This document shows, one piece after another, positions 1 through 64,000 of a DNA stretch of 64,000 bases. Within the stretch, counting starts at the first letter, position 1. Each line of letters begins with the position of its first letter. This stretch comes from Lachnospiraceae bacterium (GTDB taxonomy: Bacteria; Bacillota; Clostridia; Lachnospirales; Lachnospiraceae). The stretch spans positions 1 to 64,000 of the forward strand of contig JAFRSD010000019.1 in the NCBI GenBank assembly GCA_017427775.1. The letters run 5' to 3'. Position numbers and translations under genes: made by a program. The notes beneath the pieces are model-generated. The model did not search any database. It had not been told where the DNA came from and saw only the letters and a list, made by a program, of their open reading frames with translations.

Positions 1-136
1 CCCTGAAAGAATACATAGATTACTACAACAACGAGCGGATTCAGGCGAAAACAAAATGGATGCCCCCTGCAAGATACAGGGAAGCATCCATGTGTTTCGG
101 TTGATCATAGATAAAGTGTCCAGGATTCTGGGTACA
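1..136 (+). mobile_element. Right end of an IS3-family insertion sequence
   Basis: The window opens inside an insertion sequence. A transposase C-terminus is followed by the sequence ATAAAGTGTCCAGGATTCTG and then GGTACA at 111-136, which resembles the right terminal inverted repeat of IS3-family elements ending in CA. The left end lies outside the window, so neither the matching repeat nor a target-site duplication can be checked. The insertion sits about 30 bases beyond the stop of the prsA-like gene and does not appear to disrupt it. The exact end at 136 is an estimate. Confidence 0.7.
3..104 (+). CDS. IS3-family transposase OrfB, C-terminal fragment (cut by window edge)
   Basis: Frame 3 reads 33 residues to a TGA stop at 102-104 and contains YIDYYNNERIQAKTKWMPP, the hallmark C-terminus of the IS3/IS150 OrfB integrase (rve/DDE superfamily). 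This enzyme cuts and joins DNA during transposition. Only the tail after the catalytic core is visible, so nothing can be said about whether the element is intact. The fragment ends just before the presumed terminal inverted repeat, as expected for this family. Confidence 0.85.
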   Translation: MKEYIDYYNNERIQAKTKWMPPARYREASMCFG

Positions 137-168
137 TATCACCGCCTCCGGCTTTCTTATGTCCGTTA

Positions 169-1167
169 CTACATCGCGTTCCAAAGTGCTTCGTTGATCT
201 CAACCTTGGTGTCGGAACGCCATTTCTCGTATAATTCCTGAAAATACTCTTTACAGATCTTGGCGAAAGCCTCCTCTTCGGCCTTCTGCGTTTCCGCTTC
301 GTTGATCTTCTTTTTGCAGCAGAAGATATACAGGCCGTCGCTCGTTTCCACGATATCGCTGATAGCTCCTTCCGGAAGCGCAAACAGCTTATTTGTGATC
401 TCCCGGTCGAACGAATCGGGCCCGATGGTCATCTCAACGCCGGGCGCATCGGTCTTATTCTTCGCGAAATTATAGAAGTCCTCCGTTATGAGTGCCTGGC
501 TCAGAATAATCTTCATGTCTTCACGGAGCTCACGAAGGCTTTCACCGGTAACCTGTACCGGATTACCTTCGTTGTCGATATAAACCTTCTTCTTAAAGAG
601 ATAATAGAAATCAGCTCTTCTCGTTTCCTTCTCATCCGGCTTCGCCTCTACGTTCAGCGTAACCGTCTCATATACCTTCTTGGCAAGCACGTTGTCGGAA
701 TAAATGGAACGGACCAGTTCCTCGGTAATTCCGTACCGTTTCGCCGTCTCCTCGGTAATCCCGTTCAGGAAATCCTGCGTATAGTCGTTGACGTCGAGAA
801 CGTCGTCCGCGCCGAGCGCCACATCGAACTCGGCCGCCATCTTGCCGACCAGTTTGATGTAGATGATCTTCTCGAGTAGTTCATCCTTCATCAGCTCGGA
901 GTAGGTACGCCCGTCTCTCGTGAACCGGAAATCCCAGATGCCTTCGCCGTACAGCGTTTCCACCTCTTCACGCATGCTAAGAAGATAGATGTTGGCCTCC
1001 GCATAGCTGACCTCGGTTCCGCCGATCCGCATCACCACATCTTTGGTAAAGCCTTCGCTCGAAGGAAGATCCTTATCCCCGCTCTTGCGGTGTTTGCAAC
1101 CGGCCAGCAATCCTGCCGCCGTAATCGCGATCAACACCAGTGCGAGTACCCTTCGTATCTTTCTCAT
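169..1167 (-). CDS. PrsA/SurA-like peptidyl-prolyl isomerase lipoprotein
   Basis: This is a 332-aa predicted extracytoplasmic foldase. Residues 1-24 form a lipoprotein signal with basic N-terminus, hydrophobic core and lipobox LAGC (lipidated Cys24), so the protein should be anchored on the outer face of the membrane. The middle resembles a SurA/trigger-type chaperone helical domain. The C-terminal part, with phrases such as LFALPEGAISDIVETSDG, matches parvulin-type rotamase folds. The start overlaps the mfd stop by 4 bases (ATGA), which implies translational coupling, and pth-mfd-prsA is a common Clostridia order. Parvulin catalytic residues cannot be confirmed by eye, so chaperone activity without isomerase activity remains possible. 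Confidence 0.8.
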   Translation of the reverse strand: MRKIRRVLALVLIAITAAGLLAGCKHRKSGDKDLPSSEGFTKDVVMRIGGTEVSYAEANIYLLSMREEVETLYGEGIWDFRFTRDGRTYSELMKDELLEKIIYIKLVGKMAAEFDVALGADDVLDVNDYTQDFLNGITEETAKRYGITEELVRSIYSDNVLAKKVYETVTLNVEAKPDEKETRRADFYYLFKKKVYIDNEGNPVQVTGESLRELREDMKIILSQALITEDFYNFAKNKTDAPGVEMTIGPDSFDREITNKLFALPEGAISDIVETSDGLYIFCCKKKINEAETQKAEEEAFAKICKEYFQELYEKWRSDTKVEINEALWNAM

Positions 1168-4100
1168 ATGTCTCCTCCGTCTTCATCGATCAGGATCCGT
1201 TTCATGGTTTCCATAACCGAGATACATTCTTTGATCATACCGGCCGCGTCATTCTTCTCCTTCGAGATTGTATAGGTGAATGACGGACACGCGCCCGGCG
1301 TCATGGCAAGCTTTCGTCCGTATGCCTTCAGAAAATCAGGGATCTTCTCGACACGGATCTTGGCTTTCTTATACATTGTGAGGACGAGAAATCCTTTTTT
1401 CACCGTGACCTTTTCCGCATAGCAGCGGTGCGCGCACGACTTAAGAAGCGCGATATATAAAAGCAGATTCACGCAGTCCGGCAAGTCCCCGAAACGGTCG
1501 CACATTTCCTCCGCCATATCGTTCAGCTCTTCGTCCGTTTCGATGCAGGCAATCCGCTTGTACATATCCAGCTTCTGCATCTCGTTCCGGATGTAAACCG
1601 ACGGGATATAAGCGTCCAGATCCGCATCGATCGTCGTCTCAAAGGATTCCTCCTCGACTTCCTCCCCTTTCATAGAGCGTACCGCTTCTTTGAGCATTTT
1701 GCAATACAAATCGTATCCGACCGCTTCCATATGTCCGCTCTGCGCCGCGCCGAGAAGGTCACCGGCGCCCCGGATTTCCAGGTCTCTCATGGAAATCTTA
1801 ATGCCGGAACCGAGGTCCGAATATTCTCTTATAGCCGCCAGACGCTTCTCCGCGACTTCGGAAAGAATCTTGTCCTTCCGGTACAGAATAAAGGCATAAG
1901 CCGTCCGGCTCGAGCGTCCCACACGGCCCCGCAGCTGGTAAAGCTGCGACAGCCCGAAGCGGTCCGCGTCATCGATAATGATCGTATTCACGTTACTGAT
2001 ATCCATACCGGTCTCGATGATGGTTGTCGAAACAAGCACGTCAATATCGCCGTTAATGAATTCAAACATGACGTCTTCAAGCATCCGCTCGCTCATCTGT
2101 CCATGGGCAAATGACACATTTGCCCCCGGGCAAAGCTCCTGCAGCTTCGCGGTAATATCCTCGATCCCGTTGATGCGCGGAACGACATAGTATACCTGCC
2201 CGCCGCGGTTCAGCTCGCGGTTGATCGCTTCGCGGATCATTTCCTCGTTCCGTTCAAGGACAAATGTCTGAATCGGCTGACGGTCCCGCGGCGCTTCCTC
2301 GAGAATGCTCATATCGCGGATGCCGATCAGGCTCATGTGAAGCGTTCTCGGGATCGGCGTTGCGGTCAACGTAAGCGCGTCAACGTCTTTTCGCATCTGT
2401 TTGATCTTCTCTTTATGCGTTACGCCGAAGCGCTGCTCCTCGTCAACGATCAAAAGCCCGAGATTCTTGAACTGCACGTCTTTGCTTAAGATCCGGTGCG
2501 TTCCGATCAGAATGTCGACGCGACCCGTGCGCACCTTTTCGATAACCTTTTTCGACTCCGCGGGCGTACGGAACCGGCTCAGCAGTTCCACCGTAAAAGG
2601 GAAATCCCTGAGTCTTGTCGAAAACGTATTATAGTGCTGCTGCGCCAGGATGGTCGTCGGCACGAGTACCGCAACCTGCTTTCCGTCGGAAACCGCTTTA
2701 AACGCCGCACGGATCGCGATCTCGGTCTTTCCGAAGCCGACATCGCCGCAGATCAGGCGGTCCATGATCTTCGTGCTTTCCATGTCACGCTTTGTATCTT
2801 CGATCGCGTGAAGCTGGTCCTCGGTTTCTTCATACGGAAACAGTTCCTCAAACTCACGTTGCCATACCGTATCCGCACTGTAGGCGTGTCCCGGACGTTC
2901 CTGCCGGATCGCGTAAAGATTGATCAGGTCCTGCGCGATATCCTTTACCGCGCGTGATACACGCGACTTGGTCGTCTTCCATTCCGACCCGTTCAGTTTG
3001 CTGAGCTTCGGCTTGCGTGCCGCATCGCTGTCCGCGTACTTCTGAAGGACATCCAGACCTGTCGCCGGCACATAAAGTACGCCGCCGTCCCCGTATTCCA
3101 GTTTGATATAGTCTTTTACGACACGGTTGGTCGTAATCTGCTCAATTCCTTTGTAGACGGCGATTCCGTGATTCTCATGCACCACGTAGTCACCGCTTGA
3201 CAATTCACTCAGCGCATTGACCCTGGCGCCCGTATAAGGGCTCTTCTTGGCCTTCTTCTTGCGCTCCCGTCCGAAGATATCGCTCTCGTCAATGACAACG
3301 AACTTCAGCGCCGGATACTCGAATCCCTGATGCAGGTTTCCGTAGATCACCATAACTTCACGGGGTCCGACAACGCGCTCCTCATCCTCACTGAAGAACG
3401 CGCTCATTTCATATTCGCGGAGATTTTCCGCCATTCTTGCGGCACGCGTATGAGACCCGCACACGATCAACACACGATAGCCGTTCTTCCGGTAGTTGGT
3501 AAGGTCATGCACAAGCGTTTCAAAATGCTGGTTGTAGGATACGACCGGGCGGGCAAATACGTCAAAACTCGCCTCTTTCTTCCAATCCGCGGGAATTCCC
3601 GCAAGCGTCGTAAGAAGTACCGTCCTGCGCTTCGTAAACTGCGCAAGAATCTTGTTGTAGGCGAAGATCGCGTCGGTCTGCCCCGGAAGGATATATCCTT
3701 TCGAAAGACGCCCCTCCATGCTTTCCGCGAATTCCTTCGCGCCTGCCTCCGCCGCGGCCTCGATACGGCTCGGCTCATCCATTACAAAGAGCGTCGTATC
3801 ATCCGGAAAATACGAAAGAAAACTTACCGTTTCCTTCCGAAAATATGTCACATACGAATCCAGATTGGTCGCGTTCTTCAGGTAACGGACATTATCGCGG
3901 AATTCTTCCGCTGTTCTGCGGATCAGCGCCGCTTCCTCGGTCTGAAGGCTGTCATAAAACTTCTTTCCGACCGCATCGGCTTCCTTTTCTATCTTCCTGA
4001 GACCGGCCTCCAGCTCGTCCTCTCCGAAGATGTACTCCATCGCCGGATAGATGACCAGCTCGTCCGCATTTTCAATCGAACGCTGGCTTGACACGTCGAA

Positions 4101-4712
4101 ACTGCGGATGGAATCGATATCATCTCCCCAATACTCGATACGGTAGGGGTTCTCTTCACTCAGCGGGAAGACATCGAGAATACCTCCTCGGACCGCGAAT
4201 TCGCCGGGGTTCTCCACCTGCGCCTGCTTCTGATAGCCGAGTACGACAAGCCTCTCGCAGAATTCCGTCAGCGTGATTGTGCTGTCCATCCGCACGCGGA
4301 TGACCGCATTCTGAATCTCCTCTATCGGCAGCAGCCGGTCCAGAAGCCCCTGAATGCTTGTGATAACCGTACATGGCTCTCCCTCGGCAAGCTTACGGAT
4401 GACACGCATCCGTTCCTTTACAATCGCATTTCCGCGCACGTCGGCATTATAAAAAATGACGTCTTTTGCGGGATAAATGCAAACATTCCGGTCATATAAG
4501 CTGATATCCTCCGCCATTTCCTTGCCGCGGATCTCACTCGCCGTGATCACAAGGCGGACCGGATAATCCTGTCCCAAAGCACTTACGAAATGACTTTTCT
4601 GCACAGAAGTACACCCCGATACCTGTACCGGGGCTTTTTTACGCATTAGAAATTCTCTCGCCGCACAGAACTCTCGGTCCTCGGTAAGCGGCTCCAAAAA
4701 GGTTTTTCTCAT
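1164..4712 (-). CDS. mfd: Transcription-repair coupling factor Mfd
   Basis: Mfd (1182 aa, normal family length) removes RNA polymerase stalled at DNA lesions and recruits UvrA for strand-specific repair. The order is as expected: a UvrB-like N-terminal module, the RNA-polymerase interaction/CarD-like domain ([19 protein letters not shown]), superfamily 2 helicase motifs with Walker [10 protein letters not shown], the DEEQRFG box, TATPIPRTL, and the Q/R-rich motif VI region QLRGRVGRS, followed by the TRCF C-terminal domain. A GGAG ribosome binding site precedes the ATG. The gene lies between pth and the prsA-like gene, with a 4-base overlap into the latter. Confidence 0.98.
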
Positions 4713-4759
4713 ATCACTCCGTCAATGGAATTCCTCGCTTTAAGGAATGGTTTCGGGGG

Positions 4760-5317
4760 TCAGTTATACTTATTCATGGCGGCTTCCGCGCCTTCCGTGA
4801 GGTAAACCGGGATTTCCTCGGTAACCTTCTTCATGGCTTCGCGGATCACCGGTTCCGTTTCCTTCGGAAAATGTGCCAGCACATGGTCCGCAAGATCCCA
4901 TCCGAACGGCTTCTCGCCGACACCGATCCGGAGTCTCGGAAATACGCTCGTACCGATGTGCGCGATGATACTCTTTAAGCCGTTATGTCCGCCTGCGCTT
5001 CCCTTCACGCGAAGCCTTAACTTCCCGGGCTCTAACGAAATATCATCGCAGATGACAAGGATATCCTCCGCGGGGATCTTATAAAAGTCCATATAGGCAC
5101 GAACGCATTCGCCACTGTTGTTCATAAACGTCTGCGGTTGCACGAGGATCACTCTCTGTCCCGCGATCATACCGCGTCCCGAAACGCCCTTCAGTTCCTT
5201 ACAGGTCAGATTGATCCCGAACGCGTCCGAAAGCGCCGTTACGGCGTCAAATCCGACGTTATGCCGGGTTCCGGCGTATTTGTTCCCGGGATTCCCGAGG
5301 CCGATGATTAAGAACAT
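4760..5317 (-). CDS. pth: Peptidyl-tRNA hydrolase
   Basis: Pth cleaves peptidyl-tRNA released during abortive translation and recycles the tRNA. The N-terminal GLGNPGNKYAGTRHNVGFDA is the family signature and includes the conserved Asn and catalytic His. GSAGGHNGLKSI and RLRIGVG follow in the usual order. The start was set at the ATG giving MFLIIGLGNPG, with AAGGAGAG about 9 bases upstream, for 185 aa, the standard length. An in-frame ATG 60 bases upstream also has a Shine-Dalgarno-like sequence but would add an unusual basic N-terminus. The stop lies 47 bases before mfd, so co-transcription is likely. Confidence 0.95.
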   Translation of the reverse strand: MFLIIGLGNPGNKYAGTRHNVGFDAVTALSDAFGINLTCKELKGVSGRGMIAGQRVILVQPQTFMNNSGECVRAYMDFYKIPAEDILVICDDISLEPGKLRLRVKGSAGGHNGLKSIIAHIGTSVFPRLRIGVGEKPFGWDLADHVLAHFPKETEPVIREAMKKVTEEIPVYLTEGAEAAMNKYN

Positions 5318-5412
5318 CTTTCCGTTCTCTCCTTCCCAAGATGCGGTTTTCTTTCGGTTTCTGCGGAATAAGCACATCCTGCGGTCATCCTTCCTGCATC
5401 ATTTCTCTATGT

Positions 5413-7842
5413 TCAGCAATGAAATACTTCTCTTGCGATATCTACGGTCGCCTTCGCGTCGGAACCGTAATAGTCCGCTCCGATGCGCTCCGCATAATCC
5501 GGCGTCAGCACGGCGCCGCCGACAACGGTTTTGCAGTTCAGTCCCGCTTCCTTCAGCGCGCGGATCGTCTCCTCCATGCTGCCGAGCGTCGTTGTCATCA
5601 AAGCGCTCAGTCCGACAAGCGGGGCACCGGTCTCCTTTGCCGCCTGCACGACAACCTGCGGGTCCACATCGCGGCCGAGATCCCGTACCGTAAATCCGTA
5701 GTTTTCAAGAAGCATCTTAACGATGTTCTTGCCGATATCATGGATATCACCCTTGACGGTCGCGAGCACGATCGTTCCTTTGCTGACCTGCTCCTGACCG
5801 GTTTTCGCCATATGCTCTTTCACGCGGCCGAATACGCCCTGTACAACCGACGCGGAGAGCATCAGTTGCGGAAGGAATATTCTTCCCTTCTCAAAGCCCG
5901 CACCGACCGTGTCGAGTGCCGGGATCAATACGCCGTTGACCATCGCCATCGGGTCGCCTTCTTCGAGCAGTTCTCCGGCAAGCAGTTCGCCGCGTTCCGC
6001 ACGGCCCGTAAGAACCGCCGCGTACAGCTCCGCCGCTTTGTCTCCGAGCTCCGCGCGGATCTTCGCCTCGGTTTCGTCCGCAACCGAACCGGCCGGCGTT
6101 GTGGCGCCGGGCTTCGCGTCCGCTTTGGCCGGAACAAAGTCCTTATAAGCTTCCGTATATGCAATCGCATGCTTGTCAAGATTCATCAGAAGACGGTACG
6201 CGCGAAGTGCTCCCATCATGGCTTCCGAGTTCGGATTCATGATCGGAAGCGTCAAGCCGTTCTGAAGCGCCATTGTCAGAAACGTACTGTTTACAAGTTC
6301 ACGGTTCGGCAGTCCGAAGCTGATGTTCGATACGCCGAGGACCGCGCCCGTCTTTAGACGGTCATGAACCATGGCAAGCGCCTTAAGCGTCTCGGCAACC
6401 GCTGCCTGCTCCGCACTCGCGGTGAGCGTCAGGCAGTCGATCTGGATATCATTCCGTTTGATCCCGAGCGCTTCCGCGCGGTTCACGATCCGTTCCGCGA
6501 TAGCAAACCGTCCCTCCGCCTCCGTCGGGATTCCGCCCTCGTCAAGCGTCAGGCCGACAACCGCGGCACCGTACCGCTTTACGATCGGCAGGATGGAGGA
6601 AAGGCTCTTCTCCTCGCCGTTTACGCTGTTGACTAGCGCACGGCCGTTATAGATCCGAAGTGCCGCTTCGACGACCTCGGGTTTATTCGAGTCAATCTGC
6701 AGGGGAACATTGACGATCGCCTGCAGTTCCCTGATCACGCGAACCATCATTTCCTTCTCGTCCACGCCGGGAAGACCCACATTGACGTCAAGGATGTCCG
6801 CACCCGCGTCAACCTGGGAAATGGCCTGGGAAAGAATATAGTCCATATCTCCGTTCAGCAGAGCCTCTTTGAAACGCTTCTTGCCGGTCGGATTGATCCG
6901 CTCGCCGATGACTCTCGGCTCGGAGAACCATACCGCGTCCGTCGAAGAACAGATTCCGGTCACTTTTCGCTTCTCCGGAAGGTCCGTCCGCTTCTCCTCT
7001 TCGGCAAATGCAACTGCCTTCCGCTTCAAAGCGGTGATATATTCGGGGGTTGTTCCGCAGCATCCGCCGGCAGCGATCAGCCCGTACGGAAGCAGTTCCC
7101 CGATACAGTCGGCGAACTCCTCTGCGGAAACGTTATATTGATTGGTTACCGGATCGGGAAGCCCTGCGTTTGGCTTTAGCACGATCGGCAGCTCCGTCAG
7201 TTCATAAAGCTTCTTCACCATCGGCGAAAGCTCCGCCGGTCCGAGCGAACAGTTGAATCCGATCGCGTCCGCGCCGAGTCCCGAAAGGGTAAGTGCCATA
7301 CATTCAATGCTTGTGCCGGTGAACGTACGTCCGTTCGCCTCAAAACTCATCGTTACATAAACCGGCTTATCGGAGTTCTCCTTTGCAGCAAGAAGCGCGG
7401 CCTTCGCCTCATACAGGTCGGTCATCGTCTCGATGACGATCAGATCGGCATCCTTTCCCGCGACAACCTGCTCGCGGAACAGTTCATAGGCATCCTCAAA
7501 CGCCAGATCTCCGAGCGGAGACAGCAGTTTACCGATCGGTCCGATATCAAGCGCCACCCTGCTTCCGGGGTATTTCTCGCAGGCTTTCCGCGCATTGGCG
7601 ACACCTGCCGAGATCAGTTCCGTAACCGAATATCCCGCATCCCGCATCTTATAGCTGTTCGCGCCGAAGGTGTTCGTATAAACGACATCCGAACCGGCCG
7701 CAAGATAACTTGCGTGAACGCTCGTTACCTTTTCCGGCTCCGTGATGTTCCACACCTCGGGAATACCGCCAAGCGGGAGGCCCATTGCCTGAAGCCTCGT
7801 TCCCATCGCTCCGTCTAGTATTGTGATTCTGTTATTCTTCAT
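5413..7842 (-). CDS. metH: Cobalamin-dependent methionine synthase, short form without reactivation domain
   Basis: This 809-aa enzyme transfers a methyl group from methyltetrahydrofolate through cobalamin to homocysteine. The N-terminal homocysteine methyltransferase barrel has the zinc cysteines in FNCSLGP and GGCCGTTP. A pterin-binding barrel (from about residue 300, INPTGKKRFKEA) follows, then the cobalamin cap and Rossmann B12 domain with the cobalt-ligand motif DIHDIG near residues 699-704. It stops right after the B12 domain, whereas long MetH proteins continue into a SAM-binding reactivation domain. That domain is encoded by the next gene upstream (7887-8618), so the synthase is split over two polypeptides. 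metF is the first gene of the set. Confidence 0.95.
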   Translation of the reverse strand: MKNNRITILDGAMGTRLQAMGLPLGGIPEVWNITEPEKVTSVHASYLAAGSDVVYTNTFGANSYKMRDAGYSVTELISAGVANARKACEKYPGSRVALDIGPIGKLLSPLGDLAFEDAYELFREQVVAGKDADLIVIETMTDLYEAKAALLAAKENSDKPVYVTMSFEANGRTFTGTSIECMALTLSGLGADAIGFNCSLGPAELSPMVKKLYELTELPIVLKPNAGLPDPVTNQYNVSAEEFADCIGELLPYGLIAAGGCCGTTPEYITALKRKAVAFAEEEKRTDLPEKRKVTGICSSTDAVWFSEPRVIGERINPTGKKRFKEALLNGDMDYILSQAISQVDAGADILDVNVGLPGVDEKEMMVRVIRELQAIVNVPLQIDSNKPEVVEAALRIYNGRALVNSVNGEEKSLSSILPIVKRYGAAVVGLTLDEGGIPTEAEGRFAIAERIVNRAEALGIKRNDIQIDCLTLTASAEQAAVAETLKALAMVHDRLKTGAVLGVSNISFGLPNRELVNSTFLTMALQNGLTLPIMNPNSEAMMGALRAYRLLMNLDKHAIAYTEAYKDFVPAKADAKPGATTPAGSVADETEAKIRAELGDKAAELYAAVLTGRAERGELLAGELLEEGDPMAMVNGVLIPALDTVGAGFEKGRIFLPQLMLSASVVQGVFGRVKEHMAKTGQEQVSKGTIVLATVKGDIHDIGKNIVKMLLENYGFTVRDLGRDVDPQVVVQAAKETGAPLVGLSALMTTTLGSMEETIRALKEAGLNCKTVVGGAVLTPDYAERIGADYYGSDAKATVDIAREVFHC

Positions 7843-7886
7843 GAAAAACTCCGTAAATGTCCTGCGTGATCCGCCGGGATTCTCTG

Positions 7887-8618
7887 CTAGTTGTCGTTTT
7901 TATGGCATTTGGCGGCAAATGCGCATCCCGCGCACGCCTCTTTGCTGCAGTCGCCTACACTCAGCTCGGCATTCAAGCTGACATTGCCTGCGGCAAGATC
8001 TTTCAGGCGGCTACGCTCTTCCTCTTCCCGGATATTGCGAAGTCCGATGATCGCCGTAACCGATTTTAACGGTGTCAGCATATTGCCTTCCGTCACGTTA
8101 AGGCCGATCCGCTTGCCCGCGGAAAGCGTTTCAAGGAGCTTTCCCTGTATCGCCAGCGGCAGGTCGCCGTAGCCCGGCGAATAGCGCATCGTCTGCTTCA
8201 TATCGGGGAACTGTAACGCAAGTTCTTCCTGAAAATCGTTGCAGATCTGCTCGATTGCGGCACCCGCCATCGCGTCGGTCAGGATTGCTTTCGGCATATT
8301 TCCGACCTGCAGCTTCCGCATCAGCATATCCACGCCGCTTCCGAGCGTTGCGGCAAATACGACCGCCTTCCCGCAGCCGCTTAACAGCTTTACGATATCC
8401 TTTCCCGTCAGCTCGAGGTCGCATTCCGAAAGAACAACCCGTTCCTCCGAGCAGATTTCAATATCGAATATCCCGTAGCAGAAGGACGGATGGCACGCTT
8501 CCTGCAGAGGACCTTCGCATTCGTCCATCAGGTTCAGGATGACCGGATCGGGCTCGTTCTTGCCGTAACCGAGGTAAAGGGCGGCTTCTTTTTTATTGAT
8601 GGGTTTCAGTGTTACCAT
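7887..8618 (-). CDS. Stand-alone MetH reactivation-domain protein with 4-Cys tail
   Basis: The 243-aa protein matches the MetH activation domain: RYSPGYGDLPLAIQ carries the SAM-binding R-x-x-x-G-Y pattern, and TPLKSVTAIIGL is the other conserved block. In long MetH this domain uses SAM and an electron donor to rescue cob(II)alamin. Here it is a separate gene, 44 bases upstream of a metH lacking the domain and 10 bases after metF. The C-terminus adds C-x4-C-x2-C-x5-C (residues about 226-240, CSKEACAGCAFAAKC), which could bind an Fe-S cluster or zinc. The cluster idea is inference; the split arrangement is seen directly. Ribosome binding site AAAGGGG precedes the ATG. Confidence 0.88.
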   Translation of the reverse strand: MVTLKPINKKEAALYLGYGKNEPDPVILNLMDECEGPLQEACHPSFCYGIFDIEICSEERVVLSECDLELTGKDIVKLLSGCGKAVVFAATLGSGVDMLMRKLQVGNMPKAILTDAMAGAAIEQICNDFQEELALQFPDMKQTMRYSPGYGDLPLAIQGKLLETLSAGKRIGLNVTEGNMLTPLKSVTAIIGLRNIREEEERSRLKDLAAGNVSLNAELSVGDCSKEACAGCAFAAKCHKNDN

Positions 8619-8628
8619 TTTTCCCCTT

Positions 8629-9507
8629 TCATCGGCCCGGATTCAGAAGCGGGGCAACCGCTTCGGTAATTCTCTTCGCCACATACGGGCTGTTCATCGT
8701 ATAAAGATGGATTCCTTCCACGCCGCGGCTCACAAGATCGATGATCTGATCGATCGCATAAGCGATGCCGGCTTCCCGGAGGGCGTCCGGATAGTTTTCG
8801 TAACGTGCCATGGTGCGGGTGAATTTGGCCGGAAGGCTCGCACCGCACATCATAACCATACGTTCGATCGAGGCCTTGCTCGTACAGGGCATGATTCCCG
8901 CTTCGATCGGGACATTTATGCCTGCCTTGCGGGCTTTCTCCAGAAAGCGGAGATACACGTCGTTATCAAAAAAGAGCTGGGAAAGCAGGTGCGTCGCACC
9001 GGCATCCACCTTCTTTTTCAGATTGTCAATATCTTCATCGAGGCTCTTCGCTTCGAGATGGCCTTCCGGATAGCACGCTCCCATAATATGGAAGTCACCC
9101 TTTGTCCGAAGGTAGGCGATCAGGTCGGACGCATGCGGAAAATCCTTCTGGGGCTCGCGAACCGCATTCGGATTGCGGTCTCCGCGAAGCGCCAGAATGT
9201 TCCGGATGTTTCTTTCCTTCAACTGGTCGCAGATCAGGTCGATATCCTCTTTCGTGTTATAGAGGCAGGTCAAATGAACCGCCGACTCCGTGCCGTATTT
9301 TTCCTTGATGATCTGGGCGATATCGGCCGTCTTCGTATCGGCCGCGCTTCCGCCCGCGCCATACGTCACGCTGATAAAGTCGGGATGCAGCTCCTGCATT
9401 CCGTCCAGTGTTTTATAAATCGTGTCGATCGGCATATCCCGCTTCGGAGGGAAAATCTCAAAAGTGAATGCCGTTCTTCCGTTTTTCATGATCTCGCTTA
9501 ATTCCAT
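8629..9507 (-). CDS. metF: Methylenetetrahydrofolate reductase
   Basis: MetF reduces 5,10-methylene-THF to 5-methyl-THF, the methyl donor for MetH. The protein (292 aa from the chosen ATG) has the TIM-barrel signature FTFEIFPPK with the catalytic Glu, FISVTYGAGGS, LALRGDRNP for FAD/folate contact, and AGIMPCTSKASIERM. An in-frame TTG two codons upstream is possible. It is the first gene of the metF - reactivation protein - metH run, so all three methyl-transfer steps are probably expressed together. A sigma-A-like promoter lies just upstream at 9541-9569. Confidence 0.95.
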   Translation of the reverse strand: MELSEIMKNGRTAFTFEIFPPKRDMPIDTIYKTLDGMQELHPDFISVTYGAGGSAADTKTADIAQIIKEKYGTESAVHLTCLYNTKEDIDLICDQLKERNIRNILALRGDRNPNAVREPQKDFPHASDLIAYLRTKGDFHIMGACYPEGHLEAKSLDEDIDNLKKKVDAGATHLLSQLFFDNDVYLRFLEKARKAGINVPIEAGIMPCTSKASIERMVMMCGASLPAKFTRTMARYENYPDALREAGIAYAIDQIIDLVSRGVEGIHLYTMNSPYVAKRITEAVAPLLNPGR

Positions 9508-9540
9508 AACCAATACCCCGTTCCGATTACTTCACAACAA

Positions 9541-9569
9541 AATCTACTATGCCCACCCCGAAAAGTCAA
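9541..9569 (-). promoter_or_regulatory. Predicted promoter of the metF-metH operon
   Basis: On the minus strand TTGACT (9564-9569) is separated by 17 bases from TAGATT (9541-9546), about 35 bases before the metF start. No SAM riboswitch or T-box was recognised in the 215-base gap. A perfect palindrome TTTGGCGCCAAA lies upstream of the -35 at 9593-9604 and could be an operator. Confidence 0.5.
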
Positions 9570-9728
9570 CCGAAACCCTCCCCGGAGCTTGTTTTGGCGC
9601 CAAATTACACATAAAAACCACAATTCTTCCAAAATTCGTTCTTTTTCAAATGGTAATATGAGGCCATAAAACCAGAAACCTTCCGGACGTGTGCCGGATT
9701 TACCGCATAATCAAAATGGAGAAACGAT

Positions 9729-11102
9729 ATGAAAAAGAACCTCTTTACACGGCTAATCACCGTCATTATCATGATCTGCATGGTATCGTTCCTGACCGCC
9801 TGCAAGGAAACTTCCGGCTCCGGTCAGACAGATGCAGGAGACAGCAGAACAACTTCCAAGGAGGAAGGTAACACCGCGACGGCCGATCCTTCCACGGACA
9901 CCTCAAATCCGAAGAAAACGTCTTCGACGGCTTCCAAGGCCTCGGAGATCAATCCGGATGAAATCTTCACTGCAAGAGACCTCGAACAGACTCCCGATAT
10001 GAAGGGCGCGACCGAGATCACGGTGAAGGACGGTGAAACCATCAATATCACAAAGGACGGCACGTATCACGTAACCGGCTCCGCAAAAGAATGCACGCTC
10101 CGCGTCGAAGCGGGCGATAAGGCGAAAGTGCAGCTCGTTCTTGACGGCGTGGCGATCACCAACAGCGATTTCCCCGCGATCTACGTGGTTTCCGCGGACA
10201 AATGCCTGATCACCTCGCAGGGAACCAATTCGCTTACCGTAAGCGGATCGTTCCGCGCGGACGGCGAAACCAGTACCGACGCCGTCATCTACTCGAGAGA
10301 CGATATCGCATTGAACGGTACGGGATCCCTTTCCGTTATGTCCGCAAAGGGCAACGGCGTCAGCTGCAAGGATGACCTAAAAATCACCGGCGGCACATAC
10401 AAACTGAACACCTCGCTCGACAGCCTCGAGGCAAACGATTCGCTCTGCATCTATGACGGCACATTTTCCATCACCACGCAAAAGGACGGCATGCATTGCG
10501 AGAACGAGGATGACACCACGCTCGGTAACATCTATATCTGCGGCGGAACCTTCACGATCAACGCAAAAAGCGACGCCATCCAGGGAAATACATGCGTTGT
10601 TCTGGATGACGGTACATACGATCTGACCGGCCGCGAAGGAATTGAAGGAACCTATATCACCATCAACGGCGGAACCATAACCATCGTTGCGAGCGATGAC
10701 GGCATCAACGCCCCGAAGAAAAGTACCGCAAACGGTACTCCTACCATAACCATTAACGGCGGAACCCTGAATGTTACCGTCGGACAGGGCGACACCGATG
10801 CCATCGACACAAACGGCGATGTTTATATAAACGGAGGTACGATCAATATTACTTCCACAGTTTCCTCCATCGATTATGACGGCAAAGCGGAGTTTAACGG
10901 CGGTACGCTGATCATCAACGGACAGGAAACGGATACCATCCCGCAATCCATGTTCGGACCCGGTGGCGGGTTCCCCGGACAGGGCCAGGGTCGTCAGAAC
11001 GGATGGCCCGGCGGTGATGGGTTTCAACGGCCGGACGGCAGCGGAAAAGGTCCCAAAGGTTCCAACGGCGGGAATGATCAAAAGTCCCGCTCGGAAACCT
11101 GA
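9729..11102 (+). CDS. Cthe_2159-like carbohydrate-binding beta-helix lipoprotein
   Basis: This 457-aa secreted lipoprotein has a signal ending in lipobox LTAC (Cys25). A Ser/Thr-rich spacer leads into repeating turns such as ITINGGTLNVTV and VYINGGTINIT. This pattern fits the Cthe_2159/DUF4353 right-handed beta-helix family, whose founding member binds plant polysaccharide. The last 50 residues are rich in Gly, Pro, Gln and Asn (GPGGGFPGQGQGRQNG) and may interact with the cell wall or stay disordered. GGAG precedes the ATG. The gene stands alone and ends in a bidirectional terminator at 11121. The carbohydrate ligand cannot be read from the sequence. Confidence 0.82.
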   Translation: MKKNLFTRLITVIIMICMVSFLTACKETSGSGQTDAGDSRTTSKEEGNTATADPSTDTSNPKKTSSTASKASEINPDEIFTARDLEQTPDMKGATEITVKDGETINITKDGTYHVTGSAKECTLRVEAGDKAKVQLVLDGVAITNSDFPAIYVVSADKCLITSQGTNSLTVSGSFRADGETSTDAVIYSRDDIALNGTGSLSVMSAKGNGVSCKDDLKITGGTYKLNTSLDSLEANDSLCIYDGTFSITTQKDGMHCENEDDTTLGNIYICGGTFTINAKSDAIQGNTCVVLDDGTYDLTGREGIEGTYITINGGTITIVASDDGINAPKKSTANGTPTITINGGTLNVTVGQGDTDAIDTNGDVYINGGTINITSTVSSIDYDGKAEFNGGTLIINGQETDTIPQSMFGPGGGFPGQGQGRQNGWPGGDGFQRPDGSGKGPKGSNGGNDQKSRSET

Positions 11103-11120
11103 TTAAATAACACCCGGGAG

Positions 11121-11150
11121 CGGTTCGGACAATCAGTCCGAACCGTTTCT
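11121..11150. terminator. Bidirectional terminator between convergent genes
   Basis: CGGTTCGGAC (11121-11130) pairs perfectly with GTCCGAACCG (11136-11145) around a 5-base loop and is followed by TTTCT. It serves the beta-helix lipoprotein gene on the plus strand. It overlaps the stop codon of the minus-strand gene at 11133, so it may act in both directions. Confidence 0.8.
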
Positions 11151-12077
11151 TGCGATAGCCATACGATTATCTCTTGTGCGCTTCTCCTGCAGCTGATAGA
11201 GTTCATTCTGTTCCCGAATCTCATCGGCAGTCAGGTCAGAGGCGCTTCTTTTCATATTCTCAAACAATTCAGGATCAACGATAAGGGAGCCGATCCAGTC
11301 GCGTAATGTCGCAATCTTAATACGGTCCGGCTCTCCCGTACAGAGAAGGCCGAACACCTTCCTTGCTTCCCAGTCGATGTAGGCCGCTTTCGCACCGGCG
11401 GTCTTCGCCCCGCCGAACTTTCCGGCCTCCCTGCGGAACGCTTCGGCAGTCATCCCGATCCCGAGGCTCATTCCGTCAACCGGCGTAATGACATGTTTTG
11501 TCAGAATCCCTTCTTTGGATTCTCTGAGGCAATACTCGCTGGCGGTTACTTCCGCCCCGAGAACGAGCGTAAAGACGCCGTCGGGCTGCTCCAGCCGATA
11601 AGTCCGGAGCGCCGCCGTGGCACATACATTCTGCAGATTGGCGGTAATACCCGGTGCCACGATCTCCATCAGCCGTTCCCGGCTTCTCTGCAGTTCATAA
11701 TACAGCTCCGATTCCTCCACGAAACCGGGCATGGCCTCTTTCGCATACAGTTTTACCGGCCGCCCGTTGCTGTAAAACAGCGCTTTCCTGTCAAGGTAAC
11801 TCTCGGCATCCCGATAACGTCCCTCCGGCGTCATCGACCGATCGTCAAAGACCCCTTCCGAATGTCTCTCGCCCTGTCCGAACTTAATCTGGTGATAACA
11901 TTCGCCGGTCTGAAAGAACATAACCTCTCCGCCGGCAATCCTGCGGAGCTCTACAACCGCCGTGTACGGCCGTCCGAAACTCTGCGCCGTATGGATCACG
12001 GCGGAATAATCGGTCCAGCCTGCGGGCAGTCTGCCCTTCGCGATCTGCGTTCCCGAAATCCGGTCTTCAAAATACAT
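11133..12077 (-). CDS. Unknown cytosolic protein, 314 aa
   Basis: I do not recognise this family. The start was set at the ATG giving MYFEDRISG, which has GGGGAGG 8 bases upstream. The open frame extends 79 codons further, but that part runs through a terminator hairpin and the true 3' end of trpB2, so it is not coding. There is no signal peptide or membrane segment. The protein is mixed alpha/beta with a possible coiled stretch around ESELYYELQRSRERL and a polar charged C-terminus. It is a single gene between two terminators, so context gives no function. Confidence 0.75.
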   Translation of the reverse strand: MYFEDRISGTQIAKGRLPAGWTDYSAVIHTAQSFGRPYTAVVELRRIAGGEVMFFQTGECYHQIKFGQGERHSEGVFDDRSMTPEGRYRDAESYLDRKALFYSNGRPVKLYAKEAMPGFVEESELYYELQRSRERLMEIVAPGITANLQNVCATAALRTYRLEQPDGVFTLVLGAEVTASEYCLRESKEGILTKHVITPVDGMSLGIGMTAEAFRREAGKFGGAKTAGAKAAYIDWEARKVFGLLCTGEPDRIKIATLRDWIGSLIVDPELFENMKRSASDLTADEIREQNELYQLQEKRTRDNRMAIARNGSD

Positions 12078-12145
12078 GCCGACACCTCCCCAATATGCTT
12101 TGCTTTCAAAACGTCCCATAACAATACAAAAACCCATTTCAGCAT

Positions 12146-12180
12146 AACACAAAGCGGGCTCCCAATCAAGTTGGGAGCCC
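12146..12180 (-). terminator. Terminator after trpB2
   Basis: GGGCTCCCAA (12156-12165) and TTGGGAGCCC (12171-12180) form a 10-bp stem with a 5-base loop. Reading the minus strand, it is followed by GCTTTGTGTT. It lies 37 bases beyond the frameshift-corrected trpB2 stop, which supports that corrected end. Confidence 0.8.
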
Positions 12181-12216
12181 TTAATAAATCCTTTAAAGGA
12201 GGGGTTTAACGATTGA

Positions 12217-13586
12217 TCAGTCAACCTTCGGAAGGTTCGCAAGACTTGCGGCAATCTCCTCGTCGGACGGAATGTAATCGCCCATCTCGCCGTTGTTGAA
12301 CTTCTCGTAAGCAACGAGATCGAAGTAACCGGTACCGGTCAGTCCGAAACGATCGTCTTCTCCTCGCCGGTTTCCTTGCACTTCATTGCCTCGTCGATTG
12401 CTACGCGGATCGCGTGGCTGCTCTCGGGAGCGGGAAGGATGCCCTCAACGCGCGCGAACAGCTCTGCTGCCTCGAATACCTTCGTCTGCTCAACACTTCT
12501 TGCTTCCATATACCCGTCTGCATAAAGCTGGGAAAGCGTAGAGCTCATGCCGTGGTAGCGAAGACCGCCGGCGTGGTTCGGAGCGGGCATGAAGTTGCTG
12601 CCGAGGGTGTACATCTTTGCAAGCGGACAAACCATACCGGTATCGCAGAAGTCGTAAGCGTATTTGCCTCTGGTAAAGCTCGGGCAGGATGCCGGCTCAA
12701 CAGCTATAATCTGATAATTCTTCTCGCCGCGGAGCTTCTCGCCCATGAACGGGGAAATCAGGCCGCCGAGGTTCGATCCGCCGCCTGCGCAGCCGATGAT
12801 CATATCCGGAACGATGCCGTATTTATCAAGCGCAGCCTTCGTCTCAAGACCGATCACGGACTGATGAAGGAGTACCTGATTGAGAACACTTCCGAGAACG
12901 TAACGATATCCGGGGTTGCTTACCGCAACTTCAACCGCCTCGGAAATTGCGCAGCCGAGACTTCCGCCGGTTCCGGGATGAGCGGCAAGAATTCTCTTAC
13001 CGACCTCAGTCGTCTCGGACGGAGAAGGCGTAACGCTTGCGCCGTAAGTTCTCATAACCTCACGACGGAAAGGCTTCTGCTCATAGGAAACCTTAACCAT
13101 GAATACCTTACAGTCGAGGCCGAGATATGCACATGCCATCGAAAGCGCGGTACCCCACTGGCCGGCTCCGGTCTCGGTCGTCACGCCCTTCAGGCCCTGC
13201 TTCTTAGCGTAATATGCCTGTGCGATCGCGGAATTCAGCTTGTGGCTTCCGCTCGTATTGTTTCCTTCGAATTTGTAATAGATCTTCGCGGGAGTTCCGA
13301 GCTTCTTCTCAAGGCAGTAAGCACGCACAAGCGGTGAAGGACGGTACATTTTGTAGAAATCGCGGATCTCCTGCGGAATTTCGATGTATGCGGTGTCATT
13401 ATCCAGCTCCTGCTTAACAAGCTCGTCGCAGAATACGCCGCCGAGTTCCTCGGCCGTCATGGGCTGATGGGTGCCGGGGTTAAGAAGCGGAGCGGGCTTA
13501 TTCTTCATGTCCGCTCTCATGTTATACCATGCCTTGGGCATCTCCTCTTCGGTCAGATAAATTTTGTACGGGATTTCAGTGCTCAT
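12217..13586 (-). CDS. Tryptophan synthase beta-like (TrpB2) with 1-base frameshift near C-terminus
   Basis: This PLP-dependent beta-replacement enzyme of the TrpB2 type makes tryptophan from indole and serine, or is annotated TrpB-like. The PLP-lysine region NTSGSHKLNSAIAQA, GAGQWGTALS and the glycine-rich loop GCAGGGSNLGG are intact. The reading frame stops prematurely at 12339 (...KTIVSD). One extra T in the run at 12347-12349 restores IVFGLTGTGYFDLVAYEKF and continues to a TGA at 12217, giving 456 aa with the family's usual ending. This is therefore a real frameshift or a homopolymer sequencing error. No trpA is adjacent. Expression is probably controlled by the Trp T-box upstream. Confidence 0.9.
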
Positions 13587-13689
13587 AATGGATTCCTTTC
13601 TTTCCTTTTCGGAAAATGTAATGTTTTCTTTATTCGGAATCGGAGATTGAGATTAAGGTCATTCGCAATCCGCTTCGCTTCTTGCTCAT

Positions 13690-13716
13690 ATAAAAGCGGC
13701 ACTCTTGTGCTTTTAT
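13690..13716 (-). other. Second hairpin between T-box terminator and trpB2
   Basis: TATAAAAGCGGCAC and GTGCTTTTATA can form an AT-rich stem (imperfect by the GCGG bulge) between the T-box terminator and the trpB2 start. Its role is unknown; an RNA-stability or secondary control element is possible. Confidence 0.4.
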
Positions 13717-13720
13717 AAAC

Positions 13721-13757
13721 AAAAAGCCCCTGTCCTATCTTTTGAATAGGACAGGGG
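13721..13757 (-). terminator. T-box-controlled intrinsic terminator
   Basis: There is a 12-bp perfect stem (13727-13738 with 13746-13757) and a U-tract GCTTTTTG on the minus-strand transcript. It is the terminator half of the T-box switch upstream of trpB2. Confidence 0.9.
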
Positions 13758-13986
13758 ATAAATCCTCTGCGGTGCCACCTATCTTTATGCTTTCGCATAC
13801 ACTCTGTCATGTACTATCATACATGTACCGCTGTAACGTGCGGTTCACGTCTCCCCTACTTGCTCACGCTTTCGGTTCGCCCTCACAAGTCCATTCACTG
13901 AAGTTCCCGGTACCGCAATCCCACCGCCTGCGGCTCTCTTGGACCGTTTCCTAAAGCTACTCTTCTTGCTCATCGGTTCCAAATAT
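13721..13986 (-). promoter_or_regulatory. T-box riboswitch, tryptophan (UGG specifier)
   Basis: The leader of trpB2 carries the T-box sequence GGTGGCACCGCAGAGG (minus strand, 13764-13779). It is followed by a strong terminator, CCCCTGTCCTAT paired with ATAGGACAGGGG at 13727-13757, ending in TTTTT. Upstream, a stem I region has AGTA on the 5' side and GAA-TGG-A on the 3' side. This is the loop-E layout in which the three bases after GAA are the specifier, so the specifier is UGG (13891-13893), for tRNA-Trp. Uncharged tRNA-Trp should favour the antiterminator and turn trpB2 on. The stem I fold was inferred by eye. Confidence 0.88.
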
Positions 13987-13992
13987 GCGATT

Positions 13993-14021
13993 ATTGTAAC
14001 CTCTTTCCCGCTTCTTGTCAA
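13993..14021 (-). promoter_or_regulatory. Promoter of the T-box/trpB2 transcript
   Basis: A consensus TTGACA-like -35 (TTGACA, 14016-14021) and TACAAT -10 (13993-13998) with exactly 17 bases between them lie just before the T-box leader. The transcript should begin near 13986. Confidence 0.8.
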
Positions 14022-14047
14022 GGGCAAATGTTACGCCCACGCCGGCC

Positions 14048-16819
14048 TTATGCCGAGGGCAGGATCTGTTTCTTCAGATACTTGTTCTCGAATTCCTCAA
14101 GCGGGATCGGGCGCTCAAACAGGAATCCCTGCGCGGTCGTGAAGCCGCAGCTTGTCAGGAAGTCCGCCTGTTCCTTTGTCTCAACGCCTTCAAAAACCGC
14201 TTCCTTCTTAACCGAAGAGATCATATCGCACATACAGCGTACGTAGTTCTGCTCCATCTCGGAATTACCGATACGCTTTAAGAAAGAACGGCCAATCTTA
14301 ACAATGTTAACCGGCGCTCCGATCAGCATGGAAAGGGACTCCTTGCCGGAACCGAAGTCGTCCAGCGTGATCTTGAATCCGCGGTTCTGCAGATCGCGGA
14401 TGGAATCGCTCGTGCCTTCCTTTTCCGCTAGAAGCATCTCTTCGTTTACTTCAATCTCTATGTATTTGCTGTCAACGCCGTACTGCTCGGCAAGACGGCT
14501 GATCCGCTCGTCGAACTTTTGGAAGCTCTGGTTGTTCTTGCTGAAGTTTACGGAGATCGGTACAAGCTTCATGCCCTGCTTCTTCCAATCCTGTAACGCC
14601 TGCAGAACGTTGGTATAAATGCAGAAGTCGAGGTCGGTAACATGGCCCGTCTTCTCCAGAATCGGTACGAAATCCGCGGGATAACGGTAGGTTCCGTCCT
14701 CGGTCAGCCAACGCGCAAGAGCTTCGGCACCGATCAGTTCCTGTGTTTCCAGGGAGAACTTCGGCTGGAAGAAAACCTCAATCCGGTTGTTCCGGATGGC
14801 GTTCTGAATCTCACCGGCGATCGTCTGCTCATGGTTACGCTGCTGGCGGAGCTCCTCCGTGTAGATCACATAGGAGTTGTCCTGGCCGATCTTCGCCTGC
14901 TTTCTTGCGAGGTTCGCGTTATCCATCGCAAGCGGGATGTCATGATCGTTCTTCTTTAAGAAGTATACGCCGCTCGAGAGCTGGATATCGATGCCCGGGT
15001 ACGCTTTCAGCTGATGCTCCACGAATACCTTCGACCAGCTGCGCAGCTTCGCGATCACCTGTTCCTTGGACTCTCCGTTCACGTAGATAAGGAAATAGTC
15101 CGAATGGATACGGCATGCGAAGCATTTCTTCCCTTTCCGCTGGAACATCGCGGCAAATTCCCGGAGCATCCGGTCGCCTGCCGGGTAGCCGTATTTTTCG
15201 TTTATGTATGAGAAATCATTAATATCACAGTAGATCACCGCATGAACCGCGTCCATCTCGGGATCGGCGAGCGTCTCCTGCAGTCTCGCGCGGAATGCGG
15301 TACGGTTGTAAAGACCGGTCAGACGGTCGGTCGAAGAAAGCCGGTTAATAAGCATACGGTCGTTGCTGCGCTCCTTGCGGATTTTGCGCTCTTCATCGAT
15401 CTGCTCGATACGGCCGTAAATGTGGGCAACTTTGCCCTGCTCGTCCTTTGCCGCAAGCATGATTACGCGGCACCAGCGGAACTCCTTGCCGTCAATCTTC
15501 AGACGAACCTCTCCTTTGGCGCTGTCACCGGTCGCCTGCGTCTTCTCGAGAAGCGCAAGGCATGCGTCATAATCCTCTTCGAAAACGAATTTCTTCAGAA
15601 GATTCTTCTCCATAAAGCGGGGAATACTGCTTTCGGTTCCGAGGGCAGCGGCAAGCTTGCCGGGAAGATTGACCCTGTCATCGGCAACACTGTAGCCGAA
15701 CTGGATATCATCGGACGTTTCCTCAAGCTGCCGGTAATGATCCAGCTGGTGCTTCATCGACATCTCGGCGTTGATACGCTTCGTGATCTCGGTAAATGCG
15801 CAGCTGATGATGTTGGTCCCGTCATCTCCGTGGCTTACGACAAGCGCGTTGCAGTGAACCCAGGAAACGCTCCCGTCGAAGCGGTTCACACGGAACTCCG
15901 CCTCGTGTACGGTCTCGGGCTCCGCCTTCGGATCAAAGAGGCGGGCAACATTCTTGACGTCGTCGGGCGCAACAATCTCGGTCAGATAATTATTGTGAAT
16001 CGAAGCAAACTGCTCCGCGGTATGGCCGATCATCTTGTAAAAAGCTTCATTGGCGTAATAGATCTCAGGCACATTTTCATGCGAAACACGGCCCTGGAAC
16101 TCAAATACCGCAACGCCCACGGGAAGCGTCGTAAGAAGGCTGTTCACCTGGCGCTTGCGAAGCATCTCTCCGGTCAGCTGCGTGATCGTGATATCGAAGA
16201 GACCGTTCTTCATCATTTTCTTCTGGCGGCGTACGAAGCACTGCACGGAAACAACCTGCCCCTCGGCGGTGTTAATTCGGTGCTCCATGCAGACAACCAT
16301 CTGCTTACGGATCTTCTCGTCAAGGATCCGGCGGACCGTCTCGCGGTCCTCTTTATAAACGAGGGAAAGATATCCTGTCGCAGCGCTGTCCTTCGAATGC
16401 ACGCCGAACATTTCCTCCACGCCGGCATCACAGTCCACGATGGTATAACGGCTGTCATCCTTGATCGTGCAGGTTCCGAAGTAAACCTGGCGGGCGTAGC
16501 CGTGTCCGGTCGGGATGCTTTTCGCGGACGAATCGCCCATCATTGAGGTAAGGTAGGAAAGGAATGCCTCTTCTGCGGCAAATGTGTTGAAGATCAGCTT
16601 CTTGGCGCGCACATGCGACATGCAAATAAAAAGACAGGAAAGGAAGATAGACCATGTCAGCGGATATGCGCCGCGCTCGATGGAACTCACCGTCTGTCTC
16701 GTAATACCGATCTTCGCGCCGAACTCCTCCTGCGACTGCTTCATTGCTTTGCGGTAAGTCGCAAGGTTCGCTGCGAAGATCTCTAACAGCCTTTTCTTTT
16801 CATTTGCATCCAAATTCAT
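14048..16819 (-). CDS. XRE-HTH / PAS / degenerate GGDEF / EAL c-di-GMP phosphodiesterase
   Basis: This 923-aa protein probably hydrolyses cyclic di-GMP. Residues about 10-75 are an XRE-type helix-turn-helix (KMKQSQEEF-like start with GITRQTVSSIERG). Three PAS-like sensory segments follow (about 100-220, 225-350, 360-480). The GGDEF domain (about 490-650) has HSDYF instead of GGDEF, so cyclase activity is unlikely. The EAL domain (about 665-915) keeps EALAR near 699, SVNFS, EIEVNEE, LDDFGSGKE, VKIGRSF, EGVET and the QG..FERP end, so the metal and substrate residues look intact. A DNA-binding head on a phosphodiesterase is unusual. It lies downstream of galK and a GGDEF sensor. Confidence 0.9.
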   Translation of the reverse strand: MNLDANEKKRLLEIFAANLATYRKAMKQSQEEFGAKIGITRQTVSSIERGAYPLTWSIFLSCLFICMSHVRAKKLIFNTFAAEEAFLSYLTSMMGDSSAKSIPTGHGYARQVYFGTCTIKDDSRYTIVDCDAGVEEMFGVHSKDSAATGYLSLVYKEDRETVRRILDEKIRKQMVVCMEHRINTAEGQVVSVQCFVRRQKKMMKNGLFDITITQLTGEMLRKRQVNSLLTTLPVGVAVFEFQGRVSHENVPEIYYANEAFYKMIGHTAEQFASIHNNYLTEIVAPDDVKNVARLFDPKAEPETVHEAEFRVNRFDGSVSWVHCNALVVSHGDDGTNIISCAFTEITKRINAEMSMKHQLDHYRQLEETSDDIQFGYSVADDRVNLPGKLAAALGTESSIPRFMEKNLLKKFVFEEDYDACLALLEKTQATGDSAKGEVRLKIDGKEFRWCRVIMLAAKDEQGKVAHIYGRIEQIDEERKIRKERSNDRMLINRLSSTDRLTGLYNRTAFRARLQETLADPEMDAVHAVIYCDINDFSYINEKYGYPAGDRMLREFAAMFQRKGKKCFACRIHSDYFLIYVNGESKEQVIAKLRSWSKVFVEHQLKAYPGIDIQLSSGVYFLKKNDHDIPLAMDNANLARKQAKIGQDNSYVIYTEELRQQRNHEQTIAGEIQNAIRNNRIEVFFQPKFSLETQELIGAEALARWLTEDGTYRYPADFVPILEKTGHVTDLDFCIYTNVLQALQDWKKQGMKLVPISVNFSKNNQSFQKFDERISRLAEQYGVDSKYIEIEVNEEMLLAEKEGTSDSIRDLQNRGFKITLDDFGSGKESLSMLIGAPVNIVKIGRSFLKRIGNSEMEQNYVRCMCDMISSVKKEAVFEGVETKEQADFLTSCGFTTAQGFLFERPIPLEEFENKYLKKQILPSA

Positions 16820-16913
16820 CTTTCCATACCCCTCTTCCGAAATGTGTGTTTCCGCACCGAAATTCTATGATTCTTTATATACGCATAACAGCTTAAAGCT
16901 GTGATTCCCGGCT

Positions 16914-18074
16914 CTATCCGATCCTGGACGGACCGTCCCCGGTCTGTGCGATGTAAAATGTCGGATCGTAGCCGATCTTATCATGGTAGGCCCTTCCGAC
17001 CGAATCCATCACAACGGGAAGATACTGTTCCCGCACAAGCGCAACCGCACAGCCTCCGAAACCGGCTCCGGTCATTCTCGCACCGATTACGCCCTCCTGC
17101 TCCCACGCGGCTTCCACCAAAGCGTCTAGCTCCGGTCCGGTAACCTCGTAATCGCGGCGCAGGGAAATGTGAGACTCATTCATCAGCCTTCCGAACTGTT
17201 CCAGGTCTCCGTCACGAAGCGCCTCCGTTGCCCGGATCGTTCTTCGGTTCTCAAACACCGCATGTCTCGCGCGTTTCATGCACGTCTGTGACCTGATACT
17301 GTCTGAGAACAGAACAAAGCCTTCCTCATCGAGATCCCCGAGCGTAGCGATATCCGTTACGCGCTGAAGGTCACGAAGCGCTTCTTCGCACTCGGCGCGG
17401 CGCTCGTTGTATTTGGAGTCGCCGAGACCGCGCTTCTTATTTGTATTCATAATGAGTATCTTAACACCGTTAAGAACGAGCGGTACGTATTGATACCTTA
17501 GCGTTGCCGTATTCAGGAAGATCGCGGTATCCTTCCGGCCCATCGCAATCGCGAACTGGTCCATAATGCCGCAGTTTACGCCGATAAAGCTGTTCTCGGC
17601 CTTCTGCCCGATCTTCGCATTGATAATCCCATCAAAGTCAAATCCGAACATATCTTTTAGGATATAGCCCGTCAGCACTTCGATGGATGCGGAAGAGGAA
17701 AGTCCCGACGAGTTCGGGATTGTCCCGTAATAAAGAATATCCAGTCCCTGCTCCGCCTCGTAGCCTTCCTCCGCAGCCGTAACAATTACGCCGCGCGGAT
17801 AATTCGAAAAACCGAGTTCCTTCCGGTATTCCCGGTCATCCAGAGTGGATTCCAATACTCCCGCCTCCGGAAAATTCAACGAATAAAACCGGAGTATCCG
17901 GTCGTCTCTCCGTCTTGCGCAGGCGTAGGTGCCGATCGTCAGGGCGCACGGGAATACATGCCCGCCGTTATAATCCGTATGTTCTCCGATCAGATTCACG
18001 CGTCCGGGCGCAAAGTACTCCCGAATCTCACCGCCTGCTCCGAACACGCGGACAAATTCTTCTTTCAGGTTCAT
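16914..18074 (-). CDS. galK: Galactokinase
   Basis: GalK phosphorylates galactose to galactose 1-phosphate in the Leloir pathway. The signature GRVNLIGEHTDYNGGHVFP, the ATP-binding GLSSSASIEVLTGYI and the GHMP C-terminal RMTGAGFGGCAVALV are all present in a normal-length protein (386 aa). The second ATG was chosen because TAAGGA sits at the right distance from it; the first ATG touches that site. galT and galE are not in the window. The gene follows a sugar-sensor/GGDEF protein by about 55 bases on the same strand and probably shares its transcript. Confidence 0.95.
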   Translation of the reverse strand: MNLKEEFVRVFGAGGEIREYFAPGRVNLIGEHTDYNGGHVFPCALTIGTYACARRRDDRILRFYSLNFPEAGVLESTLDDREYRKELGFSNYPRGVIVTAAEEGYEAEQGLDILYYGTIPNSSGLSSSASIEVLTGYILKDMFGFDFDGIINAKIGQKAENSFIGVNCGIMDQFAIAMGRKDTAIFLNTATLRYQYVPLVLNGVKILIMNTNKKRGLGDSKYNERRAECEEALRDLQRVTDIATLGDLDEEGFVLFSDSIRSQTCMKRARHAVFENRRTIRATEALRDGDLEQFGRLMNESHISLRRDYEVTGPELDALVEAAWEQEGVIGARMTGAGFGGCAVALVREQYLPVVMDSVGRAYHDKIGYDPTFYIAQTGDGPSRIG

Positions 18075-18133
18075 ATTCATTCCTTACCGCATCGAAGGTG
18101 CCGGACGGGGCCGGCGACGCTTCACGGTTTCCG

Positions 18134-20059
18134 TTAGTTTTCTTTCGGAAGATCACGAATGATCTTCCTTGTTGCACGACGGGCATTCTTCTCCTCGTAC
18201 ATGCGGTCGTCGCTGATGGTCATCCACTCGCCGAGCGTGCGGTTCTCCTTCGCGTCGACAATAACGTATCCGAAGCTGGCCTGAACGATATAAGGCCGTC
18301 CGGAACGGTTGTTGTAATCATCCAAAAATGCTCTGAAGCGGTTCCGGTACTCAAGTACCATCTCCTCGCTGTAATTGAGCGCGATCATCTGAAACTCGTC
18401 GCCGCCGACACGGAAGCACAGTTCTCCCGCAAAGCAGGCCGCAGACATCGCATTGGCAATCGCCTTGAGCGCAAGGTCTCCGTACATATGTCCGAAGGTA
18501 TCGTTAATGTCCTTAAGGCCGTCCATGTCAATTCCGACAATGGCCATCGGCTGACGCTTCCGAATTGCCGCCTCGTACAGGGCTTCGCACTTCTGCTCGA
18601 AACCGCGACGGTTCGAAAGACCCGTCAGAACATCGCTGACATACAGCTGACGCAATTCCGTGATCAGCGCTTCCTTCTTCATATTGGAGCGGATTTCCTC
18701 AAGCGCCGTACAGATATTCGTAATAAAGCACTGGAAGAACAGGTTCGGAACACTGTCCTTGCTGAAGGACATAACGCCGTACCCGAGACATGCATCGTGA
18801 TAATGAAGCGGCACGATGTAGTAGCCGCACGGATCCTCGCTGACATATTCCTCCGGCAGTATCTCGCCGATCTCAAAAACATGGTCCACATGTCCGAGAA
18901 GCCGGTTCTCACGGATTGCCGTACGAAGATGCATCATCGGCGTAAAACCTTTGAATTCCTCAGGCTCCTGCGTCCGCCAGTCGTAATCATTCAGGATCAC
19001 ATAGAAGTCCCTGATATTCTCATTGATGTTGGCAAATGCGTAGATAACGTTGTTCAGCTCATCAACATCCTTCGCTTTCTCGGCATTGATGCTCATGAAC
19101 ATGGACTGCATCAGATAGTTTCTCGACCGCTGGTCCGCGTCGAAATATCTGCGTACGGATTTCTCGAACTGGAATGAGTTCCTCGAGCCGCAGCCGCAGG
19201 ATTCACGGATCACGGCATGGCTCGCAATATACGTGATCTCCGGAACCTTTTCGCCTTCCTCGAGCAGCCGCACGGCCTCTACCGCGCGCTCCGCCATCTC
19301 CCGCACATTTACACGCACCGACGTGAGCGTCGGCACCGTGGCATCCGTTTCCGATATATCGTCAAATCCTGTTACCGCAATATCCTGCGGTACGCGGATT
19401 CCGCGTTTCTGCAGTTCGTTGATGACCGAGATCGCCATATAGTCGTTGGCGCATACGATCACTTCAGGCCATTTTCTGCGACCGGTAAGCAGATAATCAA
19501 GCGCTCCCGGTCCGGCATCACGCCAGAAGTTTCCGTAATAAATGTCCTCCGGATCGATCTCCAGCCCGTGCGCACCCATGACGCGAAGGAAGCATTCCAG
19601 ACGGTTCTGCGCGTCAATATGCTCTTTCGGGCCGCTGACATAACAGAAATCCTTATAACCGTGCTCTTCGATCAGATGCGTGGTGATTGCTTCCATTGAG
19701 TTATGGTCATCTACCAGAACGTTGCTGACGCCTTCCACATAACGTCGCACGCTGACCACCGGACACGTGGCATTGGCCCGGACAAGCGCCAGAATCTTCT
19801 CCGCAACGGAATGCGTTTCAAACGTATCAATCGCCAGAATGATACCGTTCATCTTTGAAAAATCGGGCAAATCCGTAATGTATGCCTCACCGATATCATA
19901 TGCTTCGTTATTTCCGTACTTGCCGAAGCAGGAATATACAAGGGCATAGTATCCGTATTCACGCGCTTTGGATACCAGGCGGCTGAGCAGGGTATACTGG
20001 TACTCAGCCGAACTGCGCGATATAAGTATCGCTATTTTCTTCTTCTGCCCAAGATTCAT
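18134..20059 (-). CDS. LacI-type sugar-sensor domain fused to GGDEF diguanylate cyclase
   Basis: The 641-aa protein starts directly with a periplasmic-binding-protein/LacI-like ligand domain (about 5-290, including VTGFDDISETDATVPTLTSV) but without the DNA-binding helix-turn-helix. A linker with CGCGSRN and a GAF-like middle region leads to a GGDEF domain with intact RVGGDEF at about 550-556. No RxxD inhibitory site is visible five residues before GGDEF. There is no signal peptide, so the sensor is cytosolic. I infer that a sugar, plausibly galactose-related given galK downstream, tunes c-di-GMP synthesis. It has its own predicted promoter at 20137-20165. Confidence 0.9.
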   Translation of the reverse strand: MNLGQKKKIAILISRSSAEYQYTLLSRLVSKAREYGYYALVYSCFGKYGNNEAYDIGEAYITDLPDFSKMNGIILAIDTFETHSVAEKILALVRANATCPVVSVRRYVEGVSNVLVDDHNSMEAITTHLIEEHGYKDFCYVSGPKEHIDAQNRLECFLRVMGAHGLEIDPEDIYYGNFWRDAGPGALDYLLTGRRKWPEVIVCANDYMAISVINELQKRGIRVPQDIAVTGFDDISETDATVPTLTSVRVNVREMAERAVEAVRLLEEGEKVPEITYIASHAVIRESCGCGSRNSFQFEKSVRRYFDADQRSRNYLMQSMFMSINAEKAKDVDELNNVIYAFANINENIRDFYVILNDYDWRTQEPEEFKGFTPMMHLRTAIRENRLLGHVDHVFEIGEILPEEYVSEDPCGYYIVPLHYHDACLGYGVMSFSKDSVPNLFFQCFITNICTALEEIRSNMKKEALITELRQLYVSDVLTGLSNRRGFEQKCEALYEAAIRKRQPMAIVGIDMDGLKDINDTFGHMYGDLALKAIANAMSAACFAGELCFRVGGDEFQMIALNYSEEMVLEYRNRFRAFLDDYNNRSGRPYIVQASFGYVIVDAKENRTLGEWMTISDDRMYEEKNARRATRKIIRDLPKEN

Positions 20060-20104
20060 AAATCCCTCCGTCTGTAATTCGCCGACAAGGTTTCAAACGA
20101 TGGA

Positions 20105-20126
20105 AATATGCAAAACGATGCATATT
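20105..20126. promoter_or_regulatory. Inverted repeat, candidate operator
   Basis: AATATGC (20105-20111) and GCATATT (20120-20126) form a perfect 7-base inverted repeat with an 8-base spacer. It lies just downstream of the predicted start of the sensor/GGDEF transcript and is suited to repressor binding. The cognate regulator is unknown. Confidence 0.4.
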
Positions 20127-20136
20127 CTCACAATAC

Positions 20137-20165
20137 ATTTTACTATGGAAGGCGGTAAAATACAA
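20137..20165 (-). promoter_or_regulatory. Predicted promoter of the sensor-GGDEF/galK operon
   Basis: On the minus strand TTGTAT (20160-20165) and TAAAAT (20137-20142) are 17 bases apart, about 78 bases before the coding start. Confidence 0.5.
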
Positions 20166-20181
20166 CTTTAAAAACAAAATT

Positions 20182-20210
20182 TTTACAGTTTTTTGCAATA
20201 AAAGTATACA
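20182..20210 (+). promoter_or_regulatory. Predicted promoter of tadA
   Basis: TTTACA (20182-20187), a 17-base spacer and TATACA (20205-20210) form a promoter-like element. A second TATACT at 20228-20233 could serve a tandem start. The divergent sensor/GGDEF promoter lies directly on the other side. Confidence 0.5.
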
Positions 20211-20268
20211 TTTTGGGTTCGCGATGGTATACTGTGGTAAAAAAATATGTTGACAAAGAGGTATTCCT

Positions 20269-20781
20269 TTGCTTACGCAGGTTCGTGATGATCAATACTA
20301 CATGAAAAAAGCCCTTCATCAGGCTGACCGGGCGGCTGCGCTCGGGGAAGTCCCGATCGGCTGTGTAATATTATACGAAGGCCGCATTATCGGAAGGGGC
20401 TTCAACCGCCGCAAAACGCAACACACAACGCTGGCGCACGCCGAGATTACCGCCATCCGGCAGGCATGCCGCGTAATCGGTGACTGGCGTCTCGAAGGCT
20501 GCACGATGTATGTGACATTGGAGCCTTGCCAGATGTGTGCCGGCGCCATTGTCCAGTCCCGCCTTGACCGTGTAGTTATCGGCACGGACAACCCGAAGGC
20601 GGGCTGCGCAGGTTCCATTCTGAACCTCTTGCAGATGAAAGAATTTAATCACCAGGTTGAGATCACGCGTGGTATAATGAAAGAGGAATGCAGCGCTGTG
20701 CTGCAGGATTTCTTCCGCGATATGCGGGCCCGCGAGCAGGCGCGCAAAGATGCGCAGAACGGGCTGACTGACGCGGAATAA
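20269..20781 (+). CDS. tadA: tRNA-specific adenosine deaminase TadA
   Basis: TadA converts adenosine 34 to inosine in tRNA-Arg(ACG). The zinc-binding HAEITAI, with the catalytic Glu, and PCQMCAGAI are canonical, and GEVPIGCVI and TDNPKAGCAGS match the family. The 170-aa frame starts with TTG at 20269, preceded by AGAGG at good spacing. The next ATG (MKKALHQ) has no ribosome binding site. A NrdG2-like activase follows about 20 bases downstream, suggesting a two-gene transcript. Confidence 0.95.
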   Translation: MLTQVRDDQYYMKKALHQADRAAALGEVPIGCVILYEGRIIGRGFNRRKTQHTTLAHAEITAIRQACRVIGDWRLEGCTMYVTLEPCQMCAGAIVQSRLDRVVIGTDNPKAGCAGSILNLLQMKEFNHQVEITRGIMKEECSAVLQDFFRDMRAREQARKDAQNGLTDAE

Positions 20782-20802
20782 GCGTTGTATCGGAGGTGTA
20801 TG

Positions 20803-21501
20803 ATGCAGATTCACGGCTTACAAAAGCTGACACTGTTGGATTTTCCGGGACATATTGCCTGCACGGTATTCACCGGCGGCTGTAATTTCCGCTGTCCATT
20901 CTGTCACAATTCAGGATTGGTACTGGCGCCCGAAAAGGCACCGATGATTTCCGAAGAAGAGTTTTTCACATTTCTCGACCATCGCAAGGGGCGGCTGGAA
21001 GGTGTCGCGATCACAGGCGGAGAACCGACCATTCAGGCGGATCTGCCGGAATTCATCCGGAAAGTCCGTGAGAAAGGATTTGCCGTCAAATTAGACACCA
21101 ACGGCCAGAATCCCGACATGCTGGGCGCTCTTCTTTCCGAGGATCTCCTCAGTTATGTTGCCATGGACATCAAGAACAGCCGGGATCGTTACGGCGAAAC
21201 CATCGGCATTCCGGATTTCCGGACCGACCGCGTCGAACAAAGCGTTAAGCTACTGATGGAAAGCGGCATCCGTTACGAATTTCGGACAACACTGATGGCA
21301 GAGCTGCACGACGACACTTCCATGGAAGCCATAGGGCAATGGATCCGGGGTGCCAAGGCCTACTATCTGCAGTCCTACCGTGATTCCGAGGAAATTATGG
21401 TTCCCGGACGTTTCCACGCCCCCTCTAAAGAAACCGTTGAACGGTTCCGGGAGATTGTGCACCCGTATGTACCGTCGGTTTCGATCCGCGGGATTGATTG
21501 A
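20803..21501 (+). CDS. Radical SAM activase, NrdG2-type (anaerobic ribonucleotide reductase activating protein)
   Basis: The protein (232 aa) binds a 4Fe-4S cluster through CNFRCPFC and cleaves SAM to make a glycyl radical on a partner. The N-terminal LTLLDFPGHIACTVFTGGC and GVAITGGEPT are typical of the NrdG2/PflA family. The start was set at the second of two adjacent ATGs because GGAGG (20792-20796) is 6 bases from it and only 3 from the first. No reductase or glycyl-radical enzyme is adjacent, so the partner cannot be named from context. Strong terminator downstream. Confidence 0.88.
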   Translation: MQIHGLQKLTLLDFPGHIACTVFTGGCNFRCPFCHNSGLVLAPEKAPMISEEEFFTFLDHRKGRLEGVAITGGEPTIQADLPEFIRKVREKGFAVKLDTNGQNPDMLGALLSEDLLSYVAMDIKNSRDRYGETIGIPDFRTDRVEQSVKLLMESGIRYEFRTTLMAELHDDTSMEAIGQWIRGAKAYYLQSYRDSEEIMVPGRFHAPSKETVERFREIVHPYVPSVSIRGID

Positions 21502-21504
21502 TAT

Positions 21505-21570
21505 AAAAAGGCTGCTTGCCGTCGGAGGAAGATATCCTTCCCTCCGGCCGCAGCAGCCTTTATTCTTGTC
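21505..21570. terminator. Bidirectional terminator after tadA/nrdG2
   Basis: AAGGCTGC (21508-21515) pairs with GCAGCCTT (21553-21560), with an inner GGAGG/CCTCC stem. It is flanked by TATTCTT on the plus strand and AAAAA on the other side, so it could also end the minus-strand permease gene at 21624. Confidence 0.8.
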
Positions 21571-21623
21571 TTATATTCCCAGTCCCACTCTGAGACCGGA
21601 CATTTCATTTTCCATTGCTTATC

Positions 21624-23057
21624 TTAACAGTTCTTAATATCCGAACCGATACGGTCGTCCTTCACAGGGACCGCTTCGGCCTTGAGCCGGGCAGCCTCTA
21701 TGCTGTTCTGTACAAGAACGGCTCCCGGTGTCGAGATGTAACTCTCCGTCTCTTTCGGAAGATGTTTCTCCTCAAGTCTTACCTCAAGGAAAGATTTCAT
21801 GATGGAATATACGAGGGCAAACGTGGGAACCGCGATCAGCATTCCGAGAATACCCCAGAGGTTCGAGAACAGCGTACATGCAAGCAGTACGTAAATCGGC
21901 TTCATGCCGACTTTCTTTCCGACAATGTGCGGATCAAGATAGTTTCCGTCGAACTGCTGCAGCACAAGAATGAATCCCGCGAATACCAATCCGTGCACCG
22001 GGTTGGCGCAGAAGATCAGGAACGCGCACGGGATACCGCCGATGAACGGTCCGAAGAACGGAATCACGTTCGTAACGCCGATGATGATGCTGACCAGTCC
22101 TTTATACTGTGCGATGCCATCGAAGAAGAGTCCGAGAATGTTCGTACCGATAAAACAGAGCATACCGATTACGGCCGAGTCAAGAATCTTTCCGAGGATT
22201 GCCGTCGAGAAGATGCCATTTGCCTTGTGAAGTGTCTGAACGGTAACCTTTGCGGTCTTCTTCGGGAAGACGGCAAATATGATCTTCTTCACGAGACCGA
22301 TCAGGTATTCCTTATCCTTCATCATGTAGATTGCGAAGATCAAACCGATCAAAAGGTTAAAGAGCACCCGGAGGATAGCCTTCAGACTGTCCGTAACCAG
22401 CTTGGCGGACGTCGAAATAATGGAAGTCAGACGGTCCTGCAGGAAGTTCTTCAAGCTCTCCGTCGAACTCTCAATGATAGGCTGGAAAGTTTCTTTAATT
22501 GTCTCATTCTTGGAAATCAGTTTCTCCAACGAGTCACGCGTCGTCTCTGCGTAGGAAGGAACGTTATTCAGCAGGGTTTCGATACTGGCTGTAAACTCGG
22601 GAATAATGGCTACCAGCAAGAGCGTGATCATGGCAAGAACCAGAACCACCGTGATCAGAATGGCAAACCCGCGGCTATGGCTCCGGACACGGCTTTCCTT
22701 CTGCTCCGGCGTTTCGCCTTTCCGCCCTTTCCGGGACAGTCCCCAGCGGATGAATACCCGCTCAATCAGACGAACAAGCGGATTCATCAGGAATGCGATA
22801 CAAAAGCCCCAGATAGCGGGAGCAAGAGCTTTTGTTACCGACCTCAGCGCGTGTGCCATGGTCGGAAGTCCGTGAAGCAGGTAATAAAAGATCAAGGCCC
22901 CGGCAAGCACCAGGAACGCGGCAGTCGCCTGTCCTTGATACTTTCCGGCGTCTTTCATTCCGCCGAATAGGCCTTTCTTTTTACCCCGCGTTTCCTCGGC
23001 AGGCTCAGTGTCCTGCACGGTCACTTCCGGATTGTCCTGCACTTTGTTCTCTTCCAT
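21624..23057 (-). CDS. AI-2E family transporter (PerM-like)
   Basis: This 477-aa polytopic membrane protein belongs to the AI-2 exporter/PerM family. It has an acidic cytosolic N-terminus, several hydrophobic segments (for example AFLVLAGALIFYYLLH and FAILITVVLVLAMITLLLV) and a long amphipathic central domain. The conserved VIPFFGPFIGGIP region and the LDPHIVGKKVG stretch define the family. Substrates differ among members (autoinducer-2, or ions by antiport) and cannot be decided here. The long open frame on the opposite strand over the same interval is a codon shadow. Confidence 0.9.
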   Translation of the reverse strand: MEENKVQDNPEVTVQDTEPAEETRGKKKGLFGGMKDAGKYQGQATAAFLVLAGALIFYYLLHGLPTMAHALRSVTKALAPAIWGFCIAFLMNPLVRLIERVFIRWGLSRKGRKGETPEQKESRVRSHSRGFAILITVVLVLAMITLLLVAIIPEFTASIETLLNNVPSYAETTRDSLEKLISKNETIKETFQPIIESSTESLKNFLQDRLTSIISTSAKLVTDSLKAILRVLFNLLIGLIFAIYMMKDKEYLIGLVKKIIFAVFPKKTAKVTVQTLHKANGIFSTAILGKILDSAVIGMLCFIGTNILGLFFDGIAQYKGLVSIIIGVTNVIPFFGPFIGGIPCAFLIFCANPVHGLVFAGFILVLQQFDGNYLDPHIVGKKVGMKPIYVLLACTLFSNLWGILGMLIAVPTFALVYSIMKSFLEVRLEEKHLPKETESYISTPGAVLVQNSIEAARLKAEAVPVKDDRIGSDIKNC

Positions 23058-23104
23058 GATTTCCTCCCAGAATCAAGTCGACCGAAACAAATGTCATGCG
23101 GGCC

Positions 23105-23752
23105 TTATGCCCAAGGGTTGGCCTCATCGGCCGTCCGGACTCCCATCAGAAGTCCCTGCCATGTATGAATGAACCATTCTCCCGTGGAGGGCTTGGTCCG
23201 AAGCGTTACTTTGCGGTCATTGTCCGCACCGCCGCTCGGGATATACAGGCTGATATAACCGTCTTTCTGATTGTCATAACTGTACGGATTATCGTGAACC
23301 GTTACCGTATACGGAAAAGAAGGCGTATAGTTGTTCTGCGGGGTGGCGCCCTTGAAATATGATTTCACGGTATATTTTGCACTCTCCATGAACTGCGTCT
23401 TGATCAGCTGCCGGTCACGAACCGCCACATCGTCCGGTCCGTTCAGATAATCCATCATCCGTACGCATTCGTCCGGGTTGTCCGCGTAAACATTGAGCGC
23501 AAGAACCGCCAACGCCGCGGTCTCAAAAGGATCCTGCGGGTTCTTCTGGAATACCTTCAGTTCCTCAACCGTGGTCGGAAGCAGATCATAGGTAAACTCC
23601 CTCTCATTCGCGCGGTAATTGTTCTTCGCGTTCTGTACGATATTGTTGGCGATATCGTTCGTCGCGTTTTGAACCGCGCGGCGCTCCCGATAATTTACCT
23701 CGCTTTTGATAATCTCACTCGTTCTTTTGATAATGTCGCCGAATAAGCCCAT
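23105..23752 (-). CDS. Unknown protein downstream of the YdjGHI-like module
   Basis: A 215-aa protein I do not recognise with certainty. The start was placed at the ATG giving MGLFGDIIKRTSE because AAAGGAG lies 5 bases before it. The N-terminus is helical and charged (IIKSEVNYRERRAVQNA). The C-terminal half is beta-rich with aromatic residues (TGEWFIHTWQGLLMGVR) and looks like a small globular domain. There is no signal or membrane span. It follows the SPFH protein gene with a hairpin between them, so it may be a soluble partner of that module, perhaps expressed at a lower level. Confidence 0.75.
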   Translation of the reverse strand: MGLFGDIIKRTSEIIKSEVNYRERRAVQNATNDIANNIVQNAKNNYRANEREFTYDLLPTTVEELKVFQKNPQDPFETAALAVLALNVYADNPDECVRMMDYLNGPDDVAVRDRQLIKTQFMESAKYTVKSYFKGATPQNNYTPSFPYTVTVHDNPYSYDNQKDGYISLYIPSGGADNDRKVTLRTKPSTGEWFIHTWQGLLMGVRTADEANPWA

Positions 23753-23796
23753 AAAGGCTCCTTTCACGTCTCGTAAATGAAAAACAAGGGAACGAA

Positions 23797-23819
23797 CCGG
23801 TCAGGCAGCGCCTGACCGG
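23797..23819 (-). terminator. Intercistronic hairpin (partial terminator)
   Basis: CCGGTCAGGC and GCCTGACCGG form a perfect 10-bp stem with a 3-base loop in the gap between the SPFH gene and the next gene on the minus strand. The tail is only moderately T-rich, so it may attenuate or protect the RNA rather than end it fully. Confidence 0.5.
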
Positions 23820-23845
23820 ATGTCCCGTATAGTCTGATTTTTATC

Positions 23846-25138
23846 TTATACCATCGGCTTGCCGCACTGCGGGCAGAACTTCACGGCAGTCCCTTCGGGT
23901 GCCTGATAACCGCAGTTACCGCAGATAAGCTTCTTTGCTTCGGGCTTCTTCGTACCGCAGTTCGTGCAGAAGTTGCCGGTTACTTCGTTGCCGCACTCAG
24001 GGCACTTCCAGCTGCCTGCCGGAGCGGGCTTTTTCGTGCCGCAGTTCGTGCAGAAGTTGCCGGTCGCAACCGTACCGCACTCAGGACACTTCCAACCGTC
24101 TGCGGGTGCCTGCGGAGCCTGCTGCTGAGGCTGGGAAGCATACAGATTGGCAACGCCCTGTGCGCCGCCGCCGATACCGTTAACCATGCCAACGCCCATA
24201 AGGCCGTTTACGGCACCGTTCTGGTTCTTCGCAGCTGCAACAATTGCTTCCGCCTGGGATCCTACGGTAACGGCAATGCCCATCGAAGGATCACGATACA
24301 TAGCGTTCTTCTGAGCCGTCTTGATCATCTCGGCGTCTTCCTCAGGAAGCGTAACGGTTCCGAGTGCTACGTTAACAACGGTCAGGCCGCGGAAGCTGCC
24401 CCATTTGGCGGAAAGTGCCTCGTTCATGGCAACCTCAAGGTCGGTGTTGTGAGCGATGATCTGGTTCGGACGAAGCTCCATCTCGGAAAGTTTAGCAAGA
24501 GCGGGCTGCAAAGCACTGATGAACTCGGTCTTCAGCATATTGTCAAGCTCGGAGCGGCGATACTCGCCGGAAACATTTCCGCATACGTTCGTATAGAAAA
24601 GAAGCGGGTCAGCGATACGATAGGAATAAACGCCTGCGCAACGCAGGGATACATCTACGTCAAGGCCGATCTTGGAATCCACAACACGGAACGGAACCGG
24701 GTTCGGGGTGCCGAATTTGTTGTCCAGGATTTCCTTGGTGTTGAAGTAGTAAACTCTCTGATCCTTGCCGGTGTCGCCGCCGTATGCGAAACGCTTACCG
24801 ATCGTCTTAAAGGTGTTCAGAATGCCCTGGCCGAGGCCGCCGGTGAAGATACTGGGCTCCGTCGAGGAATCCCATGTGAACTGTCCGGGTTCTGCACAGA
24901 ACTCAACTACCTTGCCCTGCTCAACGATGATCATTGCCTGGCCGTCCGCAACAGCGATGCCGGATCCGTTGGAAATGATGTTGTCGTTGCCCTTCGTATT
25001 GGAGGAACGGCTGCCGATCTGCTTCTGTCCCTTTGTTACAAGAACATCCTTGTCCATAGCCTCGCAATAGAAGAATTCCTTCCACTGATCCGCGAGCGTT
25101 CCGCCTGCTGCTCCCAATAATGCTTTAATCAGTCCCAT
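23846..25138 (-). CDS. SPFH-domain protein with tandem zinc ribbons (YdjI-like)
   Basis: This 430-aa protein resembles Bacillus YdjI, an SPFH/'virion core' protein that sits at the membrane with YdjG and YdjH. The N-terminal 300 residues carry the SPFH fold (for example GLDVDVSLRCAGVYSYRIAD). A Gly/Ala/Gln linker then leads to three zinc ribbons. The first two are near-identical tandem copies (WKCPECG...GNFCTNCGTKKP), and the third ends in KFCPQCGKPMV. The internal repeat (about 23935-24100) indicates recent duplication. It follows the YdjH-like gene by 30 bases in one operon. A role in membrane-stress or microdomain organisation is inferred from the Bacillus relatives. Confidence 0.85.
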   Translation of the reverse strand: MGLIKALLGAAGGTLADQWKEFFYCEAMDKDVLVTKGQKQIGSRSSNTKGNDNIISNGSGIAVADGQAMIIVEQGKVVEFCAEPGQFTWDSSTEPSIFTGGLGQGILNTFKTIGKRFAYGGDTGKDQRVYYFNTKEILDNKFGTPNPVPFRVVDSKIGLDVDVSLRCAGVYSYRIADPLLFYTNVCGNVSGEYRRSELDNMLKTEFISALQPALAKLSEMELRPNQIIAHNTDLEVAMNEALSAKWGSFRGLTVVNVALGTVTLPEEDAEMIKTAQKNAMYRDPSMGIAVTVGSQAEAIVAAAKNQNGAVNGLMGVGMVNGIGGGAQGVANLYASQPQQQAPQAPADGWKCPECGTVATGNFCTNCGTKKPAPAGSWKCPECGNEVTGNFCTNCGTKKPEAKKLICGNCGYQAPEGTAVKFCPQCGKPMV

Positions 25139-25168
25139 AGTAAATAACTCCTTTCAATTATTCAAACC

Positions 25169-25570
25169 TCAGTTTGATTTTCTCGTTCGTTTTTCTTCCT
25201 CTCTGAGGAAACGGTCCTCGCTCACCTGCAGGACAAATGAGTCTTTTATGACATAGTCCTTTGCATTTGAGGATTTCCTTATATTCTTCATGCCGCTGGT
25301 CATGATGCCGACGGTGATCGCCGCCGCGATCAGGCCGATGACTGCAGCAATGAGGAATTTCTTGATATAATAACCGGCCGTCGGAGAATCCGAACTCTTC
25401 ATGTCATCTTCCGTAACCTTGTCGGGGATCTCAACTCTTGCGAGATCTTTCTGCACAACGGTAAAGCTGACGCCGGTCTTTTGTGCCGCCTTCGCGGCAG
25501 GTTTGTGGAATACGAAGATTCCCGCCATGAGGAGCAGAACGGGGATCAATAACAGAATACGCTTCTTCAT
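25169..25570 (-). CDS. Short YdjH-like membrane protein lacking the TPM domain
   Basis: This 133-aa protein has an N-terminal signal/anchor (residues 5-21), a short extracytoplasmic stretch of about 50 residues, a transmembrane helix (about 70-92) and a cytosolic tail. The tail (MKNIRKSSNAKDYV...DRFLREEEKRTRK) resembles the C-terminus of YdjH/TPM-domain proteins. The roughly 130-residue TPM domain normally present between anchor and helix is absent. Position between YdjG- and YdjI-like genes supports the assignment. The protein is either a reduced form or a degenerate copy; the frame is intact and well spaced, which favours a functional short form. Confidence 0.7.
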   Translation of the reverse strand: MKKRILLLIPVLLLMAGIFVFHKPAAKAAQKTGVSFTVVQKDLARVEIPDKVTEDDMKSSDSPTAGYYIKKFLIAAVIGLIAAAITVGIMTSGMKNIRKSSNAKDYVIKDSFVLQVSEDRFLREEEKRTRKSN

Positions 25571-25580
25571 CCCGTGCCTC

Positions 25581-26645
25581 CTATAATAAACTCAAAATCG
25601 TTCCGAGGATCACCGTAACGGCTCCGAAGATTCCCCAGAAGTAAGCTCTTCTGCGCTGCTTGCTGACCGGAAGTTCGCCGACCATCTTACCGGTCTGGCC
25701 GTTGATCGCGTACCGGTAATCTTTCCCGCCGTACTTACAGTTGATAATGTAAACCGGCAGCAGTACATACTTGACCGACGGATTCGAAACATATAACGAC
25801 TTCTTCGTATCATGCACTTCGGAATAGTCTCGCGTGGTTTCGCGGAACCGCTCCACCGTACTTGCCTTCATCAATTCCTCCGCGCGCGGAACGCTGTCAT
25901 CCGGATCCTGGTCAAAGCGGTCCGCCAGATAACCCGAAAGATACGCCGTCTGAAAATCCGTCAGCTCCTCGAAGCGGTACGGCCCGATCGACTCCATCAT
26001 CGCATCGTCCATCTTCACGGCTCCGTCCACCGGAACGTTCTTAAAAGAAAGCTGTCCGCCCCGCTCAAGCGAGTAGTACTTGGTCTCTTCCACGCGGTAA
26101 TTGCCGTCATCGTAACGGGATACTTTCTTCGCGTCAAATTCGACCATGCCGTTTACGGTTCCGTCAAAAAGCCAGAACGGAACGTAAATTCCCTGAACAT
26201 CGTTCACCCTCTTGTTGGTGAAGAAATCTCTCGGCAGAAGCTTCTTACCTTTTCCGAAGTTCGCGACAATCTGCTTCATCTGCTCCTTTGTGACTTTGAA
26301 CGGGATCACGCCGTTCGGACGGAGTCCTCCGTCAAACGCGTCGTTGATCACCACTTCGCTGTCGCAGTACGGGCAGTGGGTCGCAGCCGTCGTACCGTCG
26401 GTCAGGATCTCGGCCCCGCAGGATTTACAGATGTAAACTTTGGTTGCCGCGTCCGTGTTGGCCTGAAGGCCTGCCTTATAGTTTCCCCAGCTGAAGGTGG
26501 ATTGCGGATCCGCGCCCCGCACGGCTGCTTCCATTTCGGCTACTTCGTAGGTGTTGCCGCAGGCAGAGCATTCAAGCTTTCCGCTGGCCGCTCCGTACTG
26601 AAGCGCCGTGCCGCAAGCCGGGCACTTATAAAATGTGTTATCCAT
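25581..26645 (-). CDS. YdjG-like zinc-ribbon membrane protein
   Basis: This 354-aa protein has two N-terminal zinc ribbons (CPACG...CSACG and CKSCG...CPYC), a long central domain with VIPFKVTKEQM and YVPFWLFDG, and a single C-terminal membrane helix (FWGIFGAVTVILGTILSLL). This is the layout of Bacillus YdjG. I chose the ATG giving MDNTFYK, preceded by GGGAGAAGGAGG; a TTG 11 codons upstream is the alternative. It is the first gene of the YdjG-YdjH-YdjI run and is driven by a good promoter at 26698-26726. Confidence 0.85.
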   Translation of the reverse strand: MDNTFYKCPACGTALQYGAASGKLECSACGNTYEVAEMEAAVRGADPQSTFSWGNYKAGLQANTDAATKVYICKSCGAEILTDGTTAATHCPYCDSEVVINDAFDGGLRPNGVIPFKVTKEQMKQIVANFGKGKKLLPRDFFTNKRVNDVQGIYVPFWLFDGTVNGMVEFDAKKVSRYDDGNYRVEETKYYSLERGGQLSFKNVPVDGAVKMDDAMMESIGPYRFEELTDFQTAYLSGYLADRFDQDPDDSVPRAEELMKASTVERFRETTRDYSEVHDTKKSLYVSNPSVKYVLLPVYIINCKYGGKDYRYAINGQTGKMVGELPVSKQRRRAYFWGIFGAVTVILGTILSLL

Positions 26646-26697
26646 CCTCCTTCTCCCTTTTCCCGATAATTCGCGCAATCGGGTTTATAGTAAGTCT

Positions 26698-26726
26698 ATT
26701 TTACCATGCATCCTATAAGAATTCAA
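26698..26726 (-). promoter_or_regulatory. Promoter of the YdjGHI-like operon
   Basis: On the minus strand TTGAAT (26721-26726), a 17-base spacer and TAAAAT (26698-26703) form a sigma-A-type promoter about 50 bases before the YdjG-like start. Confidence 0.6.
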
Positions 26727-26790
26727 CAATAAGAATACGAAAACTCATCAAAAATTCACACTTCTGACGAAACACCGCCGAATCCGCGCC

Positions 26791-26835
26791 CGTCAAGGGA
26801 GCTTTTGCAGCCATTTCGGGACATGTCCCTGACGG
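26791..26835. other. Inverted-repeat structure in the divergent intergenic region
   Basis: The 450-base gap between the YdjG-like gene and the nucleoside-binding lipoprotein holds divergent promoters at either end. In between, CGTCAAGGGA (26791-26800) can pair with TCCCTGACG (26826-26833), and GGGACATGTCCC (26818-26829) is a perfect palindrome. I recognise no known RNA family or small gene in the rest of the gap. Confidence 0.35.
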
Positions 26836-26971
26836 TTGTCTTCAATTATTGCACAATACCGGATAATTATACTACAGAACGCAGACTCAGGCAACCTTAA
26901 ACGACTCCCGCAGGCAATTCTTTCCGCGGCTTTTTTTCATCCGTAAAACGCGATTTTCATGCCGTTTGCTC

Positions 26972-27000
26972 TTGACTGTCTGAGGGGAAAATACTATAAT
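26972..27000 (+). promoter_or_regulatory. Strong promoter of the nucleoside ABC importer operon
   Basis: TTGACT (26972-26977), exactly 17 bases, then consensus TATAAT (26995-27000). The roughly 90-base leader holds two small hairpins (GGAGGAATCCTCC and CGGGGGTTCCCCG) but no purine-riboswitch core that I can recognise. Confidence 0.85.
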
Positions 27001-27097
27001 TTCAGTATGGGTCAGGAGGAATCCTCCGGCCTTAATTTACTTCACGGGGGTTCCCCGCATTTCACACATTTTTCTACACGCAAGGAGAGAAAAGCTT

Positions 27098-28312
27098 ATG
27101 AAAAAATTTCTCGCGTTGCTCCTCGTTGCAGTTATGGTTCTTTCCCTTTCCGCATGCGGAAGCGGAACAGGCAAAGATGAAGGCAGCGAAGAGTACAAGA
27201 ACATTAAAGTAGGTCTCATTTGTCTTCATAATGAGCAGTCCACTTACGACCTCAACTTCATCAACGCGATGAAGGATGCCTGCAAGCAGCTCGGCATTCC
27301 CGAGAGCCGTATGATCATCGTTACCGGTATTGATGAGAGTAACGCTTGCTACGAGGCAGCTAAGGACCTTGTAGACCGCGGATGCAACATCATTTTCGCA
27401 GATTCCTTCGGCCATGAGGATTTCATGATCCAGGCTGCTAAGGAGTTCCCGAAGGTTCAGTTCTGCCACGCTACCGGAACCAAGGCTCACACCGAGAACC
27501 TTGCAAACTACCATAACGCTTTCGCAAGCATTTACGAAGGCCGTTACGCAGCAGGCGTTGCAGCAGGTCTCAAACTCAACGAGATGATCGAATCCGGTAA
27601 GATTACCGCCGACAAGGCCGTTATGGGTTATGTAGGCGCTTATACTTACGCGGAAGTTATTTCCGGTCTTACTTCCTTCTATCTCGGCGCCAAGTCCGTA
27701 TGCCCGAGCGTTACCATGAAGGTTCAGTACACCGGTTCCTGGTATGATGAGACCGCCGAGAAGGAAGCTGCCGAGAAACTCATCAACGCAGGCTGCGTTC
27801 TGATCTCCCAGCATGCTGACTCCATGGGTGCTCCTACCGCATGTGAGAAGGCAGGCGTTCCGAACGTTTCCTACAACGGTTCTACCGTCAGCGCTTGTCC
27901 TAACACCTTTATCGTTTCCTCCAGAATCAACTGGGCTCCGTATTATAAATACGCTATTGACTGCGTAAAGAACGGCCAGGCCATCAAGGCTGACTGGACC
28001 GGCGGTTTCGCAGAAGGTTCCGTAGAGCTTTCCGAGATCAACGATAAGGCTGCCGCTGCAGGCACGAAGGATAAGGTTGCCGCTGTTGTTGCCGATCTCA
28101 AGGCCGGCAAGATCAAGGTATTCTCTACCTCTGCATTCACCGTAGACGGCAAGGCTCTTACCTCTTACATGGCTGACATTGACAGTGACGCTGCTTACAC
28201 GCCCGACACCGAAGTTATCAAGGACGGTTTCTTCCATGAATCCGAGTTCCGCAGCGCTCCTGCATTTGACATTAAGATTGACGGCATCGAGTTCCTGAAC
28301 GCCGCATACTAA
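27098..28312 (+). CDS. BMP-family nucleoside-binding lipoprotein (BmpA/PnrA type)
   Basis: This 404-aa lipoprotein (lipobox LSAC, Cys20) belongs to the Bmp/Med/PnrA family of nucleoside-binding proteins. KVGLICLHNEQSTYDLNF and the RYAAGVAAGL region are typical. It should capture purine or other nucleosides outside the cell for the ABC transporter encoded directly downstream. A strong promoter, AAGGAG ribosome binding site and highly regular codons suggest high expression. A hairpin in the 117-base gap to the ATPase gene would allow the binding protein to be made in excess over the membrane parts. Confidence 0.93.
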   Translation: MKKFLALLLVAVMVLSLSACGSGTGKDEGSEEYKNIKVGLICLHNEQSTYDLNFINAMKDACKQLGIPESRMIIVTGIDESNACYEAAKDLVDRGCNIIFADSFGHEDFMIQAAKEFPKVQFCHATGTKAHTENLANYHNAFASIYEGRYAAGVAAGLKLNEMIESGKITADKAVMGYVGAYTYAEVISGLTSFYLGAKSVCPSVTMKVQYTGSWYDETAEKEAAEKLINAGCVLISQHADSMGAPTACEKAGVPNVSYNGSTVSACPNTFIVSSRINWAPYYKYAIDCVKNGQAIKADWTGGFAEGSVELSEINDKAAAAGTKDKVAAVVADLKAGKIKVFSTSAFTVDGKALTSYMADIDSDAAYTPDTEVIKDGFFHESEFRSAPAFDIKIDGIEFLNAAY

Positions 28313-28343
28313 ACCGTATTGTAACTGATACGAACTCCCTTCG

Positions 28344-28365
28344 GCGGGGCATGAAAGTGCCCCGC
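28344..28365 (+). terminator. Intercistronic hairpin after the binding protein
   Basis: GCGGGGCA (28344-28351) and TGCCCCGC (28358-28365) form a GC-rich stem with a 6-base loop, followed by TGAAATTAATTT. It is a partial terminator or RNA-stability element between the lipoprotein and ATPase genes. Confidence 0.6.
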
Positions 28366-28429
28366 TGAAATTAATTTATCACCTGTTAACGCCTGCTTCG
28401 GCAGGTTTTCCCTGGAGGAGGTTTTCATC

Positions 28430-30139
28430 GTGAGCGAGCAGACCGCACCATCCGTAACGGCAGCGACTCCGACTGTATCCGGTTCGCCGATTCCCGCCAT
28501 CGAACTCAGAAATATCACAAAAACCTTCGGCGAAGTCATTGCCAACCAAGGCATCAATCTGTCCGTCTACCGCGGCGAGATTCTTTCGATTCTCGGCGAG
28601 AACGGCAGCGGAAAGACGACGCTGATGAATATGATATCCGGGATTTATTTTCCGGATTCCGGTCATATCCTTATCGACGGCGAAGAGGTTCTGATCCGGT
28701 CGCCGAAAGACGCTTTCGAATATAAGATCGGCATGATTCATCAGCACTTCAAGCTGATCGACGTATTTACCGCCACCGAGAACATCGTGCTCGGTTTGAA
28801 TGACGGCCGGTACGACCTGCCCGCCTACGAAGAACGCGTACGTGAGATATGCGAACGCTACGGATTCGTATTGGATCCGAAGAAGAAGATTTACGACATG
28901 TCCGTATCCGAGAAACAGACCGTTGAGATCATCAAGGTTCTGTACCGCGGTGCCGACATCCTGATTCTTGATGAACCGACCGCCGTGCTGACGCCGCAGG
29001 AGACCGACCGTCTCTTCGACGTACTTCGCCGCATGCGCGATGACGGCAAGGCGATCATCATCATTACGCACAAATTGCATGAAGTAATGGCGCTTTCCGA
29101 CAAAGTCGCCGTTCTCTGTAAAGGCCGCTACATCGGCACCGTTGTGACAAAGGAAACGAACGAAGCCAAGCTTACCGAGATGATGGTCGGCGAGAAGGTC
29201 GACCTGAACATCCATCGGAGCGAACCGAAGAATTCCGTGCCTCGGCTTGTTGTAAACGGCCTGAACTGTAAGAATGAGGACGGAATCCCGGTTCTTAAGA
29301 ATATTTCCTTTACCGCCAAGAGCGGCGAGATTCTCGGCATCGCAGGTATCGCGGGAAGCGGTCAGCGCGAGCTGCTCGAGTCAATCGCGGGCCTGCAGCG
29401 TCTGGAATCGGGTGACATTACCTATATGAATCCGACGACTGGCGGCGAGGAGAACCTCCGCAACAAATCGCCCCGTCAGATCCGCGAGCTCGGCGTCCGT
29501 CTCTCCTTTGTCCCCGAAGACCGTCTCGGCATGGGACTTGTCGGCAACATGGGCATTATTGACAACATGATGCTTCGAAGCTACCGGAAAGGGCGCGGCC
29601 TCTTCTTAAACCGCAGTACCCCTGCAACGCTTGCCGAGCAGATTATTTCCGACCTGCAGGTTGTAACGCCTAACGCGAAGACACCGGTGCGAAGGCTTTC
29701 GGGAGGAAACGTACAGAAGGTTCTCGTCGGCCGTGAGATTGCTTCGGCGCCGACCGTATTGATGGTTGCTTACCCGGTACGCGGACTTGACATCAACTCT
29801 TCGTTTACCATTTACCGCCTTTTGAACGAGCAGAAGGAGAAAGGCGTTTCGATCATATTTGTCGGCGAAGATCTGGACGTATTGATCGAGTTGTGCGACC
29901 GTATTCTCGTTCTGAGTTCGGGAAGCATCTCGGGCGTCGTTGACCCGCGTGTCACTCCCGAAGGCACAACCATAAAAGAACAGATCGGTCTCTTGATGAC
30001 GAAGAAAGTCGAAGAGCCCGCTGCAAAAGACGCTTCGGCTGAAAGCACGAAAATACCGGCGGAAGAGCCGGCCGTCGATTCGAACGAAGCCGCAGAAGGC
30101 GGAAAGGAGGCATCGCATGACGGAAGCCAAGAATCATAA
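28430..30139 (+). CDS. Nucleoside ABC transporter, tandem ATP-binding protein (NupA/RbsA-like)
   Basis: The 569-aa protein carries two nucleotide-binding domains in one chain, as in sugar and nucleoside importers. The first has Walker A GENGSGKTT and Walker B ILILDEPTAVL with signature MSVSEKQ. The second has the degenerate GIAGSGQRE loop and LSGGNVQK, the normal asymmetry of this family. A Glu/Ala-rich tail of about 45 residues follows. GTG start with GGAGGAGG 8 bases before. The 3' end overlaps the first permease gene by 23 bases, indicating coupled translation. It powers import of the nucleosides bound by the upstream lipoprotein. Confidence 0.93.
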   Translation: MSEQTAPSVTAATPTVSGSPIPAIELRNITKTFGEVIANQGINLSVYRGEILSILGENGSGKTTLMNMISGIYFPDSGHILIDGEEVLIRSPKDAFEYKIGMIHQHFKLIDVFTATENIVLGLNDGRYDLPAYEERVREICERYGFVLDPKKKIYDMSVSEKQTVEIIKVLYRGADILILDEPTAVLTPQETDRLFDVLRRMRDDGKAIIIITHKLHEVMALSDKVAVLCKGRYIGTVVTKETNEAKLTEMMVGEKVDLNIHRSEPKNSVPRLVVNGLNCKNEDGIPVLKNISFTAKSGEILGIAGIAGSGQRELLESIAGLQRLESGDITYMNPTTGGEENLRNKSPRQIRELGVRLSFVPEDRLGMGLVGNMGIIDNMMLRSYRKGRGLFLNRSTPATLAEQIISDLQVVTPNAKTPVRRLSGGNVQKVLVGREIASAPTVLMVAYPVRGLDINSSFTIYRLLNEQKEKGVSIIFVGEDLDVLIELCDRILVLSSGSISGVVDPRVTPEGTTIKEQIGLLMTKKVEEPAAKDASAESTKIPAEEPAVDSNEAAEGGKEASHDGSQES

Positions 30140-31301
30140 GCCGGTCCGCGAGCCGCTGTTCCACCTCGCCAAGCGGGATAATCTGCCGCCGCTCAAGGCT
30201 CTGCTGATTCGTCTGGCGGCGATTCTCGTCGGACTCCTGATCGTATGTCTCTTCGGATTACTGATCGTCGGCTGGGATCCGGTCAGAATCATCAATACGA
30301 TGCTTGACGGAACATTCGGAACACCGAACCGCCGTTGGGATCTGTTTGAAAAGACCGCCATCCTGTTGTGCATCTCACTTGCCGTAACGCCGGCATTCCG
30401 AATGCGCTTCTGGAACATCGGTGCGGAAGGACAGACGCTGATCGCGTGTCTCGCCTCTGTTACCTGCATGCTGAAGATCGGCGATAAGGTTCCGAACCCC
30501 GTACTTCTTCTGATCATGGTTACGGCATCGATCATCGCGGGAGCGATCTGGGCGATCATTCCCGCCATCTTCAAAGCGTTCTGGAACACCAACGAGACGC
30601 TGTTCACGCTGATGATGAACTATATTGCGACGCAGATCACGTCTTACTTTGTTTATATCTGGTCCGTTCCGAAGGGCTCCGGCCATATCGGAATCATCAA
30701 CGCCAACACGAAAGCAGGCTGGCTCGTTTCCCTCGGGGATTATCCGTACCTTTTGAACATTCTGATCGTTATCGTGATGACGATCGTGTCGTACATCTAT
30801 CTCAATCACTGTAAACACGGGTATGAGATCTCGGTTGTCGGCGAAAGTGAGAAGACGGCGCGCTATATCGGAATTAACGTTAAAGTCGTAATCCTTCGCA
30901 CCATGGCCATCTCCGGCGCCATCTGCGGTCTTGCAGGATTCCTGATCGTTGCCGGTGCTGACCATACGATCATTGCCGGTTCAGTCGGCGGCCAGGGCTT
31001 CACCGCGATCATGGTATCGTGGCTCGCGAAGTTCAACCCGATTGCGATGGCATTTTTCGCATTCCTGATCGCGTTCCTCGGAAAGGGCGCCAAGGAGATC
31101 ACGACGTTGACCGGTCTGGACTCGTCCTTTGCGGATATCGTTACCGGATTCGTAATCTTCTGTATTATCGGATGTGAATTCTTTATCAACTTTACGATAA
31201 AGTTCCGTAAGAAAGAAACGATTGTAGCCGTTCCTGAAGGCGAATCCTCGCAGGCGGGATCGGGTCCCGAAAATGAAGGAAAGGAGGACTCGGAGCGATG
31301 A
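30117..31301 (+). CDS. Nucleoside ABC transporter permease 1 (NupB-like)
   Basis: A 394-aa inner-membrane permease of the BPD_transp_2 (RbsC/NupB) type with about 8-10 hydrophobic segments. The family motifs TPAFRMRFWNIGAEGQ and SISGAICGLAGFL-like GAICGLAGFLIVAGAD are present. It overlaps both the ATPase gene upstream and the second permease downstream (4 bases), forming a tight operon. It pairs with the second permease to make the heterodimeric channel. Confidence 0.93.
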   Translation: MTEAKNHKPVREPLFHLAKRDNLPPLKALLIRLAAILVGLLIVCLFGLLIVGWDPVRIINTMLDGTFGTPNRRWDLFEKTAILLCISLAVTPAFRMRFWNIGAEGQTLIACLASVTCMLKIGDKVPNPVLLLIMVTASIIAGAIWAIIPAIFKAFWNTNETLFTLMMNYIATQITSYFVYIWSVPKGSGHIGIINANTKAGWLVSLGDYPYLLNILIVIVMTIVSYIYLNHCKHGYEISVVGESEKTARYIGINVKVVILRTMAISGAICGLAGFLIVAGADHTIIAGSVGGQGFTAIMVSWLAKFNPIAMAFFAFLIAFLGKGAKEITTLTGLDSSFADIVTGFVIFCIIGCEFFINFTIKFRKKETIVAVPEGESSQAGSGPENEGKEDSER

Positions 31302-32362
31302 CATTATTCTTTTCCTTTATCCGAAGAGCCGTTATGCAGGGCGTTCCGCTTCTGTACGGTTCCACCGGTGAGATCATCACCGAAAAGTCCGGCCACCTGA
31401 ACCTCGGTATCCCCGGCATCATGTACATGGGCGCCATTGGCGGCGTAATCGGCGGATTCTTCTATGAACAGACCGGAGCGGATTTCGGACTTTGGTACGT
31501 CCGCCTGTTCGCGGTACTGATCGCATTGACGTGCTCGCTCGTATTTTCCTGTCTGATGGGTCTTCTGTACTGCTTCCTGACCGTTTCGCTCCGAGCCAAC
31601 CAGAACGTGACCGGCCTCGCGCTCACCACGTTCGGCGTAGGCGTCGGCAACTTCTTCGGCGGCTCCCTCATCAAGATCAGCCACGCAGACGTTCCGACCG
31701 TAACGCTTACAAAGACGAGCAGTTGCTTTGCGAAGCATCTCGGCTTCGTTGACAGCGTGAATAAAGCCGCAGAGGCAGGCAAATGCCCGCAGATCGTCGC
31801 GGAACTGTGCCAGACCATATTCTCCTACAGTTTCCTCGCTTACCTGTCGATCATCATCGCGCTTGTTGCCGCTCATGTTCTGATGAAGACGCGTACCGGC
31901 CTTACGCTTCGTGCTGTCGGCGAAGATCCCGCCACCGCGGATGCAGCCGGCATTAACGTAAACCGTTACAAATATGTTTCCACCTGTCTCGGCAGCATGA
32001 TCGCCGGACTCGGCGGACTTTATTACATCATGGACTACGCTTCGGGCGTATGGTCGAGCGACGGTTTCGGCGACCGCGGATGGCTTTCCGTTGCCCTCGT
32101 TATCTTCTCCCTTTGGAGACCGGGCCTTGCCATCATCGGTTCCTTTATCTTCGGCGGCATGTACATCATTCACAACTACATCGGCGGCCAGAAGATTTTC
32201 TTCTTCACCATTCCGAAGCTCTCGATGCAGGCACAGGAATTGTTCAAGATGTCGCCTTATGTTATGACGCTTCTGGTACTGATCTTCGTCAGCATCAAAG
32301 AAAAGAAGGAAGCTCTTCCGCCCGCACATCTCGGGCAGAATTACTTCCGTGAAGAGCGGTAA
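31298..32362 (+). CDS. Nucleoside ABC transporter permease 2 (NupC-like)
   Basis: A 354-aa permease of the same superfamily, the second membrane subunit of the importer. TGEIITEKSGHLNLGIPG at the N-terminus and LRAVGEDPATADAAGINV are the standard conserved blocks. It starts inside the previous stop codon region (ATGA overlap). It is the last gene of the four-gene unit and is followed by a strong terminator at 32387. xpt at 56918 would handle salvaged xanthine/guanine, but that link is inference. Confidence 0.93.
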   Translation: MTLFFSFIRRAVMQGVPLLYGSTGEIITEKSGHLNLGIPGIMYMGAIGGVIGGFFYEQTGADFGLWYVRLFAVLIALTCSLVFSCLMGLLYCFLTVSLRANQNVTGLALTTFGVGVGNFFGGSLIKISHADVPTVTLTKTSSCFAKHLGFVDSVNKAAEAGKCPQIVAELCQTIFSYSFLAYLSIIIALVAAHVLMKTRTGLTLRAVGEDPATADAAGINVNRYKYVSTCLGSMIAGLGGLYYIMDYASGVWSSDGFGDRGWLSVALVIFSLWRPGLAIIGSFIFGGMYIIHNYIGGQKIFFFTIPKLSMQAQELFKMSPYVMTLLVLIFVSIKEKKEALPPAHLGQNYFREER

Positions 32363-32386
32363 TCCTTTCACTTTCTTAGTAAATCC

Positions 32387-32427
32387 AAAACCCCGTGCCT
32401 GTGAAATGCAGACACGGGGTTTTCTTT
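32387..32427. terminator. Terminator after the nucleoside importer
   Basis: AAAACCCCGTG pairs with CACGGGGTTTT around a 15-base loop, followed by CTTTG. The A/T ends allow action in both directions, so it may also end the minus-strand YD-repeat gene (stop at 32449). Confidence 0.85.
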
Positions 32428-32448
32428 GCAAGCGATTCTTTCAGTTCT

Positions 32449-34137
32449 CTAATAGTAAGTGTATTCAAATTCCGTTATATCCTTCCTGTCCTCTCCCTCT
32501 TCATAATCCCGAAACTCTTCAATCCTGATAAGATTCCCGCGATTATCATACTGCCGGGTGCAAGATATTGTACCACTGTTCCTATAGAGGTAGCAGACAG
32601 TCTGTACTCTGTTTCCGAGGGAATCAAAACCGGATGTGATTTCCGAATCAAGTGCTCCGTCTCTCTCATCATATGTAGCACCTCGATATAGCTCCAGATG
32701 ACACTTGATCCCGTAATTCGCATAATCGAACTGAATACAACCATCGTCACTTGCGAATACGGAAGTGTACGGCTCCTCTTTTGAACATTGACATGAACTT
32801 ATACCTCTGAAACTTATACCGGTAAAAGGATCCGTAGGCAACTGCCTTATCCCCTCGCAATCCTCAGAAACCATGTACAAGACATCCTTTACTAACAAGT
32901 TTCCTCTGTATTCCGTTACACGGAGTGCTTTCTTTGATGGATTGCTCAGATCAAAGTAATTCCATTCATACAGAGTGATGCCTTCAAGCGTGGTAACGGA
33001 TGTTATCCGTCCCAATGAATCGTACTCGTAAAAATCTTTGGTTATTATTTCTCCGCCTTTATCATATCCTATGTGTTTTTTTATCTTTCCCTCGGAATCG
33101 TTCTCATATTCGTCTGTGAGGCGCAAGGAATCATCTTTATTCTTGGTATACCGCGAACCTTTACACGATTTATCAGTACTGTTGTAATATTGATAATCAT
33201 ACTCATGGTAGCCGCCACCATAAGAACCATCTACAGGCGAAATAGCCCATCTCACCATTTGAATCAGTCTTCCGGCCTCATCATAAGAATTCCATCCATA
33301 AAGCCTATCTTTATCTCCTTGATAGTAGATTGTCTTTCGCTCTGACGGAATGTATTCCGCGCAATCTAGTTTCTTTCCATCGACACCATACTCACGAAGA
33401 ATCAAATTCCCGAAAGCATCATATTCATATATATCATGTTTTGTTTCCTCACCGGACGCATCATAAGTTACGCTTCGGAGGAGTACTTCCTGATCGGTAT
33501 ACTCGCTTTTTTGTGTTTCCGTTACATTTCCTTCCTCATCAAAATCCACACCTTCCCTAAACACACATTTTCCCTGTGAATTGTATCTTTCTTCCTCTTT
33601 CGAAGAATAGTGTCCGTCTCTCGTTGAAATCGTCTTTTTTGTATATCCGTCCTCCGTATACGCATAGGAAACCTTTCTCTCCGAGCCTCCATCGATATTC
33701 CCTTCGCCCGAAATGTCATGCCTCCCTACATGATTAGTTTCCTTCCATTCCTCCGAAACGACCCGATCCAAATCGTCATAGAAATAAAAACCTTCCTCTT
33801 CGAAAGTTTTTACGAAAGGATCTCCTCGGTAGTATCTTATTTGCATCGTATAGACATGAACCTTCCGTCCTTTATCGTCATAATCGACATGCTCTATAGA
33901 TTCTAATTGTCGTTCACCGTTTTCACCCACGGTATACGCTTTGCAAATATAACTCTCCGGAATATCCCCTCGGAGATAACCGGCCAGGGAGCTTCCCTCC
34001 TGTTTCGACAAGGCCGGTTTCTTCTTCGTGAGCATCCGAACAACCAGTATCCCCTCAATCACCAGGGCAATGCTGCAGAGCGCAACAATCCCGATGATGA
34101 ACTGTTTCTTCGTCAGATGCCTTCTCTGATTAGCCAT
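32449..34137 (-). CDS. Membrane-anchored YD/RHS-repeat-like protein in the radical SAM locus
   Basis: This 562-aa protein has a basic cytosolic start, one membrane helix (about 12-33) and a long outside part made of Tyr/Asp-rich short repeats of the RHS/YD kind (for example YEYDAFGNLILREYGVDG, FYEYDSLGRITSV, YDNRGNLIRIEE). These repeats normally build beta-strand shells or bind carbohydrate. No toxin domain is seen at the C-terminus. The start is 1 base after the stop of the radical SAM gene and has a GGGAG site inside that gene, so the two are translationally coupled. Base composition is visibly more AT-rich than its neighbours, suggesting acquisition. Confidence 0.8.
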   Translation of the reverse strand: MANQRRHLTKKQFIIGIVALCSIALVIEGILVVRMLTKKKPALSKQEGSSLAGYLRGDIPESYICKAYTVGENGERQLESIEHVDYDDKGRKVHVYTMQIRYYRGDPFVKTFEEEGFYFYDDLDRVVSEEWKETNHVGRHDISGEGNIDGGSERKVSYAYTEDGYTKKTISTRDGHYSSKEEERYNSQGKCVFREGVDFDEEGNVTETQKSEYTDQEVLLRSVTYDASGEETKHDIYEYDAFGNLILREYGVDGKKLDCAEYIPSERKTIYYQGDKDRLYGWNSYDEAGRLIQMVRWAISPVDGSYGGGYHEYDYQYYNSTDKSCKGSRYTKNKDDSLRLTDEYENDSEGKIKKHIGYDKGGEIITKDFYEYDSLGRITSVTTLEGITLYEWNYFDLSNPSKKALRVTEYRGNLLVKDVLYMVSEDCEGIRQLPTDPFTGISFRGISSCQCSKEEPYTSVFASDDGCIQFDYANYGIKCHLELYRGATYDERDGALDSEITSGFDSLGNRVQTVCYLYRNSGTISCTRQYDNRGNLIRIEEFRDYEEGEDRKDITEFEYTYY

Positions 34138-34138
34138 C

Positions 34139-35161
34139 TCATTTCTCTCCCATTACTCTCGCACAACGCGGGGATTCGTATAATTTGCCGTGAACAAAAA
34201 AGTTATACGAACGGCAGCCGCCCGCACAGTAGCCCCCCATCTCACACGTTGCGCATGCGCCGGTCAGCATACTCTTATCAAACTTCCGGTTATAGGCAAA
34301 TGCGTTCTCGTCCTCCCAAATCTCCCGAAGGCTCCGCTCCCGCAGATTCCCTTCGTTGAAACGCTCGTCGTACATCGACTCGCAGCCCCGCACGTTACCA
34401 ACACTGTCGATGCCGATTGACGAAAGGCCCGCGCGGCAACCGGTATAGTAAGCGTGTCCGCTCAGATTGCCCCGAAGGCTTCCTTCCCCGGGCGTAAAGT
34501 AGCCGATATTGTCCGCGATGCCAAGGAGAAACGGTGCCGTCCGCATATGACTTTCGACAAATGCGATGACTTCTCTCGGGTCAAATGCGATATCGATCCC
34601 GCCATTGGCCGCATTGCCCATCGGCGAGCACGCCTGCAGCTGCCATGCGAAAATCCCGCTGTTCTTCAACGTTTCATACAGTTCGGGAAGATGCTTTGCA
34701 TTTTCCGCGTTCAAAGTACTGATGACCGATACCGGGATCTTGGCACAAAGGAGCGCCTTGATTGCTTTGATGGCACGGTCGTAACTGCCTTCCTGACGAT
34801 ACTTGTCATGGACCTCTTTCGGTCCGTCCAGAGAAACTGAAACAGACTCGATCCGAAGACTCTTCAATTCGGAAAGAAGGCTTCCCGTAAACAGAAAGCC
34901 GTTTGTGATGATATTGACAACGATTCCGTTTTCGATAAGCCTTCCGACTATTTCCTTCCAATCTTTGCGCATGAAAACTTCGCCGCCGATCATGGACACG
35001 CGGCGACAGCCAAGCTCCTTAAGCTGATCGGCAACCGAGAGGCATTCCTCCGTGCCGAGTTCGTTCTCACGGGCTTTTCCGCCCGCGGAACCGCAATATT
35101 TACAGGAGAAGCAGCATGCAAGCGTGATCTCCCAGACGCATTGTTTTAAGTGATATTTCAT
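34139..35161 (-). CDS. Radical SAM/SPASM maturase
   Basis: A 340-aa enzyme predicted to modify a peptide or protein by radical chemistry. The SAM-cleaving 4Fe-4S site is C16-x3-C20-x2-C23 (ACCFSCKYCGS). The C-terminal SPASM domain is complete: C...GNVRGC, then CATCEMGGYCAGGC (C-x2-C-x5-C-x3-C) and a final Cys in SPRCARVMG, ligands for two auxiliary clusters. SPASM enzymes typically act on ribosomally made peptides (AlbA, PqqE, MftC). There is no N-terminal PqqD-like recognition domain. The gene follows the YAGP-repeat protein by 22 bases with AAGGAG and is coupled to the YD-repeat gene. The likely substrate is the upstream protein (inference). Confidence 0.92.
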   Translation of the reverse strand: MKYHLKQCVWEITLACCFSCKYCGSAGGKARENELGTEECLSVADQLKELGCRRVSMIGGEVFMRKDWKEIVGRLIENGIVVNIITNGFLFTGSLLSELKSLRIESVSVSLDGPKEVHDKYRQEGSYDRAIKAIKALLCAKIPVSVISTLNAENAKHLPELYETLKNSGIFAWQLQACSPMGNAANGGIDIAFDPREVIAFVESHMRTAPFLLGIADNIGYFTPGEGSLRGNLSGHAYYTGCRAGLSSIGIDSVGNVRGCESMYDERFNEGNLRERSLREIWEDENAFAYNRKFDKSMLTGACATCEMGGYCAGGCRSYNFFVHGKLYESPRCARVMGEK

Positions 35162-35183
35162 GAGACTCCTTCTTCGGTCGATT

Positions 35184-35882
35184 CTAGCAGTTTTGAACCC
35201 CTCCGTCGTTCGGATACTGCACCATGTACCCGCATTCCGGGCAGAACTTGGCCCCGGGAATCAGTTTTGTTCCGCACATGGTACAGAACTTCGGGCCATT
35301 TGTCCGGTTCGGCTCATCCTTCGTAATACCGATTCTTCCCGGTTTCGGAAGCGGAGGCGCTGCGTAAACCAGCATCATCGTCGGCTTGGACGTCATGCTA
35401 TTCTTGAGTGCTTCCACCGCAGGGTCCGGGAAAGCCGGGCCTGCATATGCGGCCATCATGCGGGGATCATTATAAATTTCATAAGGATTGCGTTTCCCGT
35501 CGGAATTCTCCTTTCCCTCCACAGGTTCTTTCTTTTCGCAACCCTCTTCGCTTTGCTCACTGCTTTCGGACCCGTCAGCCGTTTCCTCCGCGGGTGTCTC
35601 TTCCTCGCAGGGTTCCTCGGAACCGAGTTCTCCCATCATACCGGGACCAGCGTAAACATCCTCCGTTACCGGCTTCCCGGCAGCCATCATCATGCCGTTC
35701 AGTCCCCCAAACGGATTATTATTCTGCGCGTTGAAATACCCCGGCCCTGCGTAAACCATCAGGAACTGACTCAGGTCAACCTCAGACTTTGGTTCCTCCT
35801 TTATAACCGGTTCCGCGATCTCTTCCTCATCGATAATGCTGTCGGGATACTTCTTATCCTTCAATTCGTCAAAATCTGCCAT
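35184..35882 (-). CDS. YAGP-repeat zinc-ribbon protein, candidate radical SAM substrate
   Basis: A 232-aa acidic protein without signal or membrane helix. Four short motifs recur in otherwise low-complexity, Glu/Ser/Pro-rich sequence: MVYAGPGYF (residues 42-50), DVYAGPGMM (75-83), AAYAGPAFP (144-152) and LVYAAPPLP (171-179). The C-terminus is a zinc ribbon (C200-x2-C203, C214-x2-C217) ending in Cys232. A repeated core motif beside a SPASM maturase is the pattern of multi-core RiPP precursors. The start is the ATG after AAAGGAG; a TTG two codons earlier is the alternative. It lies 18 bases after rsmA, so it should share that transcript. I know no described family with this layout. Confidence 0.8.
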   Translation of the reverse strand: MADFDELKDKKYPDSIIDEEEIAEPVIKEEPKSEVDLSQFLMVYAGPGYFNAQNNNPFGGLNGMMMAAGKPVTEDVYAGPGMMGELGSEEPCEEETPAEETADGSESSEQSEEGCEKKEPVEGKENSDGKRNPYEIYNDPRMMAAYAGPAFPDPAVEALKNSMTSKPTMMLVYAAPPLPKPGRIGITKDEPNRTNGPKFCTMCGTKLIPGAKFCPECGYMVQYPNDGGVQNC

Positions 35883-35900
35883 TTGCAATCTCCTTTCCTA

Positions 35901-36767
35901 TCACTTTGCGGTTCCGAGTTCGTCTGCCAATGCGGCAAATTCCATAAGCGTTAATGCCTCTCCACGGATTGTTAAAGACATTCCGAGCCTTGTAAGTGCC
36001 TCCGCGACCTGTTCCTTCGTGCAGCCTGTTTCGGGCGCGTTCCCGATACCGTTCACCAGTGTCTTTCTGCGCTGGTTGAAGGACGCCCGGATCAGGGCAA
36101 ATAGAAATCTTTCATCTTTCACCACAACCGGCGGCTTTTCATGAAGCGTCAGCCGGATCACTGCCGATCCGACATTCGGGCGCGGCATAAAGCAGTTCGG
36201 CGGCACATTTGCCGCAATATAAGGCTCCGCGTAATAGCGGACCGCCAGAGACAACGCACCGTAGTCCTTCGGGCCGGGACCGGTTTCCATTCTTTCGGCC
36301 ACTTCCTTCTGCACCATAACGGTTATGCTTGCGACCGGAAGCCGCTCCTCGAGAAGTTTCATCAGAATCGGCGTCGTAATGTAGTACGGCAGGTTCGCAA
36401 CCACCTTAACGGGCCGTTCGCCGTACTCCGCTAGAAGCTCGCGGATATCGGTCTTCATGATGTCGGCATTAACGACCTTCAGATTCGTGTAATCCTTGCA
36501 CGTGTCGGCCGTTAAGATCGGAATCAGGTTCCGATCAATCTCAACCGCAACCACATTGCCGGCCTCTTCACAAAGACGCTGCGTCATCGTTCCGATTCCC
36601 GGACCAATCTCCAGAACCACATCGTCCTTTGTAATCTCCGCCGCGGCAATAATCTTGTCAACCACATGCCCGTCAATTAAAAAGTTCTGTCCGAATTTCT
36701 TCTGAAAATTGAAATGATACCGCTGCAAGACGGCAATCGTTTCTTTCGGATCACTCAGGTAAGCCAT
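35901..36767 (-). CDS. rsmA: 16S rRNA dimethyladenosine transferase
   Basis: RsmA (KsgA) dimethylates two adjacent adenines near the 3' end of 16S rRNA in late small-subunit assembly. The N-terminal KKFGQNFLID, the SAM loop VLEIGPGIGTMTQ and the catalytic NLPYYITTP are canonical at 288 aa. AGGAG precedes the ATG. A TATAAT-like box (36793-36798) lies upstream on the minus strand with no clear -35. The 3' neighbour 18 bases on is the YAGP-repeat protein, so the unusual locus appears to be read through from rsmA. Confidence 0.97.
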   Translation of the reverse strand: MAYLSDPKETIAVLQRYHFNFQKKFGQNFLIDGHVVDKIIAAAEITKDDVVLEIGPGIGTMTQRLCEEAGNVVAVEIDRNLIPILTADTCKDYTNLKVVNADIMKTDIRELLAEYGERPVKVVANLPYYITTPILMKLLEERLPVASITVMVQKEVAERMETGPGPKDYGALSLAVRYYAEPYIAANVPPNCFMPRPNVGSAVIRLTLHEKPPVVVKDERFLFALIRASFNQRRKTLVNGIGNAPETGCTKEQVAEALTRLGMSLTIRGEALTLMEFAALADELGTAK

Positions 36768-36886
36768 TATGTACTCCTGTTTTCCTGCACATATTATACG
36801 GTGAAAGTTGGGAAAGCGTAACGCAATTCTCCTCTTTGGGAGACATCACAACAAATGACTGAGGCGTTTTCTTTCCCTATGGTTAG

Positions 36887-37300
36887 TTATTTTCTGGCAC
36901 TTCCAAGTTCTCTCTTTATCTCTGATGAGGCTATGCCGGGCGTTCTCTTCAGTCTTACCACTTTCTTTCCATGTAAACTGCACCACTCAACTATTTCATC
37001 GAATCGTTTTCCAATATGATCCTCCCCTAAGGCTAATGTATCAAAATCAATCTTTTCCAGTGCCTTTATCCCCACTATATCATATATAACCACTTCATCC
37101 ACAACGCGAAGTGCCTCTAATAATTCCACGCGTTCTTCCGTAGAATAAAAAACAACAGCATCCGGCTTATACTTCAGAATATACTCTTCCTTCTGAACCG
37201 CAACGATTAAATAATCGCCATATTGCTTTGCCTGTTTAAACAGGCGCAAATGCCCCAGATGAAAATAATCGAACACACCAAATGTGACAATCTTATTCAT
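36887..37300 (-). CDS. Glycerol-3-phosphate-type cytidylyltransferase (TagD-like)
   Basis: A 137-aa nucleotidyltransferase that probably makes CDP-glycerol or another CDP-activated unit. It has the family start TFGVFDYFHLGHLRL (HxGH-like HLGH) and the distal RTPGIASSEIKREL (RTxGISS-type motif). The start follows GAGGAGG by 7 bases and overlaps the racemase-like gene by 8 bases. It fits with the CDP-glycerol glycerophosphotransferase-like gene two positions upstream in the operon. Substrate is inferred; other small cytidylyltransferases (for example for phosphoglutamine in capsule decoration) look alike. Confidence 0.85.
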   Translation of the reverse strand: MNKIVTFGVFDYFHLGHLRLFKQAKQYGDYLIVAVQKEEYILKYKPDAVVFYSTEERVELLEALRVVDEVVIYDIVGIKALEKIDFDTLALGEDHIGKRFDEIVEWCSLHGKKVVRLKRTPGIASSEIKRELGSARK

Positions 37301-37997
37301 ATACAACCTCCTCTTTGATTTTTTCAAGTCCAATCAACAACGGATCATATATTCTAATATGTCCGACTTCATTCTTATATTTCTCTTGTAGAATCGGAAG
37401 TTCAGTGCACCCCAATATACACGCCTCCCCACGATTAACTAATTCCCGGAACAGTTCTCCAATTCGATCATCATATTTGTTCTGCTTTACCGCTTCAATC
37501 AGTTCCCGCAGTTTTACATACTCCTCTTTTTGGGGAACCTCACATTCAATTCCATTCTTTGCAAACGCATTTTGATAAATCTGTGACTCTATTGTTCCTT
37601 CCGACCCCAAAAGATATATATGTCTAATATCATCTCGTCTTACCTTCTCCACACACGCTTCAATAATGTTTACAATCTTGTTCTCCACCCCCGGCTTTAA
37701 AGAATAAATCTTCGGAAGGAAGAGATGGGAGGTATTACATGCCAACAAAATCCTGGTACATCCTGCATTAGCAAGCATTTCCAAAGAATCCGCCATCTCC
37801 TTTACAAGAACATCTACCTTCTCTCCCAACAAAAAAGCTCTCACCCGACTTGGCATTGTACAGCGATTATCTATGATTATCCTAGGCCGTTCCCATTCTT
37901 TTTCAGCGGGGAAAACATCCGCATATTGCTTAAAGAGATGAATGGTTGCATATGTTCCCATCCCGCCGAGAACTCCTATAACTAAATTCTCTTTCAT
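37293..37997 (-). CDS. Aspartate/glutamate racemase-family protein
   Basis: This 234-aa protein belongs to the Asp/Glu/hydantoin racemase superfamily. GVLGGMGTYATIHLF is the N-terminal signature, and the two catalytic cysteines are in LLACNTSH and ILGCTELP. It may supply a D-amino acid or act on another amino-acid-like substrate. Its place inside a surface-polymer operon suggests a decoration of that polymer rather than general peptidoglycan synthesis. I chose the ATG giving MKENLVIG; a TTG four codons earlier would sit directly on the AGGAG site. Confidence 0.82.
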   Translation of the reverse strand: MKENLVIGVLGGMGTYATIHLFKQYADVFPAEKEWERPRIIIDNRCTMPSRVRAFLLGEKVDVLVKEMADSLEMLANAGCTRILLACNTSHLFLPKIYSLKPGVENKIVNIIEACVEKVRRDDIRHIYLLGSEGTIESQIYQNAFAKNGIECEVPQKEEYVKLRELIEAVKQNKYDDRIGELFRELVNRGEACILGCTELPILQEKYKNEVGHIRIYDPLLIGLEKIKEEVVYE

Positions 37998-38005
37998 ATG
38001 TTGTT

Positions 38006-39277
38006 TCAACTCCTATCCATACAATCCTTAACAATCAATTCCATAACATTTACTGTTATCGAATTCAAATCTTTTCCAAAAACCTCATCACAAATCCGGC
38101 TTCGCTTTTCTTTCAGCGGGTCTTTACCATTACTCAACTGGCGAATATATTCCTCGGTTTCTTCCCAGCTATGTGAAACATAGCATCCTTCCAAAAGGCG
38201 AGAAATAACCGGTAATACCTGCGCTCCTCTTTCGCAATAAATTATGGGTTTTTTGGAAATATAAAACTCCGGTATCATAGAAGAGATATCTGACAGCATA
38301 ACATCGGCATTTTCAAATGTTTGCGCATAATCTCCTGATCGATCATACAGCTTCCTCTCGCCTGTGAATTGACTTAAATACTCTCCCACCTCGTTTTCAG
38401 TCATCTCGCCGGTTTTAACAAAGTTTGAGAACGTCAACGGATGCGGTCGGAAAATCAACCGGATACTATTCTCATCTTCTGCCACCTTGCCAATCAAATC
38501 CTTATAGTCAAAGAAGCTGCTCCCACCGATTTCATCACTTGTCTGCCATCTGGGAGTCCACAAAACACTAAACCAAGGGCTTTTTTCTTCTTTTTGCCGC
38601 GATTGGAATCTTTCCATTATAGGATACCCTATAAATACTGATCTCCTGATTCTCTTGCGGTGAGATGTTTTAAATCGTTTCTCATTATATTCCCTTAAAT
38701 ATTCGTTCTCTGCAAAAAACAGATACAGATTTCTGGCAAAACACTTCGGAAAGCTGAATGAAAGGGAATTGTATGTCAGCATAAATGAATATGAAAAGTA
38801 ACATACTTTAGCAAACTCGGATACCTTGTGACTCCGATACTCTAACGGAAGGTACTGGTCATATGGACGGGTAAAGAATACGTAGTCCGGGCACCACTTC
38901 TTTAATGGCAATCCATCTTCCTTTCCGTCTGAACCAACAGCAATGACATTATCGTATTTGCCGCGAAAATACTCCGCCGTATTGTTATTGTCCTTGTCAG
39001 TTATATCTTTGACCGCATATATAATGACAGTGAATCGGGGGTCTTGAGACATTGCCTCAAAAACCGGAGCTGTTTTTCCCCAAACAGAAACGCATTGTCC
39101 AATAAAAGCGACTCTAATCTTTTCACCCGGATTGTGCGGTTTATCCGTTGCTTTCTTCACTCGCCTGTATGACATATAGTTTGCAAGCGGGGATCCATTT
39201 AGGTATACCTTTCCCAGCCATCTGACGATGGCAAATCGAGACAGCTTATGATAAATCCGCTTCAACAGTGCGATCAT
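38006..39277 (-). CDS. CDP-glycerol glycerophosphotransferase-like enzyme
   Basis: A 423-aa protein of the TagB/TagF (Glyphos_transf) family, which adds glycerol phosphate units to teichoic-acid-type or capsular polymers at the inner membrane face. The family blocks RLIFRPHPLTFSNF, DVMLSDISSMIPEF and KKPIIYCERG are present. An N-terminal amphipathic stretch (KRIYHKLSRFAIVRWLGK) probably holds it at the membrane. The start (AAAGGAG, 9 bases before) overlaps the flippase gene by 32 bases. Base composition is AT-rich like the rest of this module. Confidence 0.85.
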   Translation of the reverse strand: MIALLKRIYHKLSRFAIVRWLGKVYLNGSPLANYMSYRRVKKATDKPHNPGEKIRVAFIGQCVSVWGKTAPVFEAMSQDPRFTVIIYAVKDITDKDNNNTAEYFRGKYDNVIAVGSDGKEDGLPLKKWCPDYVFFTRPYDQYLPLEYRSHKVSEFAKVCYFSYSFMLTYNSLSFSFPKCFARNLYLFFAENEYLREYNEKRFKTSHRKRIRRSVFIGYPIMERFQSRQKEEKSPWFSVLWTPRWQTSDEIGGSSFFDYKDLIGKVAEDENSIRLIFRPHPLTFSNFVKTGEMTENEVGEYLSQFTGERKLYDRSGDYAQTFENADVMLSDISSMIPEFYISKKPIIYCERGAQVLPVISRLLEGCYVSHSWEETEEYIRQLSNGKDPLKEKRSRICDEVFGKDLNSITVNVMELIVKDCMDRS

Positions 39278-40535
39278 TATCCCGAACTCCTTTCTTCCCC
39301 GCAAAAACTAAACACACAACGATAAGAAAAACTGCCAGGACCATTCCCATAATGCATCCATACAAGTCCCCAGCACCATTAATCTCCCGTCGAGGAACCA
39401 GCCTTTCTGTCATAATAAGACTGGTTATATAGCCGGCAACGTATCCGAGAATGACAAATCCCTGCTTTCTCATAATCGTCAATACCACGCTCAAGAATGT
39501 AGCAAGCGCCGCAATTCCACCATAACATAACAATCTGGCGAACAGAAAAGAGTACTCCGACAGATCAACACCATAAATCAATCCAAGTACCGGACAACCC
39601 AAAAAGTATCCGCCGACGGCAACTGTAAGCGTAATGATGGAAATCAAACTCCACTGAATCACAACGGCCTTCGCAAAAGCTTTGTGTTCACCTTTATTCC
39701 ACCATTCTCCCATCTGCTTAACCATGGGCTTAAAAATGAACATGCTTAGAATATTCACAACAAATATCGGCATAAACAATATGTTGAAAATCGTCTGCTC
39801 TTCATCTCCAAGGAAACGATCGATTGCGTATTTGGGAACATTTACAAGATAGTTATACAGTATCGCCCCAAAGAATACCGGAAATGTTACCATCAATAAA
39901 CGAAATACTCCAGTCCTCGTAAGCTTTGGTGTTATACTATCAAAGTGCTTAATTATCTCGATGTTTGTGAAAACGAATACAGCAAACGAAACCGCAACCA
40001 GAACTATCGACGCCAGCAACAAGCTTCGCGAAAACCAATACATCAAGCAAAAACCAACCACGGAAAACCCAATACGAAATGTCATCGCAACAGACGCAAC
40101 ATCCAACCGCCCCTTCTTCTGCGCTTCGCCATGAAAAACATCCTCCATCCCATCAGAAACGCGATATAAAGAAAGAAGCATCAAGATAAAAAAGCGCTCG
40201 CTGTTTAGTCCTCTTATAATCCCATACCCGATGCAAGCAATCAACATGCAGATACAGGTAGCCAAGCGAGACGAATAATAAGTCTTAAACTCATATTCTC
40301 CGTTCACATCGGAAGCCTGGAAATTCCTCATGGAATAACTGCCTAAAGAAGCCAGCGTCTGTGTAACCGTGTAGAGGATGGTAAAAATTCCGGCTTCGAT
40401 CACACCTCCAATTCTGGTAATAACCAGTAACAGAATTGCAGATTGAACACTATACATCAGAGAGGCACAGAGATTCCATGCATATGCTCTTTTGGTTATA
40501 TCGTGATTCCTTCCGAATAAAACCCTTTCCAGCAT
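39246..40535 (-). CDS. Polysaccharide flippase (Wzx/MATE-like)
   Basis: A 429-aa integral membrane protein with about 12 hydrophobic segments, matching the polysaccharide-transport (PST/Wzx) type. It should flip a lipid-linked surface polymer unit across the membrane. AGGAGG lies 4 bases before the ATG. It is the first gene of the AT-rich four-gene module (flippase, glycerophosphotransferase, racemase-like, cytidylyltransferase) and starts 22 bases after the DUF3810 gene, so the module may be transcribed from upstream. No glycosyltransferase or initiating enzyme is included. Confidence 0.85.
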   Translation of the reverse strand: MLERVLFGRNHDITKRAYAWNLCASLMYSVQSAILLLVITRIGGVIEAGIFTILYTVTQTLASLGSYSMRNFQASDVNGEYEFKTYYSSRLATCICMLIACIGYGIIRGLNSERFFILMLLSLYRVSDGMEDVFHGEAQKKGRLDVASVAMTFRIGFSVVGFCLMYWFSRSLLLASIVLVAVSFAVFVFTNIEIIKHFDSITPKLTRTGVFRLLMVTFPVFFGAILYNYLVNVPKYAIDRFLGDEEQTIFNILFMPIFVVNILSMFIFKPMVKQMGEWWNKGEHKAFAKAVVIQWSLISIITLTVAVGGYFLGCPVLGLIYGVDLSEYSFLFARLLCYGGIAALATFLSVVLTIMRKQGFVILGYVAGYITSLIMTERLVPRREINGAGDLYGCIMGMVLAVFLIVVCLVFAGKKGVRDNDRTVEADLS

Positions 40536-40557
40536 CGCTTCCTCCTGCCGCGGCAGA

Positions 40558-41778
40558 CTATCTGCCGTTTTCTCTTTCTCCTATAAAGTATTCCATAAAC
40601 AGACGGGTGCCGTCATCGTAATAATTCTCTGCCGAAACGGCTTCCTGCGTATCCCAGCCGACATCCGCAGCATCAGCCGCGGTATCCGAATACTGCTCCA
40701 GAGGGTGACTGTCGGCCGCGTAAGCTTCCTCGGCCGCCTCATACGCATCCATCTCGTCTCTATAAGCAAGATCCTCATCCGGCATCAGTTCCGCGTCTTC
40801 CTGACAAATCTGCCGAAAGATCTGCAATCCGTCCTTCATCCCGTATTGGTCAACCTGCGCGTTCATTAGTGCCGCTCTGAGAAAATAATAACTGTCCTCG
40901 CATCCGGCATAGACCATGATCGGATCGTCGGAAAGCACAGCCGCGAGCATCCCCATGAATTCGCCTTCGTTTTCCTTGTAAAAGCCCTTATAATGCGCGG
41001 TTTCGTGTGCTATCAGAACATACCAGTACAGATCGCTCGTGTACTTGTTGTAAGTAATCTCCATCGTATACGGATAGGTGTATCCTGCGATCCACATCCA
41101 CTCAAGCACATCTGAGCATCCGGCTGCTTTCGGCGTTCCGTAATATCCTTTGAGCCTCGGATAGCGCTCGGACAGTTTTCTCATGGAGCGGACAACTGCC
41201 TCATATGCGGTTTTCTTATCGGGATAGATAATCCGTCCGTTCTCGTCCCGCGGCACCGCTTTTTGCGAATCACGGAACTTAACGGCAATCAGATTCCACA
41301 CGTAGCGGTATTCCTCGATGGTATAGCCGCGGCGTTCCTCCGCAGCCGGTTCGCCCATTACATGCCCGTTATACGGAATCCACCAATGAAACAGGTACGT
41401 CCACAGAAAATACACCGCTACAACCAGAATCACCTTCATATAAGTCCGGTAAATACGGCTTTTCTTCGCGGGTTTCCTGCGGATGCGCCGCACCAGTTTA
41501 AAGATTCCGAACACGACGGACCATATTATCGTCACAATTAACGTAACCGCGCCGAGGTACATGATAATCTCACCTGCGGCAAATGGGAATACGTTGAAGA
41601 TTCTCGCGACTACGCCGTGAATTACCGGAAAGATGTTGTTCACGTACCAGTCGTCGAAACTCTTAATAAAACTGAGCGCAAAGAATACGGCCCATACGCA
41701 GCCCGCCACTGCCAGAACCTTCCAATACAGGCTCAGACGCCGGCGCTCCTTCTTCTCTTGTTTCTCTCCCTCTCCCAT
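40558..41778 (-). CDS. DUF3810-family membrane metalloprotein
   Basis: A 406-aa protein with three N-terminal membrane helices (about 18-40, 62-85, 108-130) and a large domain on the outer side. HETAHYKGFYKENEGEF contains an HExxH-like zinc motif (HETAH), typical of the DUF3810 family, whose biochemical activity is not established. The C-terminal 80 residues are acidic. It sits 23 bases after tatD on the same strand and just before the polysaccharide module. A metallopeptidase role is a guess from the zinc motif. Confidence 0.82.
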   Translation of the reverse strand: MGEGEKQEKKERRRLSLYWKVLAVAGCVWAVFFALSFIKSFDDWYVNNIFPVIHGVVARIFNVFPFAAGEIIMYLGAVTLIVTIIWSVVFGIFKLVRRIRRKPAKKSRIYRTYMKVILVVAVYFLWTYLFHWWIPYNGHVMGEPAAEERRGYTIEEYRYVWNLIAVKFRDSQKAVPRDENGRIIYPDKKTAYEAVVRSMRKLSERYPRLKGYYGTPKAAGCSDVLEWMWIAGYTYPYTMEITYNKYTSDLYWYVLIAHETAHYKGFYKENEGEFMGMLAAVLSDDPIMVYAGCEDSYYFLRAALMNAQVDQYGMKDGLQIFRQICQEDAELMPDEDLAYRDEMDAYEAAEEAYAADSHPLEQYSDTAADAADVGWDTQEAVSAENYYDDGTRLFMEYFIGERENGR

Positions 41779-41801
41779 AATGCTCCTTCTATACAGTCAG
41801 C

Positions 41802-42611
41802 TCATTCGATTCCGAACAGCCTCCTCGCATTCTCCTCAGTAACACGGATTACTTCCTCCTCGGAAATGCCCTTGATCTCCGCGATCTTAGCGACAACCAG
41901 CGGCAGGTAGGACGAATCGTTTCTCTCGCCGCGGTGCGGAACCGGCGCCAGGTAAGGCGCATCCGTCTCGAGAACAATCTGCGAAAGCGGGGCGCTCGCC
42001 ACCACATCCGGCAGCCGTCTCGCGTTTTTAAACGTCAGAACGCCGCCTACACCGACATGGAAACCGAGTTTCCGGTATTCTTCCGCAATCTCGGGCGAAC
42101 CGCTGAAGCAGTGGATGATCCCGCCGCGGAATCCGGGCTTATCCTTCTTACCATCCGCCCACTCCCGCATTACCGAAAGCGTGTCGCCGTCTGCTCCGCG
42201 CGAATGAATGATAACCGGAAGCGAAAGTTCTTCCGCAAGCGCAAGCTGCCTTTCAAACCAGTATTTCTGCGCGGCACGCTGCCGGTCTCTCTCCTCTTCC
42301 GTCAGTTCGTCCTCGTGCCCGTAATCGAAACCGATCTCGCCGATTGCGACAACCTTGCTGCCGCGTGCCAGTTGCCTCAGTTCTTCTATGTCCTCTTCCG
42401 TCATGGAGGGGGCATGATCCGGATGCACACCGACCGCCGCATAAACGAACGGATACTGCTCCGAAAGCGCAACGGAAGCACGCGATCCTTCCATCGAAGC
42501 GCCGACATTGACAACCGGATTCACTCCCTTTTCAAAAAGCCCTTGAAGAATTGCTTCCCGGTCTTCGTCGAACCAATCGTCATCATAATGCGCGTGCGTA
42601 TCAAAAATCAT
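41802..42611 (-). CDS. tatD: TatD-family metal-dependent DNase
   Basis: TatD-type hydrolases remove nucleotides from DNA 3' ends and take part in DNA turnover. The metal-binding FDTHAHYDD, GEIGFDYGH, PVIIHSRGADGD, IIHCFSGS and LETDAPYLAP are all in order in 269 aa. The start is 4 bases after the FakA-like fragment gene, so these are co-transcribed. Cellular role here is not shown by context. Confidence 0.94.
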   Translation of the reverse strand: MIFDTHAHYDDDWFDEDREAILQGLFEKGVNPVVNVGASMEGSRASVALSEQYPFVYAAVGVHPDHAPSMTEEDIEELRQLARGSKVVAIGEIGFDYGHEDELTEEERDRQRAAQKYWFERQLALAEELSLPVIIHSRGADGDTLSVMREWADGKKDKPGFRGGIIHCFSGSPEIAEEYRKLGFHVGVGGVLTFKNARRLPDVVASAPLSQIVLETDAPYLAPVPHRGERNDSSYLPLVVAKIAEIKGISEEEVIRVTEENARRLFGIE

Positions 42612-42615
42612 CGTA

Positions 42616-42912
42616 TCAACCTTGCTTTCCGTTCGACTGACGGATCATGTCTTCAACAACAATGTCATAGATCTCGCCGATCGATGCGCAGTACTCGAGG
42701 AGTTTCCACGGCTCATTTGTGTGAAAATGGATCTTGATCAAATCCTCGTCTCCGACCGCAATCAGGGAATTTCCCTCAATATGCGTCGTAATGTACTCCG
42801 CGATCTCGTCCTCGTCAAGGTCTTCGTCACGCCGATCAATCAGCATCTGCGTGTCATAACGGTATGCGAAAGGATCGTCCTCCGCATCAATGCTTCTGAT
42901 TGGTTCAGTCAT
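42616..42912 (-). CDS. Stand-alone FakA/DAK C-terminal-like fragment
   Basis: This 98-aa protein matches only the short linker region of fatty-acid/dihydroxyacetone-type kinases (DegV partner FakA). YRYDTQMLI corresponds to the usual Y-x-Y-C-T-E-F-x-I, and GNSLIAVGDEDLIKIHFHTN to the G-D-S-L-V-V-V-G-D-D-D block. The N-terminal kinase domain is absent, and the Cys of that block is Asp here. A clean AAGGAGG site and intact frame argue for a real small gene rather than debris. Function unknown; a small regulatory or binding module is possible. Confidence 0.72.
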   Translation of the reverse strand: MTEPIRSIDAEDDPFAYRYDTQMLIDRRDEDLDEDEIAEYITTHIEGNSLIAVGDEDLIKIHFHTNEPWKLLEYCASIGEIYDIVVEDMIRQSNGKQG

Positions 42913-42941
42913 GGTATTTCCTCCTTAAACCCCGGAAAATG

Positions 42942-44705
42942 CTATTCCAGGTTGTATTTCTTATCAAACGCATCGTAAATCTGGTTAAATTCCAGATTGC
43001 CGAACTTAACGCCACTAAGATATTCGTGCGTGTCAAATGCGCCGCGATCCACTTCAATAACTGCCACCGCGATGTTGCTGCAGTGGTCGGAAATTCGCTT
43101 GTAGTTATTTAAAATATCCGAAAGGATGAAGCCCATCTCGATCGAGCATCCGCCCTTTTGAAGTCTTGCGATATGATTGGTCTTGATCGTATTGGTCAGC
43201 TTATCGATAACCTGCTCAAGCGGCTCTACCCGGAAAGCCAGTTCCGGATTCGCGTTCACGTAGCACTCGTGCGTCATCGTTAAGATTTCCCGGATCGCTC
43301 CGGTCAGAACACCGAGTTCCTCCTTCGCGGCAGGCGTGAAGGATAGTCCTTTCCGGTTGATTTCGGAGGCCGCATAGAAAAGATTCACGGCATGATCCCC
43401 GAGACGCTCGAAATCCCCGAGCGCATGAAGAATCTTCGAAATCACTCGGCTGTCCTGCGCGGAAACCGACATTGTGGACAGTTTTACGAGATAGGTGCCG
43501 AGGCGGTCCTCATAACGGTCCAGCTTATCCTCGATTTCCTTAATCTTCGAAACCGCTTCCTCGTCAAAATTATCGAACAGATCCATCGCGGCGAGCAGGT
43601 TCTCACGCGCCAGTCTTGCCATATGTCCGGATACGTTGTTACACTCGGTTACGGCAATGGACGGGGAACGCAACAGTCTTTCGTCAAGCCATTTGAGGTC
43701 GTCCTCGGTCTCTTCCTTCTTCTCGGAGTCCCGAACCAGGAATTCCGTAAACCTCACAAGCGGCTTCGTAAAAGGAATCAGAAGAACCGTTGTCAGAACG
43801 TTGAACGCCGTATGTACCGCAGCGATTCCGACACCGTTGATCGGTCTGGCCGCAAGTTCGGAGAAGAACAGCTTGGTAAGAACCACAAATACGGCAAGCC
43901 AGAAAATCGCGCCGATAATTTTAATCATAACATGCACAACCGCAACGCGCTTTGCCTTGGTCTCCGTTCCGATACAGGAGATCAGCGAGGTTGCGCAGGT
44001 ACCGATATTCAGTCCCATGATGATCGGGATTGCCATCTCAAACGTAATGCCTGTTCCGGCTACGGCAAAGGACATCAGAATCGCGATCGTAGCCGCCGAA
44101 CTCTGGATCACCGCGGTCAGAAGCAGTCCGATCAAAAGACCGAAAATAGGATTCTTGAACTGTACGAGGACTTCCTTGAACCAGGCCGTGTCCGCAAGCG
44201 GGCTCACGGCATTTTTCATCATCGTCATGCCCTGCATCAATACGGCAAATCCCACGAAAACCGTTCCGATGCTGATGCGGCGGTCCTTTTTGCTGAACAT
44301 AATCATCCCGATACCGAGAAATGCAAGAATCGGGGAGAAAACTTCCGGCTTAAGAATTGCCAGATACCAACGGTCCGAATTGATTCCCGAGAGCGTCAGC
44401 AGCCAGCCCGTGAACGTCGTTCCGATGTTCGCACCGAAAATAACGCTGATGGTCTGCTCAAACATCATGATACCGGAGTTAACGAGACCGACCAGCATAA
44501 CGGTCGTCGCCGAACTCGACTGCATCGCAATCGTGATTCCGGCGCCGAGCGCAATCGATAAGAGCGGCTTCGACGTAACCTTTCGAAGCGTGTTTTCCAA
44601 TTTGCCGCCGGCCATCTTCTCAAGACTTCCGGACATGACACGCATGCCGAACAGGAAGAATACCAGTCCGCCGATCAGGGTAACGGCAACCTCTAAAATA
44701 TCCAT
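42942..44705 (-). CDS. Na/phosphate cotransporter with PhoU-like domain (NptA-like)
   Basis: A 587-aa protein that should import phosphate with sodium. The N-terminal half is a NaPi-II type transporter with duplicated motifs (MQSSSATTVMLVGLVNSG and VIQSSAATIAILMSFA, the QSS signature). The C-terminal part from about 350 is a PhoU-like helical domain (LHALGDFERLGDHAVNL), which usually regulates uptake. I chose ATG (MDILEVA); a GTG four codons earlier lies on the ribosome site. The PhoR/PhoB pair directly upstream points to phosphate-starvation control. Confidence 0.92.
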   Translation of the reverse strand: MDILEVAVTLIGGLVFFLFGMRVMSGSLEKMAGGKLENTLRKVTSKPLLSIALGAGITIAMQSSSATTVMLVGLVNSGIMMFEQTISVIFGANIGTTFTGWLLTLSGINSDRWYLAILKPEVFSPILAFLGIGMIMFSKKDRRISIGTVFVGFAVLMQGMTMMKNAVSPLADTAWFKEVLVQFKNPIFGLLIGLLLTAVIQSSAATIAILMSFAVAGTGITFEMAIPIIMGLNIGTCATSLISCIGTETKAKRVAVVHVMIKIIGAIFWLAVFVVLTKLFFSELAARPINGVGIAAVHTAFNVLTTVLLIPFTKPLVRFTEFLVRDSEKKEETEDDLKWLDERLLRSPSIAVTECNNVSGHMARLARENLLAAMDLFDNFDEEAVSKIKEIEDKLDRYEDRLGTYLVKLSTMSVSAQDSRVISKILHALGDFERLGDHAVNLFYAASEINRKGLSFTPAAKEELGVLTGAIREILTMTHECYVNANPELAFRVEPLEQVIDKLTNTIKTNHIARLQKGGCSIEMGFILSDILNNYKRISDHCSNIAVAVIEVDRGAFDTHEYLSGVKFGNLEFNQIYDAFDKKYNLE

Positions 44706-44817
44706 GTAAAAGCGCACCTCTCTTTCCGATAAAGCTTCGTCGCATTACGAATGCTTTCCGGCTTGAGTATAACAAACCGGAAGTAAAAAGCGCTTTCGTG
44801 TTTCTGTAAAGATTAAG

Positions 44818-45843
44818 TTAAAAATATACCGTGACCGTTGTTCCCGAACCGACTTCGCTCTTCACGTCGACGCTTGCGCCGTGGAACGAAGCGCCGTGCT
44901 TAACAATGGAAAGCCCGAGTCCCGTTCCGCCGACCTCCTTCGAATGGCTCTTGTCGACACGGTAGAACCGCTCAAAAACGCGCGGCTGATCCGCCTTCGG
45001 GATTCCGATGCCGGTATCGCTTACCGAAAGCGTTACGCGGCCGTTCCCGTCCTCCCCGGTCCGAACGGTCACCGAACCGCCTTCTCGGTTGTACTTGATG
45101 GCATTATCGATCAGGTTATAAATGATTTCACTGACAATCTGCTCCACACCGTTAATATGCTTTTCTTCGCCTTCAACCCTGATGGTTACATTGTGCTTCG
45201 ACGCGGGTTCGGAAAGCATCTCCGCGGTTGCCCTGCAGAGCCCGTTCAGCTCGATATCCTCCCAGACGGGCTCGATCTCACGGTCCTCAATGCGGGAAAG
45301 CCGCAGGATGTCGCCGACCAAAACCACAAGCCGGTTGGCTTCTTCGTATATCTTTCCGGCGAACCGCTGCACATCCTCTTCCTGCGCAATCCCGTCGCGG
45401 ATGATCTCCGCATAACCCGAGATTGACGTAAGCGGCGTCTTCAATTCGTGCGAAACATTGGCCGTAAAATCCCTGCGCATCCGGTCCTGTTTCTCGTGTT
45501 CCTCCTTGATCTCGGTCATCTTGTCATACAGTTCCTTGTTCTGCGCGTTGATCTTCTGGACAAGCGGCGCAAGTTCGGGATACGTATCACGTTCAAGCGG
45601 GCACGAAACATCCAGCCGGTTGATCGGCTTCAGGATATTCTCGCTGATGCGGTTCGCGAGGATAAAGGAAAGCACGAACGCCAGCGTCAGCACGCACGCC
45701 GACGGGAAGAGCGTCCCCAAGATTACGCGGCCGATCTCCTCCTGCCCGGCAATGCGGTAGAATACCGCCCCGGTCACGAGTATTCCGATAAGGAACGCTC
45801 CGAGCATCCCCAAAAAGATTGTCAGAAATAATCTCCGTTTCAT
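44818..45843 (-). CDS. phoR: PhoR-like sensor histidine kinase
   Basis: A 341-aa membrane kinase with two N-terminal membrane helices and little extracytoplasmic sequence. The phospho-acceptor box is FTANVSHELKTPLTSISGYA, followed by N-box IIYNLIDNAIKYN, G1 VSDTGIGIPKADQ and G2 GGTGLGLSIVKHG. It is 60 bases after the response regulator gene, and 113 bases before the phosphate transporter gene. A phosphate role is inferred from that neighbour; other envelope signals are possible. Confidence 0.9.
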   Translation of the reverse strand: MKRRLFLTIFLGMLGAFLIGILVTGAVFYRIAGQEEIGRVILGTLFPSACVLTLAFVLSFILANRISENILKPINRLDVSCPLERDTYPELAPLVQKINAQNKELYDKMTEIKEEHEKQDRMRRDFTANVSHELKTPLTSISGYAEIIRDGIAQEEDVQRFAGKIYEEANRLVVLVGDILRLSRIEDREIEPVWEDIELNGLCRATAEMLSEPASKHNVTIRVEGEEKHINGVEQIVSEIIYNLIDNAIKYNREGGSVTVRTGEDGNGRVTLSVSDTGIGIPKADQPRVFERFYRVDKSHSKEVGGTGLGLSIVKHGASFHGASVDVKSEVGSGTTVTVYF

Positions 45844-45903
45844 AATACCTCCCGGACTCCGTCAGCCGGACAAATGTGCCGCGGGCAGTGCCCGTCCGTT
45901 TCG

Positions 45904-46584
45904 TTAACCTTCTTCATTCAGACGGATGCAATATCCTACGCCGCGGATTGTTTCCACATATCCGCCGGCCGCACCGAGCTTCTGACGGAGCGTACGGATA
46001 TGCACATCGACGGTACGGCTCTCACCTTCAAATGCGTAGCCCCATACCTCGCTCAAAAGCCGCTCGCGCGTCACAACCAGCTCTCCGCTCTTAATGAGAA
46101 GGACTAAAATATCATATTCCTTACGTGTCAGCTGCACGGGCTCGCCGTCCACGGTGACACGGTGGGCATCCGGAACAACCGTAAGTCTTCCGATCCGGTA
46201 TTCGCTCGGGCTTTCGTCGTCCGCAGAACGCCGTAAGAGCGCCCGGACGCGCGCCACAAGCTCCATCATGCCGAACGGTTTCGAAACATAGTCGTCCGCG
46301 CCTGCATCAAGCCCCGTCACCTTGTCGTACTCGCTGGCCTTGGCGCTTAACATCATGATGGGAAGCTTCTTTGTTTCCTTGTTCGCGCGAAGCTTCCGCA
46401 GGATGCTGAGACCGTCCTCTTCCGGCAGCATGATATCAAGGATCACCATCTTCGGCACCGCCTTCGCGGTCTCCTCATAAAAGGCTCCCGGACGGGCAAA
46501 TCCCTTTGCTTCAATGCCGGACCGGTTCAGCGTGTAGATTACCAGTTCCCGGATATTGTCATCGTCTTCGACAAGATAAACCAT
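45904..46584 (-). CDS. phoB: PhoB-like response regulator
   Basis: A 226-aa OmpR/PhoB-type regulator. The receiver domain has the phospho-Asp in VILDIMLPEEDG and the conserved Lys in VSKPF. The C-terminal winged helix (RLTVVPDAHRVTVDGEPVQL, ESRTVDVHIRTLRQKLG) binds DNA. It is the first gene of the phoB-phoR pair. On the minus strand an extended -10 (TGGTATAAT, 46626-46631 for the core) lies upstream. The next gene on the other side is divergent. Confidence 0.92.
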   Translation of the reverse strand: MVYLVEDDDNIRELVIYTLNRSGIEAKGFARPGAFYEETAKAVPKMVILDIMLPEEDGLSILRKLRANKETKKLPIMMLSAKASEYDKVTGLDAGADDYVSKPFGMMELVARVRALLRRSADDESPSEYRIGRLTVVPDAHRVTVDGEPVQLTRKEYDILVLLIKSGELVVTRERLLSEVWGYAFEGESRTVDVHIRTLRQKLGAAGGYVETIRGVGYCIRLNEEG

Positions 46585-46625
46585 GTTTTCCTCCGTTTCG
46601 GCTCAAACAGTTGTTTAACAGAGTA

Positions 46626-46631
46626 ATTATA
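46626..46631 (-). promoter_or_regulatory. Extended -10 element for phoB
   Basis: TATAAT preceded by TGG on the minus strand, about 45 bases before the phoB start. No convincing -35 was seen, as is usual for extended -10 promoters. Confidence 0.4.
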
Positions 46632-46665
46632 CCAAGAAAAGACATCGATTTCCACAGATTTTTCC

Positions 46666-46694
46666 TTTTCATTTGCCTTTCTATCCGCTATACT
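46666..46694 (+). promoter_or_regulatory. Predicted promoter of the ABC exporter pair
   Basis: TTTTCA (46666-46671), a 17-base spacer and TATACT (46689-46694), about 33 bases before the start of the first exporter gene. Confidence 0.45.
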
Positions 46695-46726
46695 GTTAAT
46701 CAAACCAATCCTTACCGGAGTTCAAC

Positions 46727-48460
46727 ATGCGCAAACTTCTTCGATTCATGAAGGGATACCGCGGCAGGGCTCTCGCCGCACCCCTTTTCAAACTGCTGGA
46801 AGCCTCGATGGAACTGTGCGTTCCACTGATTGTCCGCGCCATCATCGACCGCGGCATTCACGATAACGACCGCCCGTTCATCGTAAAGATGACGCTTTTG
46901 CTGATTCTCTTCGGCGTAGTCGGATACGGCTTCGCGCTTTGCGCGCAGTATTTTGCCGCCAAAGTCGCGACCGAATTCACCGGACGCGTACGCTACGCCC
47001 TTTTCGACCATATCCAGTCGCTCTCCTATGCCGATACGGACAAGCTCGGCACGGCGACGCTCATCACCCGTATGACAAGCGATACGAATCAGGTGCAGAG
47101 CGGCGTCAATCTGTTCCTGCGCCTTCTCCTGCGCTCGCCGTTCATCGTATTCGGTGCCCTGATCATGGCATTTTCCGTGGATGTGCAGGGCGCGCTCGTA
47201 TTTGCCGTGATCATTCCGCTTCTGTGTCTTGTCGTCTTCGGCATCATGCTGATCACCATCCCGCTTTACAAGAAAGTGCAGACCCGGCTCGACGCGGTTC
47301 TCTCAAAGACCAGAGAACATCTCGCCGGCGTACGCGTACTACGTGCATTCTGCAAAGAGAAAGAGGAAAATGAGAAGTTCCGCAGCCGTCACGAAGCACT
47401 GACGAAAGAGCAGCTGCTTGTCGGACGGATCTCCGCTTTGATGAACCCGATCACCTATGTCATGATCAACCTTGCGCTTCTTGTATTGATCTATGTAGGC
47501 GCGCTCCGCGTTGATCAGGGTCTCCTGACGCAGGGCTCCGTGATCGCTTTATACAACTATATGTCGCAGATTCTCGTCGAGCTGATCAAGATGGCGAATC
47601 TGATCATCACGCTTACCAAGTCGATCGCATGCGGAAACCGCGTGCAGTCGGTTTTTGAAATTCCGAACTCCATGGCTGACGGAACCGTAACGGAAGGCAT
47701 CGAAGGCGCTCCCGCCGTCGAATTCCGAAACGTTTCGTTCCGCTACGCCGGCGCTGCTGCCGAAACCGTCAGCAATATCAGTTTCAAACTGATGCCCGGC
47801 GAATCGCTTGGCATCATCGGCGGAACCGGCTCCGGCAAATCCACCGTCGTAAGCCTCCTGTCCCGTTACTATGACGCGACCGAGGGCGAAGTGCTCATAG
47901 ACGGCGTCCCGGTAAAGGACTGGCGTCTCACCAGCCTCAGACATCGCATCGGCGATGTGCCGCAGAAGGCGGTTCTCTTCTCCGGTACGGTAAGGGATAA
48001 CCTGCTCTGGGGCGATAAGAACGCAACGGACGAGGACCTTCGAAACGCGCTTCGTACGGCGCAGGCCGAAAGCTTCATCAATGAGAAGCCGGAAGGCCTT
48101 CTTGCTCCGGTTACAGCGGGCGGAACCAACTTCTCCGGCGGCCAGCGCCAGCGTCTCACGATTGCGCGCGCCCTCGTCGGTTCCCCTTCCATTCTGATCT
48201 TAGATGACAGCGCTTCGGCGCTTGACTATGCGACCGACGCTTCCCTTCGGAAGGCGATCGCAGACATTCCGAACCATCCGAGCCGCGTGATCGTATCACA
48301 GCGTACGGTTTCCATCGCGGACTGCACACAGATCCTCGTGCTTGATGACGGTGTTCCGGTCGGTCTCGGAACCCATGAAGAACTGCTGAAAACCTGCGAA
48401 GAGTACCGCGAGATCTATCGTTCCCAGAACGATGACAGCGAGAACGGAGGTGCGGCATGA
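46727..48460 (+). CDS. Heterodimeric ABC exporter, degenerate-site subunit
   Basis: A 577-aa half-transporter with six membrane helices followed by an ATPase domain. Walker A is GGTGSGKST and the signature is FSGGQRQ. After Walker B the catalytic Glu is Asp (ILILDDSAS), and the switch His is Gln (VSQRTVS). This is the standard degenerate half of BmrC/D-, LmrC/D- or TM287/288-like heterodimers. The next gene overlaps by 4 bases and supplies the competent half. Substrate (drug, peptide or lipid) cannot be told. Confidence 0.93.
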   Translation: MRKLLRFMKGYRGRALAAPLFKLLEASMELCVPLIVRAIIDRGIHDNDRPFIVKMTLLLILFGVVGYGFALCAQYFAAKVATEFTGRVRYALFDHIQSLSYADTDKLGTATLITRMTSDTNQVQSGVNLFLRLLLRSPFIVFGALIMAFSVDVQGALVFAVIIPLLCLVVFGIMLITIPLYKKVQTRLDAVLSKTREHLAGVRVLRAFCKEKEENEKFRSRHEALTKEQLLVGRISALMNPITYVMINLALLVLIYVGALRVDQGLLTQGSVIALYNYMSQILVELIKMANLIITLTKSIACGNRVQSVFEIPNSMADGTVTEGIEGAPAVEFRNVSFRYAGAAAETVSNISFKLMPGESLGIIGGTGSGKSTVVSLLSRYYDATEGEVLIDGVPVKDWRLTSLRHRIGDVPQKAVLFSGTVRDNLLWGDKNATDEDLRNALRTAQAESFINEKPEGLLAPVTAGGTNFSGGQRQRLTIARALVGSPSILILDDSASALDYATDASLRKAIADIPNHPSRVIVSQRTVSIADCTQILVLDDGVPVGLGTHEELLKTCEEYREIYRSQNDDSENGGAA

Positions 48461-50190
48461 ACAAGAAAGATACGATCCGCCGTGTACTCCGTTATCTCGG
48501 CCACCAGAAGCTTTTCCTGGCGCTCTCGCTCTTACTTTCCGCGCTTTCCGTGATCTGTTCGCTTTACGTGCCGCTCCTGATCGGTGACGCGATCGATGTG
48601 ATCATTGACAAAGGAAACGTCGACTTTGCCGCCTTAAAGCATATCCTGCCGAAGGCCGCTCTCGTGATCGGCGTCTCCGCGATTGCTTCCTGGATCACCG
48701 CAGCGATCAATAATGCCATTACGTTCCGCGTGGTCCGTGAGGTCCGCGAGGAATTCTTTGAAAAGATCTCCCGCGTTCCCGTCTCCTATCTCGATTCCCG
48801 GGATAACGGCGACCTCGTGAGCCGCATGATCTCAGACGTTGACCAGTTCTCCGACGGCCTGCTGATGGGCTTCTCCCAGTTCTTCACGGGAATCGTCACG
48901 ATCATCGGCACATTGTTCTGCATGCTTTTGAAGAGTCCGCTGATTGCGCTTGTCGTTGTCGTACTGACGCCACTGTCTCTTCTGTTGGCCCGTTTCATCG
49001 CAAGCCGTACCTATCATCTGTTCCGCGAGCAGGCTGCCGTCCGCAGCGAACAGACCGGCATCGTTGATGAAATGATCGGAAACCGGAAGGTCGTTACCGC
49101 ATTTGCCCACGAAGAGGAAGCGCTTGCGCAGTTCGGCGAGGTCAACGACCGCCTGACGAAGGCTTCGCTTCGTGCGACATTCTTCTCTTCGCTTACCAAC
49201 CCGAGCACGAGAATCATCAACAATACGGTTTATGCCGTAGTTACCCTTACCGGCGCCTTCTCGGTACTGCGCGGAAGCCTTTCGGTCGGCAGCCTGTCCG
49301 CTTTGCTCGGATATGCAGGCCAGTATGCGAAACCGTTCAACGAGATTTCGGGCGTCATAACGGAACTGCAGAACGCACTCGCCTGCGCGGGCCGCGTCTT
49401 CGACGTTCTTTCCTATGAGTGGGAAGAGCCTGCCGTGGAGTCGGTTACCTCGTTTGAACCGGTCGGCGGCGTAAAAGCCGAGCATGTCGCATTTTCCTAC
49501 CGTCCGGACCGTCCGCTGATCCGCGACCTGAATATCGACGTAAAGCCCGGTGCCAAGATTGCGCTTGTCGGACCCACCGGATGCGGTAAGACGACGCTGA
49601 TCAATCTTCTGATGCGCTTCTACGATGTCAACGACGGTGTTCTTTCCGTTGACGGAACCGATATCCGCACCATTCCCCGTCCGATGCTCAGAAAGCAGTT
49701 CGGCATGGTTCTGCAGGATACCTGGCTCGCCGAGGGCACCATCCGTGACAACATTGCTATGGGCAAGCCCGACGCAACCGAGGAGGAGATCATCGCTGCT
49801 GCCAAAGCGTCGCACGCGCACAGCTTCATACGGCGTCTTCCCCAAGGATACGATACCGTTCTACGTGTCGGCGGCGACGATCTGTCCGCCGGTCAGAAGC
49901 AGCTTTTGTGCATCGCCCGCGTTATGCTCTGCCTGCCCCCGATGCTGATCCTCGACGAAGCAACATCCTCAATCGATACGCGTACCGAACTGAAGATTCA
50001 GGACGCATTTGCCACGATGATGAAGGGACGCACCACATTTATCGTCGCACATCGTCTTTCAACCATCCGAAATGCCAACTGCATCCTCGTCATGAAGGAC
50101 GGCGACATTATCGAACAGGGCCGCCACGACGAGCTGATGGAGAAGGGCGGCTTCTATAAGGAGCTCGTTCTCGCGGGACGCAACAGCTAA
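48457..50190 (+). CDS. Heterodimeric ABC exporter, catalytic subunit
   Basis: The second 577-aa half-transporter, with Walker A GPTGCGKTT, Walker B MLILDEATSS with the catalytic Glu, and switch His in VAHRLST. Its signature is LSAGQKQ instead of LSGGQ. That is the expected change on the half facing the non-hydrolysing site of the partner. So the pair keeps one active ATP site and one structural site. Translational coupling by a 4-base overlap supports 1:1 assembly. Confidence 0.93.
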   Translation: MNKKDTIRRVLRYLGHQKLFLALSLLLSALSVICSLYVPLLIGDAIDVIIDKGNVDFAALKHILPKAALVIGVSAIASWITAAINNAITFRVVREVREEFFEKISRVPVSYLDSRDNGDLVSRMISDVDQFSDGLLMGFSQFFTGIVTIIGTLFCMLLKSPLIALVVVVLTPLSLLLARFIASRTYHLFREQAAVRSEQTGIVDEMIGNRKVVTAFAHEEEALAQFGEVNDRLTKASLRATFFSSLTNPSTRIINNTVYAVVTLTGAFSVLRGSLSVGSLSALLGYAGQYAKPFNEISGVITELQNALACAGRVFDVLSYEWEEPAVESVTSFEPVGGVKAEHVAFSYRPDRPLIRDLNIDVKPGAKIALVGPTGCGKTTLINLLMRFYDVNDGVLSVDGTDIRTIPRPMLRKQFGMVLQDTWLAEGTIRDNIAMGKPDATEEEIIAAAKASHAHSFIRRLPQGYDTVLRVGGDDLSAGQKQLLCIARVMLCLPPMLILDEATSSIDTRTELKIQDAFATMMKGRTTFIVAHRLSTIRNANCILVMKDGDIIEQGRHDELMEKGGFYKELVLAGRNS

Positions 50191-50211
50191 GCCGTTCCTA
50201 TGCCGAAAGGG

Positions 50212-50240
50212 TTGCGTTTCCTTTCCGTTTCGCTTATAAT
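50212..50240 (+). promoter_or_regulatory. Promoter of the GH3-like lipid-anchored protein gene
   Basis: TTGCGT (50212-50217), 17 bases, then TATAAT (50235-50240). The coding start is about 37 bases downstream. Confidence 0.65.
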
Positions 50241-50276
50241 AGGACAAAGATGCACTGATGCATGGGAGGTGTCTTC

Positions 50277-51566
50277 ATGGATCCTGCTAAACGAAAACTG
50301 ATCACCTTCGGGTCGCTTGCCGTAATCATCATTCTGCTGTTCGTTGTCAGAGCCGCAGGTTATCGGCATGCGGAACAGCGTGAACGCGAGGAATCCGCGC
50401 CGACCGGCGTATCGATAACGCCGACACCGACAAAGGTTGCTTACCGTCCGACCTCGACCCCGACACCGACTCCCGAGCCGACCGCAACACCGACTCCGAC
50501 GGCAACCCCTACGCCCACCCCGAGCCCTACGCCGACGCCGCTTCCTGTTCCGACCGTAGCGCCCGAGGCACTCGAGAAGGCGCAGAAAGTACTCGAAAGC
50601 ATGTCGACGGACGACAAGATCTATCAGCTTTTCTTCGTCACGCCCGAGATGCTGACCGGCGTGCGTCCGGTTGTCAACGCCTATGACAAGACGAAGAGCG
50701 CATTTGCCAAGAAGCCAGTCGGCGGTCTTATTTACAGCCAGCAGAACATCAATGACAAGAGCCAGTTTACAAAGCTTCTTTCGAACAGCGCACGCTATGC
50801 CAAGTATGGTACCTTCTTCGCGGTAAATGACGAAGTCGGCTCCCTGACAACGGCAGTCGGAACGCATCGTATCGATACGCCTGCGAAGATCGGAAAGACC
50901 GGCGAGCCTGCCAACGCGGGACGCGCCGCATCGTCTCTTGCTTCGGAACTTAAGAAACTCGGCCTTAACATGAATATGGTACCGGTAGCCAATATTTCCT
51001 CGGAGAAGTCCGGTCTCGGCACTTCCTCCTACGGCTCCGATCCCGACCTGGTAGCCTCCATGATCTCCGCTTATGTGAAGGGAAGCATGGAAGCAGGTAT
51101 GCCCGGTGTGCTTTCGCATTATCCCGTACCGGTTTCCGGTGCGAGCGCTCTGACGAAAGAGCAGCTTCTTTCAACCGAACTCGCAGGGTTCCGCGCGGGA
51201 ATCGTCGCCGGAGCATCGGTTGTCGTTGTCGGCTATGCCGATATGACCTCCCTGTCGGATTCGAAGCTTCCGGCATGCATGTGCCCCGAAACGATTGCCC
51301 TTCTGCGAAAAGATTTCGGCTTTAACGGCATCATTATGACGGCCGCCCTTGACAACAACGCCGTTACCGACCGCTACAAGCCCGCTGAAGCCGCGCTGAA
51401 CGCATTTATCGCCGGCGCAGACATGTTGTACCGCCCTGCGGACCTTGATGCCGCATTTAAGGCAATTAAGAACGCTGTAAAGGACGGCACGATCACCGAG
51501 AATCGCCTCAACGAGAGCGTGCTCCGCATTCTCGCCGTAAAGGCACAGTTCGGCATCATTAAATAG
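50277..51566 (+). CDS. GH3-fold protein without catalytic residues (NagZ-like pseudoenzyme)
   Basis: A 429-aa surface protein with one membrane helix (about 9-27), a Thr-Pro repeat linker (about 42-92) and a glycoside hydrolase family 3 barrel. The barrel follows NagZ through FFAVNDEVGSLT, LGLNMNMVPVANIS and LLRKDFGFNGIIM. The nucleophile site (usually TDDL or SDDL) reads TAALD, and the KHFPGHG loop reads LSHYPVPVSG. No His-Asp dyad is visible. It is therefore probably inactive as an N-acetylglucosaminidase and may bind cell-wall sugar instead. I chose the ATG after GGGAGG rather than an ATG overlapping that site. Confidence 0.85.
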   Translation: MDPAKRKLITFGSLAVIIILLFVVRAAGYRHAEQREREESAPTGVSITPTPTKVAYRPTSTPTPTPEPTATPTPTATPTPTPSPTPTPLPVPTVAPEALEKAQKVLESMSTDDKIYQLFFVTPEMLTGVRPVVNAYDKTKSAFAKKPVGGLIYSQQNINDKSQFTKLLSNSARYAKYGTFFAVNDEVGSLTTAVGTHRIDTPAKIGKTGEPANAGRAASSLASELKKLGLNMNMVPVANISSEKSGLGTSSYGSDPDLVASMISAYVKGSMEAGMPGVLSHYPVPVSGASALTKEQLLSTELAGFRAGIVAGASVVVVGYADMTSLSDSKLPACMCPETIALLRKDFGFNGIIMTAALDNNAVTDRYKPAEAALNAFIAGADMLYRPADLDAAFKAIKNAVKDGTITENRLNESVLRILAVKAQFGIIK

Positions 51567-51630
51567 TTAGATCTCCCCGGGAACGTCAAGGGGGTTCTAT
51601 ATAAGCTTATAGGAAAAGGAGATATAACCC

Positions 51631-52296
51631 ATGGATCAGGAAATGAATCAGCAGTCCGGAACGGAAGCTCTTGCAGTATGCCCCAGAAAGAAGAAAGACA
51701 AGAAACCGGTCGTATTTTATGCCGACCGCATGGTTTTCAACGATGAGACAATCCTATACAAGGATATTGAATCCGTAAGTTCTGCCTACAGCAGCGTTAT
51801 TTACAACGGAATCTTCCACAACCTTTCCACGTGCATCACTTTCAAGCTGAATGACAGACGTAAGCTGAAATGGAAGAACGGCTCATTCAGCGTATTCGGT
51901 CTCGGCAGCATCAAGTCCAAGAAGACGTTCTATGTTGCTGCGATAACCGCTACGATTTCGACCGTTGTCAAGACGATTGCCGCAAGATACATTATGACAG
52001 TCAAGGAAGGCGGCACCATCCAGATCGGCGGTGTTACCGTATCTCCCACTGAGATCACGGGAAGACATTTTGCCAAGAAGGTTACTGTTCCGCTTGAGGA
52101 GATCGGCGGCGCAAGCATTTCCGGCAACGTCGTAGCCATTCACCGCAAGAACGCGAACAAGCTTGCCGTCAACTCGGTACAGGGCAACCTCGATAACGGT
52201 CTGTGCCTTGTTTATATCATCAACTCCCTTGTCGGAAACAATGCCGAGCCGGTTATTTCGGCCGACGAGAACGCTCCCGCAGAAGAGCAGGAGTGA
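51631..52296 (+). CDS. Unknown protein, 221 aa
   Basis: No family is recognised. The protein has a charged N-terminus, beta-rich middle sequence (MVFNDETILYKDIESV; CITFKLNDRRKLKWKNG) that recalls PH-like or bPH domains, and a hydrophobic stretch FYVAAITATISTVVKTIAA (about 101-119) that may insert in or touch the membrane. The end is acidic. AAGGAG precedes the ATG. It follows the GH3-like gene by 64 bases and ends at a strong terminator. It may be coexpressed with that gene. Confidence 0.75.
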   Translation: MDQEMNQQSGTEALAVCPRKKKDKKPVVFYADRMVFNDETILYKDIESVSSAYSSVIYNGIFHNLSTCITFKLNDRRKLKWKNGSFSVFGLGSIKSKKTFYVAAITATISTVVKTIAARYIMTVKEGGTIQIGGVTVSPTEITGRHFAKKVTVPLEEIGGASISGNVVAIHRKNANKLAVNSVQGNLDNGLCLVYIINSLVGNNAEPVISADENAPAEEQE

Positions 52297-52345
52297 TCCC
52301 CGGTTTTGCAGCGAAACTGCTGGCACGAAACAATCTGAGAAAAGT

Positions 52346-52386
52346 AAAACTCCGTCCGGCCGCAGCCGAACGGAGTTTTTTCTTTC
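52346..52386. terminator. Bidirectional terminator between convergent genes
   Basis: AAAACTCCGT and ACGGAGTTTT form a perfect outer stem with an inner CGGC/GCCG pair, followed by TTTCTTT. It ends the 51631 gene and, read from the other strand, the ABC-2 permease gene at 52411. Confidence 0.85.
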
Positions 52387-52410
52387 GTTTTATATGTCTT
52401 TATGCGATGC

Positions 52411-53784
52411 CTATCGTCCGCAGATAAACTCCCAGATACGCTTCGGGGAGAGCTTCTGGCCGGTATGAAGCATCAGTCCGCGGTAGATTCTCGCCGCAAG
52501 GAATATCAAGAGCAATCCGACCGCAACAACCTCTACGCTGACGATCAGTCCGCCGAGAAGTCCCAGGTTACCGGTCAGCAGATCAACCGGAACGCAGAAC
52601 GGAGCCGCGAAAGGAACGTAGCGGCATACAGCGAGCACTTCCTTGGCACCGGACAGCGATGCGAAATAGGTGATCATCCAGAAGATGATCATCGGGAATA
52701 TGAAAGCACCGTTGGCCGAAGAAGTTTCCTCGGGTTTCGATACGAAGCTTCCGCCGATTGCTGCAAGCGCAAAGTAGATGAATATACCGAAACAGAATAC
52801 GATAATGCTCATCACGATGGCTGCCGGAGAAAGCGCGCTCTCGCCGATAAAGTTCCGAAGGAACCTGAGAACGCTCGAAAGCTTATTGTGGAACTCGCTT
52901 CCGTGAAGGGCTTTTCCGATAATGCCGCCGGCAAGAAGACCGAGCAGCGCGCCGCCGACCCATATAAAGAACTGTCCGAGCGCCATAACGGTAAGCGCCA
53001 CGGTCTTTCCGAGGATCAGCGCGTTCGGTTCCACCGAAACAAGCATTGTCTCCATCAGTTTGGACGTCTTCTCAATTGATACTTCCTTACAGATCGTCTG
53101 CCCGTGAAGAAGGATCATCATGTACATAACGAAGCCGAGGATCGCGGGAAGGAATCCCTTGATCAGCATATTCAGCATGCTGATCTCTTCGTCCGTAGAT
53201 ACGGTTCTCGTAACCGGTTCGAGAGAGATAAACTGAATTGCCTCTTCCGTCATGTGAAGGGACTCATATACGGCAAGTCTGACAGAGTCGGAAATGAAAT
53301 CTCCGGCCGTCATTGCCTCGCCCTTTTCGATCTCGGAATTCTTCGGGATCTTCAGGCTGGTTACATATTTTACGCCGCCGTCATCATTCGTTCCCTTTTC
53401 CACGATCGCGATAATGGTCTTATTGGCCGGGTCATCGGAAGCCGCCTTGAAAGCCTCTTCCTCTGTACCTTCGGCATCTTTGTAAACGTAGATGATATCA
53501 GGCGTCGCGTCCTCATCCTCTTCGTCCTCTTCCTCTTCGGGAAGAATGTCTTCGAGGCCGGTCTTGTTGACAACCAGAACCGTACACGTCTTGATATCTT
53601 TCTCTTTATCCTTGTCTTTATCGGACTCCGCACTCTTGGGTTTTCCGGTAAAGTAGATCAGGGCCGCACCGCCTATGAACAGGAGGAGGGCAAATATGAT
53701 CGTAACCCGCAGGAACCCGTTACGGGTTGCATACTGCTTCATCGTAAAGCGGTATACGGAGCGAAAACCTTTCATCTGTCTCAT
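52411..53784 (-). CDS. ABC-2 type permease (NatB-like) 2
   Basis: A 457-aa membrane subunit with one N-terminal helix, a large outside domain (about 45-200, with an acidic EEEEDEEDEDA run) and five or six C-terminal helices. This is the NatB/ABC-2 exporter layout. Its start overlaps the other permease gene by 4 bases. The ATPase is encoded first in the operon. Relatives export sodium or peptides; the substrate here is unknown. Confidence 0.88.
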   Translation of the reverse strand: MRQMKGFRSVYRFTMKQYATRNGFLRVTIIFALLLFIGGAALIYFTGKPKSAESDKDKDKEKDIKTCTVLVVNKTGLEDILPEEEEDEEDEDATPDIIYVYKDAEGTEEEAFKAASDDPANKTIIAIVEKGTNDDGGVKYVTSLKIPKNSEIEKGEAMTAGDFISDSVRLAVYESLHMTEEAIQFISLEPVTRTVSTDEEISMLNMLIKGFLPAILGFVMYMMILLHGQTICKEVSIEKTSKLMETMLVSVEPNALILGKTVALTVMALGQFFIWVGGALLGLLAGGIIGKALHGSEFHNKLSSVLRFLRNFIGESALSPAAIVMSIIVFCFGIFIYFALAAIGGSFVSKPEETSSANGAFIFPMIIFWMITYFASLSGAKEVLAVCRYVPFAAPFCVPVDLLTGNLGLLGGLIVSVEVVAVGLLLIFLAARIYRGLMLHTGQKLSPKRIWEFICGR

Positions 53785-55178
53785 GCGGTTTTACCTCCTT
53801 TCGCCTGCTTTAAGAATTTGCCAAGATCCTTCAGCTTGATCTTATTGCCGTTGTACATGATCAGGATCTCGTATACACGAGCCGATACGAACAGGATAAT
53901 AACATCAAGAACGATCAGTATTGCGAGGGAAGCAAGCCGAATCCACAGCGGGCCCGCACCGATGACGCAAACACCGGGAAGCAGGAACGGAGCGGAAAGC
54001 GGGATAAACATAGCCGCATAGAACAGCGGATTCGTCAGAGACTTCTGCATCGTCATGGACGCGAACATACCGAGGTATGCGCCTATGATCGTGAGGATAA
54101 CAAGAAGGCTCATGCTCTCCTGCATCTCTTCCATCTTGCGGACCATAGCGCCGCACAGACCTGCAACAAATCCGTAGAACATAACACCGCAAGCCACACC
54201 TACCAGAGCGATCAGCAGGTTCGGAAGGGTCAGATTGCTGAGAATGCCCTCCGGAAGCTTAGTCTTCAGATAGTCGCTTCCGGTAAACTGCTTCGTTAAA
54301 ATATTGGAAACGAAAGCAAGTATCAGGGAAACGCTGAGCTGCAGAACCGTCGAAACAACCGAAGCAACTACTTTACCGAATACAAGCGCCATCGGACGGA
54401 TGGATGTCAGAAGGTATTCCATAACCTTTGTCGACTTATCCATGGCAACCGCAGTGGCAACCTGCGACGAAGAAGTCGTAACAATCATCATGATAACGAA
54501 CAGGATCGCGTAAACCACCCAGTACTTTGCCTCGGAAATATGAGGCTTCTCGGAGATAAACGTGCCATCGTCCTGCTCCATCAGGGAAACAACTTCGTAT
54601 TTGTAGTCGAGAGCGGCGATCTGCTCCTCACCCATCTCGGTGATCTTGTACTTGAACTCGTCAAACTCCTTGACGAGGAGGCTGCCGATGTAATCGCACT
54701 CTTTGTCTTTAACCTTGGACTCGATAGCGGTAACAACGTCAAATGCGACGCCGCTTGTCAAGTCCGCATAAATATGGATGATCGCGCTGTTAGGCTCTTT
54801 GTTAACCTTTTCGCACAGATCCTTATAGGTCTTCTCGTCTTTCTCGCCTTCCAGGTTCAAAATCGCAACGTAAAGCACACGCTCTACTTCGACATCCTTG
54901 AAGACTTCTTTCTCTTTAAAAATATCCGACCGGAAGCCGGCGTCGGTAAACCCAAGCTCGTCCAGAATATATACCTTCTGAAGAGTTGCGTTCTCGATAT
55001 TGTATTCCTCGTCGCCTTTGCCTTTCTTATCGCCCGTTAAGAGGGAAAGCACCGGAACCGCAAAGAAGCAGATGACCCACATAATGATCATGAAGATCAA
55101 AAACGAGCGGTTCTTCCAGGTTTCGACAAGAGTGAAGCGGAATACATCGGTCCATCCGCGAAACTCACTCTTTTTCAT
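53781..55178 (-). CDS. ABC-2 type permease (NatB-like) 1
   Basis: A 465-aa paralogue of the following permease with the same layout: helix at about 24-44, a large outside domain with charged segments, then a six-helix C-terminal bundle. The family motif region AMDKSTKVMEYLLTSIRPMA is clear. The ATG (MKKSEF) follows GAGGAGG and overlaps the ATPase gene by 14 bases. The two permeases probably form a heterodimer with the NatA-like ATPase. Confidence 0.9.
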   Translation of the reverse strand: MKKSEFRGWTDVFRFTLVETWKNRSFLIFMIIMWVICFFAVPVLSLLTGDKKGKGDEEYNIENATLQKVYILDELGFTDAGFRSDIFKEKEVFKDVEVERVLYVAILNLEGEKDEKTYKDLCEKVNKEPNSAIIHIYADLTSGVAFDVVTAIESKVKDKECDYIGSLLVKEFDEFKYKITEMGEEQIAALDYKYEVVSLMEQDDGTFISEKPHISEAKYWVVYAILFVIMMIVTTSSSQVATAVAMDKSTKVMEYLLTSIRPMALVFGKVVASVVSTVLQLSVSLILAFVSNILTKQFTGSDYLKTKLPEGILSNLTLPNLLIALVGVACGVMFYGFVAGLCGAMVRKMEEMQESMSLLVILTIIGAYLGMFASMTMQKSLTNPLFYAAMFIPLSAPFLLPGVCVIGAGPLWIRLASLAILIVLDVIILFVSARVYEILIMYNGNKIKLKDLGKFLKQAKGGKTA

Positions 55179-56154
55179 TATTCGCACCTTCCTCCTCGGC
55201 AACGGTATTACCGCCGACCTTCTCTACGAAAATCTCATGCAGGCTCGGCTCACGAAGTTCAAACCGGATGATCGTGATTTTACGCCCGATAACGGAATTA
55301 TTCGTATCGATCAGCGTACGAAGGAACTGCATTGCCTGCTCTTCGCCGGTAACACGGATGTGGTATTCGCTCGGAAGCTTCTCCACGATCGGAAGACCGG
55401 CTGCGGCAATCAGATCCTCAATTTCGCCCTCGCATTTAACGAAGAGGTTTACTCGTCCGTAACTCTTCTTGATCTCGTCCAGGTTACCCTGAAGCACCGT
55501 CTTACCGTGATCAAGAATCGTAATATCCGTACAGAACTCCTCAACGGTAGGCATCTGGTGGCTGGACATGATAACGTACTTGTCCTTCGCAATCTCTTCA
55601 CGGATAACTTCCTTGAAGAGGTCGGTATTAACCGGATCAAGACCGCTCATGGGCTCATCGAGGATCAGGAATTCCGGATCGGAGATCAGCGCCGCCATCA
55701 GCTGAACCTTCTGCTGGTTACCTTTACTGAGCTGGTCCGCAAGCTTCGGCTTGGGAGCCTTGCCTTTCGAGTTCTTCGGCGGGAACAGATATTCATCCAG
55801 TTCAAGACGCGTCGACCAGTGTTTGATGCGCTTCATTGCCTCACTGCGCTTAACACCCTTCAGGCGGGCAAAGTACAGCAACTGATCAATGATAGGATAC
55901 TTCGGATAAAGTCCTCTTTCCTCAGCAAGATAGCCGATATTCATCTGTTTCGGCTGCATTTCCTTTCCGTCGAAAAGAACATCTCCGGAATCCTTCTGCA
56001 GCATACCGAGAATCATACGGATGGATGTCGTTTTACCGGCACCGTTCGTACCCAGTAACGCATATACGCCCGGGCGATCCATTTTGAGATTCAGGTGGTC
56101 AACCACGACCTTATCGCCGTAGGACTTGACCAAATTACGCACTTCAAAAGACAT
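55165..56154 (-). CDS. natA: ABC transporter ATPase, NatA-like
   Basis: A 329-aa ATPase. Walker A GTNGAGKTT, signature LSKGNQQKVQL and Walker B FLILDEPMSGLD are intact. The C-terminal 90 residues match the extra domain (DUF4162) found in NatA-type exporters. The start is the ATG giving MSFEVRN, with GGAGG before it. With the two NatB-like genes it forms an export system; sodium efflux is known for Bacillus NatAB, but the substrate here is not shown. A good promoter lies at 56199-56227. Confidence 0.92.
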   Translation of the reverse strand: MSFEVRNLVKSYGDKVVVDHLNLKMDRPGVYALLGTNGAGKTTSIRMILGMLQKDSGDVLFDGKEMQPKQMNIGYLAEERGLYPKYPIIDQLLYFARLKGVKRSEAMKRIKHWSTRLELDEYLFPPKNSKGKAPKPKLADQLSKGNQQKVQLMAALISDPEFLILDEPMSGLDPVNTDLFKEVIREEIAKDKYVIMSSHQMPTVEEFCTDITILDHGKTVLQGNLDEIKKSYGRVNLFVKCEGEIEDLIAAAGLPIVEKLPSEYHIRVTGEEQAMQFLRTLIDTNNSVIGRKITIIRFELREPSLHEIFVEKVGGNTVAEEEGANNEKE

Positions 56155-56198
56155 TGTTTCACACCTCCGTGTTTGTTCATGGAACCCCAACTTCAAGC

Positions 56199-56227
56199 AT
56201 TATACCACATGTAAACTCTATTTACAA
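56199..56227 (-). promoter_or_regulatory. Promoter of the natA-like operon
   Basis: Minus strand TTGTAA (56222-56227), 17 bases, TATAAT (56199-56204), about 45 bases before the ATPase start. Confidence 0.65.
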
Positions 56228-56317
56228 CTATGATGTTGCACATTTTTCTTTTTCTTTACATTTTTTAACCAGAAAATGTAAAAATATTCCATCATCCGGG
56301 CACTCCGGAATATCTTC

Positions 56318-56776
56318 TCAACCCTTGCCGAGCTCCGCGGAATCAAGAAAGATTGTGAACGGTCCGTCGTTCAGCAGCCGAACTTTCATGTCCGCGCCGA
56401 AGCTTCCGGTTTCAACCGGGATTCCCTCTACATCGCGGATTCTCGCCGTGACATATTCATAGAGGCGCTCCGCCTCCTGCGGATTGCCTGCCTTGGTGAA
56501 GGACGGCCTGTTGCCGTGCTTACAGTCCGCATACAGCGTAAACTGCGAAACAACGAGCATCGAACCGCCCACATCACGGATTGAAAGATTGGTCTTTCCG
56601 TTTTCGTCCTCGAAAATCCGAAGCCCCGCAAGCTTCTTCACCATCGCGTCGGCAACCGCCTCGGTGTCCGTATCGCATACGCCGACCAGCACGAGATATC
56701 CTTTGCCGATCTCACCGATCACTTTTCCGTCCACGGTGACCGAGGCTTCCGTCACCCGTTGAATCAAAAACCGCAT
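56318..56776 (-). CDS. dtd: D-aminoacyl-tRNA deacylase
   Basis: Dtd hydrolyses D-aminoacyl-tRNA (and Gly-tRNA-Ala), keeping D-amino acids out of proteins. The 152-aa sequence has [26 protein letters not shown] and the Gly-cisPro region near the end as [10 protein letters not shown]. Most members have GPVT where this one has GPFT; Gly-Pro, the functional pair, is kept. AGGAGG precedes the ATG. It follows xpt at a distance with a hairpin between. Confidence 0.94.
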
Positions 56777-56793
56777 ATTGCATCCTCCTGAAT

Positions 56794-56817
56794 AAGGCGC
56801 CTCCTAAGAAGCGCCTT
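56794..56817. terminator. Hairpin between xpt and dtd
   Basis: AAGGCGC (56794-56800) pairs with GCGCCTT (56811-56817); plus-strand tail GATTTCTTT. It could end the xpt transcript (minus strand), although the better T-run is on the other strand. Confidence 0.55.
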
Positions 56818-56917
56818 GATTTCTTTCTATTCTTCGAAGGCGGTCCTCCGCCCGTTTTCGCTTTCTACCCGGTCGCCGACCGTTTTCAATTTCTATCCGG
56901 CCGCCCCTCGCTCTTTC

Positions 56918-57499
56918 TCAGGTCCCGTCTTCGCGGAACTGAAGTCGTCCGTTCTCCATGCTTTCTATGATCGCAAGCGACTCGAGCCGTACGCCCATGC
57001 CGCGGATCTTGTCTCCGCCTGCCTGGAAGCCTTTCTCGATCGCAATACCGCAGCCGACAAGCGTCGCGCCGGATTCCTTCACGATTGAAATAAGTCCCTC
57101 AAGCGCGCACCCGTTTGCAAGGAAGTCATCAATGATCAGTACCCGGTCCTCCGGTCCCAGAAATTTCTTCGCCACGATAACATCGAAAATGCGTCCCTTC
57201 GTGAACGAAGTAATCTGTGTCGTCAGCAGATCGCCGTCCAGATTCTTGCCCTGCGTCTTCTTGGCAAATACGACCTTACAACCGAACTCCTCGGCCGCAA
57301 TGCAGGCAATACCGATTCCGGATGCCTCGATGGTCAGGATCTTATTCACCCCGACATCTGCAAAACGGCGCTTCCATTCCTTCGCCATTTGCCGGAATAA
57401 TACAACGTCCATCTGATGGTTCAGAAACATATCAACCTTCAGAATGTTCCCTTCTTTTACGACGCCTTCCTCCCGGATGCGGTCTTCCAACAGCTTCAT
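56918..57499 (-). CDS. xpt: Xanthine phosphoribosyltransferase
   Basis: Xpt makes XMP from xanthine and PRPP in purine salvage. The 193-aa sequence shows the Firmicutes Xpt start [12 protein letters not shown], the PRPP-binding [14 protein letters not shown] and [17 protein letters not shown] precedes the ATG. Unlike many xpt genes it has no guanine-riboswitch core in the 80-base leader. A promoter is visible at 57579-57607, back to back with one for the next gene. No pbuX-type permease is adjacent. Confidence 0.95.
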
Positions 57500-57578
57500 A
57501 CGGCACCTCCGTCTGACTGATTCCTTAACGGGCGTTCCCGGTATTTTCGTCTATTCTTCGCGCGCCCGCGTTTTATTC

Positions 57579-57607
57579 AGTATAACACCGCGGAAAGCAT
57601 TTGACAA
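57579..57607 (-). promoter_or_regulatory. Promoter of xpt, overlapping a divergent promoter
   Basis: Minus strand TTGTCA (57602-57607), 17 bases, TATACT (57579-57584). The -35 hexamer overlaps the -35 of the plus-strand promoter at 57601. Confidence 0.65.
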
Positions 57608-57629
57608 ATACTATCGCGTATGGTAGATT
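57601..57629 (+). promoter_or_regulatory. Promoter of the substrate-binding lipoprotein, with a long leader
   Basis: TTGACA (57601-57606), 17 bases, TAGATT (57624-57629). It implies a leader of about 175 bases (57637-57812) that is GC-rich with several possible stems, for example CTGCGGAAACGCTTTCGCAG near 57761. I recognise no known riboswitch in it. Confidence 0.6.
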
Positions 57630-57812
57630 ATTGGCGAATCACAGGCATCCTGCGGAGAAGGCCGTCGCGCCGACTCCAAAGACGCTTCGCATAAGACGGT
57701 TCCGACGGGGAGGCTTTCCGACCCGGACGACGGTTTATTCTTTATGCCGAAAAGTCTGCGGAAACGCTTTCGCAGGCTCTATGATGACAATATAACAGAA
57801 CGGAGTGATATC

Positions 57813-58871
57813 ATGAAAAAAGTATTATCCCTGATCCTTTTAGCAAGCCTTACCGCAATGCTTCTGATCGGCTGTAGCAAGAAGGCTGATCCGACCCCCA
57901 CGGAAGCTCCCACGGAGCAGCCGACCGAGACTCCCGTTACCGGCGAGCCGACCGAAACACCTACGCCCGAGCCTTACAAGCCCGCAGACATTAATGTGGC
58001 TGTTCTGAAAGGCCCCACCGCGATCGGTATGGTAAAGCTCATGTCCGAAGCGGAAGCCAAGACCGCGAAGAACAACTACACATATACCGTTGCAGGCGCA
58101 GCCGACGAGATTACCGCGAAGATTATCAAAGGCGAGATTCCGGTAGCCGCTGTTCCCTGTAACCTTGCTTCGACGCTTTATAACAAGACCAAGGGCGGCG
58201 TTACCGTATGTGCGGTCAACACGCTCGGCGTCCTTTACATTGTGGATACCGGCGACAGCGTGCAGACCCTTGCAGACCTGAAGGGCAAGACCATCTACGC
58301 GACCGGCGCAGGCACGACACCCGAGTACACGCTCCGCTACCTCCTCAAGTCCGCAGGCATCGATCCCGATAAGGATGTAACGCTCACATTCCTTTCTGAG
58401 GCAAGCGAAGCCGCTGCACGTATCGCTGCCGCTGACGGCGAAGTGATTGCAATGCTCCCGCAGCCCTATGTGGCAACCGTTCAGGCAAAAGTTCCGAGTG
58501 TACGCGTTGCGCTTGACATCACGGCCGAGTGGGACAAGCTGAACGATTCCACTGTTGTTACCGGCGTGATCGTTGCCAACACCGCATGGCTTAAGGACAA
58601 TGCGGAGGCATTTGACGTATTCCTTGAGGAATACAAGGCAAGCACCGCTTTCGCTACGGCAAATGTGGACGAGGCCGCCGAGCTTGTCGAGCACTTCGAC
58701 ATCTTCAAGGCCGCCATCGCCAAGAAAGCGATTCCGCAGTGCAACATCGTATGCTACACGAACGACGAGATGAAGAAAGCCGTTTCCGCTTATCTTCAGA
58801 TTCTCTTCGATGCAAACCCCGCTTCGGTAGGCGGTGCAATGCCCGCAGACAATTTCTATTATGTGAAATAG
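57813..58871 (+). CDS. NrtA/SsuA-like ABC substrate-binding lipoprotein (orphan)
   Basis: A 352-aa lipoprotein (lipobox LIGC, Cys21) with a Thr/Pro/Glu-rich linker (about 25-55) and a type-2 periplasmic binding fold of the NMT1/ThiY/SsuA/NrtA kind: INVAVLKGPTAIGMVKLM, DLKGKTIYATGAGTTPEY and AMLPQPYVATV are typical. It would deliver a small ligand (thiamine precursor, sulfonate, nitrate or similar), which the sequence does not identify. ATPase and permease are not next to it. The start is the ATG after CGGAG; an upstream in-frame ATG would add a non-signal basic stretch. Confidence 0.87.
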   Translation: MKKVLSLILLASLTAMLLIGCSKKADPTPTEAPTEQPTETPVTGEPTETPTPEPYKPADINVAVLKGPTAIGMVKLMSEAEAKTAKNNYTYTVAGAADEITAKIIKGEIPVAAVPCNLASTLYNKTKGGVTVCAVNTLGVLYIVDTGDSVQTLADLKGKTIYATGAGTTPEYTLRYLLKSAGIDPDKDVTLTFLSEASEAAARIAAADGEVIAMLPQPYVATVQAKVPSVRVALDITAEWDKLNDSTVVTGVIVANTAWLKDNAEAFDVFLEEYKASTAFATANVDEAAELVEHFDIFKAAIAKKAIPQCNIVCYTNDEMKKAVSAYLQILFDANPASVGGAMPADNFYYVK

Positions 58872-58935
58872 GCATCCCGGGCCCGGCAGTCTGCCGGTCT
58901 TCTAACAAAATCCCTCCGCAAATCGGTGCGCAAAC

Positions 58936-59001
58936 AAAAAGAGCATGTCCTTCGGTCTTCTACCCATCCGGTAGCTGCCGTCGGACATGCTCTTTCTTTT
59001 T
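58936..59001. terminator. Bidirectional terminator
   Basis: AAAGAGCATGTCC (58938-58950) pairs perfectly with GGACATGCTCTTT (58983-58995), followed by CTTTTT and preceded by AAAAA. It separates the convergent lipoprotein and Hsp20 genes. Confidence 0.88.
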
Positions 59002-59009
59002 ATTGTCGA

Positions 59010-59675
59010 TTAATCAATCTTAATCCCGCTTGACGCATTCTCCTGCGGACGCTTCGCGGTGATCCGCAGAACGCCGTCCTTGTAGGATGCATGAATCGAC
59101 TTCGCGTCGAGATTACCTACGCGAACCTTCAGGTCCAGCTTTCCGACATAACAGGTGTTCTCGGTGAAAAGTACCGCTCCGTCTACTGTCGGAGCCTCTT
59201 TCTTAGCAGTGATAAGAATGGAATCCTTCTCGTAATTCAGCTTCACATTGCTGCGGTCACAGCCGGCCAGCTCGCAGAAGATATTCACCGTATCCGCGGT
59301 ATCCGCACGGAAATACGGAATGACGCCCGCCTTGGACGCTCCGCCGATCTTGATGCCGTTTACCGCATCACGGGCCTTGTTGATAAAGTCTTCAAAAGGC
59401 TTCTTAGCAGCCTCTCCTTCCTTCTTACCCTCACCTGCAGCCTCGGTCTTCGCTGCGGTTTCGTCTGCCTTAGCCTCCGTCTTGGCGGTCTCTTCCTTCA
59501 CGTCATCGCCCTTGAATGCATTCTCGTTCTCTGCTTTCGCTTTCTCGGCGGACTCCTTCATCTTATCCTTTGCGGAATCCACTTCCTTCTGCAGCCCCTT
59601 GATGCTCTTCTCAATGGAATCAAAGAAACCATTCAGAGCCTCGGATGTCTTTGCAAAAAAATCATCATCAAACAT
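59010..59675 (-). CDS. Hsp20-type protein with long Lys/Glu/Ala-rich N-terminus
   Basis: A 221-aa protein whose C-terminal 100 residues are an alpha-crystallin (Hsp20) domain: VIPYFRADTADTVNIFCELA, KLNYEKDSILITAKKEAP and YKDGVLRITAKR. The N-terminal 110 residues are helical and low-complexity, rich in Lys, Glu and Ala (ETAKTEAKADETAAKTEAAG), much longer than in usual small heat-shock proteins. No C-terminal I-x-I motif is evident; it ends SSGIKID. No CIRCE element was seen upstream, although a TTGACA box occurs at 59736-59741. A chaperone role is likely but its clients are unknown. Confidence 0.85.
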   Translation of the reverse strand: MFDDDFFAKTSEALNGFFDSIEKSIKGLQKEVDSAKDKMKESAEKAKAENENAFKGDDVKEETAKTEAKADETAAKTEAAGEGKKEGEAAKKPFEDFINKARDAVNGIKIGGASKAGVIPYFRADTADTVNIFCELAGCDRSNVKLNYEKDSILITAKKEAPTVDGAVLFTENTCYVGKLDLKVRVGNLDAKSIHASYKDGVLRITAKRPQENASSGIKID

Positions 59676-59781
59676 ATTCTTCTCCTCCTGTCTCTATATT
59701 TGAAATGTTCTCATACATCTCTTTCTCGAGGTAAATGTCAATTACCTTATATTATTGTTATACATGAAAACGGGCGGCTTG

Positions 59782-61218
59782 TCAATCCTTTTTCGCAAGG
59801 ATTCGAAGCAGCAGCTCCCAGGTCTTCTGAACCGATTCGATCGAAAGCCGCTCCTTCGTCGTGTGGACGTCATACATCTGCGGCCCCATGCTGATGGCGT
59901 CAAGGTCCGGGATCTTGTCGATCAGAAGTCCGCACTCAAGCCCTGCGTGAATGGTTTCCACCTTCGGCTCGCACCCGTACATCTCACGATAAGCGGCAAC
60001 AGCCTTGTCCCGAATGGCCGACTCCGCGCGGTACTGCCAGCCCGGATACTCGCTGTTACGGGAGACGGTTGCCCCGCAAAGCCCCGCCAGTAGTCCGATC
60101 TGTTCGCAAAGAGCCTGTTTCTCGGATTCGATCAGGCTTCGTACGGATACCGCAATCTCCGCCTGCTCCGCGGTAACACGGATAATTCCCACATTGTCGG
60201 ACGTTTCAACCAGCCCCGGAAGCGTACTCATCGCTTTCGGTCCGTAAGGAAGTAACGTAAACAGGTTCAGAAGACGCTCCTCACAATCTTCGGAAAGGAC
60301 AGCCGCGCCGGACACCTCTTCCGCATATTCTTTCACCGTAATCTGAAGTCCGTCTTCCTTGCCGGTCAACGCATTCTTAAGTTCCGAATAAACCGGAGTG
60401 ATATCCGGCACCTTTTCCGCTGCCACAACCGCTGTTGCCGCGTTCGGGATGGCGTTATCCTTTGTCCCGCCGTTAATCGAAACAAGTCTTATGCCCTGCT
60501 TCTTCAATTCGCGTACAACACGCGCAAGAAGCAGAATCGCGTTGGAACGGTTCTTCGAGATCTCCGTCCCGGAATGTCCTCCCTGAAGTCCGTTAAGGGT
60601 AATCTCATAAAGCTTACCCTCAGCCTTCCCGCGTGTTAACGGCATCCGGAGGCGAAGCGTGGCACCGCCTGCACATCCGGCAATGAAGATTCCCTCATCT
60701 TCGGAATCGAGGTTGATAATACGCCGTGCCGTCAGGTTGGCCGGGTCCATGGCAATGGCTCCGTCCATCCCGGTTTCCTCATTGACCGTCGCCACAAGCA
60801 TGATGGGCGGGTGCGGGATAGAACGGTCGGAAAGAACCGCCAGCCCATAGGCAATCGCAATACCGTCATCGCCGCCGAGTGTTGTACCGCGGGCACCGAT
60901 CAGTCCGTTCTCGATGAAGAGCGAAAGCCCCTCGCGCTCCATATCGATCGTGCAGTCCGCATCCTTTACCGCGACCATATCCATATGTCCCTGGAGCGCG
61001 ATTGCAGGCTCGTTCTCATACCCCGGCGCAGCGTCGCCGTATATGATCACGTTCCCACAGGGCTCCTGCACATAGCGAAGTCCCTGCTCGCGGGCAAATC
61101 CGACGAGCCACTCGCTTATCGCCCCGATATTTCCGGATCCGTGCGGGATGGAGCATATCTCCTCGAAGTATTTCATTACATTTGTCGGCGCAACGGCCGA
61201 AAGAATACCCTGATTCAT
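59782..61218 (-). CDS. pepD: Aminoacyl-histidine dipeptidase (PepD, M20 family)
   Basis: A 478-aa zinc dipeptidase that cleaves Xaa-His and other dipeptides. The M20 metal ligands are in IALQGHMDMVAV and TTLGGDDGIAIAYG, the catalytic Glu in VNEETGMDGA, and IINLDSEDEGIF and the final HTTKERLSI complete the PepD pattern. AGAGG precedes the ATG. The gene is flanked by terminators and appears to be a single unit. No secretion signal, so it acts on imported peptides. Confidence 0.95.
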   Translation of the reverse strand: MNQGILSAVAPTNVMKYFEEICSIPHGSGNIGAISEWLVGFAREQGLRYVQEPCGNVIIYGDAAPGYENEPAIALQGHMDMVAVKDADCTIDMEREGLSLFIENGLIGARGTTLGGDDGIAIAYGLAVLSDRSIPHPPIMLVATVNEETGMDGAIAMDPANLTARRIINLDSEDEGIFIAGCAGGATLRLRMPLTRGKAEGKLYEITLNGLQGGHSGTEISKNRSNAILLLARVVRELKKQGIRLVSINGGTKDNAIPNAATAVVAAEKVPDITPVYSELKNALTGKEDGLQITVKEYAEEVSGAAVLSEDCEERLLNLFTLLPYGPKAMSTLPGLVETSDNVGIIRVTAEQAEIAVSVRSLIESEKQALCEQIGLLAGLCGATVSRNSEYPGWQYRAESAIRDKAVAAYREMYGCEPKVETIHAGLECGLLIDKIPDLDAISMGPQMYDVHTTKERLSIESVQKTWELLLRILAKKD

Positions 61219-61231
61219 AACTCATTCCTCT

Positions 61232-61272
61232 CAAAAAAACAAAGGTACCGGGTGCATAGCGCTTCCGGTACC
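61232..61272 (-). terminator. Terminator after the FHA gene
   Basis: GGTACCGG (61244-61251) and CCGGTACC (61265-61272) form an 8-bp stem. Read on the minus strand it is followed by TTTGTTTTTTTG, a strong U-tract. Confidence 0.88.
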
Positions 61273-61298
61273 ATCGTATTCATTATGTATGCCGCAGT

Positions 61299-61925
61299 CT
61301 ACCGAACCTGGAACTCCTCGTCGGCGAGCCGGAAGCGGTCTCCGACTTCAAGCGGAACGGCTTCGCCCGGGCGAATTCTCTCGCCGTTCACGTACGTTCC
61401 GTTCGTGGCATTCATATCTTCAATATATAGCTTTCCGTCTTTGCGGGTCAGCTTAGCATGCGTGCGGCTGACCGCGGGGTTAGATGTGATGCAGTAGTCA
61501 ACACGAACCCGCTCTTTACCCATCATGTAAACATCCTTGTCCACCAGGAATTCCTCCTCGGTGCGCATCCGCATGACAACCATGCCTCGCGGATTAACTC
61601 CGAGAAGCGATGTCTTCTCGGCACCTTCCTGCGGAATAACCACATCGGGGTATTCACTGTGATAAGGCTTTAATAAAGATGTTGTTCCGAACTGCGGCTT
61701 GCCGTTTACGTATTCAGGCGGCACTGTTCCATACTTCTTCAGGCTGCTGTTGTCCTTTTCACCGATCTTCGGCTGCCGGCGCCTTCCGACTACGAACAGA
61801 ATCAGGGAGGTGATCAGCATCAGGATCAGGATATTGACAACGATCATCAGCATATCTAACACGCCTTTGTTAGGCGATGTCGCAGCAAAGATTACGTGCA
61901 GTGACTGAACGAAACCATTCGTCAT
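61299..61925 (-). CDS. Membrane-anchored FHA-domain protein
   Basis: A 208-aa protein with an N-terminal helix (about 23-46), a linker and a C-terminal FHA domain that binds phosphothreonine. VDYCITSNPAVSRTHAKL has the conserved Ser-Arg-x-His, and DMNATNGTYVNGERI the Asn-Gly. The FHA domain faces the cytosol. No Ser/Thr kinase or partner gene is nearby, so the partner is unknown. GGAGG precedes the ATG by 11 bases. Confidence 0.9.
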   Translation of the reverse strand: MTNGFVQSLHVIFAATSPNKGVLDMLMIVVNILILMLITSLILFVVGRRRQPKIGEKDNSSLKKYGTVPPEYVNGKPQFGTTSLLKPYHSEYPDVVIPQEGAEKTSLLGVNPRGMVVMRMRTEEEFLVDKDVYMMGKERVRVDYCITSNPAVSRTHAKLTRKDGKLYIEDMNATNGTYVNGERIRPGEAVPLEVGDRFRLADEEFQVR

Positions 61926-62028
61926 GGTACTTCAACCCTCCGTCATATAATAGACGCATCCTCTTTATACTAACTATACACTTTTCAGCACAAAAAAGCA
62001 AATGCTATCTTCCCGAAAAACCTCAATC

Positions 62029-63219
62029 TTACGCGAGGTATTTCTTCAAAACATCAACCTTATCAAGACGCTCCCATGTAACATCAATATCGGTGCGGCC
62101 GAAATGTCCGTATGCAGCAGTCTGCTTGTAAATCGGACGGCGCAGATCGAGCATCTTAATAATACCGGCAGGTCTCAGATCAAAGTTCGCGCGAATGATC
62201 TCAACCATCTTGTCATCGGATACTTTACCGGTTCCGAACGTATCCACGGAGATTGAAGTGGGCTCTGCAACACCGATCGCGTAGGAAACCTGAATCTCAA
62301 TCTTCTCCGCAAGACCGGCTGCGACAATATTCTTTGCAACATAGCGGGCTGCGTAGGAAGCGGAACGGTCAACCTTCGTGCAGTCCTTTCCGGAAAATGC
62401 ACCGCCGCCGTGACGGGCGTATCCGCCGTAGGTGTCTACGATAATCTTACGACCGGTAAGTCCGGAGTCGCCGTTCGGTCCGCCGATAACGAAGCGGCCG
62501 GTCGGGTTAATAAATATCTTGGTGGAAGGAGTCATCATCTCCGCGGGGATAACCGTATCGATAACATACTTCTTAATATCCTTATGAATCTGCTCCTGGG
62601 TTACATCGGGATCATGCTGAGACGAAACAACGACCGCATTTACGCGAGACGGCTTTCCGTTCTCGTCATACTCAATGGTAACCTGCGACTTTCCGTCGGG
62701 ACGAAGATAAGGAAGCGTGCCGTTCTTACGGACCTCGGAAAGCTTCTTCGTTAGCTTGTGTGCAAGGCTGATCGGCATCGGCATATATTCGGGCGTCTCA
62801 TTGGTCGCATAACCGAACATCAGACCCTGGTCACCGGCACCGATTGCCGCGATGTCCTCCTCGCCCATCTCGCCGTTCTTCGCCTCAAGCGCCTTATCCA
62901 CGCCGAGAGCAATATCCTTGGACTGCTCGTCAAGAGCAACGATCACGCCGCACGTATCAGCGTCAAATCCATACTTTGCGCGGTTATAACCAATCTCGCG
63001 GACGGTATCTCTGACAACCTTCTGGATGTCTACATAACCTTCGCTCGTAACCTCTCCCATAACAAGTACAAGACCGGTCGTGATACAGGTTTCACATGCC
63101 ACACGGCTCATCGGATCCTGGCGAATCAGTTCGTCGAGAATGGCGTCACTGATCTGATCGCAGATTTTATCGGGATGGCCCTCCGTAACGGACTCGGAGG
63201 TAAAGATTCTTTCTTCCAT
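62029..63219 (-). CDS. metK: S-adenosylmethionine synthetase
   Basis: MetK makes SAM from methionine and ATP. The 396-aa protein has the usual [30 protein letters not shown] and [19 protein letters not shown]. The start follows GAGGAG by 7 bases; a longer frame upstream would add 18 non-conserved residues. No SAM riboswitch fits in the short gap from murA, where only a hairpin is seen. It uses the product of the metH-metF set at 5413-9507. Confidence 0.97.
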
Positions 63220-63246
63220 TTCATTTCTCCTCTTATTGTGATAAAC

Positions 63247-63274
63247 AATGCCGGAAGCAACCGCCTCCGACATT
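63247..63274 (-). terminator. Hairpin between murA and metK
   Basis: AATGCCGGAAGC (63247-63258) pairs with GCCTCCGACATT (63263-63274) with two wobbles and a 4-base loop. On the minus strand it is followed by GTTTATC, a weak tail, so it is probably a partial terminator after murA. Confidence 0.55.
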
Positions 63275-63292
63275 GGTCAGTCTCTTATACAA

Positions 63293-64000
63293 TTATGCGT
63301 ATTTGCTCTTTCTGCGTCCTGCGGGAACGGGCTGCTTCTCAATCGAAGCACCAAGAGCCCGGAGTTTCTCATCGAAGCTCTCATAACCGCGTTCAATATA
63401 CTCGATGTCGCGTATAACGCTGCGTCCTTCCGTCGCAAGTGCCGCGATCGTAAGTGCCGCTCCGGCCCGGAGGTCCGGCGTATCCAGTGTGGCTGCGGTA
63501 CCTTTTTCAATACCTTCGATCACAGCCATCGAGGAACCTTCCACTTTGATATTGGCTCCCATCTTACGAAGTTCCGCAACATATTTGAAGCGGTTCTCAA
63601 AGATCGTCTCATTGATGTAGCTTGTTCCGTCACCGAACATCAGGAGTGCTGCCATCTGCGGCTGCATATCGGTCGGGAAACCGGGATATACGCGGGTCTT
63701 CACCGTGCTCGCGTGAGGTCTGCGGCTGCAGCATACACGAACGGAATCATCGTATTCGTTAACCTCGGCACCAATCTCCACGAGCTTGGCGGTAATCGCC
63801 TCAAGGTGCTTCGGAATAACATTTTTCAAAAGAACATCGCCCTTGGTTGCGGCTGCCAGGCACATGAACGTTCCTGCTTCGATCTGATCCGGAATGATCG
63901 AATAGCTGTTGCCGTGAAGTTTCTGCACGCCGCGAATACGGATCACGTCAGTACCTGCGCCCTTGATGTTGGCTCCGAGGCTGTTAAGGAAGTTGGCCAC
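63293..64000 (-). CDS. murA: UDP-N-acetylglucosamine 1-carboxyvinyltransferase MurA, C-terminal part (cut by window edge)
   Basis: MurA catalyses the first committed step of peptidoglycan synthesis, adding enolpyruvate to UDP-GlcNAc. The visible 235 residues cover the second half: IPDQIEAGTFMCLAAAT, YPGFPTDMQPQMAALL, DLRAGAALTIAAL and ERGYESFDEKLRALGA. The catalytic Cys loop in the N-terminal half lies outside the window. The gene continues beyond 64000, so the GTG at the edge is not its start. The two-paralogue question (murAA or murAB) cannot be settled. Confidence 0.95.
   Translation of the reverse strand: MANFLNSLGANIKGAGTDVIRIRGVQKLHGNSYSIIPDQIEAGTFMCLAAATKGDVLLKNVIPKHLEAITAKLVEIGAEVNEYDDSVRVCCSRRPHASTVKTRVYPGFPTDMQPQMAALLMFGDGTSYINETIFENRFKYVAELRKMGANIKVEGSSMAVIEGIEKGTAATLDTPDLRAGAALTIAALATEGRSVIRDIEYIERGYESFDEKLRALGASIEKQPVPAGRRKSKYA

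Follow-up and report, generated by a model that had tools for sequence, protein, structure and literature searches.

The YAGP protein, with its repeated Y-A-(G/A)-P sites, and the radical SAM/SPASM enzyme encoded beside it form a conserved two-gene unit, and the sites are retained while the spacers between them diverge. With fair confidence, and on the basis of sequence comparison, a splicease-like two-gene system is proposed, in which tyramine would be excised at each V-Y-A site and alpha-keto-beta-amino acids would be left in a full-size protein. It is very likely that the enzyme acts on the tyrosine residues of the sites, and likely that its chemistry is tyramine excision.

Gene calls and sequence features

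The analysed DNA (the window) was the whole stretch of 64,000 nucleotides of contig JAFRSD010000019.1 from a Lachnospiraceae bacterium. Its features are listed in Table 1. On the minus strand, 18 bases separate rsmA from the YAGP gene, 22 bases separate the latter from the radical SAM gene, and a gap of 1 base precedes the YD gene. These coordinates agree with the gene order, the common strand and the 18-base and 1-base spacings of the original prediction, and the four motifs, the terminal zinc ribbon and the complete set of SPASM cysteines described there were all recovered.

Table 1. Features of the YAGP locus in the window
Feature	Position	Strand	Remarks
rsmA	35901..36767	-	upstream neighbour of YAGP gene
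YAGP protein (proposed substrate)	35184..35882	-	232 aa; ATG at 35882, stop ends 35184
YPDS, second family motif YPx[N/R/S]	35838..35849	-	mostly single-copy in YAGP proteins
Site 1, residues 43-47 VYAGP	35742..35756	-	MVYAGP (Y44); protein read and DNA match
Site 2, residues 76-80 VYAGP	35643..35657	-	DVYAGP (Y77); protein read and DNA match
Site 3, residues 145-149 AYAGP	35436..35450	-	AAYAGP (Y146); protein read
Site 4, residues 172-176 VYAAP	35355..35369	-	LVYAAP (Y173); protein read and DNA match
Zinc ribbon CxxC...CxxC, residues 199-220	35223..35288	-	PF13240; C-terminus of YAGP protein
Radical SAM/SPASM enzyme	34139..35161	-	340 aa; splicease clade; without N-terminal RRE
CxxxCxxC cluster motif, residues 16-23 (C16, C20, C23)	35093..35116	-	sequence and alignment
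SPASM region, residues 242-333, seven invariant Cys	34163..34438	-	PF13186 and alignment
YD-repeat protein	32449..34137	-	562 aa; N-terminal hydrophobic stretch; lineage-specific neighbour, non-core

The zinc ribbon was matched by Pfam at 32.6 bits (cut-off 25). In 20,000 shuffled versions of the YAGP protein, YA[GA]P motifs numbered 0.015 on average, and no version contained as many as two. With the pattern VYA[GA]P, a second multi-site protein was not found in the genome of the window. The consensus of 78 substrates was M..YP..(VYAGP)n..CxxCG..FCxxCG, and Zn_Ribbon_1 was assigned by Pfam in 43 of them. The YPx[N/R/S] motif is a possible recognition element.

Pfam scores of the enzyme were 85.5 bits for the radical SAM domain (PF04055) and 34.1 bits for SPASM (PF13186). 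The CxxxCxxC motif and the seven SPASM cysteines (C242, C260, C303, C306, C312, C316 and C333) were invariant across 53 aligned sequences, comprising the window enzyme and 52 of its 80 relatives. A structure model was aligned to SuiB, a fold comparison that does not rank the chemistries of the enzyme. The alignment began only at SuiB residue ~100, and the RRE of SuiB presumably lies before this residue; the window enzyme was therefore regarded as having no N-terminal RRE.

Conservation of the pair

Analysis of relatives was based on the loci of 80 of 137 confirmed enzyme relatives. A YAxP ORF was located directly upstream of the enzyme in 77 of the 80, with a median gap of 9 bp, and at 75 loci this ORF carried at least two sites. 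Counting one ORF per locus, the 77 ORFs contained 312 sites (1-10 each). The remaining three loci were accounted for as well: L077, without an adjacent upstream ORF, has two kinase-like ORFs downstream of the enzyme, the second of which bears two sites, and L039 and L085 encode YAGP proteins with 5 and 3 sites, respectively, elsewhere in the genome, apart from the enzyme. Pairing with a YAxP protein was also found for 10/10 YAGP-type enzymes in 299 genomes of the family and for 3/3, besides the window, in 291 genomes of the class; these draws overlap the 80 loci, from which 5 of the 13 enzymes are absent. Likely identical loci are L109 and L021, L110 and L061, L111 and L045, L112 and L079, L113 and L067, L114 and L073, and L183 and L075, matched by substrate length and site count or, for L109, by contig and position; L107 is the window. 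The predicted substrate-maturase pair with repeated sites was thus supported by co-occurrence in relatives, and in the loci inspected a different substrate was never the constant partner of such an enzyme.

In the paired YAxP ORFs, 298 of 644 tyrosines were followed by [AG] at +1 and P at +3 (12.2 expected); the choice of ORFs by motif accounts for at most 77 of these. Among 964 control ORFs, at least one YA[GA]P was present in 5 and at least two in 2, namely the YAGP ORF of the window itself, which was still contained in the control set, and the kinase tail of L077. The +1 residue was Ala in 285 and Gly in 11 of the 312 sites; positions +4 to +6 were variable. Over 55 substrate pairs, identity was 1058/1099 in the sites, 627/1065 in the zinc ribbons and 3529/7994 in the remainder, the first value arising partly by construction, since only positions matching the pattern in both proteins were counted. 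For this reason, the stronger sign of retention is that pairs with equal site number aligned all or nearly all sites, with the remainder 32-84% identical.

This retention in all 80 loci or their genomes, despite diverging spacers, and the matching XYG cores in precursors of relatives make it very unlikely that the sites are docking motifs on an unmodified protein while the enzyme acts elsewhere, even though the YAGP protein greatly exceeds the usual RiPP precursor in size, and zinc ribbons and a kinase-FHA fusion could point to signalling.

Substrates lacking an enzyme were searched for in the 299 genomes. The DNA pattern for VYAGPE matched in 143 of them. At 28 of 30 loci inspected, the match was a single KL(H/F)VYAGPEH site in an ORF of 142-171 aa, and the two such ORFs that were checked encode ribosomal protein L13; the pattern was rejected as a test because it is confounded by these single-site ORFs. 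Among the matches listed, paired VYAGPE sites within 1 kb occurred only in G039, G075, G266 and G285, all four with the enzyme, and G270 had three sites far apart and no enzyme. A YAGP protein common without a radical SAM neighbour, named in the original prediction as adverse evidence, did not appear: no enzyme-free genome among the matches listed had paired sites. Use of the whole YAGP protein as query gave matches in 10 of the 299 genomes, largely via zinc-ribbon residues, and was discarded as uninformative on co-occurrence, the substrate being missed in 8 of 10 enzyme-bearing genomes.

Relationship of the enzyme to known maturases

Spliceases cut part of a tyrosine out of the protein backbone. 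The NCBIfam model TIGR04103 ('nif11-class peptide radical SAM maturase 3') is taken here to correspond to IPR026482. PlpXY splices MYG and LYG (PMC10533398), and IPR026482 is PlpX (PMC11002830). The best model for the window enzyme was TIGR04103, with 240.5 bits over the whole enzyme (cut-off 725), followed by TIGR03913 (GDL) with 213 bits (cut-off 591.75). Scores were lower for MftC (TIGR03962; 134 bits, cut-off 265), SkfB (86 bits) and PqqE (85 bits). No enzyme in 199 genomes of the phylum exceeded the TIGR04103 cut-off; a Nostoc enzyme with the core IALYGLPPELF did so with 853 bits.

A tree of 38 clade and 6 outgroup rows (23 of the 80 relatives, the window and 20 others; L118 and L119 shortened by 15 and 28 N-terminal residues), with long branches, a single TIGR04103 member (Nostoc) and PlpX, AlbA, SkfB and PqqE not included, placed the YAGP, nif11_3, GDL, NHLP and KYGYP enzymes in one clade (support 100/99) with MftC outside; the inner join of YAGP and KYGYP enzymes was weak (87/80). 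Residues G24, Q174, Q176 and G220 were present in 38/38 clade members and 0/6 outgroups. MftC-type kinship as the closest was rejected on the scores and the tree. AlbA, PqqE and MftC, with which the enzyme had initially been compared, are accordingly not its nearest relatives, and the view that the system matches no familiar class was abandoned, since the enzyme shares a clade of strong support with GDL enzymes and spliceases of the PlpX type.

Of 19 such clade relatives examined, 16 had an ORF nearby with X-Tyr-Gly or X-Tyr-Ala sites, in many of which Pro stands at +3 as it does in YAGP (KYGYP, KYGVP, LYGLP). LYGIEP, AYGVP, LYAAG and MYAAS were also seen beside relatives. All these motifs were sought after the fact, and those of L102 and L119 are single sites. 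None were found beside L106, L189 and L190. DUF1843 peptides had XYA or XYG near the N-terminus in 6/8 cases (VLYAAG, PMYAAS, MLYGGA) and MYM in 2/8.

A different radical reaction at the YAxP sites, whether C-C or C-O crosslinking centred on Tyr (-2 Da), epimerisation or desaturation, is conceivable but rather unlikely, as the clade-mates by tree and signature residues are splicease and XYG enzymes. For a crosslink, moreover, the site offers no fixed second residue, positions +4 to +6 being variable.

Comparison with known systems

With the PlpX/PlpY spliceotides, the YAGP system shares a radical SAM/SPASM enzyme with CxxxCxxC and complete SPASM that groups with a TIGR04103 member in one clade, as well as multi-site precursors, an X-Tyr-small core and the Y-x-x-P spacing (LYGLP in Nostoc). 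It differs in its large zinc-ribbon substrates without a Nif11 leader. Nif11 was not among the 15 Pfam families matched by the 78 substrates, nor was a Nif11/NHLP precursor model among 25 of 31 NCBIfam families.

Several observations speak against a splicease assignment: the TIGR04103 score is far below the cut-off, the sites are XYA and not XYG, no PlpY-like RRE partner was found beside the enzyme (neighbours within 600 bp in 81 loci, among the 45 largest clusters), and, to our knowledge, activity is proven for only part of the clade, no chemistry being known to us for GDL enzymes.

The GDL/DUF1843 systems resemble the YAGP system in providing the second-best model and in peptides with XYA/XYG sites. 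Their peptides, however, are single-site and of 54-70 aa, and the window enzyme is below the TIGR03913 cut-off; DUF1843 was absent from the 15 Pfam families of the 78 substrates.

The KYGYP/KYGVP systems of Lachnospiraceae and Clostridia (L118, L120, L122, L188) likewise have multi-site proteins (179-387 aa) with Tyr-x-x-Pro beside a sister-clade radical SAM enzyme. In contrast to YAGP, Lys at -1 and Gly at +1 prevail, an N-terminal domain replaces the zinc ribbon, and the enzyme has a C-terminal extension (TPR-like by eye). The N-terminal domain of L188 is a chagasin-type Inhibitor_I42 domain (E 5e-12). No Pfam domain was found in the proteins of L118, L120 and L122, and a sequence search of the PDB with KYGYP/KYGVP proteins gave matches on the repeats and none on the N-terminal domain. 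Since Pfam found no Inhibitor_I42 domain in the 78 YAGP substrates, the L188 match leaves the odds of the YAGP readings unchanged.

MftC, PqqE and AlbA/SkfB share the radical SAM/SPASM fold. In mycofactocin, MftA ends in VY (GMCGVY in L123), whereas YAGP sites are internal, and the window enzyme is below the MftC cut-off. No report of YAGP with radical SAM was found in the literature, although part may already be contained in Scott et al. 2022 (Chem); VYAGP and YAGPE were absent from the literature matches listed, and XYA sites from the splicease accounts consulted. The literature used comprised PMC10533398, PMC8326336, PMC11002830, PMC10373908, PMC9415263 and PMC10885120.

Neighbouring genes

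The YD protein was matched by PF05593 with 32.4 bits (cut-off 22; Pfam), and its hydrophobic stretch was recognized by eye. It had been proposed as a partner, and the three genes as one system. The first two are conserved together, but YD homologues occur in 3/81 loci only, namely the window, L016 and L017, the last of which contributes 5 of the 7 ORFs. Because these adjoin only the two closest relatives, the YD protein is not considered core. That it anchors or presents the modified protein in a three-gene system is highly improbable: the 1-base gap in the window and a related protein 6 bp downstream in L017 would fit, but in addition to the narrow distribution, in 54/81 loci the next kept ORF after the enzyme is either on the opposite strand or separated from it by over 150 bp, and 3 loci end there.

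Among the 45 largest clusters of neighbours within 600 bp (ORFs of at least 60 aa), no family save the substrate occurred in more than 6 of 81 loci, and inspection by eye revealed no recurring protease or exporter family. This argues against a classical multi-core RiPP system, in which small modified peptides would be cut from the YAGP precursor and exported, as do the zinc ribbons, the sites on folded enzymes (L034, L051, L116) and the substrates encoded away from the enzyme in two genomes. Repeated cores with variable spacers would suit such a system, and beside some sister systems there are transporter genes that look C39-type by eye, as well as short precursors resembling Nif11 (L117, L189, L190); overall, a multi-core RiPP system is considered unlikely. 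Of the RiPP-type pattern first suggested, the repeated-site substrate beside a SPASM maturase was supported.

Proposed reaction and product

In the splicease-like reading, the enzyme, itself lacking an RRE, would bind the YAGP protein, and what it recognizes may be the YPxN motif, the zinc ribbon or the sites. Tyramine would be cut out at each V-Y-A site, and alpha-keto-beta-amino acids would remain in the chain. The product would probably be an intracellular protein of full length that contains several ketoamides, as opposed to a peptide set free from it. As a guess, the ketoamides could trap proteases or other nucleophiles, a hint being the sister-clade multi-site protein with a peptidase-inhibitor domain.

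If this is true, radical SAM backbone splicing in Clostridia of the herbivore gut also extends to the modification of full-size proteins and is carried out by a compact system of two genes, for which no RRE or leader was found. It would be useful for placing reactive ketoamides in proteins, and the cellular role of multi-ketoamide proteins would become testable. Unnamed Lachnospiraceae proteins (YAGP, KYGYP, KYGVP) would be tied to one enzyme clade, and one of them to a peptidase-inhibitor domain.

YAGP segments may also, more tentatively, represent a portable genetic tag, attached as tails or linkers to zinc ribbons and to unrelated enzymes. A radical SAM enzyme devoted to this tag, and free of an RRE, would rewrite as many as ten V-Y-A sites, and backbone splicing would count as a genuine protein modification that serves the cell, as distinct from a step in making a natural product. 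Sites were found in frame on RsmA, an FMN reductase and a kinase-FHA protein, and cobyrinate diamide synthase is perhaps tagged as well. At the three loci named above, folded enzymes carry the sites as a fusion or an insertion; in L034 a YAGP tail is fused in frame to RsmA, and in L116 the sites form a linker.

Gene arrangement and pairing of enzyme and proposed substrate

The three ORFs of the window were confirmed at their predicted positions (see table). At least two YA(G/A)P sites were found in none of 20,000 shuffles of ORF 1, the YAGP protein and proposed substrate. The original prediction also counted the YD-repeat protein as part of the same modification system; its homologues amounted to 7 ORFs at 3 of 81 loci (the window, L016 and L017 only), and this assignment was dropped. 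The YD-repeat gene is a local neighbour.

Features of the window and sites found near related enzymes
Feature	Coordinates	Description
ORF 1		232-aa protein, four YA(G/A)P sites, one zinc ribbon
ORF 2		340-aa radical SAM/SPASM enzyme, all cluster cysteines present
ORF 3		YD/RHS-repeat protein
Nostoc site		LYGLPPELF
DUF1843 peptides		LYAAG, MYAAS, PYGAG, LYGGA, PYGVA, PYGPA in 6/8; MYM in other two
NHLP site		AYGIA, AYGVP
Agathobacter rectalis plasmid ORF	L102:3704-3910	unannotated, 68 aa, MYGTG near C-terminus
Proteins of 179-387 aa		four to ten KYGYP/KYGVP-type sites
L188 protein	L188:359-1303	KYGYP/KYGVP protein
Short peptides		LYGIEP

Genome contigs were scanned with the window enzyme, and the best 80 of 137 relatives (62-95% identity) were kept. 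An ORF containing Y[AGSNF][GASPC]P lay directly upstream of the enzyme in 77 of these loci (median gap, 9 bp). At least two sites were present in 75 of the 77 ORFs, with a maximum of ten per protein and 312 sites in total. At L077, two kinase-like ORFs lie downstream of the enzyme, and the second of them carries two sites at its C-terminus. No site-bearing ORF was found near the enzyme at L039 and L085; YAGP zinc-ribbon proteins with five and three sites, respectively, were encoded elsewhere in the same genomes, on 3-kb stretches devoid of radical SAM ORFs.

A search of 299 family genomes with the enzyme profile separated a high-scoring set of ten enzymes (562-639 bits) cleanly from a lower set of six (289-325 bits). 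All ten high-scoring enzymes were adjoined by a site-bearing ORF, the pairing in genome G189 being taken from L021 (the same contig, judged by length and position). The partner in G105 was a convergent 134-aa ORF with CIYAPPEIM, found only on a second look, and that in G017 a kinase-FHA protein with VYAAP. Three further enzymes (485-594 bits) were recovered from 291 class genomes, each with an adjoining YAGP ORF. Eight of these 13 enzymes were the window or apparent members of the 80, and five were new (L108, L115, L116, L184 and L185). The YAGP protein and the enzyme are a conserved, dedicated pair of substrate and enzyme, and the Tyr sites are conserved as well.

The L184 enzyme was flanked by two YAGP proteins, one upstream with seven sites and one of 101 aa downstream with AYAGP and VYGGP.

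Sites and substrate proteins

Among the 312 sites, Val occupied position -1 in 262, Ala +1 in 285 and Gly +2 in 258. Met, Ile or Phe was present at -4 in 234, Glu was the commonest residue at +4 (109), and Met, Phe or Tyr was common at +5/+6. In close pairs, such as those among L018, L019 and L020 (enzymes 92-94% identical), all four sites aligned; the other substrate residues, zinc ribbon excluded, were 41-67% identical. The consensus derived from 78 substrates was M..YP..(VYAGP)n..CxxCG..FCxxCG, and 43 of the 78 matched Zn_Ribbon_1. In the 25 of 31 NCBIfam families listed for the substrates, no precursor family appeared; the matches were to a 4-Cys prefix domain and to the enzymes present as fusions. 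Outside the zinc ribbon, the YAGP protein is probably disordered.

A second motif, YPx[N/R/S], was mostly single-copy, and YP occurred in 75 of 77 proteins; these proteins are Pro-rich, however, and 89 of their 648 Tyr are followed by Pro, which makes the motif only a lead. Often beside it, a short basic amphipathic stretch (FFKKLFGKK-like) was observed at the N- or C-terminus of many substrates (for example L030, L033, L064 and L091). A loose pattern, which includes some false hits, found it in 34 of 77 substrates; it is possibly a membrane or enzyme contact.

In-frame continuations with sites and a zinc-ribbon-like end were found after RsmA (L034), NADPH-dependent FMN reductase (L051) and cobyrinate diamide synthase (L072; an internal Met at the junction could allow the tail to be translated separately). 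In L116, VYAAP and a YP motif lay between a kinase-like and an FHA domain. Together these four candidate fusions, all from draft or metagenome assemblies, suggest that the YAGP segment is a portable tail. In many Lachnospiraceae, one KL(H/F)VYAGPEH sequence is also found close to the C-terminal end of ribosomal protein L13. This site was present in 28 of 30 loci (L128-L157; Pfam-checked as L13 in two), and its sharing of five residues with the modification site is probably coincidence.

Relationship to spliceases

The best NCBIfam models for the enzyme were TIGR04103 (PlpX-type splicease; 240 bits, cut-off 725) and TIGR03913 (GDL; 213 bits, cut-off 592); MftC scored 134 bits. No enzyme above the TIGR04103 cut-off was detected in 199 phylum genomes. 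IPR026482 is presumably equivalent to TIGR04103. PlpX is assigned to IPR026482 and described as acting with the small RRE protein PlpY in PMC11002830. The Nostoc enzyme (853 bits) was a true TIGR04103 member; at its locus, a Nif11 precursor ends in IALYGLPPELF and a 71-aa ORF follows the enzyme.

In a 44-row maximum-likelihood tree, 24 YAGP enzymes formed one group (100/100). Together with the nif11_3, GDL, NHLP and KYGYP enzymes they grouped at 100/99, with a long-branch warning, apart from MftC, TIGR04053, TIGR04347 and heme-type enzymes. G24, Q174, Q176 and G220 marked the splicease-type group (38/38 members, 0/6 outgroup).

Of 19 non-YAGP relatives, 14 of them tree members and 5 recovered in the class search, 16 had a nearby ORF with X-Tyr-[Gly/Ala]; none was found at L106, L189 and L190. 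These motifs were sought with the target known; a single XYG is partly chance-prone, and the multi-site cases weigh most. In seven multi-site relatives, Pro was at +3 in 31 of 52 Y[GA] occurrences, as in YAGP. PlpXY excises tyramine at MYG and LYG and accepts GYG, with tags including PIRPLYGLPI (PMC10533398). Because of the relatives' sites, the Pro at +3 and the PlpXY substrates, the YAGP site resembles a splice site in which Gly is replaced by Ala. The YAGP system probably works like a splicease system, although it departs from several features that define the family: XYG, an RRE partner, a leader and a score above the model cut-off.

Tyramine would be excised at each site of the YAGP protein, generating several ketoamides within one protein. 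Beta-residues from splicing are described as giving potent protease inhibition (review, PMC10373908). Speculatively, a protease that cleaves after small aliphatic residues might be caught at a Val-ketoamide-Ala-Gly-Pro site. No Inhibitor_I42-like domain was found by Pfam on any of 78 YAGP substrates.

Further observations

The KYGYP/KYGVP proteins (L188; L118, L120 and L122, upstream of the radical SAM gene) carried their sites behind an N-terminal domain, beside a sister-clade radical SAM enzyme. The L188 domain matched Inhibitor_I42 (chagasin family, E 5e-12), which would combine a peptidase-inhibitor domain with likely ketoamide sites in one protein. The L118, L120 and L122 domains shared S[ST]NYGWCL and had no Pfam match; the L122 genome belongs to the window's own genus. 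The MYGTG ORF of L102 sits just ahead of genes for a radical SAM enzyme of the splicease clade and an MFS transporter. The PCAT1 substrate CtA (PDB 6v9z chain C) carries VKYGV, IKYGV and IKYG repeats like those of the XYG proteins (E 0.12 only) and is a possible precursor of the spliceotide type.

Most of the loci come from herbivore guts. Record titles point to ruminant or horse samples for 30 of the 80, and 34 more bear RUG or RUI labels, which denote rumen genome sets.
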